Source: Spirochaetaceae bacterium (GTDB lineage Bacteria; Spirochaetota; Spirochaetia; Treponematales; Breznakiellaceae). From it: a DNA stretch of 32,022 bases. Shown here piece after piece: positions 1 to 32,022 of the stretch (position 1 is the first letter of the stretch; every line of letters starts with the position of its first letter). The notes below the pieces were generated by a model, which searched no databases, was not told the origin of the DNA, and saw only the letters and a program-made list of their open reading frames with translations. The translations under genes were made by a program, and so were the position numbers. The DNA lies in assembly GCA_031262035.1 (NCBI GenBank), contig JAISIL010000161.1, positions 1 to 32,022 on the forward strand. Direction: 5' to 3'.

Positions 1-40
1 CGCCCCGTACACTATGCTTGAATTTTTAATTACTGGTCTT
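1..40. repeat. Outer arm of a palindromic element, cut by the window edge
   Basis: The stretch from about position 3 to 36 closely matches 23807-23840, the right end of a long palindromic element (CCCCGTAC, a variable pair, then ATGCTTGAATTTTTAATT). Only this outer arm is visible, so the rest of the copy should lie to the left of the window. It sits just downstream of the 3' end of the first gene. Confidence 0.6.
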
Positions 41-58
41 GCTTTCCTTCAATTTTCA

Positions 59-847
59 TTATCTCATTAATTCCATTAATTCTTTGCCTCTTTTTACAGC
101 TTCTGCTAAATAACCTTCAGCCGTATATTTTTTTGACACATCAATATATTGTGAATCTATCTCAAATGCGAGTGATCCCCCATATCCTGTCTGAAGTATT
201 TGCTTCATTATTCTTTCCCAATTTATATTTCCTTCAAATGGCAATAAATGTTCATCTTTTATCCCATTATTGTCATGTAAATGCATCGCCCCTAATTTAT
301 CACCGTATTTTTCAAGATACTTTATTCCTTTCGTAAAACAATTTTCATGTCCGCTGTCATAACAAAACTTTAATTTGTCAGATTGTATATTTTCAAACAC
401 ATAATCAAGATATTCCGGATGGCGCACATTTTCAATGGCAATATTTACATTGTTTTTTTCCGCTCTTTCTATAAGCCGCTTAATTCGATTTAAACCAGTT
501 TGATTATAAGATGGCGGATTTTCTCCGCTTGTTAAATGCATTACTGCCGCAGGTATTTCATATTTTTTGCAATCATCTATATATGAAACATATTTGTCAA
601 ATATTTCCGTTCCGTTTATTGAATCTTCCCAGATATAATTTATTCCAGTAAAGGATAAATGAATGTTTTCAAGTTTTAATCCTGCTTTTCGCACTATATC
701 CGGTTGGGCTTCTTTTGGTCCATTTGATTCAATAAATTCGTCTCCCCACCATGTCATAACTGCCTGAAAACCAGCGTCTTTTATTAGTTTAATTATATCT
801 TCAAATGGATACCTATAACCAAACCATGTATACACACATAAATCCAT
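59..847 (-). CDS. Sugar phosphate isomerase/epimerase-like TIM-barrel protein
   Basis: 262 aa, full length for the xylose isomerase-like / AP endonuclease 2 superfamily. It opens with MDLCVYTWFGYRYPFEDIIK, the usual first strand and helix, and carries the spaced acidic and histidine metal ligands expected of the family: AIENVR, CYDSGHE, HLHDNNG and AFEID. Such proteins isomerise or epimerise sugars or related polyols in the cytoplasm using a divalent metal; the substrate cannot be read from sequence. The ATG at 847 is preceded by GGGGA on the minus strand. It is transcribed alone, away from the restriction-like operon. An endonuclease IV role is less likely because the typical EndoIV motifs are not evident. 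Confidence 0.8.
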   Translation of the reverse strand: MDLCVYTWFGYRYPFEDIIKLIKDAGFQAVMTWWGDEFIESNGPKEAQPDIVRKAGLKLENIHLSFTGINYIWEDSINGTEIFDKYVSYIDDCKKYEIPAAVMHLTSGENPPSYNQTGLNRIKRLIERAEKNNVNIAIENVRHPEYLDYVFENIQSDKLKFCYDSGHENCFTKGIKYLEKYGDKLGAMHLHDNNGIKDEHLLPFEGNINWERIMKQILQTGYGGSLAFEIDSQYIDVSKKYTAEGYLAEAVKRGKELMELMR

Positions 848-1301
848 ATATTCATTTCCCCAACATATTCAGTTTTATATTCACAATCATCTCAGGACAA
901 ATTGCACATAACTTCCCACAAGCAAAGACTTGCATGAAAATCAGGAATAGGCGCTCGGTTGTTCCTTTCACTATGGCATCCATATTTTACTATACAAAAT
1001 CCAATTTTCTCTGTCAATACATCAAGAAACTCCCCAAAAAATTGACCGCTAACCTACTTTCACAGTGTAAAGACAATGCAAGGTATGATATATCTAGTTA
1101 AACACCATGCCTGCCTAACCTGATTATATAAGTATTTTAATTTATTGATAATACTGGAAAGCCGGTGGTATTGGGTATATGCGGTTTTCGCCAAGCTAAG
1201 ATGGTTTGCCTCTTTGGCTGCTTCATTTGTATAGTGTTCTTTTGAAGAATAGTATATAGAAAAATTATGTATTATGCAAGAAGCAGGCAGATGTACACTT
1301 A
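848..1301. other. Intergenic stretch without a recognised gene
   Basis: 454 nt between the 5' end of the isomerase-like gene and the 3' end of the Vsr gene. An open frame runs through 805-1101 on the plus strand, but its product is low-complexity and unlike any family I know, so I do not call it. The promoter of the isomerase-like gene should lie here; no convincing -35/-10 pair or terminator hairpin was seen. Confidence 0.5.
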
Positions 1302-1778
1302 CTACGCCCTACTTTCCAAGATATCATAAGGCATAGTTCCATTCTTTAGTTTTGAACTTAATATATTGTTTTCTATGAGAATTTTTTTTAAGAAAGATAT
1401 CGCATTATCCACATTTTTATCTATCTGACATTCCCAAATAACAATTACCTTCCATCCAAGCTGTTCAAGCATATCAATATTCTTTTTATCCCGCTCAACA
1501 TTCCTGCCTATTTTATTCTCCCAATATTCTGAGTTGCTTTTTGGCCGCGAGGCCTCTTTACAGTTCTCATGCCTATGCCAAAAACATCCGTGAACAAAAA
1601 TAACTGTTTTATATTTTGGCATAACTATATCCGGCTTACCCGGCAACTTTTTATAATATAGCCTATAACGATATCCCATGTGCCAAAGCGCGTGCCTGAC
1701 AAGCATTTCAGGCAATGTATCTTTAGACTTTATTCGGCTCATGTTCCAGCTTCGCTGTTCTTTGGTTAGTTTGTCCAT
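1302..1778 (-). CDS. vsr: Very short patch repair (Vsr) endonuclease
   Basis: 158 aa, close to the usual Vsr length. It shows the full family pattern: EQRSWNMSRIKSKDT near the N-terminus, then MLVRHALWHMGYRYRL, LPGKPDIV with the catalytic Asp at 50, VIFVHGCFWHRHENC (His 64 and metal-binding Cys/His residues), IGRNVERDKKN and VIVIWECQI. Vsr nicks next to T:G mismatches produced when 5-methylcytosine deaminates, so it protects a genome that carries a C5 methyltransferase; one is encoded upstream in the same operon. It is the last gene, 9 nt after the DUF262 gene. Because the fold is nuclease-like, a role as a restriction nuclease in this cassette is possible but unproven. Confidence 0.93.
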   Translation of the reverse strand: MDKLTKEQRSWNMSRIKSKDTLPEMLVRHALWHMGYRYRLYYKKLPGKPDIVMPKYKTVIFVHGCFWHRHENCKEASRPKSNSEYWENKIGRNVERDKKNIDMLEQLGWKVIVIWECQIDKNVDNAISFLKKILIENNILSSKLKNGTMPYDILESRA

Positions 1779-1787
1779 TTATTTCTC

Positions 1788-2960
1788 TCAATTCTTATTC
1801 TCGATATCATCTTTATCAATATGTGTTGTAATCTCCCTTTTATACAATTCCAATAACTGTTGTAATTCTTCATCGAGTTGCTGTGAATCATTTGTACACA
1901 ACTTATATAAAACCTCAAACCGAATCATACGGTTTTTTAGCTTGTTAATACCCTCAGATGAAGCCAGCTTATATTTTTTTATATCTTCATTTAGTTTCTG
2001 AATTTCAGAGTTATCGAAAGAAATATCATACTCATTTTTAAATGCGTTATATGCCTTAATAAATAAGTTAACTCTATTTATTATCTCCTTTGTGCAATTA
2101 ATATCATTATCAATTAAGTTAAATACAAAAGAGAATAATGTAAACATCTGAGCCTTTTTTGATATAAATGATTTACTCTCTTTGTTATAGAATTTTTCAA
2201 TATATCCCATCGCCCTCTTTATTTTTGCAATCAAATTGCCATCTTCATCAAATAAATCGGAATAATCATCATAATAATGATTTATTGTTTCATCATTCGT
2301 CTGATCAAACACTCCTTCATTGGCCAATATATAGATAGAACAACAATATTCTACATCTTTCATCCTCCTAACATCATTCGGACTAAAGAGATGTACTTTA
2401 TCCCAAAAGCTTGATGATGCCAATGCCTCGGATGCCTCACCGAAACAACTGAGATTGGGTTTTCCATGCCGTTTTTCCTGTGAATTAAGATTATAATTAG
2501 TCATATTTAAACGATTGAACATCCTGATTACATCATTCCTTTTAAAGCCTGAACCTATCTCTATAATAGATAATCGATACTTCCATATCTTATCTTTATC
2601 CTCACTTGAAAAATCAGAGAAGTATTTTTCGCCGTATGCATCTCTTATTTCCTCACTTGTAAGAGATTTCTTCGACAAATTATACTTTCCTTGAATAAAA
2701 TCTACTATCGCCAAAATACGCTGCTGCCCATCAACAATATGCGTTATCATTTTACCTGTATCCGAATCAATACTCATAGGCCAAAAGAATACTTCCGGTA
2801 TGACAAAGTCTAATAATATAGTCTCAATGAGTCTAACATTATCCTGTTCAAGCCAAACATGTTTCCTCTGGTAAGATGAATCAATTACCAGTTTCCCAGT
2901 AACAAAATCATTAACAATATCACTAATTGTTTTCCTGTTAACTTCAAGTATTTTTTCCAT
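1788..2960 (-). CDS. DUF262 (ParB/GmrS-like) domain protein
   Basis: 390 aa. The N-terminal 90 residues carry the DUF262 signature: ISDIVNDFVTGKLVIDSSYQR, then KHVW, and the DGQQR motif at 77-81. DUF262 is a ParB-like fold found in GmrSD type IV restriction enzymes and other defence proteins, where DGQQR takes part in nucleotide binding or hydrolysis. The rest is helical and lysine-rich, with no DUF1524 HNH nuclease domain as in full GmrSD. The ATG at 2960 lies inside the upstream gene (17-nt overlap) and has GGAG at a good distance, implying coupled translation. The position between a nucleotidyltransferase-like protein and Vsr suggests it is an effector or sensor of the cassette; this is inference. 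Confidence 0.85.
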   Translation of the reverse strand: MEKILEVNRKTISDIVNDFVTGKLVIDSSYQRKHVWLEQDNVRLIETILLDFVIPEVFFWPMSIDSDTGKMITHIVDGQQRILAIVDFIQGKYNLSKKSLTSEEIRDAYGEKYFSDFSSEDKDKIWKYRLSIIEIGSGFKRNDVIRMFNRLNMTNYNLNSQEKRHGKPNLSCFGEASEALASSSFWDKVHLFSPNDVRRMKDVEYCCSIYILANEGVFDQTNDETINHYYDDYSDLFDEDGNLIAKIKRAMGYIEKFYNKESKSFISKKAQMFTLFSFVFNLIDNDINCTKEIINRVNLFIKAYNAFKNEYDISFDNSEIQKLNEDIKKYKLASSEGINKLKNRMIRFEVLYKLCTNDSQQLDEELQQLLELYKREITTHIDKDDIENKN

Positions 2961-3576
2961 ATTGATATAACTCCTTAATAGTATTTATTGATTGAATATT
3001 ATATTCTTCAAAATCTTCCCAACTTCTATATATTCTATATGATATATCATGCTTTAAATATAGATTTCTTCGTAATTCTTTCTTAGACTGATTTGCCTTA
3101 ATACTCCATTCTTTTCTACATTCGTTTATTCTCACTAAATCCCGTTCATTAATATAACCTCTATATATCCCTCTTGCAATATACTTGTAATGATATTCAT
3201 TTTGAATAGTGTATGAACTACGAAATAATTCCCAATAATGGTTAAACAGTCTGTTTGATACTATGGCAATATCAATATCAGAAATCTTACGTTCTTTACC
3301 ATCTGTTGAAAAGTTTTTAAGTGTTTTTCCTTTCCTTGGCGATAGACTATATCCAATCTTACTACTTCCAACTGCCATCACACTATTGAAATTTACTCCC
3401 AGAGTGCTACTTACCAAGATATTAAATTCGTCGATTATATCTCTTATATTTTTTTCCGGAATACCTAGCACATTTTCAAAATACCAGTTATCTGAGCGAA
3501 TTATATACTTTATGAATATGTCCCTTGGAGGCAAAGAGACCAAATCGTGTTTAATATCCGTAAGTGTATATTTCAT
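2944..3576 (-). CDS. Nucleotidyltransferase-fold protein
   Basis: 210 aa, family not recognised. It contains the two halves of a polymerase-beta type nucleotidyltransferase site: AVGSSKIGYSL (Gly70-Ser71) and SDIDIAIV with Asp100 and Asp102. About 29 residues separate the halves, longer than in minimal MNT proteins, which suggests an inserted loop. The C-terminal third is basic and aromatic (RRNLYLKHDISYRIYRSWEDF). Such folds can transfer nucleotides to proteins or RNA, or make signalling nucleotides. It overlaps the methyltransferase gene by 4 nt and the DUF262 gene by 17 nt, so the three are translationally coupled. A modifying partner of DUF262 is plausible; a cyclic-oligonucleotide synthase is possible but not supported by a specific motif. 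Confidence 0.7.
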   Translation of the reverse strand: MKYTLTDIKHDLVSLPPRDIFIKYIIRSDNWYFENVLGIPEKNIRDIIDEFNILVSSTLGVNFNSVMAVGSSKIGYSLSPRKGKTLKNFSTDGKERKISDIDIAIVSNRLFNHYWELFRSSYTIQNEYHYKYIARGIYRGYINERDLVRINECRKEWSIKANQSKKELRRNLYLKHDISYRIYRSWEDFEEYNIQSINTIKELYQYGKNT

Positions 3577-4715
3577 CTAATATTCTCCTGTACATAATTT
3601 TTGATAGTCTCAGCAACACCATTGGCCATCAAATAAGGCACACCGTTTCCTATTGTTTTAAACATATCAGACAAACTCATTTCAGGCGGCAATTGAAATT
3701 CTTTTGGCAAGGACTGTATCGCTAACGCCTCTGCTACGGATAGTCGTCTTTCTTTGTATGGATGTAAATGAACTTCGTTGTTTCCATACGCTGCTGTTGG
3801 TGAATACTTCCAGCGGTGCAATCGTTTATAAGATTTTTTACTAACATCGCCCTCTTGTATAGATTGAAATTTTGATAAACCGCTTCTTGGTTGAAAGAAA
3901 AAATTTGCATTCGGATGATCCTCAACATCATTTTGATCAAACCAGTATTGAATTGTCAGTTTTTTATATTCATCCGGTAATGTAAACTTGGATATCTGGC
4001 CAAAGTCGTTACACTCAGGCCACTTTTGGTTTTTAACCGTATCAAGTTGAAATGAAGCATATTTATTCCATAAAAAATCAACAAGTTCATCACCACTATC
4101 ATATTTCGTGGAATTTATCTTATCCTTCAAAATTCCAAACAAGAGTATTCTATCCCGGTCTTGAGGAACCCCAAACTCAAGAGCATTTGTCAGACGTTCA
4201 GAAGTACAGTATCCGGCATTCTTCAGTTTCTGTTTTAACTCATCGAAATATTTACGGTGTTCTATTGTTTGATATAGACCTTTTACATTCTCAAAGAGAA
4301 AGAAATCAGGCTTCATGACACAAATCAAATCTACATATGAAAGAGCTAATATCCCGTTTACTCCTTCTTTCCCCAAATTTTTCCCAGCAATAGAAAAATC
4401 AGGACATGGCGGACCACCAATAAAGCCTGTAATTGCACCATCACTTAGAGCTCTTGAGAGATAATGTTCTAGATTAACCTGATACTTTGATCTTTCTAGG
4501 AAATTTTTTATATCACAAGTAAAATACCCATAGCGAGGCGCCTGTATATTCATCTTCTCACGGGCAAAGCAGTAGGCATCTTTAAAAGGCTCTGATATTT
4601 CATTCATAAAGTCTATCGTAAAACCTGTTTTTTCAAATCCAAGGTCTAGGAAACCAGCTCCTGCAAAGAAAGAGAATAATTTAATCGTTTTTTCAGTCTT
4701 CTTAACGCTCTTCAC
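3573..4715 (-). CDS. DNA (cytosine-5-)-methyltransferase
   Basis: 380 aa with the ordered C5-methyltransferase motifs: FAGAGFLDLGF (SAM binding, 17-27), GGPPCPDFS with catalytic Cys104, FENVKG (142-146), QDRDR (185-189) and a C-terminal SVAEALAIQSLP ... TIGNGVPYLMANG block. It methylates carbon 5 of a cytosine in a short target; the target region lies between motifs VIII and IX and the site cannot be read. Motif IV is PPCP where most members have PPCQ, a tolerated variant. The start is a GTG at 4715, preceded by AAGGAA and a strong promoter. First gene of a four-gene operon with a nucleotidyltransferase-like protein, DUF262 and Vsr; no standard restriction endonuclease gene is present. Confidence 0.95.
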   Translation of the reverse strand: MKSVKKTEKTIKLFSFFAGAGFLDLGFEKTGFTIDFMNEISEPFKDAYCFAREKMNIQAPRYGYFTCDIKNFLERSKYQVNLEHYLSRALSDGAITGFIGGPPCPDFSIAGKNLGKEGVNGILALSYVDLICVMKPDFFLFENVKGLYQTIEHRKYFDELKQKLKNAGYCTSERLTNALEFGVPQDRDRILLFGILKDKINSTKYDSGDELVDFLWNKYASFQLDTVKNQKWPECNDFGQISKFTLPDEYKKLTIQYWFDQNDVEDHPNANFFFQPRSGLSKFQSIQEGDVSKKSYKRLHRWKYSPTAAYGNNEVHLHPYKERRLSVAEALAIQSLPKEFQLPPEMSLSDMFKTIGNGVPYLMANGVAETIKNYVQENIR

Positions 4716-4736
4716 TCTGATTCCTTCATCCTATTA

Positions 4737-4765
4737 AATATATTAAAATCGGTAAATAATGTCAA
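4737..4765 (-). promoter_or_regulatory. Promoter of the C5 methyltransferase operon
   Basis: On the minus strand, TTGACA (4760-4765) and TATATT (4737-4742) are separated by exactly 17 nt. The GTG start lies 21 nt beyond the -10 box, leaving room for the AAGGAA ribosome-binding site. Confidence 0.75.
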
Positions 4766-4808
4766 GTAAGATAGGCAATTTTTTGCCTCAATCTCATGCC
4801 TACATAAT

Positions 4809-5303
4809 TCACCCATTGCTTCCCCCTATTTCACCTGCAAGTCCTAATATTCGCTCATATAACTCATCAGAAATGCGTATAGTGGATTGTTTTAAAATAG
4901 AAATATCTGATTTGATTTCTTTTACCAATCCACTTTGTTTAGCCTTTAACAAAACACCGAGAGTTCCTATAATCTTAACACCATACCCTTCAGCATATTC
5001 ACGACCGGCTTTTTCATCGATGAGTAACACATCTGCATTTAACTCTTTATAAAGAGCAATAGCCTCCGATTCTCCACGGTCAAGAACAACATTTATAGCA
5101 TCGGCCAAATCATCATCGTTGATATCAACTACTTTGTCCCTTGTCCATTCAATTAGTTCCAAAGCATTGGGTTTCGATCTTACCACGATTTCATTATATA
5201 CTGCCCTTGGCACTACAACTTTCCCGTATAGTTTTTCAAGGATAGCAAGCTTGTTGCAAATCGCCAGAGCAATTAAAGGTGAACTATCACAAATTATAAT
5301 CAT
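4809..5303 (-). CDS. DUF3368 PIN-domain toxin (VapC-like)
   Basis: 164 aa. It starts MIIICDSSPLIALA, the DUF3368 opening with the first catalytic Asp at 6, followed by VVVPRAVYNEIV (Glu38), LDRGESEAIAL (Glu78/80) and ADVLLIDEKAGR (Asp96): the acidic set of PIN ribonucleases. Such toxins cleave RNA in a metal-dependent way when their antitoxin is lost. The ATG at 5303 overlaps the stop of the UPF0175 gene by 4 nt, so the pair is coupled. The C-terminal 40 residues are the usual short extension. I am confident in the family; toxicity is inferred. Confidence 0.88.
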   Translation of the reverse strand: MIIICDSSPLIALAICNKLAILEKLYGKVVVPRAVYNEIVVRSKPNALELIEWTRDKVVDINDDDLADAINVVLDRGESEAIALYKELNADVLLIDEKAGREYAEGYGVKIIGTLGVLLKAKQSGLVKEIKSDISILKQSTIRISDELYERILGLAGEIGGSNG

Positions 5304-5560
5304 ATTAAACCATTCGCCTTTAGTTCCCTGTCCAGGTCTTCAACACTGTAGTTAATAACCGGGATGTTCCGCCCGGCAAGAAGGGCGGTAAAGTCATACA
5401 GGTCAAGCCCGCAAAAATCGGCTGCCTGCACCAGAGTAAGCCGTGTTTCCTGGAACATTTTTATGGCATATTCTTTCCGCATTGCTGAAACCAATTCGGT
5501 AATATTCTCTCGCAATGCAAAGAGAATACTCTCAGAAACTGAAAATGTGGCTTGTAACAT
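5300..5560 (-). CDS. UPF0175 family antitoxin
   Basis: 86 aa, typical for UPF0175. The family pattern is visible: an N-terminal strand (QATFSVSESIL), a helix with RKEYAIKMFQETRLTLVQAA, then DFCGLDLYDFTALLAGRNIPV, which resembles a helix-turn-helix, and the closing VEDLDRELKANGLI. UPF0175 proteins are paired with DUF3368 PIN toxins and are taken as their antitoxins and autoregulators. The ATG at 5560 has a strong GAGGAGG ribosome-binding site and a consensus promoter. First gene of a two-gene operon. Confidence 0.88.
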   Translation of the reverse strand: MLQATFSVSESILFALRENITELVSAMRKEYAIKMFQETRLTLVQAADFCGLDLYDFTALLAGRNIPVINYSVEDLDRELKANGLI

Positions 5561-5591
5561 AGCATTCCTCCTCGATAATTATTTCCTTAAT

Positions 5592-5620
5592 ATTATATAA
5601 CATATAGAATTTCTTGTCAA
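5592..5620 (-). promoter_or_regulatory. Consensus promoter of the UPF0175/DUF3368 module
   Basis: On the minus strand, TTGACA (5615-5620), a 17-nt spacer and TATAAT (5592-5597) form a perfect sigma-70 consensus. It begins only 3 nt beyond the 3' end of the methyltransferase gene, so the module is strongly and independently transcribed. Confidence 0.85.
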
Positions 5621-5623
5621 TTT

Positions 5624-8600
5624 TCATCCTTCCTCCCCCTCGCTCAAACCCCCAAGCCCCATACGGTACTTTATATCGTAGTTGATAATAAAGTCCAGTT
5701 CCTCTTCGCTAAACCCGTAGTGCTTCGCCAAAACCTTGTCGATTTGGTCTATGATGGGTTTGGATTTTGCTGGGTAATATTCTTCATAATATATCTCGCC
5801 ACTAGGATATACTCTGCTTTTAATTTCTTTATTATCATTATAACTTTTCTGCAATTTACTATTTAAATCATTAAGTTCTGAAATAAATAATTTATCAAAA
5901 AAACTAATAGGAAACCGCATAATTTCTCTCACCGAAAAATCACGGCAATTACTATAATTTTTAAAGAAGAAATAAAATAGTGAACTATTAAAAATTGATG
6001 GAACAATATTGAGAAGTTTATTGTCAAATAATAATTTTTTATAATGACTAGATGCCTTCATATTCTTATCGCTATTTGGCATTTTAGACATTGCACGGAT
6101 AAAATAAGTTGGCCCATTATGATACCATGTCTCATGCTTTGATATCTTTGTAGTATATAAAGCAAGTGTATCATTATGTAATACATTCAATACACCTTTG
6201 ATTTTTAATTCTATTTCACTGCCAGATTTTGCAAACCCCATTTCATTATACATTCTTTGAGTTTTGACATATGCTAATGCTGAAAATAGAACATCTCTAT
6301 TTTCGGCATACCAATGATGGTATTTCGTTGAATAATATATTTTATCCTTATTCTTCGTCTTTTTAGCTAAATATATTACCAATCGTTGCTCTACATCTTG
6401 GAATAATTTGGCAGGTCGATTTGAATAACTTGATTGCCATGTAACCATTTCATTTTCAAATATTTCCTGCAAACTATTGAATGAATCATTAGATATACTG
6501 GAAATAGGAATAATCATACCATTTCTGGCTTTTTTATTCATAAGATACATTGCTCTCTCAATAACAAAGGCATACAAATTACCACAACTTTCTGTCTGGT
6601 AGTTTTGGATTGTGTATATGCCACGGACTTTGCTATATTCCACATACGGCGGGTTCCCGATAACCACATCAAAGCCGCCATTACCGGCAATAATCTGGTA
6701 AAACTCTGCATACCAATGAAAAGGCTGGTGGACAGCGAGCCATTTTTCATACTGAGAGTTCGCGTGGTTCGCGGTTAAACCTATTCCATATTTCAAAGCC
6801 AGCAGCCCATCAAGTTCAGACCGCAACTTTCCCAACTGCGCACGCAACTCCGCCTTTACCGTGTGTAAATCCCCGCCTGTTACCAACTGCATCTGTTTAA
6901 AATGCGTATATGTTTTTGATATACCCTTGCACTGTGTTAAAATAGCATCAAGTTTATCCTGATTAAAGGCCAAATCCCCTGCAAATGCGTTTTGTATATC
7001 ATCTTCCGTAGCAAAACCCACCAGCGTATTACCACTTCGAATATTAAAATCAATATCAGGCAATGGTTCCAGCCCCATGTTCGGCTTTTTATAATCCGCT
7101 TCAACACAAGAGACAAGTTTTAGGAACAATCGCAATTTTGCAATTTCCGTTGCCTCTTTCATTATATCTACGCCGTATAAATTATTCAGAATAATTGTTT
7201 TATAAATAAAATACTCTCGGCTGGGATGGTTGTCAATTTCCGCAAGTTCGTCTCTAAAGCGTTCTATTCTGCAAACTGCCGGATAAAATTCATTCATCCG
7301 GCGGAGGCACACATCGTAAAGCGGTTCCAGTATGTTCAGAGCGGCAAACAAAAAAGCACCGGAACCGCAGGTCGGGTCGAGGACGCTGATAAATTTAAGG
7401 CCGTAAAAATAAAACTCCAGAATAAACTTCCAGGAACCGGTTTGGTCGAGGTAATCATACACTAACTGTGTGATGTTGAGGTTGTAAGTAATCAAATCAT
7501 TTATATCATGTATCTGGCCTTTGGTTATTTTTGTGTAAACATCAAAATAACGCTGCCATCGCGCAATCGTCTCCCGCCAGATTTCAGTAGGAAGGCCAAA
7601 CTCAGACGGAGTCGCAATATTCCAGTCCTTCCGGCGTTCAAGTAAATCGGGCTGTGTAATATCTAAACCAGCTCTAATTTTATCTGGGATATTTAAATCT
7701 GTAATATCCTTTGCGCCTTTGCGCCTTTGTGTGAGATCTTCAACTCCATATTTCACTGCATCATAGATATACCGGTCTCCGCTATCCTGTAAGAACTGCC
7801 AGAAGCCGCCACCCGCATCAAACACCTCAGGCATCCGCTCCTTCACCTTATCCAGGAAAAACGGCAGTATCGTATTCTTGCCGATATAATCAGTAATATC
7901 TTCCTTTGTATAATAAGCGCCCATCGCGGCACGGTCATTGATATATTTCTCAAAAATATAACCGATAACATCAGGATTTATTTCATTTGTTTCCTGATTT
8001 GCAGTTTCACGCGTGTCAAGCGTCCAGTTATATTCATCAAAAAACTTGAAAATTTTCTCGAACGCGCTATCAGGTATATCAATATCAGTATACTTTGTTT
8101 CCAGTTCATGGGTATCAAAAAGGCCGCCGTTCAGATAAGGCACCCGGCCAAATTCTGCAATAAAATTTTTTGCATTAGGTCTATCATTCTGTGATAGGCC
8201 CAGGCCCTCACGAAAAAGACGGCGCATAAATTTCTTATAGAATGAGTAGAAATTTGCCCCCCCTCTATCCCCCCCGGTGGTGGGGAGGTTTTTTTTGTGG
8301 TCTTCCAATTTATGTCGCAGATAATCACGGTCATTGTTGATAAAATTACGCTTTTGGATAAAATAACAGAACATTAAACGGTTTAACATAAGGCTTGCAT
8401 ACCAATCGCGGTCGGCGACTTCTGCAATGCCTGTGATAAAACTTTCAAAACTATCTTGCTCTTTTTTAAAGCGTTCATAAAATTTTTTGGTGACTTTTTC
8501 ATTATTCTGATTAAACTGCCCGCCAACCAGTTCTTTTACATCAACAATAGTGATACTATCCTCATCGGCAAGACGAAACACAAAACCGGAAGCCCTGCGG

Positions 8601-8983
8601 TAAAGTTCCTCGGGGCTGCGTTTTATATTCCATTCAACTTTAGAGCGCTTCACCGGCTGCCCCAATGCGCGTGTTACCAAAAGCCATGTCGCCTGAGTTT
8701 TTTTGCTGTCAATAAAGATAATGATATGTTCACTGTAAATTTTATTCAGGCGCTTTTCAATTTCCTGCTGTGTAGAATAATTGGGAAATGTATTATCAGA
8801 ACCAACACAGACAAAAACAATAAAACCCCGCTTCTCTGCACAGGGGCTTAGTGTGTATGATATATCATCAACAGTGATAGTTTCAGGTTTAATGCTTGTA
8901 TGCTCCCAGCCCATTTCGTTAAAAAGGCCGGCAAAGTCGAAGGCTTTGATGTATGATGAAAAAGCAGATTTATTGAGCGGCAT
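5624..8983 (-). CDS. Eco57I-type adenine-specific DNA methyltransferase
   Basis: 1119 aa. SAM-binding motif I is DPTCGSGAF (about 533-541) and the catalytic motif is GNPPYVEYSK (about 773-782), the NPPY hallmark of N6-adenine methyltransferases. The first 300 residues (e.g. VTKKFYERFKKEQDSFESF) match the N-terminal region of large COG1002/Eco57I-like enzymes; the last 300 probably recognise the target. It likely methylates an adenine to mark self DNA for the helicase encoded just upstream, whose stop overlaps this ATG by 14 nt. Length is near PglX and DISARM drmMI, but their partner genes are absent. Three in-frame repeat-derived stretches occur at about residues 228-244, 417-426 and 736-742; whether the gene is still active is unknown. 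I do not see a clear PD-(D/E)XK nuclease motif. Confidence 0.88.
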   Translation of the reverse strand: MPLNKSAFSSYIKAFDFAGLFNEMGWEHTSIKPETITVDDISYTLSPCAEKRGFIVFVCVGSDNTFPNYSTQQEIEKRLNKIYSEHIIIFIDSKKTQATWLLVTRALGQPVKRSKVEWNIKRSPEELYRRASGFVFRLADEDSITIVDVKELVGGQFNQNNEKVTKKFYERFKKEQDSFESFITGIAEVADRDWYASLMLNRLMFCYFIQKRNFINNDRDYLRHKLEDHKKNLPTTGGDRGGANFYSFYKKFMRRLFREGLGLSQNDRPNAKNFIAEFGRVPYLNGGLFDTHELETKYTDIDIPDSAFEKIFKFFDEYNWTLDTRETANQETNEINPDVIGYIFEKYINDRAAMGAYYTKEDITDYIGKNTILPFFLDKVKERMPEVFDAGGGFWQFLQDSGDRYIYDAVKYGVEDLTQRRKGAKDITDLNIPDKIRAGLDITQPDLLERRKDWNIATPSEFGLPTEIWRETIARWQRYFDVYTKITKGQIHDINDLITYNLNITQLVYDYLDQTGSWKFILEFYFYGLKFISVLDPTCGSGAFLFAALNILEPLYDVCLRRMNEFYPAVCRIERFRDELAEIDNHPSREYFIYKTIILNNLYGVDIMKEATEIAKLRLFLKLVSCVEADYKKPNMGLEPLPDIDFNIRSGNTLVGFATEDDIQNAFAGDLAFNQDKLDAILTQCKGISKTYTHFKQMQLVTGGDLHTVKAELRAQLGKLRSELDGLLALKYGIGLTANHANSQYEKWLAVHQPFHWYAEFYQIIAGNGGFDVVIGNPPYVEYSKVRGIYTIQNYQTESCGNLYAFVIERAMYLMNKKARNGMIIPISSISNDSFNSLQEIFENEMVTWQSSYSNRPAKLFQDVEQRLVIYLAKKTKNKDKIYYSTKYHHWYAENRDVLFSALAYVKTQRMYNEMGFAKSGSEIELKIKGVLNVLHNDTLALYTTKISKHETWYHNGPTYFIRAMSKMPNSDKNMKASSHYKKLLFDNKLLNIVPSIFNSSLFYFFFKNYSNCRDFSVREIMRFPISFFDKLFISELNDLNSKLQKSYNDNKEIKSRVYPSGEIYYEEYYPAKSKPIIDQIDKVLAKHYGFSEEELDFIINYDIKYRMGLGGLSEGEEG
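6759..6778. repeat. Intragenic copy of the TTCGCG repeat unit
   Basis: TTCGCGTGGTTCGCGGTTAA lies inside the adenine methyltransferase gene, in frame, and encodes LTANHANS on the minus strand. The same unit occurs in intergenic repeats at 27471, 28391 and 28612. Confidence 0.8.
7709..7735. repeat. Intragenic copy of the GCGCCTTTGCG repeat unit
   Basis: A tandem of GCGCCTTT units, followed by GTGTGAG, resembles the arm of the structured repeats at 27646, 28565 and 29611. It is read in frame within the methyltransferase as LTQRRKGAKD. Confidence 0.65.
8251..8300. repeat. G/C-run insertion inside the methyltransferase gene
   Basis: A C-run, a G-run and a T-run in succession, with CCCCCC and GGTGGTGGGGAGG able to pair, interrupt the methyltransferase frame without breaking it. 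They encode a low-complexity LPTTGGDRGGAN stretch near residue 235. No second copy lies in this window, so a repeat origin is inferred from composition. Confidence 0.45.
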
Positions 8984-11900
8984 GTTTTGCCCCCATTCTT
9001 AATCCCATAGAACAAATAATTTCAGGTTCGTTATCATCGTTTTCACTGTCATCATAAATCACAAGTTTCCCTTCGTCGCGCAGGGCAATTGCCGTTTCTG
9101 CAAGTTGTGCGTCGCTGGCTTTTACTTTCAGTTCACGGTTCAGGATGTCCTTTGCCCTCTCACGCATCCGGTATTTAAAGATATCATCAATGGTTAGTTT
9201 CAGGCTGTCGGTATCAAATATAGTGCCTTTCGCTTCTTCGTAATAACGCTCAAGCCTTGAATACACCTGATACTTTATGCCTGTTCTTTTGCCAAGCGTT
9301 CCGCTTAAGTTTTTGCTGTCTGCAATGATATTTTCAACTGCCTTCCTGACAAGTGTATGATGCGTCTCGTGTCGCTCAACAGACGGTTCGTTTGGTTCAC
9401 AGGCAGCAGTTTTCAAAATGAGCGCCTGAGATTGAGTGACAATATTGCCATCTAAATCAAGTTGTGTTAGCATATCAGTATCATCTTTGGTGTGTGCATA
9501 TACAATTACACCTTCATTACTGTTCGCGTGGTTCGCGTGGTTAGCGGTTAATTCTCTCGTAGTATACACATTATTTGGCAAGTCTCGTATAATGCGTTCC
9601 AGGCGCGGGTTTTTATCAATTGCGTTTTTCCAGATTTGATACGCTTCGGAAGCAAGGTCAACATCACTGTCTCCTTCGTCCTCGTCCATTATGCCGGATT
9701 TTTCATTATATAAATCGGCAAGATTCACGGGGTCGCCGTCAAAAAAGGTTTCATCACTTCCTACAACCTGCGCATTTTCCTTGATACGCCTTGTCAACCG
9801 TCCACGCAGATTGATGATGTTTTCAAGCCCGTCCTCCGGCAAGAATGAATAACAAATAATTTCAGGCGATTCCTGCCCGATGCGGTCGACACGGCCTGCC
9901 CGCTGTATCAGGCGGATAATAGCCCAGGGCAAATCGTAGTTTATAACGATATGGCAGTCTTGCAAATTCTGCCCTTCAGAAAGCACATCAGTAGAAATAA
10001 GCACACGGATTTTATGTATTTTAGCTTTATCTGCTGATTCTGCAATTGCCTCTTTATTTGATACTGGGCTAAAACACCATGCTTTTAGTGTCGGGTTTTC
10101 ATCACTGCCCGAAACTTCTTCAATATCCTGAACATTTCGTTTTTTCAATTCGTCATAAATGTAGTGAGCAGTATCAGAAAATTGTGTGAACACCAAAACT
10201 TTTTCATCTTTGTGCTTCTGCAATAAATCGGCAAGAGCATTTAACTGCCGGTCATCATCACCGTTCCAGTCATTACCCAATGTAAGAACTTCCTGCAACA
10301 TTGCACTATCTTTCTTGAGCGTCTTTAATAATTCATCACTAAAATATTCAGAACGCACCCAATCAAACCGTTTATGAAACGAATCAGAATCATATAATGA
10401 ATAAATTTTTTCAGCAGACAAATCAAATTGTTCGCGTGGTTGGCGTGGTTCGCGGATAATTTCTTCTATATCCTCATCTTCAAGATATTCATCAAGGTTA
10501 ATCGCATTGTTTTTCCCTATTGGCAGGGGCAAGCCATTTTCAAGAGCATATATAAAAACCTGATTACGCAAAATATGCCGCTTAATCGACAGCAAAAATG
10601 AATAGCCCGAACTTTCAAGCCGCTTAAAAAGATTGGTTCTGCAAAAACCGATAAGGCGGTTTCCAGCCCGGCTCATGTTTTTGAATACCGTTGTTTCTTC
10701 GTCGGTAATATTTGTCGGCCTCTTATCTTCCGGCAATAAATAGTTCTGCAATCCATAACGAGGTAAAGAAAGACTGCCTATTTTTTCTACTACTGGTGAT
10801 GAATACAACTTAGCATAAATATCAGTCTGGTCAAATGGGTCAAATTTATACTCCACCTTTTTGGCAAGTCTTGTGGGGAAATATGATTTTGTGCCGTCTC
10901 TAAACAAAAGATACTTTCTGCCGCTTTCAGCATCATCTTTTGCATAGTTTGCCTTGATAAAACTTCGTGTGCGGCGCACCATAAAAAGCCGCATCAGTTC
11001 TTGCCAGTCTTCCGGCCAATTGCTTTTTTCAAATGCTCGTATACCATGTATGTTTGTATCAGGATGAGTTGCTGCAAAATGGGCAACACCATTGCTGCTA
11101 TTACCTGCAAGCGCTTTTATATAACACTCCGGGCTTATTCCCAAATCGGTATCATCATTTATAAATAAACGCAACTGGCTTGATAAATCCACATAACTTT
11201 TATTGTAGGGCGTTGCTGTCAGTAACACTACCTTGCTTTCATTATCACTGATATATTTATGTATAGCAATCCAATGCACACCTTCACTGTTACGCAAGTT
11301 TTGGCTTTCATCAATTATCACCAGTTTATAGCGTATTGTATTTGAAAGTTCCTTCTGTACCATACTGACAGGCATTACTTTTGCATGCAAGCGATATCGG
11401 TCAACATAACCCTGCCACATCTTCACGAGGTTCACAGGCGATATAATCAAAATGCTCCAGCCGTAATCTTCATCAAATATTTTTGCAAGGGCTGTTGCAG
11501 TGATGGTTTTCCCCAGGCCGACAACATCTCCAATCACAACGCCGCCTCGCCTGTTCAAATGCCCTGCGGCAATCTGCACGGCCTTCTCCTGGAAATCAAG
11601 CAGTTCCTTGTGAAATTCAGATGATACATGAAACTCATTCATGCCGCTCCGTGCTTCCCTTGACAAATGATAAGCCATTTTAAGATAAGCATAATAGGGC
11701 AGCAGCGTTTCTTCCCGCGCCCAGGAATTTTCGATTATGGCAATTAACTCTTTTGTTATGTCAAGGCAGTAGCGGTCATTCCATCTTTCATCAAACCACA
11801 AGGCCAATTTTTCTGCGGCGTCCTGTTCCAGCACATCGACATTCAACTCGCCCTGTGTTTTTAGCCCTGCCAATGTCAGGTTGCTGGAACCAACATAGCC

Positions 11901-12386
11901 TTCCAGTTTGAGATGCGACCTTTCATCATGATAGGCCAGATACAGTTTGGCATGCAACCGATACAGGCTCAATTTTACGCAGACAATTCCCTGCTTTAGT
12001 TGCCGGCGAAGTGTCCGTAATGTCTTTTCATCCGCATCATCAGGGCAGCCAATACCCAATTGGCTTATAAAATGAGCGAGTGCATCCTTTTTAAGCCTGT
12101 TTGCCGTAGCATTATCCAGATGAACTTCGCCGCCTATCGAATACAGTTTTCGAAGCTCATCCCCGGAGGTCTCGTTCATGCCCACAAGTAGGCGACATTT
12201 TCGCTCGACATTTTCTCCATTTTCGTCAATAATAGTTCCAGAAAGATTATCTGCCGCATCTGAAAGCGCCTTCCAACCTCTTAGATTAAAGTAACCCACA
12301 CAAAAATCCGCCCGAACGCTACCTGCAAGAGCTTCATTTAAGCCTTTGGAGAGAAATTTTGCTTTATTATCGTATATTGTGGGCAT
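8970..12386 (-). CDS. PLD-domain SNF2 family helicase (restriction-like)
   Basis: 1138 aa. The N-terminal part has a phospholipase D-type half-site, RLHAKLYLAYHDE (His145, Lys147), followed by GYVGSSNLTLAG, as in PLD nucleases. The helicase follows: Walker A GDVVGLGKT (286-294), a DESQ box (359-362), LLTATPYN, and motif VI QRAGRVDRIGQE near residue 825. It probably translocates on DNA and may cut it through the PLD domain. It is cotranscribed with the adenine methyltransferase, with which it forms a two-gene restriction-like cassette resembling the drmD-drmMI part of class 1 DISARM, but drmA, drmB and drmC are absent. Two repeat units are embedded in frame, near residues 643-652 and 945-955. 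The ATG at 12386 has AAGG about 7 nt upstream. Confidence 0.88.
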   Translation of the reverse strand: MPTIYDNKAKFLSKGLNEALAGSVRADFCVGYFNLRGWKALSDAADNLSGTIIDENGENVERKCRLLVGMNETSGDELRKLYSIGGEVHLDNATANRLKKDALAHFISQLGIGCPDDADEKTLRTLRRQLKQGIVCVKLSLYRLHAKLYLAYHDERSHLKLEGYVGSSNLTLAGLKTQGELNVDVLEQDAAEKLALWFDERWNDRYCLDITKELIAIIENSWAREETLLPYYAYLKMAYHLSREARSGMNEFHVSSEFHKELLDFQEKAVQIAAGHLNRRGGVVIGDVVGLGKTITATALAKIFDEDYGWSILIISPVNLVKMWQGYVDRYRLHAKVMPVSMVQKELSNTIRYKLVIIDESQNLRNSEGVHWIAIHKYISDNESKVVLLTATPYNKSYVDLSSQLRLFINDDTDLGISPECYIKALAGNSSNGVAHFAATHPDTNIHGIRAFEKSNWPEDWQELMRLFMVRRTRSFIKANYAKDDAESGRKYLLFRDGTKSYFPTRLAKKVEYKFDPFDQTDIYAKLYSSPVVEKIGSLSLPRYGLQNYLLPEDKRPTNITDEETTVFKNMSRAGNRLIGFCRTNLFKRLESSGYSFLLSIKRHILRNQVFIYALENGLPLPIGKNNAINLDEYLEDEDIEEIIREPRQPREQFDLSAEKIYSLYDSDSFHKRFDWVRSEYFSDELLKTLKKDSAMLQEVLTLGNDWNGDDDRQLNALADLLQKHKDEKVLVFTQFSDTAHYIYDELKKRNVQDIEEVSGSDENPTLKAWCFSPVSNKEAIAESADKAKIHKIRVLISTDVLSEGQNLQDCHIVINYDLPWAIIRLIQRAGRVDRIGQESPEIICYSFLPEDGLENIINLRGRLTRRIKENAQVVGSDETFFDGDPVNLADLYNEKSGIMDEDEGDSDVDLASEAYQIWKNAIDKNPRLERIIRDLPNNVYTTRELTANHANHANSNEGVIVYAHTKDDTDMLTQLDLDGNIVTQSQALILKTAACEPNEPSVERHETHHTLVRKAVENIIADSKNLSGTLGKRTGIKYQVYSRLERYYEEAKGTIFDTDSLKLTIDDIFKYRMRERAKDILNRELKVKASDAQLAETAIALRDEGKLVIYDDSENDDNEPEIICSMGLRMGAKHAAQ
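9524..9552. repeat. Intragenic copy of the TTCGCG repeat unit in the helicase gene
   Basis: Two GTTCGCGTG units followed by GTTAGCGGTTAA. Read on the minus strand it gives LTANHANHANS near residue 950, the same frame as the copy at 6759. Confidence 0.8.
10431..10459. repeat. Second intragenic TTCGCG repeat unit, other frame
   Basis: The same DNA repeat as at 27471 with one change near its end (CGCGGATAA for CGCGGTTAA). Here it is read in a different frame and encodes IREPRQPREQ, so the peptide differs although the DNA is nearly the same. Confidence 0.8.
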
Positions 12387-12663
12387 TTCCGACCTTGTCT
12401 CCCCTTAAACAACGAATATCCCCTTCACTATACCACAATTGGCCATCCTCAACAAGTGATCAAAAATACAAGGCCCAAAGAGGTTGACTAATTTGTTGTA
12501 ACACTGTAACCTATGGATAGATAGGAATCGCAAAGAAGGTATAGGAAAGAGTTCGGGTGTAAACGTCGGGAACACCCGGAACGTCTATGCGACATTTTTA
12601 CCATAGTTTAATTTTACTGTTGCAGGTGACATCCATGTCGTCCAAAATGGAGGACTTGATAAA
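12387..12663. other. Divergent intergenic region between the helicase and DUF4062 operons
   Basis: No gene seen. It holds the helicase promoter (12427-12455), a small hairpin CGGG-AACA-CCCG near 12568 flanked by ACGT on both sides, and a second short hairpin around 12638-12649 (TCC AAAATGGA). The remaining DUF4062 control region (12664-12753) is listed separately. Confidence 0.5.
12427..12455 (-). promoter_or_regulatory. Promoter of the helicase-methyltransferase operon
   Basis: On the minus strand TTGTTG (12450-12455), a 17-nt spacer and TATAGT (12427-12432) lie about 40 nt upstream of the helicase ATG. Both boxes depart from consensus by one or more bases, so moderate strength is expected. 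Confidence 0.55.
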
Positions 12664-12699
12664 ATATTGTATGATAGATATAATTATATCATACAATAT
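12664..12699. promoter_or_regulatory. Perfect 13-bp inverted repeat, candidate operator
   Basis: ATATTGTATGATA (12664-12676) and its exact reverse complement TATCATACAATAT (12687-12699) flank a 10-nt centre. It ends 5 nt before the -35 box of the DUF4062 operon, which fits an operator better than a terminator: no T-run follows and both arms are AT-rich. Confidence 0.65.
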
Positions 12700-12703
12700 A
12701 TAA

Positions 12704-12731
12704 TTGGAATAATAATACTTTCTTGTATTAT
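12704..12731 (+). promoter_or_regulatory. Promoter of the DUF4062-SGNH operon
   Basis: TTGGAA (12704-12709) and TATTAT (12726-12731) with a 16-nt spacer, followed by an AGAGGAGAG ribosome-binding site and the ATG at 12754. TATACT at 12729 is an alternative -10 with a longer spacer. Confidence 0.55.
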
Positions 12732-12753
12732 ACTATAGAGAGGAGAGTAAAAA

Positions 12754-14052
12754 ATGGCAAAACCACGTGTATTTATTAGTTCAACTTTTTATGATCTCAG
12801 ACAATATCGTCAAGATTTAAAGCAGTTTATTATTTCAATGGGTTATGAACCTGTAATGAATGAAGAAGGACATATTCCTTACGATAAAGAAGAAGAAATT
12901 GAAAAATACTGTTATGAAGCAATTAAAAATGTTGATATTCTTATATCTATAGTTGGTGGAAGATATGGGACACAATCATTATTTGAGGGAGAGTCTATAT
13001 CTAATCATGAATTGAATGAGGCTCGATCTCAGAAAAAGAATGTATTTATATTTATTGACAAAAATGTAGCTACGGAATATGAAACATATCTCGAAAACAA
13101 AGATAATCCAAGCGTTAAATATAGGTTTGTTGATGATATTAAAATATATGCATTCATCGACAAATTAAAAACATATAAGATGAATTGTGATATTAGCTAC
13201 TTTGAAACATCTGAAGATATTATAAAATATCTCAAGAAAAAATGGGCAGGATTATTTCAAATGTTGTTATCAAAACAAGAATTACTAACTAATAAGCAAC
13301 CGGTTGCTTTTGTTGTTATGAGTGTTCCTGTAAGATACTCACCTAAAGACAAAAAAATTAATTTTATTTTATATGATAACGTTACTTATTGTGATGGTCC
13401 AGATAGAGCAAATGCACAGGGCAGTTGGATGTTTCCAGGAACTCATATTGATATAAGCAAAGAAAAACCAATCCAGGAAACATATAATAACAAATGGTTA
13501 ATTGAAACTAAAAAATGTCCTGACGAAATAATACAAAGCTGTCTCAAGAAAAAATGTAAAGAATGGAAGATCGAAGCAAGTCTTTTTAATATTCAAAATG
13601 AGGTTGAATATGATGATTTCAGATATATAGCATATTCGCCACAGGCATGGCAATCTTTATGTCCTGCTTTAGTTTTTCGAACTAAAGTATATGACACAAC
13701 AGCTTGTTTCAAAAAAGATGGACATCAAATACATTACAATTTAGTTTACATTTCAAGTTATAAAAAAGTGGACAAAGAATATACAGACGATAGTAAAAAA
13801 TGCGAAGTGTCTTTTAAATTGGACGACTTTATTTATCATGGCGACACTTTAGCTGAAAGAAATGCAGAAAAGAACACTCATATTAAAGAAATCGGTAAAA
13901 TTATTTCAGACAGATTGGGAAGCCCTGAGATTTTGGGTAATGGAACAGACAAAGTTCTAAGAAGCATTCTGGAGATTATTTTAGAAGTGATGAATATCTT
14001 TAATAAGAATCCGGATAAGCTAAAACTGATACAGGATAGTAAGGAGGAATGA
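12754..14052 (+). CDS. DUF4062 domain protein with uncharacterised C-terminal domain
   Basis: 432 aa. Residues 4-100 carry DUF4062: PRVFISSTFYDLRQYRQDLK, GYEPVMNEE, CYEAIKNVDILISIVGGRYG, SISNHELNEA (Glu86) and KKNVFIFID. This domain has a TIR- or deoxyribosyltransferase-like layout and is common in bacterial defence and signalling proteins; its activity is not established here. The second half (about 185-400) is not a family I recognise. A WMFPGTHID stretch at 225-233 recalls the strand before a Nudix box, but the catalytic box is missing. Good AGGAGAG ribosome-binding site; the SGNH-hydrolase gene starts 1 nt after the stop. AT-rich, unlike the genes after 16370, which suggests transfer. Confidence 0.75.
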   Translation: MAKPRVFISSTFYDLRQYRQDLKQFIISMGYEPVMNEEGHIPYDKEEEIEKYCYEAIKNVDILISIVGGRYGTQSLFEGESISNHELNEARSQKKNVFIFIDKNVATEYETYLENKDNPSVKYRFVDDIKIYAFIDKLKTYKMNCDISYFETSEDIIKYLKKKWAGLFQMLLSKQELLTNKQPVAFVVMSVPVRYSPKDKKINFILYDNVTYCDGPDRANAQGSWMFPGTHIDISKEKPIQETYNNKWLIETKKCPDEIIQSCLKKKCKEWKIEASLFNIQNEVEYDDFRYIAYSPQAWQSLCPALVFRTKVYDTTACFKKDGHQIHYNLVYISSYKKVDKEYTDDSKKCEVSFKLDDFIYHGDTLAERNAEKNTHIKEIGKIISDRLGSPEILGNGTDKVLRSILEIILEVMNIFNKNPDKLKLIQDSKEE

Positions 14053-14053
14053 T

Positions 14054-14776
14054 ATGTCCGATAAGAAATCTTACAATGAGTATATTTCAAATCTGGGGGG
14101 GAACAGTAAAGAATATCATCTAAAAAATGTTGATATTCTCCCTGGTAGCCCGCTTCAAGGTATGAATGTTTGTTTTCTTGGTTCTTCAGTAACACTTGGA
14201 CATGCATCCCTCGGAGATTCTTTTGTTGAGTATATTTCAAAACGGAATTCCTGTTATTATGAGAAACTTGCAATTAGCGGGACTACACTTGTAAACAATG
14301 GTCCTTTCTCATATTCAGCACGCATTAGTAATCCAGGTATTATCCCAAAGAATTCATTATTTGATTTATTTGTTGTTCAACTTTCAACAAATGATGCAAG
14401 AACGGAACAGCCTTTTGGAAGTATAAAGGGGCCAGATTATTCTAGTAATGAATATGATCAGAATACCATAGCCGGCGCCATTGAATTTATTATTTCATAT
14501 ATAAAACAGGTTTTTAAATGCCCAATAGTCTTTTTTACCAACACGAAGTACGAGAATTATGAATATGAGACAATGGTCAATGGTTTACTACAAATACAGA
14601 AGTTATGGAACATTGGAGTCATTGATTTATGGAATAATAATGATTTAAATAAAGCGTTGAAGGATGATTATGATTTATACATGGCTGACGATGTTCATCC
14701 AACCCAGGCAGGCTATTTAAAATTATGGACACCAATAATGGAACAATATCTATATCAGTTTATACAAACGATATGA
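14054..14776 (+). CDS. SGNH/GDSL-family hydrolase
   Basis: 240 aa. SGNH blocks are visible: FLGSSVTLG with nucleophile Ser45, a glycine in AISGTTL, VVQLSTNDART with Asn113, and DDVHPTQAGY with Asp212 and His215. These enzymes are esterases, lipases or acyl hydrolases; the substrate is unknown. No signal peptide or membrane segment is seen, so it should act in the cytoplasm. Translation is coupled to the DUF4062 gene: AAGGAGG lies within the end of that gene and the ATG follows its stop by 1 nt. The pairing suggests they work together, perhaps with DUF4062 as sensor; this is inference. Confidence 0.85.
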   Translation: MSDKKSYNEYISNLGGNSKEYHLKNVDILPGSPLQGMNVCFLGSSVTLGHASLGDSFVEYISKRNSCYYEKLAISGTTLVNNGPFSYSARISNPGIIPKNSLFDLFVVQLSTNDARTEQPFGSIKGPDYSSNEYDQNTIAGAIEFIISYIKQVFKCPIVFFTNTKYENYEYETMVNGLLQIQKLWNIGVIDLWNNNDLNKALKDDYDLYMADDVHPTQAGYLKLWTPIMEQYLYQFIQTI

Positions 14777-14873
14777 ATCCAGTGGGTAAATATTGTAATA
14801 GGAGGCAGAAAACTGCGCATAACCAATCCGCACCATAAGTCCCGCCAAGACAGGGCAAAATCATTTGACTCTA

Positions 14874-14902
14874 TTGACAGAAAATACAAAATATGATAAA
14901 AT
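14874..14902 (+). promoter_or_regulatory. Promoter of the GNAT acetyltransferase gene
   Basis: TTGACA (14874-14879), a 17-nt spacer and TAAAAT (14897-14902). A leader of about 55 nt separates it from the coding start. Confidence 0.7.
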
Positions 14903-14966
14903 ATCCATATCATAAAACGGTATAAGTAAGAAGTTCGGATTATGCCCGGTTGGAGATGTATTGTAT

Positions 14967-15521
14967 ATGAAACATATTGGAACAAATGAAATATCTACTC
15001 AAAGACTTATTTTGCGTCGTTTTATAATTGATGATGCAGAATGTATGTATAATAATTGGGCTAATGATAATGACGTTACAAAATATTTGACATGGCCGGC
15101 TCATGAAAGTATAGACATATCAAGACAAGTATTAGAAGATTGGATAAATAATTATGAAAAACCTGATTTTTATCAATGGGCTATAGTACTCAAAGAAATA
15201 AATGAACCAATTGGAAGTATAAGCGTTGTAAAGCAAGATGACAAGATAAAAATGGCGCATATTGGATATTGTATTGGTAAAAAATGGTGGAACAAAGGCA
15301 TAACATCAGAGGCATTAAAATGTGTAATAAAGTATCTATTTGAGGAGGTTGGAATGAATAGAATAGAAGCAAGGCATGATCCAAATAACCCCAATTCCGG
15401 AAAAGTAATGAAAAGATGTGGAATGAAATACGAAGGAACAATGAGGCAGGCGGATTGGAACAATCAAGGAGTTTGTGACTTTAGTGAATATGCAATATTG
15501 GCAGAGGAATATATAAAATAA
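14967..15521 (+). CDS. GNAT family N-acetyltransferase (RimJ/RimL-like)
   Basis: 184 aa from the ATG at 14967. Family hallmarks in order: TQRLILRRF at the N-terminus, WAIVLKEINEPIGSISVV, AHIGYCIGKKWWNKGITSEALK (the acetyl-CoA-binding loop), NRIEARHDPNNPNSGKVMKRCGMKYEGTMR. It transfers acetyl groups from acetyl-CoA to an amine, protein or small molecule; relatives include ribosomal-protein acetyltransferases and antibiotic acetyltransferases. A TTG at 14961 in the same frame is an alternative start with GGAG at closer spacing (5 nt against 11 nt for the ATG). Own promoter upstream, so it is separate from the SGNH gene. Confidence 0.88.
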   Translation: MKHIGTNEISTQRLILRRFIIDDAECMYNNWANDNDVTKYLTWPAHESIDISRQVLEDWINNYEKPDFYQWAIVLKEINEPIGSISVVKQDDKIKMAHIGYCIGKKWWNKGITSEALKCVIKYLFEEVGMNRIEARHDPNNPNSGKVMKRCGMKYEGTMRQADWNNQGVCDFSEYAILAEEYIK

Positions 15522-15536
15522 AAACAGGAAAGTAAT

Positions 15537-15704
15537 ATGGAAATAAAAAGAATATTTGAGAAAACAATAAACGAAAGCAGTATTAGAATTGCTCTTCAAA
15601 ATGATATTAATAGTATTATCGAAATAGAGGAACAAATATTTAAACTACATTTTGTGTATATGCTTATTATGATAAGAGGAGAGAAAACAAAAGATTTTTC
15701 ATGA
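15537..15704 (+). pseudogene. N-terminal remnant of a second GNAT acetyltransferase
   Basis: A short frame opens with ATG at 15537, 15 nt after the previous stop, and encodes 55 aa. Residues 15-38 (SIRIALQNDINSIIEIEEQI) follow the usual GNAT opening, and the frame then runs into unrelated sequence and stops. A later open stretch just before the next gene (about 15729-15799) ends in KWVYRNDERNIIIWSIV and could be the tail of the same gene after an internal deletion. I read this as a decayed gene; a genuine 55-aa peptide is less likely. Confidence 0.5.
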
Positions 15705-15796
15705 ATAAAAATAAATGTAATATCAAAATATTTAAACGGCCTGGGAAAATGGGTGTATAGAAATGACGAAAGAAATATAATAATTTGGAGCATAGT

Positions 15797-16351
15797 ATGA
15801 AAAAAATTAATTACCTTGCATTATTGCGTGGGATAAATATTGGTGGGAAAAATCTTGTTAAAATGGATTTCTTGAAAAATATATTCGAAGAAATGGGCTT
15901 TGAAGATGTCCAAACATATATTCAAAGTGGAAATGTTTTATTCAAGGATGGTGAAAAAAATAAAATAAAATTAGCAAAAATGATTGAAAATAAATTATTT
16001 GAAAAATTGGATGTCCAAATTAATGTATTAATACTGACACTTAATGAACTTGAAAACATTTTGAATAATAAACCGGCTACATTTGGAGACGAGAATGAAA
16101 AATATAAATATGACATTGTATTCTTAATTGAACCATTAACGACAAAAGAAGTCCTGAGTAATATAGACACAAAGAGAGGCGAAGATACAATAAGTGAAGG
16201 GAAAAACATTTTTTACATAACACGCTTAACTGAAAAACTGAGCGGAAGTTATCTTACAAAGATAATAAAAACACCAATGTGGCAAAATATAACAATAAGG
16301 AATTTGAAAACAACAAAAAAACTATATGAATTACTGTTGGACAGAGAATAA
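15797..16351 (+). CDS. DUF1697 family protein
   Basis: 184 aa, normal for DUF1697. It begins KKINYLALLRGINIGGKN, the signature opening, followed by DFLKNIFEEMGFEDVQTYIQSGNVLF and ending near FYITRLTEKLSGSYLTKI ... TIRNLKTTKKLYEL, also conserved. The function of the family is not known. The ATG at 15797 has GGAG 7 nt upstream; an in-frame TTG at 15785 is less likely because family members start at MKK. It converges with the MATE gene, with 18 nt between stops, and is the last clearly AT-rich gene before the composition changes. Confidence 0.88.
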   Translation: MKKINYLALLRGINIGGKNLVKMDFLKNIFEEMGFEDVQTYIQSGNVLFKDGEKNKIKLAKMIENKLFEKLDVQINVLILTLNELENILNNKPATFGDENEKYKYDIVFLIEPLTTKEVLSNIDTKRGEDTISEGKNIFYITRLTEKLSGSYLTKIIKTPMWQNITIRNLKTTKKLYELLLDRE

Positions 16352-16369
16352 AAAGGGAGCATTAAACCT

Positions 16370-17719
16370 CTAACCCTCTTCCCCCTTGGGCAGCTTCTTC
16401 TGAAAGACAAGATACCAGATAACCAGCCAGGCGCCCCGGACAAAGGCTCCAACGCAGATACTTATCCACACACCGGCAATCCCCAGACTTGTTCGCGATA
16501 AGAACCATGCCAGGACTACACGCAGAGAATTGCACACAATGACTACTATGGCAGGAGGCATCGTTCTGCCTGTTCCGTTAAAGGCACCTGCGCAGACCGA
16601 CTCAAAGCCGCCTGCAATTTGGCAGAAAGCAACTATATGGACATACAAGGTGCCCAGAGCAATGGCATCATTCTCCTTGAGAAAGAGAGAAACTGCCCAG
16701 CCGCCGCCGGTAAAAAGAAAAATAGTTATCAGTGCCGTCCAGCTAAACATGATGAGCATCGAAAGTTTGATTCCCCGCCTGATGCGCGGCCATTTCTTTG
16801 CGCCGAAGTTCTGCCCGATAAAGGCGACCAGCGCAGAACCATAGCCGCCGCCTATCATCCAGGTTAGCGATTCTACCTGTGAGCCGACCTTGCCGGCCGC
16901 TACGGCAACCGCTCCAAACTGCACTTCCATGCGGCTTGTCAGCATCGAGAGAAAGCAGAAGAAGAGGTTTTGTGCACCAATCGGCAGAGCCCATTTCAGA
17001 ATCTGCACAATGTATTTTTTCTCGAAGCGCAGGTGAATACGAAAACCCTCGAAAGGCTTTATGTGCCGGCCGAAAATCGATATACAGAGCACAATAACCG
17101 AAACGGCCTGCCCGATAGCCGTGGCGATAGCGGCGCCTGCAACACCCATATTGAGCAGCAGAATAAACACCGGGTCGAGCACCACATTAGTTATCACACC
17201 GGAAAGGTTTACCAGAAAAGGCAGGCGGGAATTGCCCGAGCCCTGAAAAGAGCCTGAAAAAACATTCAGAAGAAAACTAAAGGGCATCATTACAGCTACT
17301 ATAGAAAGGTAAATACTTGCATTCCGTGCAACATCGGCCTCTTTATAATGGAAAAAACCGATAAGTTGTTTGTTAAAGATAAAGGCAAGAGCCCCATAAA
17401 GGAGGCCGATACCCAGGGCCAGCGAGAGGGCATTCTGAAAGTAGTTCAGCGCCGCCTTCTTGTCGCCCCGTCCCAGAGATTGCGAGACGCCAATCTGCGA
17501 ACCCATCTGCGAGATACTGATAAAGCCCCAGGAAAGCCACATGAACATACCGGCAGAACCGGCTGCAGCAACGGCATTGCTTCCTACGCGTCCTAGCCAG
17601 AACATATCGGTCATATTGTAGACCATTTGCACAATCTGGTTTGCAATGATGGGCCCTGCAACAAGGAGTAACTTGGATACAATACCGCCTTCGGTAAGAT
17701 TATCGGAACTGTGTGGCAT
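16370..17719 (-). CDS. MATE family multidrug/cation efflux transporter
   Basis: 449 aa from the ATG at 17719. About 12 hydrophobic segments; MATE features include GPIIANQIVQMVYNMTDMFWLGRVG near the N-terminus and the related second-half block beginning KWALPIGAQNLFF. Such inner-membrane proteins export drugs or other cations against a proton or sodium gradient. The frame is open upstream to 17818, but that would overlap the preceding gene by about 90 nt. The start at 17719 leaves 7 nt and has GGAG 11 nt upstream. Third gene of a minus-strand cluster with the enolase-superfamily and Memo-like genes; its cargo may be related to theirs, but this is not shown. Confidence 0.88.
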   Translation of the reverse strand: MPHSSDNLTEGGIVSKLLLVAGPIIANQIVQMVYNMTDMFWLGRVGSNAVAAAGSAGMFMWLSWGFISISQMGSQIGVSQSLGRGDKKAALNYFQNALSLALGIGLLYGALAFIFNKQLIGFFHYKEADVARNASIYLSIVAVMMPFSFLLNVFSGSFQGSGNSRLPFLVNLSGVITNVVLDPVFILLLNMGVAGAAIATAIGQAVSVIVLCISIFGRHIKPFEGFRIHLRFEKKYIVQILKWALPIGAQNLFFCFLSMLTSRMEVQFGAVAVAAGKVGSQVESLTWMIGGGYGSALVAFIGQNFGAKKWPRIRRGIKLSMLIMFSWTALITIFLFTGGGWAVSLFLKENDAIALGTLYVHIVAFCQIAGGFESVCAGAFNGTGRTMPPAIVVIVCNSLRVVLAWFLSRTSLGIAGVWISICVGAFVRGAWLVIWYLVFQKKLPKGEEG

Positions 17720-17726
17720 AAAAAGG

Positions 17727-18974
17727 CTAACTCCAGAGCCTGTTGTTACTCCTGTCCTTATCCCAGGCGCTTGTATCTTCCCATTGACCGGGAATATCGA
17801 GGTGAATATGCTCTGCAATCAGTTCTTCGTTAAGGCCTTCGATACCAAGGCCCGGTTTATCAGGCACCGTAATAAAGCCTTTTTCCACCAGCGGCTTGGG
17901 AAGGCCGTAGACCAGGTCCGACCACCAGGGAATATCCACCGAATGATTTTCAAGGGCAAGGAAGTTTTCCGTTGCAGCGGCTACATGCACTGCCGCCATG
18001 CAGGCAATCGGTGTTTCTGCCATGTGGATAGCCATCGCCACCCCATGCTGCTGAGCAAGGTCGCCAATCTTCTTTGTTTCAAGAATACCGCCTGTCGTTA
18101 AAACATCAGGGTGAATAACGCTGACCCCATGAGCCTCAAGAAGGGGCCTAAAGCCATCGGTCAGATAGATGTCCTCCCCGGTGCAGATAGGAACCGTTGT
18201 GGCATTGCGAAGGCGGACATACTCATGGGTCATCTGCCAGGGAATCATGTCTTCGGCCCAGGCTATGTTGTAAGGTTCTATACGATGGAGCAGTTTGATG
18301 CAGTCCTCTGTTCCCAGGTGGCCAAAATGGTCAATAGCAAGGGGGACATCAGAGCCAATAACACTGCGGACATCGGCAACATACTGTTCCAGGACATCGA
18401 GCCCCTTTTCAGTAATGCGGATACCGGTAAAAGGATGGGCAATATTCTGTGCATCTTCTTCCTTATATATATCAAGAAAACCGAGCGGCGCAGTGAGGCA
18501 GCCGGGGACTCCGATAAGCATATCAATCCCCAAATCCATTTTAAGGAAGGTGAAGCCCATCGCCATTCTTTTTTTCAGGGCTTCCCCCATTTCTTTACCT
18601 GTATGCTTGCCTTCAACATCGGTGTCGCAGTAGCAGCGAATCTTGTCACGGAACTTCCCGCCGAGCATCTGGTAAACGGGGACGCCGTAGGCCTTTCCGG
18701 CAATGTCCCAGAGGGCCACTTCGATGCCGCTTACCCCGCCTCCCTGCCGTGCATGATAGCCAAACTGCTTGATTTTCCGAAACAGGCGGTCAATATCCAG
18801 AGGATTTTCCCCAATAAGAAGGTGTTTCAGCATCAGCGCATAGGTCTTGGTGGCCCCATCGCGCACCTCGCCATAACCGATAATGCCCTTATCGGTGAAC
18901 ACCTTCATCATGATGGTGTGAAAGGGCGTTCCCGCAAGGTCGGTAAAACGAATATCCGTTATTTTCATGTCCAT
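17727..18974 (-). CDS. Enolase-superfamily (mandelate racemase/muconate lactonizing) enzyme
   Basis: 415 aa from 18974. N-terminal capping domain (MKITDIRFTDLAGTPFHT) followed by the barrel with ARQGGGVSGIEVALWDIAGKAYGVPVYQMLGG, KMDLG, LAIDHFGH, WAEDMIPWQ (Glu), CTGEDIY (Glu), HPDVLTTGG and IHMAETP (His). These are the expected metal ligands and acid/base residues. Family members are mostly sugar-acid dehydratases or racemases; the ID-H spacing suggests a dehydratase, substrate unknown. I prefer the ATG at 18974 because a promoter ends 6 nt before it; the longer frame from 19022 would overlap the Memo-like gene. It lies 7 nt upstream of the MATE gene, suggesting cotranscription. Confidence 0.85.
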   Translation of the reverse strand: MDMKITDIRFTDLAGTPFHTIMMKVFTDKGIIGYGEVRDGATKTYALMLKHLLIGENPLDIDRLFRKIKQFGYHARQGGGVSGIEVALWDIAGKAYGVPVYQMLGGKFRDKIRCYCDTDVEGKHTGKEMGEALKKRMAMGFTFLKMDLGIDMLIGVPGCLTAPLGFLDIYKEEDAQNIAHPFTGIRITEKGLDVLEQYVADVRSVIGSDVPLAIDHFGHLGTEDCIKLLHRIEPYNIAWAEDMIPWQMTHEYVRLRNATTVPICTGEDIYLTDGFRPLLEAHGVSVIHPDVLTTGGILETKKIGDLAQQHGVAMAIHMAETPIACMAAVHVAAATENFLALENHSVDIPWWSDLVYGLPKPLVEKGFITVPDKPGLGIEGLNEELIAEHIHLDIPGQWEDTSAWDKDRSNNRLWS

Positions 18975-18980
18975 AAAAGC

Positions 18981-19009
18981 AGTATAGCGAAAAACACTAT
19001 TTCTTCCAA
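18981..19009 (-). promoter_or_regulatory. Promoter predicting a leaderless mRNA for the enolase-superfamily gene
   Basis: TTGGAA (19004-19009), a 17-nt spacer and TATACT (18981-18986) on the minus strand. The -10 box ends 6 nt before the ATG at 18974, so transcription should begin at the A of the start codon. The -35 box lies inside the 3' end of the Memo-like gene. Confidence 0.65.
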
Positions 19010-19833
19010 GCCAGGCTTGCATAGTAGCCTACCATGCCGGCCTGTGCCCCGGTCCCAAAGGTGCCAGGCACCATTTCGCAGATGCAGTCATCCAAAAGGT
19101 GGCTTTTCAGCAGGGCTGCCGTCACATAAGCGCCGCAGAAAGAGGCTTCGCCTGAAAGCGCCGCTTTGATATACTGCTCGTAGTCCTCATCTTCCAGCAG
19201 CCTGATTATCTCTTTTGATTGTTCTTCGGCGACCTTCCAGTTTATATCAAGGCCGAGGTTCGCAGAGATAACAAAGAGCGTCTTATCAAGCAGAGACTCA
19301 AAACTGATGAATAGCGAGTTGGCAAGACTGTCTATCAGTATCTTCTTATCGGCAAGACCTGTTTTTTTAGGACAACTCAAGAGAATAGGGAGGATTGAGC
19401 ACTTGGGAAAGCAATTTTTGATGAATGGCAACTGCACATCGCAGCAACTTTCCTGCAGATGGGGTAAATCGTTCAGTCTGAATATCGTTGCACAAGACGA
19501 AAGGGCTTCATTCAGGCTCTTTTCTACCGGAATATTCCCCAGGGGCGTTTCAAAAGCATCGGATTCGCTTAAAAAGATGCCCGCTTCTTCCGACTCATGG
19601 ACGCCGCCCAGCAGCACTATGTGCTTAATCTCGTTATTAAAGGCCATTGCCTCATTGTAGGCGGCTGCAGAGGCTGCACCGGACATGCCGAATGCTGCAT
19701 GCGGCGACATAATCGCCCTGACCCGTCCCCGGCCGAGGCCGAAAGCACGCATCTCCTCTTCAATCTCTTCCTTCGTATCAGGATACAAAAGCCCTGCTCC
19801 CAACTGCGGCCGTATTCGTTTTTCTTCTCTCAT
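18997..19833 (-). CDS. amrB: Memo-like protein (AmmeMemoRadiSam system protein B)
   Basis: 278 aa from the ATG at 19833. It carries RPQLGAGLLYPDTKEEIEEEM, then MSPHAAFGMSG in place of the usual SPHAGY, LLGGVHES, ESCCDVQLPFIK, and a C-terminal VGYYASLAW: the Memo layout. The usual histidine-rich metal site is partly replaced (VH for NH, SANLGLD for SDFSH), so enzymatic activity is uncertain. Family members are found beside radical SAM AmmeMemoRadiSam genes, which I do not see here. GAGGG lies about 5 nt upstream. Overlapping promoters drive it and the divergent hydrolase gene. Confidence 0.78.
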   Translation of the reverse strand: MREEKRIRPQLGAGLLYPDTKEEIEEEMRAFGLGRGRVRAIMSPHAAFGMSGAASAAAYNEAMAFNNEIKHIVLLGGVHESEEAGIFLSESDAFETPLGNIPVEKSLNEALSSCATIFRLNDLPHLQESCCDVQLPFIKNCFPKCSILPILLSCPKKTGLADKKILIDSLANSLFISFESLLDKTLFVISANLGLDINWKVAEEQSKEIIRLLEDEDYEQYIKAALSGEASFCGAYVTAALLKSHLLDDCICEMVPGTFGTGAQAGMVGYYASLAWKK

Positions 19834-19860
19834 ACTTTCCCTCTTAATACAAAAAGACAC

Positions 19861-19896
19861 TTGTATTATTGTAGCATATCTTCTATAATAGTTCAA
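19861..19896. promoter_or_regulatory. Overlapping divergent promoters of the Memo-like and hydrolase genes
   Basis: Minus strand: TTGAAC (19891-19896), 17 nt, TACAAT (19868-19873), giving the Memo-like gene a short leader. Plus strand: TTGTAT (19861-19866), 17 nt, TATAAT (19884-19889), ending 9 nt before the hydrolase ATG. The two occupy the same 36 bp, so they should compete for RNA polymerase. Confidence 0.65.
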
Positions 19897-19898
19897 GT

Positions 19899-20486
19899 AT
19901 GAGTGAATTGTTTTTGACGATACCCGTCGGTTTTTTGCAGACGAACTGTTATCTTGTACCTTTAGATGGGGCTAAATGCATTGTCATTGACCCCGGTGAT
20001 GAAGGCGAGCGGATTGCAGCAGAGATTGAAGGCCGGCAATTGGAGCCCTGCCTTTTTCTCCTGACCCATGGGCACAGCGACCATACGCAGGGCTTGCCTG
20101 CTCTGCATGCAAAATGGCCCGATGTGCCTATTGCCATGCATAAATCTGACCTTTTTATGCTGGAAAAGTCCCGAAAAAGCCTACCCTTACCCACAGAATT
20201 TGTCGAAGAAGGCCACAAAGGCAGCATCCTCCCCAAGAACTGGACAGTCCTGCACACACCGGGACACACCCCCGGCTCCTGTTGTTATTGGCTAAAGGAT
20301 AAAGGCATTCTGTTTTCCGGCGACACCCTCTTTAACATGGGCATCGGCCGCACCGACCTCCCCGGCGGAAACCAAAATTCAATGGAACGCAGCCTGAAAA
20401 GGCTCCTCGCCCTAGACCCCTCAATAAAAGTCTACCCCGGCCACGGCCCGGAGACTACGATTGGGGCGGAAAGCAAAATCATTTAA
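19899..20486 (+). CDS. Metallo-beta-lactamase-fold hydrolase (glyoxalase II-like)
   Basis: 195 aa. The THGHSDHTQG motif (His57, His59, Asp61, His62), HTPGHTPGSCCYW, FSGDTLFNMGIGRTDLPGG and YPGHGPET supply the ligands of a two-metal site. This short form resembles the YcbL group of glyoxalase II-like thioesterases, cytoplasmic enzymes of uncertain substrate. It starts at the ATG at 19899, which is very close to a promoter, so its transcript may have almost no leader. It ends in an AGCAAAATCATTTAA stretch whose core 12-mer also occurs near 14856 and 29360. Confidence 0.88.
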   Translation: MSELFLTIPVGFLQTNCYLVPLDGAKCIVIDPGDEGERIAAEIEGRQLEPCLFLLTHGHSDHTQGLPALHAKWPDVPIAMHKSDLFMLEKSRKSLPLPTEFVEEGHKGSILPKNWTVLHTPGHTPGSCCYWLKDKGILFSGDTLFNMGIGRTDLPGGNQNSMERSLKRLLALDPSIKVYPGHGPETTIGAESKII

Positions 20487-20504
20487 CTTTGAAATCATAA
20501 AAAT

Positions 20505-20603
20505 AACCACGAATACACACGAATCGGCTTTGCCGACACGAATTTTCGATTACTTATCGTAAATTATTTGTGTCGGCGTAGCCGATTCGTGCTATTCGTG
20601 GTT
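20505..20603. repeat. Long imperfect inverted repeat downstream of the hydrolase gene
   Basis: AACCACGAATA (20505-20515) pairs with TATTCGTGGTT (20593-20603), and an inner pair of CACGAATCGGC and GCCGATTCGTG extends the stem. Each arm also has its own small palindrome (CGGCTTTGCCG and CGGCGTAGCCG). It could end transcription of the hydrolase gene, but its size and symmetry fit a mobile palindromic repeat better. Confidence 0.8.
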
Positions 20604-20675
20604 GTATAAAAAGGGCTAGATACTTTTTGCAAAGTTTATTATAATAGCGCTAGATTTTATACTAAGGAGTGAATT

Positions 20676-22145
20676 TTGGGTGACCCGCGTGGTTTTTTGA
20701 AGATTAAACGAAAGATTTCCGGTTACAGGCCGGTGGAAGAACGGATTAATGACTACAGTGAAGTAGAAGAGCGCCTTGGCGATGATGAAAGGCGCCTGCA
20801 GGCATCCCGTTGCATGGATTGCGGTGTGCCCTTTTGCCATTGGGCCTGTCCGGTGTCCAATGTAATGCCCGATTGGCAAGACCGCCTTTTCCGTGGTGAT
20901 TGGGAAGGCGCTTATGCCATTTTGCAAGACACAAACCCCTTTCCCGAATTTACCGGCCGTGTTTGCCCTGCCCTTTGCGAGGCCTCCTGTGTCTTGGGCT
21001 TGAACGATGAGCCGGTGACCATAAGGCAGAACGAGCTGGCCGTTATCGAAAAAGCCTTCGAAATGGGCCTTGTCAAGCCGCAACCCCCGGCTAAAAGGCG
21101 CAATGCCAAGGTGGCCGTGATTGGAGCCGGGCCTGCAGGCCTTTCTGCAGCCTTTTACCTGAACCGCGGCGGCTATAATGTTACTGTCTATGAGGCAGAC
21201 CACAAACCCGGAGGCTATTTACGCTACGGTATTCCCGATTTTAAGCTGGACAAGAGCTTTATCGACCGCCGCACGGCAATAATGGAAGCAGAAGGGGTTG
21301 TTTTTAAGTGTAACTCCCCGGTGGGGCAAGGGCTTTATGGCTTCGGAGTGAACCATCCGGGCAAATCGAGCGCACAAGCGCCCCACTATATTGATGTCCG
21401 GCAGCTTGAAAAAGAATATGATTTAATCATTGTCACTATTGGTGCAAGGCAGCCAAGAGATTTAGCGGTTCCCGGCCGTGAACTAAGCGGCATTGAACAG
21501 GCCCTTGACTATTTGTCCCTGCAAAACCGTGCATTGGCCATACCGCAAGACAAATATTTACATAATCAACAGATTGTTATGCCCATTACTGCCTATGGAA
21601 AACATGTAGTGGTTATAGGCGGCGGCGATACCGGCGCCGACTGTGTAGGCACGGCAAACAGGCAGGGGGCGGCAAGCATTACCCAGATTGAAGTGATGCC
21701 AAAACCACCCTTGCACCGCAGCGAAACCCAGCCCTGGCCGCTCTGGCCGGTGGTATTAAAAACCTCCAGCTCGCACATGGAAGGCTGTGAAAGATTGTGG
21801 TCAATTGGAACAAAGGCATTTGCCGGTGCAGACGGAAAGGTGCAGGCCCTGAAATGCATCAAGCTCGATGCAGCCCTGAAAGAAATACCGGGGACGGAGT
21901 TTGACCTAAAGGCCGACCTGGTGCTCCTGGCAATGGGCTTTACCCATGTGGTGCAGGATGGCATTACAGCGGATTTAGGCTTGGAACTGGACCAGCGGGG
22001 AAATATACGCACACAGGGTTCTTTCCATACAAGCAACCCCAAGGTCTGGGCCGCAGGCGACAGCCGCAACGGTGCAAGCCTTGTCGTCCGTGCCATTAGC
22101 GATGGCCGCATCGCCGCAGAAGCTGTTTTCAAGGCATACGATTAA
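20676..22145 (+). CDS. gltD: Glutamate synthase small-subunit (GltD)-like NAD(P)H oxidoreductase
   Basis: 489 aa, full length. Motifs: CMDCGVPFCHWACPV (Cys46, 49, 54, 58) and CPALCEASCVLG, which bind two 4Fe-4S clusters; AVIGAGPAGLSAAF for FAD; VVVIGGGDTGADCVG for NAD(P)H; and the C-terminal VWAAGDSRNGASLVV. In glutamate synthase this subunit passes electrons from NADPH to the large subunit. No gltB is in the window, so a stand-alone role is also possible. The start is a TTG at 20676, chosen because AAGGAG lies 6 nt upstream and MG-PRGFL is the family opening. A TATAAT at 20640 may be its -10 box. Converges with the DUF342 gene. Confidence 0.9.
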   Translation: MGDPRGFLKIKRKISGYRPVEERINDYSEVEERLGDDERRLQASRCMDCGVPFCHWACPVSNVMPDWQDRLFRGDWEGAYAILQDTNPFPEFTGRVCPALCEASCVLGLNDEPVTIRQNELAVIEKAFEMGLVKPQPPAKRRNAKVAVIGAGPAGLSAAFYLNRGGYNVTVYEADHKPGGYLRYGIPDFKLDKSFIDRRTAIMEAEGVVFKCNSPVGQGLYGFGVNHPGKSSAQAPHYIDVRQLEKEYDLIIVTIGARQPRDLAVPGRELSGIEQALDYLSLQNRALAIPQDKYLHNQQIVMPITAYGKHVVVIGGGDTGADCVGTANRQGAASITQIEVMPKPPLHRSETQPWPLWPVVLKTSSSHMEGCERLWSIGTKAFAGADGKVQALKCIKLDAALKEIPGTEFDLKADLVLLAMGFTHVVQDGITADLGLELDQRGNIRTQGSFHTSNPKVWAAGDSRNGASLVVRAISDGRIAAEAVFKAYD

Positions 22146-22167
22146 TTAAGCGCGAACTACGCGAATG

Positions 22168-22211
22168 GGTCTCGACAAGCTCAACCCCCGGTGGTCGAGC
22201 TTGTCGAGACC
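22168..22211. terminator. Inverted repeat between convergent genes, likely bidirectional terminator
   Basis: GGTCTCGACAAGCTC (22168-22182) and its exact reverse complement GAGCTTGTCGAGACC (22197-22211) flank 14 nt. It lies between the stops of the GltD-like and DUF342 genes. No long T-run follows, so it may instead be a dispersed palindromic repeat at a convergent junction. Confidence 0.6.
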
Positions 22212-22224
22212 ACCTAGTTAAATA

Positions 22225-23595
22225 CTACTGTAAGCCCTCTGAAATCAAACTGGATGTCGCTTTATCCAGGCGTATGCGAACCCTTTTCAGTGGTTCGGTA
22301 ACATAGAAGGAGGCCTCGCAGATTTCTATCAGGGTATCTGCCGCAAGGTCGCCTGAGACGACGACTATTGCATTGGTATCGGCGTAGATTTTATCCATAA
22401 GGCCGGTAAGTTTTGCATTGAGGCTTCGCTCTTCGGCTTCCATTTCCATTGCTGAATTTTTCACATTTGCCATTGCTTTTGCATTGAGTTTATTGGCATC
22501 TATAATATCATTTGCCTGCCGGAGTTTTCCTGACAATATGCGCAGTTGTTCTTTAATGCGGTTCATTTCCTGCTGCACCGTCCAATCCATTCCGCAGTGA
22601 ATCTTTGTTGGTTTGCCGCCACCGCCAATATTCATTGTCTTTACCCCATGGATTGCCCAAATATCGCTTCCGGAAATTGAACCCTTCTCGCCCATTTCAA
22701 GGTCGGCCATGGTAAAAATAGTAGAATTGGTCACACTGGACATTACCATCACTTTTTGCCTGCAGGCAACCCGGCAGCTTTGGATAAACTTTGTCTTTAT
22801 ACCGCCATTTACCTTCACAAGCCCCGGTTCACGGCCCGAAATGCCGGCCCCAACAAGCAAATTACCCTTGCACATTATCTCGGTAACATCAATGGTTTGT
22901 TTAACAGCAATTGAGCCGCCGGAATATATCTTGAAGCCGTCTGCAACCTCGCCATTTATGGTAATGTCACCGGGGAAATTGATGTGCCCCGTTCCATAGC
23001 CAATAGAACCCTTTATCTGCAAAGAAGGATACACATTCAAACTGTGATTCGATTCAATCAATTGGCCGGCAATAGCTGCATAGATGCCTTTATCATCCGT
23101 TTTTGTATTTTCCCCGACACTGACACCGCTGGGATTAATCGTTCTGAACTGTAAAACATCGCCGAGGACATTCTTTCCCTCTTTTCCCGGCACCGCCGGC
23201 ATAAAAGTAGCCAAACGCTGGCCTTCTTTTACAACCGTATAGGGCGAAAACTGCTTATAATCAAGACGGTAATTCCCCTTCGGCTCCGGCGGACGGATAC
23301 TCGGCTGGGGAATTACCTGATAATATTCGGAAATCTGGTCGACCGGCCGCTCACCCTTAGCAAGGAGCACATCAAAAATAGGCTCCATCCGGGTATTGCA
23401 CTGCAAAGCGCTAGATTGAACAGTATCCCAATCAACCCCGAAATGGATATTTTCATTATCGAGCACATAATTGATATAGTCACTGGTGATAGGTTTCCCA
23501 CTCTTTTGTGGAGGAAAGAAATTAGCATAGGCCTCCAGATTATTCTCAGTAAAGCGAATTTCTATCCTGCCATCAGCAGAACTTTCCATTATCAT
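22225..23595 (-). CDS. FapA/DUF342 family protein
   Basis: 456 aa. The family layout is present: an N-terminal domain, then a right-handed beta-helix-like core with many glycines (INFPGDITINGEVADGFKIYSGGSIAVKQTID, GLVKVNGGIKTKFIQSC), then a coiled-coil stretch (about 345-405: QQEMNRIKEQLRILSGKLRQ) and a short C-terminal strand. DUF342/FapA proteins are polymer-binding or flagellum-related scaffolds common in spirochaetes; the exact role is not established. Starts at 23595 or the in-frame ATG at 23589; no strong ribosome-binding site is visible. A weak promoter may end 6 nt before the first ATG. Confidence 0.85.
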   Translation of the reverse strand: MIMESSADGRIEIRFTENNLEAYANFFPPQKSGKPITSDYINYVLDNENIHFGVDWDTVQSSALQCNTRMEPIFDVLLAKGERPVDQISEYYQVIPQPSIRPPEPKGNYRLDYKQFSPYTVVKEGQRLATFMPAVPGKEGKNVLGDVLQFRTINPSGVSVGENTKTDDKGIYAAIAGQLIESNHSLNVYPSLQIKGSIGYGTGHINFPGDITINGEVADGFKIYSGGSIAVKQTIDVTEIMCKGNLLVGAGISGREPGLVKVNGGIKTKFIQSCRVACRQKVMVMSSVTNSTIFTMADLEMGEKGSISGSDIWAIHGVKTMNIGGGGKPTKIHCGMDWTVQQEMNRIKEQLRILSGKLRQANDIIDANKLNAKAMANVKNSAMEMEAEERSLNAKLTGLMDKIYADTNAIVVVSGDLAADTLIEICEASFYVTEPLKRVRIRLDKATSSLISEGLQ

Positions 23596-23601
23596 AACTT
23601 A

Positions 23602-23630
23602 ATTATCGGCAAGCGAGCGCCAAAAGATAA
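23602..23630 (-). promoter_or_regulatory. Weak candidate promoter of the DUF342 gene
   Basis: GATAAT (23602-23607) ends 6 nt before the ATG at 23595. At a 17-nt spacing the -35 position reads TTATCT, a poor match, so this is uncertain; it is listed because the -10-to-ATG distance matches other genes here. Confidence 0.35.
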
Positions 23631-23652
23631 GTTTTTTTTCGAGCTTGTTTTA

Positions 23653-23836
23653 GTAATTCATAAAGCATAGCGTGGGGCAGGGGAGGCCGGACAATCTTTT
23701 GTGAGGGCATCTGAAAGTTGCTGTCATCGCTTTCTCGATAGGCAGAAAATCATGACGCCGCCGAAGGCGGAACTTTCAGCTAGCCCGAACAAAAGATTGT
23801 CTGGCTCCCCGTACGCGATGCTTGAATTTTTAATTG
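23653..23836. repeat. Long palindromic element of about 180 bp
   Basis: The left arm (23653-23719) and right arm (23771-23836) are imperfect inverted copies: GGGGAGGCCGGACAATC at 23680 faces GATTGTCTGGCTCCCC at 23795, with inner pairs GAAAGTT/AACTTTC and GCCGCC/GGCGG. The right outer end is shared with positions 3-36 of the window. It encodes nothing recognisable. A miniature inverted-repeat element is the best reading. Confidence 0.8.
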
Positions 23837-23858
23837 CTGCGATTTCACTTACAAGGGC

Positions 23859-23887
23859 TTGTCAGAATGGGAAAAATTTAGTATTAT
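23859..23887 (+). promoter_or_regulatory. Promoter predicting a leaderless mRNA for a RelE-type module
   Basis: TTGTCA (23859-23864), a 17-nt spacer and TATTAT (23882-23887). The ATG at 23894 follows after 6 nt, at the expected start of transcription. Confidence 0.7.
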
Positions 23888-23893
23888 ATAAGT

Positions 23894-24160
23894 ATGACGA
23901 TTCATCAAACCACAACCATACCTCGTTCAGGGCACCTTGATGTGCCTTTACCGGAGATTTTTCGGCCTGGCGTAGAGGTTACCTATACTTTGAATATTCA
24001 GCCTATTTATACTAGCAATGATGACTTAGACCGGCGTATTGACAAGATTGCACTTGAACGAATTGAACAGAACACAGGCCATTTATATACAGACTTTGAT
24101 GTCCGGGGAAAAAAAGCCCGGGAAAATCCAACAATTGATGAAAATGACGGCTGGGAATAA
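23894..24160 (+). CDS. Antitoxin of a RelE/ParE-type module
   Basis: 88 aa, not assigned to a named family. Short acidic-tailed protein (ENPTIDENDGWE) with an N-terminal beta-rich part (TIPRSGHLDVPLPEIF), typical of antitoxins with a disordered toxin-wrapping C-terminus. Its stop overlaps the start of the RelE-like toxin by 1 nt (TAATG), so the pair is translationally coupled. The role is inferred from position and size. Confidence 0.65.
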   Translation: MTIHQTTTIPRSGHLDVPLPEIFRPGVEVTYTLNIQPIYTSNDDLDRRIDKIALERIEQNTGHLYTDFDVRGKKARENPTIDENDGWE

Positions 24161-24447
24161 TGTTTGAAATCGCCTGGAATGATAAATCCCGAAAAGAATA
24201 TGACGCTCTTGATGGCTCAGAGTTGGTGTTTGTTGATAAAGCGCTTAACAGGATAAGAATAAGCGGAATGCAAGCCGGAAAGGCTTTGCATGGGAATTTA
24301 TCGTCTTGCAGGAAACTAAAGCACAAAAAGATGGGTCTTCGTATTGTTTTTCGAGAAAGTTCCCAAGGTATTGAAATCATTGAAATAGTAGCCATAGGGA
24401 AAAGGGCAAAATTTAAAGTTTATAAAGATGCCGAAGATAGACTTTAA
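24160..24447 (+). CDS. RelE/ParE-family toxin
   Basis: 95 aa. It matches the RelE/ParE pattern: a helical N-terminus (WNDKSRKEYDALDGSELVFVDKALNRI), GKALHGNLSSCRKLKHKKMGLRIVF, then IEIIEIVAIGKRAKFKVYKDAEDR, with the characteristic RKLK...GLRIVF and AIGKR.KFKVY blocks. Members are mRNA interferases on the ribosome or gyrase inhibitors; which one applies here is unclear. It shares an operon with the upstream antitoxin and ends 5 nt before the stop of the convergent XRE gene. Confidence 0.85.
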   Translation: MFEIAWNDKSRKEYDALDGSELVFVDKALNRIRISGMQAGKALHGNLSSCRKLKHKKMGLRIVFRESSQGIEIIEIVAIGKRAKFKVYKDAEDRL

Positions 24448-24452
24448 TCCCC

Positions 24453-24818
24453 CTACTCTTCCTTTGGGAAGGCCTTTACCATCCAGTCGAGTTGGCGGAC
24501 AAGGTAGTCTTGGAGGAAACTGTCGAGTTGCTGGAAGTTTGAGATAATTTGGCGGAGGCGGGGGTCTTCGGTATCGGCAAACATCTCGCCTTCCCCCGTT
24601 TTAAGCCAGTCCTCGTTTACCCCAAAGTTCAGAGCAATAAGCTTGATGATGCGGTCGTTGACCTTGCGTTTACCGCATTCGATTTCGGAAAGATAATTCC
24701 TGCTGATTTTGATAGAGTCGGCAAAGTTTTTCGAAGATATTTTTAAGGCCTTTCGAACAGTGATGAGACGGTTATTTATTGAATCTTGAAAATCGGACAG
24801 TTCCAGCCTTTTTCCCAT
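24453..24818 (-). CDS. XRE-family helix-turn-helix regulator
   Basis: 121 aa from the ATG at 24818. An XRE helix-turn-helix covers about residues 12-70: NRLITVRKALKISSKNFADS, then ISRNYLSEIECGKRKVND and KLIALNFGVNEDWLKTGEGEM. The C-terminal part (RQIISNFQQLDSFLQDYLVRQ) is helical and may mediate dimers. I chose the second of two ATGs because the -10 box ends 6 nt before it and overlaps the position needed for the first. It faces a small ORF and the lipoprotein gene across a control region containing three spaced direct repeats; repression of that promoter is the likely role. Confidence 0.85.
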   Translation of the reverse strand: MGKRLELSDFQDSINNRLITVRKALKISSKNFADSIKISRNYLSEIECGKRKVNDRIIKLIALNFGVNEDWLKTGEGEMFADTEDPRLRQIISNFQQLDSFLQDYLVRQLDWMVKAFPKEE

Positions 24819-24824
24819 AGACAT

Positions 24825-24853
24825 AGTATATCCAATTAATTTTGAAAAATCAA
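24825..24853 (-). promoter_or_regulatory. Promoter predicting a leaderless mRNA for the XRE gene
   Basis: TTGATT (24848-24853), a 17-nt spacer and TATACT (24825-24830), on the minus strand. The ATG at 24818 follows after 6 nt. Confidence 0.65.
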
Positions 24854-24913
24854 GTAAGATTTAATATCCTGGCTTATGGAAATAACTTTTTTTTCGAAAA
24901 AAGGGAAAAATAC

Positions 24914-24979
24914 TTGACAATATTATGTATTTACGATATAATAACCATGTATTAACGACTATGATAAATGATATATCGA
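24914..24979 (+). promoter_or_regulatory. Consensus promoter with spaced direct repeats
   Basis: TTGACA (24914-24919), 17 nt, TATAAT (24937-24942) is a perfect consensus. ATGTATTTACGA (24925-24936) and ATGTATTAACGA (24947-24958) lie 22 bp apart, two helical turns, bracketing the -10 box; a poorer match, ATGATATATCGA, begins at 24968. They are good candidates for the XRE operators. Confidence 0.75.
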
Positions 24980-25113
24980 CTAAGATTGAAACCATCACCA
25001 AGGCATACCTCGCAATGAACACAGAGGGGCGGGCGCTACTTACAGAACTAAGCAAACGGCTCCTCAATATAAGCCTGATTGTATCTACAGCACCCAAAAG
25101 AAGTAAGAAATAA
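24961..25113 (+). CDS. Small protein of unknown function
   Basis: 50 aa (MINDISTKIETITKAYLAMN ... APKRSKK). Not a family I recognise. Helical, with a basic C-terminus; no membrane segment. It begins about 12 nt after the predicted transcription start and has no clear ribosome-binding site, so its expression is uncertain. It precedes the lipoprotein gene by 45 nt and could be a small partner or regulator. Confidence 0.45.
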   Translation: MINDISTKIETITKAYLAMNTEGRALLTELSKRLLNISLIVSTAPKRSKK

Positions 25114-25158
25114 AATAGGCATTTATAGGCAAAAAACTATAAAAAGGAGAAAGTTAAA

Positions 25159-27423
25159 ATGAAAAAGCTCAAACTATTTTCACTCGGTATTGCCGCCCGC
25201 ATGCTTTGCATGCTCATGGCCGGCATTTCGCTCATGCTCACGGCTTGTCCGCCTCCGGCTGACCCGCCGGATGAAGAACCAGAACCGATACCTGCGGAAT
25301 TGGTCGGTTCCTGGTATTCTGTGCTCTTACCTGAAGACTACATCCTCGAATTCACCTCCGAGCACATCTGCAACTTCACCGGAACCGGCATATACAATGC
25401 CACGGGGATGAATGTTGAGGTATCGGGCAACACATTAAGTCTTACGGCGACAATCTCCGGACAAAGCGTTCCTATGGTAAGCTTTGATTACTCAATAAGC
25501 GGCGACGAACTCAGCATCAGCAATGCAAGTGGCACCTTAGCAAGCACATTTACTTCAATTGCGCCTTTTAAAAAAGGCCCCTATGTGGCACTGCCTTGGG
25601 ATGGGGAAACGGTTCGACAACTCAACGATCAAGTCTGGTCATCAGCACAGACAGCAGAATATATCGATGACGATACCTATACCTGGTATAAGTTCACGCC
25701 GACGGCCAGTTACAACGGCAATGAAATTGAAGCTGGGATAATTAAAGTAGACGGCATTTATTACATACATGCGGATGTTACAGCAGGTGGTTTGGCGGAA
25801 CCAATCGTATATACAGCAGATGGCAACGAAGTGTCACCAGAAATGACTGAAACTGGGACTTACAATGGAGCTACTGGTTATGTAATCTGGAAAAATTGGC
25901 CTTCCGGTATTAGTAATATTAACTATGTTGCGTACAGTCTAACATATAATACCACCTACTATATTGCATTACGGCCAGATGGTAATCATTATAGTTCAGC
26001 TACCTTCACTGTATCAGCGAACATGAATATTGGGCCCCCTGGTTCTACATATATTAATACAGGTTATTGGCGATCAGAAGCAACAATAGAATATGTAAGT
26101 GACGATTATTACACTTGGTACTCTTTCAACACTGACAGGACAGGCACTTACTACATACAAGCAAATGTTACTACAGGAGGTCTTGTTCCCCCCCGAATTT
26201 TTGAAGATTATGGCCAATTGACTTCTTTAGATAATGATTGGACAACAGGCCTTGGGAATAAATCCGTATCTTATAACTTGACAGCCGGAAAAGCATATTT
26301 CATTGCACTAAGACCATCTGGCAGTAGCTCAGCTACCTTCACCCTGGCACTAACAGCCCCTTTGCAAGAGGAAGATATGAGTTCTGCCACTACACTTACA
26401 CTAGGCACCTGGTCAGAAGAAAAAACCATAGAATGGGTTGATTCCTATACTTATACCTGGTATAGTTTCACCCCAAGTAGCACAGACCGTTACTATATAC
26501 ATGCAGATATAACTGAGGGTGATATTCTATCTCCAAGAGTATACACTGCTGACGGTTTTTGGCAACAAGGTTCATCGGAACATTGGGGAGGAGAGATAGG
26601 TCCAGGTCAAAAATATACTTATTTAGACCTGACAGCCGATACCACCTACTATTTTGCACTACAACCAATTGGCTCTAACTACAGCGAAAATACCTTCACC
26701 CTGGCAGTGAACCAATGGTCTTATGCGCCTTTCCAGCAGGAGGATGATATGGGTTCTGTCACAACACTCACACTTGGCACCCGGTCTAATGAAGCAACAA
26801 TAGAATATGATGATGCTATTGCATGGTATAAGTTTACATCCGACAATAGTGGCACTTACTACATACATTCGAATGTAACTGATGGTGGGCTTGAGTTTCC
26901 ACAAGTGTATACTGCAGGTGGTAGTACTATAGGTATCGATTCGAGTAGTAGATGGTATTACACAGGTCAAGGGTATGGGGCTTATAGCCTCACTGCCGAT
27001 ACCACTTATTACATTGCGTTACTACCATATGGCGACTACAGCTCTGCCACCTTCACTATAACGATGAACCAAAGTATTGTGCCTCCTGATGTCACAGAGC
27101 TTATGCTGAACACTTGGTCAGAGGAAGCAACAACAGAGTATGATGATGGTTACACTTGGTATAAGTTTACTCCAAGCAGTAGTGGTACTTACTATATCCA
27201 TGCAGATTTTACCGTTGGTGCTCTTGACCAACCAACAGTGTACACAGATGTTGGTACTGTGGATTATCAGAGTAATTTGGGATGGCATGATAACCAAAGG
27301 TATGTTTCTTATAGTTTGACAGGAGAAACCACTTACTACATTAGACTACAACCATACACACCAGACGGGTTTGCCACCTTCACCCTGGCAGTGAACCAAT
27401 CAGAGACGCCGCCAGCGGAGTAG
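25159..27423 (+). CDS. Repeat-containing lipoprotein
   Basis: 754 aa. Type II signal peptide with a basic start, a hydrophobic stretch and the lipobox LTAC (lipidated Cys30), then a proline-rich linker. Residues about 46-140 form a lipocalin-like domain (ELVGSWYSVL...). Five repeats of 110-150 residues follow, beginning near 140, 290, 402, 520 and 639, each with YTWYKFTP-like, TYYIHADVT, an internal linker and TTYYIALRP...ATFTLA blocks, close to the bacterial pre-peptidase C-terminal (PPC) beta-sandwich pattern. It is probably anchored to a membrane and exposed; ligand unknown. AAGGAG lies upstream. The first repeat has an insertion. Confidence 0.78.
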   Translation: MKKLKLFSLGIAARMLCMLMAGISLMLTACPPPADPPDEEPEPIPAELVGSWYSVLLPEDYILEFTSEHICNFTGTGIYNATGMNVEVSGNTLSLTATISGQSVPMVSFDYSISGDELSISNASGTLASTFTSIAPFKKGPYVALPWDGETVRQLNDQVWSSAQTAEYIDDDTYTWYKFTPTASYNGNEIEAGIIKVDGIYYIHADVTAGGLAEPIVYTADGNEVSPEMTETGTYNGATGYVIWKNWPSGISNINYVAYSLTYNTTYYIALRPDGNHYSSATFTVSANMNIGPPGSTYINTGYWRSEATIEYVSDDYYTWYSFNTDRTGTYYIQANVTTGGLVPPRIFEDYGQLTSLDNDWTTGLGNKSVSYNLTAGKAYFIALRPSGSSSATFTLALTAPLQEEDMSSATTLTLGTWSEEKTIEWVDSYTYTWYSFTPSSTDRYYIHADITEGDILSPRVYTADGFWQQGSSEHWGGEIGPGQKYTYLDLTADTTYYFALQPIGSNYSENTFTLAVNQWSYAPFQQEDDMGSVTTLTLGTRSNEATIEYDDAIAWYKFTSDNSGTYYIHSNVTDGGLEFPQVYTAGGSTIGIDSSSRWYYTGQGYGAYSLTADTTYYIALLPYGDYSSATFTITMNQSIVPPDVTELMLNTWSEEATTEYDDGYTWYKFTPSSSGTYYIHADFTVGALDQPTVYTDVGTVDYQSNLGWHDNQRYVSYSLTGETTYYIRLQPYTPDGFATFTLAVNQSETPPAE

Positions 27424-27449
27424 TGCAATAGGTAATGACAAGAAAGCCA

Positions 27450-27713
27450 CGCCAACCGCACGAACACCCCGTTCGCGTGGTTGGCGTGGTTCGCGGTTAA
27501 TCCCCTGCTTTTCGTAGTTAGAAACAATCTAAGAAGCTCACGCAAAGACGCGGAGGACGCGGAGTGGTTGTAACCGGTTTTATCGTATTCTTTCTGGCAA
27601 GGATAGTCAAGAAAGAATATTGATATGATAGCTAACAACAACTTTGCGTCCTCCGCGCCTTTGCGTGAGGTTTATTGAATGGATAGAACAAGTTCGTGTG
27701 TGTTGGGGAGGTT
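27450..27713. repeat. Structured repeat, copy A
   Basis: It begins with TTCGCG units (27471-27500) and carries an inverted pair of 24-nt arms, 27537-27560 and 27646-27669, 85 nt apart and differing at one pairing position. An inner pair, TATTCTTTC and GAAAGAATA, forms a second hairpin. It ends with a shorter TTCGTG motif. Located between the lipoprotein and the DUF2442 gene. Confidence 0.85.
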
Positions 27714-27750
27714 CGTGGTTTTGCAACCGCAAAGATAACAAAGGAAGCTT

Positions 27751-28005
27751 CTAACGGGTGAGAGGTATACTGTCATACCACAGATCTTCACAGTCAAGGT
27801 CTATATCATCATTCCAGGCAATACCATAGCCGCCGCAGTCTACTTGCACCTGTTCGAACAGACCATTGACATAGATTAAAGTTTTGAAAGCATCAAATTT
27901 TTCCAGAAGTGGCCGGACATCATACTGTCTTTCTTCACCAGTGGTAAATATAACATCCAACATCATATTTCCCATCGGCTTGACATCTTTTATTTTATGC
28001 ATCAT
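27751..28005 (-). CDS. DUF2442 protein
   Basis: 84 aa from the ATG at 28005. DUF2442 features: KIKDVKPMGNMMLDVIFTTGE, then QYDVRPLLEKF and VDCGGYGIAWNDDIDLDCEDLWYDS. The family is usually encoded next to DUF4160 and such pairs are taken as candidate toxin-antitoxin modules; the activity is not known. I prefer the ATG at 28005 because GAGG lies just upstream. It is second of two genes, 7 nt after the DUF4160 stop. Confidence 0.85.
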   Translation of the reverse strand: MMHKIKDVKPMGNMMLDVIFTTGEERQYDVRPLLEKFDAFKTLIYVNGLFEQVQVDCGGYGIAWNDDIDLDCEDLWYDSIPLTR

Positions 28006-28012
28006 AGATACC

Positions 28013-28267
28013 TCAATCCAATGGCGGTATTTTAATAAATTTTTGAGTGTTCCAGATTTCAAGCAATTCTGCCTGATGTAATTGCATCCACTTTTTTACC
28101 AGTCGTAGACCATCAGGAGGCAGATCACCTTCAATCATCTCAAAGGTCTGTATATCCATTAATCCAATCTTATCATTGTAAATAACATGGATATGAGGCG
28201 GATTGTGCTCCTTGTCTCTGTAAAACATTTTGAGCACCATTCCATAAAATCTGCTTAATTCAGGCAT
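28013..28267 (-). CDS. DUF4160 protein
   Basis: 84 aa, full length. It contains the family core: MPELSRFYGMVLKMFYRD, the HNPPHIHVIYND motif, MDIQTFEMIEGDLPP and a C-terminal helix (KKWMQLHQAELLEIW). DUF4160 genes commonly precede DUF2442 genes, as here. GGAG lies 8 nt before the ATG, and the promoter is clear. The likely role is as one half of a small toxin-antitoxin-like module. Confidence 0.88.
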   Translation of the reverse strand: MPELSRFYGMVLKMFYRDKEHNPPHIHVIYNDKIGLMDIQTFEMIEGDLPPDGLRLVKKWMQLHQAELLEIWNTQKFIKIPPLD

Positions 28268-28286
28268 TCTTTATCTCCATAGTCTA

Positions 28287-28315
28287 ACAATACAGTATCC
28301 CACCAAAAAAGTCAA
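28287..28315 (-). promoter_or_regulatory. Promoter of the DUF4160/DUF2442 pair
   Basis: TTGACT (28310-28315), a 17-nt spacer and TATTGT (28287-28292) on the minus strand, followed by a leader of about 20 nt with GGAG. Confidence 0.6.
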
Positions 28316-28340
28316 GTGTTCGACCTGCCTCCTAAAAAGA

Positions 28341-28640
28341 GTGCCTGGCACCAATTACCAATTAAGCCCCAAGCGCCACCCACACCCCCGTTCGCGTGGT
28401 TGGCGTGGTTCGCGGTTAATCCCCTGCTTTTCGTAGTTAGAAATAATTTAAGAAGCTCACGCAAAGGCGCGAAGGGCGCGGAGTGGTTGTAACCGGCTTT
28501 ATCGTATTCTTTCTAGTAGCGATAGTCGAGAAGGAATATTGATATGATAGCTAACAACAACTTTGCGTCCTTGGCGCCTTTGCGTGAGGTTTATCGGGTG
28601 GATACAACAAGTTCGCGTGGTTAGCGTGGTTCGCGGTTAA
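28341..28640. repeat. Structured repeat, copy B
   Basis: Starts with GTGCCTGGCACC and a C-rich stretch, then TTCGCG units at 28391, arms at 28456-28479 and 28565-28588 (85 nt apart), and a second TTCGCG block at 28612-28640. The arm sequence differs from copy A at positions that mostly keep pairing (see findings). Confidence 0.85.
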
Positions 28641-28663
28641 TTTTTAGGGAAAGGTGCCTGGCA

Positions 28664-28858
28664 TTACATTTGCGTAGAGCTCACACGGGGGCGCTGAGGG
28701 GGATAATTATCCACCCCTACCACGGGTTGGAATTGGCCATTAAAATAAGTAAGCAATTCTTTTGAACTCATCCCGGAGGTTTTAGCCAAAATCTGCTTTT
28801 GAATAGCTCTTTTCATTGCGATACAATCAAACTGTTTCTTCGGTTTCCTCTTGGTCAT
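28664..28858 (-). CDS. Antitoxin partner of the PIN toxin, with a repeat-derived tail
   Basis: 64 aa from the ATG at 28858, which lies 32 nt inside the end of the PIN gene. Residues 1-41 (KPKKQFDCIAMKRAIQKQIL ... MSSKELLTYFNG) resemble small antitoxins that follow PIN genes. The last 23 residues (QPVVGVDNYPPQRPRVSSTQ) do not, and their DNA is G+C-rich and repeat-like (GAGCTCACACGGGGGCGC), so the original C-terminus seems to have been replaced. Whether it still neutralises the toxin is unknown. Confidence 0.6.
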   Translation of the reverse strand: MTKRKPKKQFDCIAMKRAIQKQILAKTSGMSSKELLTYFNGQFQPVVGVDNYPPQRPRVSSTQM

Positions 28859-29309
28859 AATGCAATAACTCCTTTGGATTTCTGATTTCCAATGGCGTGT
28901 AACCATTTTTCAAATTCACACCATTATATCCTCGAATTCTTTCTAGATTTACAATATGTTTAAAGTTCCATGAAGCCAGCACATCTGCCTTATAAATTGT
29001 CGCAATAGCAATATGACGGCAATCATCAAGGCTAGTTTTACCTATAACCTTTTCTGCGATATATTCATTCGCTAAATCAATTGCTTCCTGGGTTAATTCA
29101 ACATACTCAAAGCAATCGTCACTATATTTGCCAAGAAGTTCACGAACCTGCTGTGGCGCTAATGTTAACTCCTGTTTTAATACACTTGAAATTACAAACA
29201 AAACTTCTTTCCTCTCAAGCCTCTGAAAGAGGGCCTGGGTTTCATCTGCAAATTCATCATCAAAATAACCGCCCACGATGGAAGTATCAATATATATCCT
29301 CTTAACCAT
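28827..29309 (-). CDS. PIN-domain toxin
   Basis: 160 aa. PIN pattern: RIYIDTSIVGGYFDDEF (first Asp at 8), a central acidic residue in KQELTLA, TSLDDCRHIAIATIYKADVLASWNFKHIVN with the remaining acidic positions, then a variable tail that overlaps the antitoxin. The gene order is toxin first, antitoxin second. PIN toxins are metal-dependent ribonucleases. The start is the ATG at 29309, supported by a promoter ending 6 nt before it; no ribosome-binding site is seen, consistent with a leaderless mRNA. Confidence 0.85.
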   Translation of the reverse strand: MVKRIYIDTSIVGGYFDDEFADETQALFQRLERKEVLFVISSVLKQELTLAPQQVRELLGKYSDDCFEYVELTQEAIDLANEYIAEKVIGKTSLDDCRHIAIATIYKADVLASWNFKHIVNLERIRGYNGVNLKNGYTPLEIRNPKELLHYDQEETEETV

Positions 29310-29315
29310 ATCTCA

Positions 29316-29344
29316 AGTATACCACATCCGAACGAAAAGGTCAA
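29316..29344 (-). promoter_or_regulatory. Promoter predicting a leaderless mRNA for the PIN toxin gene
   Basis: TTGACC (29339-29344), a 17-nt spacer and TATACT (29316-29321) on the minus strand. The ATG at 29309 follows after 6 nt. Confidence 0.7.
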
Positions 29345-29383
29345 TGGGTCGAAAGCCAGAGCAAAATCATTTAAAACAAAAAA

Positions 29384-29690
29384 GTGCCTGGCACCAATTA
29401 GCCCAAGAGCCACCCACACCACCGTTCGTGGTTAACGCATACATGCGTCAGTGGTTCGCGGTTAATCCCCTGCTTTTCGCACTTAGAAATTATCTAAGAA
29501 GCTCACGCGGGGGCGCGGAGGACGCGGAGTGGTTGTAACCGGCTTTATCATATTCTTTCCAGTAACGATAATTAAGAAGGAATATTGATATGATAGCTAA
29601 CAACAACTTTGCGTTCTTGGCGCCTTTGCGTGAGGTTTATTGAATGGACACAACAAGTTCGTGTGTGTTCGGGTGGTTCGTGGCGATACA
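29384..29690. repeat. Structured repeat, copy C
   Basis: Starts with GTGCCTGGCACC and C-rich sequence, then a variant TTCG block split by an insert (CGCATACATGCG, itself palindromic), arms at 29502-29525 and 29611-29634 (85 nt apart) and a closing TTCGTG block. The centre is nearly the same as in copies A and B. Confidence 0.85.
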
Positions 29691-29746
29691 GGCGGCTTAG
29701 CTTCTGTGGTTGTTTTTGCGTGAATTGCACGCTCCATGCATCGTAC

Positions 29747-29775
29747 TTGACAAAAGTCCAAGGTTCTACTATAAT
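29747..29775 (+). promoter_or_regulatory. Consensus promoter of the VapB-like gene
   Basis: TTGACA (29747-29752), 17 nt, TATAAT (29770-29775); the ATG at 29783 follows after 7 nt, so the mRNA should begin at or one base before the start codon. Confidence 0.75.
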
Positions 29776-29782
29776 TTAAATC

Positions 29783-30040
29783 ATGTTAGCTATGCAATCA
29801 AAAATAGAAATTCCGGCAAGCCACCACCTGGAATTTGATGTTCCACGGGATATTCCTGTAGGACAGGCGTATTTTTATCTTGTTTTAGCAGAATCGCCAA
29901 GCAAATACAGGTCCGTAAGGGAAAAAACAATTGAATCTCAAAGTGAAAAAGCAGATGCCTTTGGTATATGGAAAGACCGCCCGATTTCTCTGAAATCAAT
30001 TCGTGAAAAAGCCTGGAGTAGGCATGATGTATCTGTGTGA
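29783..30040 (+). CDS. VapB-like antitoxin of a broken VapBC module
   Basis: 85 aa. The N-terminal part (KIEIPASHHLEFDVPRDIPVGQAYFYLVLAE) resembles antitoxins found before VapC genes, followed by a flexible acidic and basic tail ending in ISLKSIREKAWSRHDVSV. Its stop overlaps the GTG of a VapC remnant by 4 nt, the normal coupling of a VapBC pair. With the toxin mostly lost it would be an orphan antitoxin. An in-frame ATG at 29792 is another start option. Confidence 0.65.
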   Translation: MLAMQSKIEIPASHHLEFDVPRDIPVGQAYFYLVLAESPSKYRSVREKTIESQSEKADAFGIWKDRPISLKSIREKAWSRHDVSV

Positions 30041-30180
30041 TAATAGAAAGCTACTCAAAAAGCCATAATCTCCAAATACCTGATGCTTTTATTGCTGCAA
30101 CAGCTATAACCCATAAATTACCACTATTTACAATAAACACAGCAGATTTTATTTTTATTCCACAGATTAGACTTATTTAA
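30037..30180 (+). pseudogene. C-terminal remnant of a VapC (PIN) toxin
   Basis: A 47-aa frame starting GTG at 30037. Residues 11-47 (NLQIPDAFIAATAITHKLPL ... FTINTADFIFIPQIRLI) are a good match to the closing third of VapC toxins. The conserved opening with its first catalytic Asp is missing: after the first two codons the frame runs straight into the C-terminal part, as expected from an in-frame deletion. Without the N-terminal acidic residues it should not be a ribonuclease. Confidence 0.75.
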
Positions 30181-30314
30181 CCACCTCAAGCGCCACCCAC
30201 ACCCCTGTTGGCGTGGTTCGCGGTAAAACCTCTCACAAAGCCACGAAGGAAAAAACTTTGTGGCCTTTGTGAGAGACAATCTATCGAAATCAGTCTTTGC
30301 GAGTTTTGCGTCCT
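30181..30314. repeat. Partial, divergent repeat copy D with hairpin
   Basis: The CGCCACCCACACCCC and GGCGTGGTTCGCGG blocks of copies B and C are present, followed by a different inverted pair, TCTCACAAAGCCACGAAG (30231-30248) and CTTTGTGGCCTTTGTGAGA (30256-30274). The hairpin lies downstream of the ATPase gene on the opposite strand and could end its transcript; no T-run is seen. Confidence 0.6.
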
Positions 30315-30989
30315 TTACGCCAGCAACAGCAAACTCTTTGTGTCTAGCTTTAGTTCCGGTGTGTCGGGGTGCATGGTGGCACGGTCTTTTACGATGTCCA
30401 GTTTGATGTAGTTTTTCTGGGGTTCCAGGGCGACAATGACATCGATGAGGTTTTCGAAGGCCTTAAAGGGTGCCCCGTCGGTGGTGTTGCAGCTATACCA
30501 AAATGCAAGGCCGTATTCTTTGCCGAAGTCCCGGACCTTTTGCAGGCGGTCTTGGTTATCGCCTTCGTTAAAATCAAAGCCGTCGACAATAATGGTTTTT
30601 GCATCAAACTCGCCGGCTGTTACCAGGGCCTTTATGGTGTGCAGAATCTGTTCAACCTTTACCCCGTCCTGGGTAAATTTAAGGAAAACCCGGTTGCGGA
30701 CAAGTTCGTCCTTTACCTCATTGAGGTCTTCCAGGTTCTTTTTCCCGACAGACTCTTCAAAAAGGTTGTCATACCAGGCAAGGACATGGTCTTGATACTT
30801 GGTAAAGGAGACATGTATTACCTTCTTCCCCTGCAGAAGCTTGTCCAGGGCAATTTGCACTAGGACACTTGTCTTACCCAATCCGCTGGGCGATGCAACA
30901 ATACCCACTTCGCCGGCCTTTAAGCCGTCACCAATGGCCTTCATAAACACCCGCACGGGGGATTTTGCTATAAGTTCTTCTTTAATCAT
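30315..30989 (-). CDS. RecA-like (KaiC/DnaB-type) P-loop ATPase
   Basis: 224 aa. Walker A ASPSGLGKTS (32-41), Walker B TIIVDGFD (132-139), followed by the KEYGLAFWYSCNTTDG region with the sensor Asn typical of RecA-fold ATPases, and LDIVKDRATMHPD. Short for RadA or DnaB, with no zinc or helicase extension, so a small KaiC-like ATPase of unknown partner is the best description. GGGAG lies 6 nt upstream of the ATG, and the gene follows the EF-G stop by 13 nt, suggesting cotranscription with EF-G. Confidence 0.75.
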   Translation of the reverse strand: MIKEELIAKSPVRVFMKAIGDGLKAGEVGIVASPSGLGKTSVLVQIALDKLLQGKKVIHVSFTKYQDHVLAWYDNLFEESVGKKNLEDLNEVKDELVRNRVFLKFTQDGVKVEQILHTIKALVTAGEFDAKTIIVDGFDFNEGDNQDRLQKVRDFGKEYGLAFWYSCNTTDGAPFKAFENLIDVIVALEPQKNYIKLDIVKDRATMHPDTPELKLDTKSLLLLA

Positions 30990-31002
30990 TGTTGTCTCCC
31001 AT

Positions 31003-32022
31003 TTATTTATTTTCCTTAGCCCGCTTTTCCTGATAGGCCTTAATCAGCTCATCGGAAATACTTTGCGGGGCCTTGCCATACTTCTCAAATTCCATGGTGA
31101 ATTCGGCCTTGCCCTGGGTCATCGACCTGAGCACTGTTGAATAGCCGAACATCTCGCTAAGCGGCACATCGGCGTCGACACGGCAGAAGGCGCCATCTTC
31201 TGTAGATGAAACAATTATACCACGCCTTTGGTTAACAGAACCAAAAATATTTCCCTGGAATTCTGTTGGGCCTTCAACTGACACCTTCATAATAGGCTCA
31301 AGGATAACCGGTTTGGCCTTGTTGTATGCCTCACGGAAGGCGCCCAATGCAGCCTGCTGGAAGGCAATGTCCGAAGAGTCTACCGGGTGGCTCTGCCCAT
31401 CGTTTATCAGACAGCGAATATTGACAATGGGGAAGCCGATAAGGCTGCCCTTTTGTATTGCCGTCTTAAAGCCCTTGTCGCAACTGGGGATAAATTCCGT
31501 GGGAATAGAGCCGCCTTTAATCATATTGACAAAGTCGTAATCGCTCTGGCCTTCTTCCGGAGTAAAGGGTTCAATATAACCGACTACCTTACCATACTGG
31601 CCGGAACCGCCGGTCTGCTTCTTGTGGGTATAGTTGAAGTCCGAACGCTGAGTAATAGCCTCGCGGTAGGCAACCTGGGGCATGCCCGTCTCTACCTCGC
31701 ACTTATACTCGCGGCGCATTCTTTCTATATATACCTCAAGGTGGAGCTCGCCCATTCCCTTGATGATAGTCTGATTACTCTCCGGGTCGACAAAGGTCTG
31801 GAAGGTGGGGTCCTCTTTGGTAAAGCGGTTCAGTGCCTTTGCCATCTGATCGGCACTCTTTTTATCCTTGGGGGTAATGGCCAGGCTGATAACCGGATTG
31901 GGCACAAACATCGAGGTCATGGCATAATTCAGGCCGCCGCCGCAGAAGGTATCGCCACTGGCACAATCAATGCCGAAAAGGGCAACAATGTCGCCGGGAA
32001 GGCCTTCGTTAATATCTTCCAT
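31003..32022 (-). CDS. fusA: Translation elongation factor G, C-terminal part (5' end beyond window)
   Basis: The visible 339 residues are open at the right edge, so the true start lies beyond 32022. They cover the end of domain II through domains III to [86 protein letters not shown] and [19 protein letters not shown] drives translocation of the ribosome with GTP. The [19 protein letters not shown] stretch and the rest read like the mitochondrial-type EF-G found in spirochaetes; this subtype call is by recollection of family patterns. Confidence 0.9.

Follow-up and report, generated by a model that had tools for sequence, protein, structure and literature searches.

In-frame repeat units in a restriction-like gene pair of a Spirochaetaceae bacterium: copies of a dispersed, probably mobile repeat family

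Did the short repeats that lie in frame inside both genes of a restriction-like pair grow within the coding DNA, or did they arrive there ready-made? The window (the whole stretch of 32,022 nucleotides that we analyzed) is contig C144 of a 3.07-Mb draft genome of 215 contigs that is 99% complete; its closest named relative found is a Treponema sp. MAG. The initial annotation had noted three TTCGCG-type units (hereafter A units) and one CTTTGCGC-type unit (B unit) in frame in the two genes, with long frames remaining open through them, and both statements are confirmed: the methyltransferase (1119 aa) and helicase (1138 aa) ORFs are intact and conserved (Table 1).

Table 1. Genes, repeat units, and composite repeats in the window
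Feature	Position	Strand	Details
Type IIG restriction enzyme-methyltransferase	5624..8983	-	PF07669, PADLOC PDLC03628; carries two units
HKD/PLD + SNF2 helicase	8970..12386	-	PF00271, PF00176, PF13091; PADLOC C3a139 HKD+Snf2; carries two units
A unit, 21 bp, GTTCGCGTGGTTCGCGGTTAA	6758..6778	+	Antisense to methyltransferase gene; encodes LTANHAN
B unit, 27 bp, (CTTTGCGC)2CTTTGTGTGAG	7709..7735	+	Plus-strand letters CTTTGCGCCTTTGCGCCTTTGTGTGAG; encodes LTQRRKGAKD in methyltransferase
A unit, 30 bp, GTTCGCGTGGTTCGCGTGGTTAGCGGTTAA	9522..9551	+	Encodes LTANHANHAN in helicase
A unit, 30 bp, GTTCGCGTGGTTGGCGTGGTTCGCGGATAA	10430..10459	+	Encodes IIREPRQPREQ in helicase
A unit, 30 bp	27471..27500	+	In composite repeat, outside gene pair
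A unit, 30 bp	28390..28419	+	Intergenic, in composite repeat
A unit, 30 bp	28611..28640	+	Intergenic, in composite repeat
Head-to-head B-unit pair around spacer	27537..27669	.	
Head-to-head B-unit pair around spacer	28456..28588	.	
Composite of A units and B pairs, about 290 bp, three copies	27435-27730, 28355-28650, 29395-29695 (span 27435..29695)	.	DNA alignment

The four units of the gene pair

Methyltransferase homologues adjoin the helicase in many loci, and the genome contigs searched contain 80 loci homologous to the helicase. The window proteins were aligned with homologues drawn from many phyla, 84 for the helicase and up to 60 for the methyltransferase. In the helicase, the linker at 9522 has 16 residues against a homologue median of 12, and 78 of the 84 homologues are shorter there. 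The linker at 10430, whose unit ends in GGATAA instead of GGTTAA at its 3' end, has 20 residues and homologues have 20-41, none of the 84 being shorter; since removal of the unit would leave this linker shorter than in any homologue, the site points to replacement rather than net insertion. In the methyltransferase, the linker at 6758 has 21 residues against a median of 18 and is shorter than in the two closest homologues, and the linker at 7709 has 20 residues against a median of 15. The comparison with homologues that the initial annotation had proposed therefore bears out insertion in part: measured against the median homologue, only at 9522, 6758, and 7709 does the protein appear to have gained length on balance. 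The peptides LTANHAN, LTANHANHAN, IIREPRQPREQ, and LTQRRKGAKD occur in none of the homologues displayed at those sites, so the result that the annotation had named as refuting, the same peptides in repeat-free homologues, was not obtained.

Conservation at these sites is low for windows of the same size (percentiles of 3.0 at 10430, 0.1 at 9522, 1.9 at 6758, and 0.5 at 7709). AlphaFold2 models, a check that the initial annotation had proposed, place all four sites in coil or low-confidence linkers, and with a mean pLDDT of 75.4 and 73.5 in the two models the loop geometry is unreliable in detail. In the methyltransferase model, the 6758 unit overlaps coil 732-738 between helices and the 7709 B unit lies at coil 419-426; in the helicase model, the 9522 unit occupies a loop modeled with low confidence between strands 940-946 and 959-965, and the 10430 unit lies where a low-pLDDT region (626-645) gives way to the next block. 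We saw no sign that the units regulate or benefit the window gene pair.

Anatomy, flanks, and pairing of the repeat family

The A module has the form GTTCGCG(TGGTTNGCG)nGTTAA with n = 1, 2, or 3, which gives the 21, 30, or 39 bp of every copy in the 262 kb surveyed, so that an in-frame stop is its sole hazard to a reading frame. A units are a genome-wide dispersed family of about 130 copies: the 21-bp 3' module has 130 matches in the genome and 0 in the reversed control, and GTTCGCGTGGTTNGCG with up to 2 mismatches has 265 and 7, respectively. Within the window, TTCGCGTGGTT (up to 1 mismatch) occurs 14 times and TTTGCGCCTTTG 5 times, against 0.35 and 0.33 expected from shuffles. A detailed survey of 66 stretches taken around matches (262 kb) yielded 97 A units, of which 25 measure 21 bp, 70 measure 30 bp, and 2 measure 39 bp; the reversed control yielded 0. 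The search pattern fixes both module ends, and the sharpness of the ends was therefore checked separately.

G occupies the position directly 5' of GTTCGCG in 3% of copies. In the six bases after GTTAA, G makes up 0-4% per position against a background of 24%, and it returns to about 20% at +8; on the 3' side, the G-free flank has a very sharp profile. Positions +1 to +6 lack G in 94% of A copies and in 23% of random sites, and the six bases on both sides lack it in 63% of copies against 6% at random; the flank is alike whether or not a copy lies in an ORF. Direct repeats (3-9 bp) are not in excess across the A inserts, which in this respect differ from DNA transposons and MITEs with their target-site duplications.

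A units less than 150 bp apart form head-to-head pairs in 14 of 14 cases in the 262 kb, with spacers of 22-72 bp that mostly differ. Three of these pairs nevertheless have one 24-bp spacer in common (75-92% identity, in both orientations) despite unrelated outer flanks, and the whole composite thus appears to have been copied. The three composites of the window have 88% mean column identity in a DNA alignment. A pair in the mfd gene, the one tested, forms an almost unbroken stem (105 nt, -27.3 kcal/mol, z -6.6), whereas a single 30-mer is barely more stable than its shuffles (z -0.95) and a 21-mer modestly so (z -3.6); judged by this pair, strong palindromic folding is limited to the head-to-head arrangement.

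It had further been suggested that the locus might reveal repeats expanding inside coding DNA, and here the copies tell against the idea. The 21-, 30-, and 39-bp classes stand at 9:29:1 in ORFs and 16:41:1 outside them, and the five middle-unit subfamilies of the 30-bp form (GTTGGCGTG in 24 copies, GTTCGCGTG in 16, GTTTGCGTG in 8, GTTCGCGTC in 6, and GTCTGCGTG in 4) are all present both inside and outside ORFs. Because coding and noncoding copies have their lengths and diagnostic middle units in common, the modules arrive preformed. In the B family, the unit is 8 bp and 27 bp is the first in-frame size; copies of 27 bp account for 6 of 6 in ORFs and 0 of 9 outside, which argues that the reading frame filters the survivors.

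Copies inside genes

By our ORF criteria, 39 of the 97 A units lie in ORFs (at least 150 aa), against 77% of random positions; genes are thus avoided, though not spared. Among 30 host proteins scanned, 29 match Pfam, including DnaE, PheS, ArgS, MurC, CarB, PyrF, a TsaB/TsaD-like protein, Dus, aconitase, and an SMC/RecF/RecN-domain protein. Mfd holds three A units, two of them as a pair, RecG holds a pair with a 60-bp spacer, and in a Wadjet-like system both the JetD-like protein and its SbcC/AAA-type neighbor carry units.

Homologue alignments were made at about a dozen of the 39 sites; PheS and RdgB, where the element was outside the coverage or blurred, are left out of the length comparison. 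DnaE has 15 residues between anchors where 28 of 28 measured homologues have 2-3, with the same gap in a PDB alignment, and an RlmI-like methyltransferase has exactly 10 residues more than its best PDB match. As judged from these alignments, the two proteins carry clean insertions. MurC (30 residues against a median of 22, +8) and PyrF (gaps of 9 and 3 residues, about +12) also gain length, whereas ArgS (14 residues against a median of 14) and a P-type ATPase (a 1-residue difference) have no net gain, which indicates that insertion and replacement both occur.

Each strand of the A unit reads as two open frames. In ORFs, 34 copies are antisense and 5 sense (p = 2e-6), a bias that holds at p = 0.0008 once the higher frequency of C-free than of G-free tracts on coding strands is allowed for. 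The LTANHAN-type frame is used 21 times, the INREPRE-type 13 times, the SRGSRL-type 3 times, the stop-containing frame twice (both sense copies, with the TAA altered), and the FAWFAVN frame 0 times. The peptide is therefore under selection, contrary to the view of the initial annotation that selection does not act on it; this does not imply that the peptide is useful.

Origin of the units and related systems

We consider the units to be copies of a small non-autonomous mobile repeat, similar to REPINs or to the palindromic elements of Rickettsia (RPEs), that would arrive ready-made and persist where tolerated, and we give this reading a probability of roughly 0.6. It is favored because of the exact ends, the module lengths, the flank composition, and the composite copied whole; the absence of net gain at helicase 10430, ArgS, and the P-type ATPase is not what plain insertion predicts. 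Mobility here is deduced from the copies of one genome. Modules exist (i) singly, as half-elements, or (ii) in head-to-head palindromic pairs that enclose 22-72 bp of other DNA. A trans-acting activity may copy or capture a preformed module and insert it where the DNA is free of G, at times at the expense of target sequence. Many coding insertions would stay readable, their lengths being divisible by three and each strand having two open frames out of three, and selection would mainly keep those in linkers that tolerate them and in the orientation whose peptides are hydrophilic (LTANHAN, INREPRE). The four units of the window would then be surviving insertions in linkers of the restriction-like gene pair.

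Several other origins were weighed against this one. Filler or capture during double-strand-break repair, in which templated or reverse-copied repeat fragments are joined into trimmed ends and partly replace native sequence with no dedicated element involved, agrees with the mostly different pair spacers, the missing target-site duplication, and the three sites that show no length gain; replacement at some sites together with the lack of a duplication leads us to keep repair-coupled capture as a candidate, albeit an unlikely one, since random repair should leave ragged ends, whereas both module ends are fixed to the base, the 3' G-free flank is sharp, and the RlmI-like protein has gained its 10 residues exactly. 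Movement of REP/REPIN elements by a RAYT-type Y1 transposase is very unlikely. These elements do resemble the A units in being 20-40 bp long, in occurring as singlets and mainly head-to-head hairpin dimers, and in having occasional intragenic copies (PMC3116915, PMC3733652). However, A units end in GTTCGCG and GGTTAA with no GTAG/CGTC tag, fold weakly as single units, and have an internal 9-bp tandem repeat and module lengths of 21/30/39, and PF01797 has 0 matches in this 99% complete genome but is found in 5 of 14 controls. Two reverse transcriptase genes were rejected as mobilizers: an RVT_1 gene on contig C119 lies beside variable-protein-like phage genes (DGR-like), a second on contig C51 is in two overlapping frames, and neither locus has a link to the units.

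The remaining alternatives dispense with movement. Tandem units in varying number (n = 1-3) are what slippage would produce from a short motif already present in the genes, but the module and its diagnostic middle units recur at scores of unrelated sites, the outer ends are constant, the length mix is equal inside and outside ORFs, and homologues lack any seed; we give expansion in place next to no weight. A DNA-level motif for uptake or binding, evolved in place by point mutation, is highly improbable. DNA uptake sequences likewise have a fixed sequence, inverted pairs, and both coding and intergenic copies, but point mutation does not account for the residues gained at the DnaE, RlmI-like, and MurC sites or for a composite copied to three places. 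That the repeats are there to supply useful linkers is scarcely credible: it would suit the strong orientation bias and the linker placement, yet two unrelated peptides are used and most copies lie outside genes.

If the mobile-repeat reading is right, this genome would offer a clean natural experiment in which short mobile DNA lengthens essential proteins and leaves them unbroken, with the three-base module rule, the bias in orientation, and the preference for loops as quantifiable filters. Intragenic, frame-neutral multicopy repeats are in themselves already known, namely RPEs, intragenic REPs (PMC3733652), and the repeats of Geobacter (PMC2700814, PMC2996986). In Rickettsia, RPEs and the intragenic CGTC REPs of R. 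conorii sit in frame inside genes (PMC3733652), and A units resemble them in being dispersed and in frame in genes that likely work, including DNA repair genes, with some copies paired. The RPE comparison drawn in the initial annotation holds insofar as a dispersed family enters genes without shifting the frame, at variable loops; it fails in that the in-gene copies of the window are single half-units and not palindromes. Unlike RPEs, a single A unit is a tandem 9-mer with no stable hairpin in its 30-bp form, and host, sequence, and ends differ as well, the comparison being one of described features.

The multicopy sequences of Geobacter metallireducens and G. bemidjiensis, as far as excerpts of their accounts describe them, are short tandem families in and between genes, sometimes more than one per gene, with tandem sites paired across the two strands at varying distances (PMC2700814, PMC2996986). 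By that description, A and B units have the same features: many tandem copies, in and between genes, on both strands, with no frameshift. The Geobacter units are other heptamers and octamers, presented in the same excerpts as putative regulatory RNA or binding sites, and a G-free flank, a module-length rule, or a host-gene insertion test was not found there (PMC2700814, PMC2996986). The TAACTGA repeats of Beggiatoaceae are also a short tandem motif in many copies, for which past mobility has been considered; they are nearly all intergenic, upstream of starts, and their in-ORF copies lie mostly at protein ends (PMC4679880). Our literature search returned no relevant paper on the exact unit sequence, and in the papers examined we found no description, for repeats of this kind, of a module rule based on 9 bp, of a target signature devoid of G, or of essential genes invaded to this extent without a RAYT. 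The sharp G-free flank, the lack of target duplication, and the lack of a RAYT would together point to a mobilization route that we did not find described for such repeats in the literature examined.

None of 249 relatives has a copy number near that of this genome, and among 393 genomes of the phylum the generic three-unit form is present only here and in one other. In 1.04 Mb of helicase-homologue loci and a few relatives, no A copies were found beyond the window's own and those of one relative (G082). The exact 30-mer has no match in IMG/VR; generic relatives of the form TTAACC[AG]CGAA(nnAC[AG]CGAA)n are present there, about 66 of their 67 places being in IMG/VR contigs and one in the other genome of the phylum. 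It is conceivable, as a tentative extension, that a class of mini-elements of related architecture, with head-to-head pairs and few C in the upstream flank, is spread over contigs of many environments and multiplies in bursts within single lineages, inserting ready-made, frame-neutral modules into G-free stretches by a non-RAYT mechanism, perhaps ssDNA- or RNA-templated, that reaches the interiors of essential genes. Close pairs of the generic relatives are head-to-head in 3 of 3 cases, and the last 6 upstream bases lack C in 48% of their copies against 17% at random; this C-poor upstream flank is the A signature on the opposite strand, in weaker form.

Several units within one protein

Two proteins of the same draft genome carry several units each. 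In the DUF5107/TPR protein, the A unit (one to three 9-bp repeats between fixed ends, GTTCGCG and GTTAA) and the B units (the second repeat family) are all in frame, and two of the three B units form a head-to-head pair. Two of the three A units in the Mfd-like protein are likewise head-to-head, across a 45-bp spacer, and this pair yields an in-frame stretch of 35 residues.

Units in and around defence genes

On contig C198 (L171), two neighbouring genes, SbcC/AAA-type and JetD-like (Wadjet), each contain an A unit; this is a second defence-type gene pair with units in both genes. The type IIG methyltransferase-helicase pair itself adjoins genes for Vsr, a GmrSD_N-type protein, and a C5 cytosine methyltransferase, which makes this stretch of the window rich in defence genes. 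At the linker that carries the B unit in the window methyltransferase, an Ignavibacteriaceae homologue (L059) has HTERSRSMNEETKTD, which we take to resemble another, putative repeat-derived peptide.

Composite and inverted repeats

The composite repeat occurs in three copies in the window. What separates them is a gene of the DUF2442 family together with an ORF of 160 aa that has no Pfam match and, judged by eye, may be PIN-like. A third repeat, the inverted GGTCTCGACAAGCTC...GAGCTTGTCGAGACC, often lies beside A units or between them. Elsewhere in the genome, a reverse transcriptase gene adjoins variable-protein-like phage genes, an arrangement that resembles a diversity-generating retroelement.

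Locations of repeats and genes (C, contigs of the draft genome; L, extracted stretches)
Feature	Location	Size	Units
Composite repeat	window 27435-27730	~290 bp	A units, head-to-head B pair
Composite repeat	window 28355-28650	~290 bp	A units, head-to-head B pair
Composite repeat	window 29395-29695	~290 bp	A units, head-to-head B pair
Third repeat	window 22155-22215; L010; L026		
Vsr, GmrSD_N-type and C5 methyltransferase genes	window 1302-4715		
DUF5107/TPR protein	C45 (L020), ORF 512-2281	590 aa	one 39-bp A, three 27-bp B
Mfd-like protein	C122 (L154), ORF 1-3465, minus		three A
Reverse transcriptase	C119:4917-5519 (L130)
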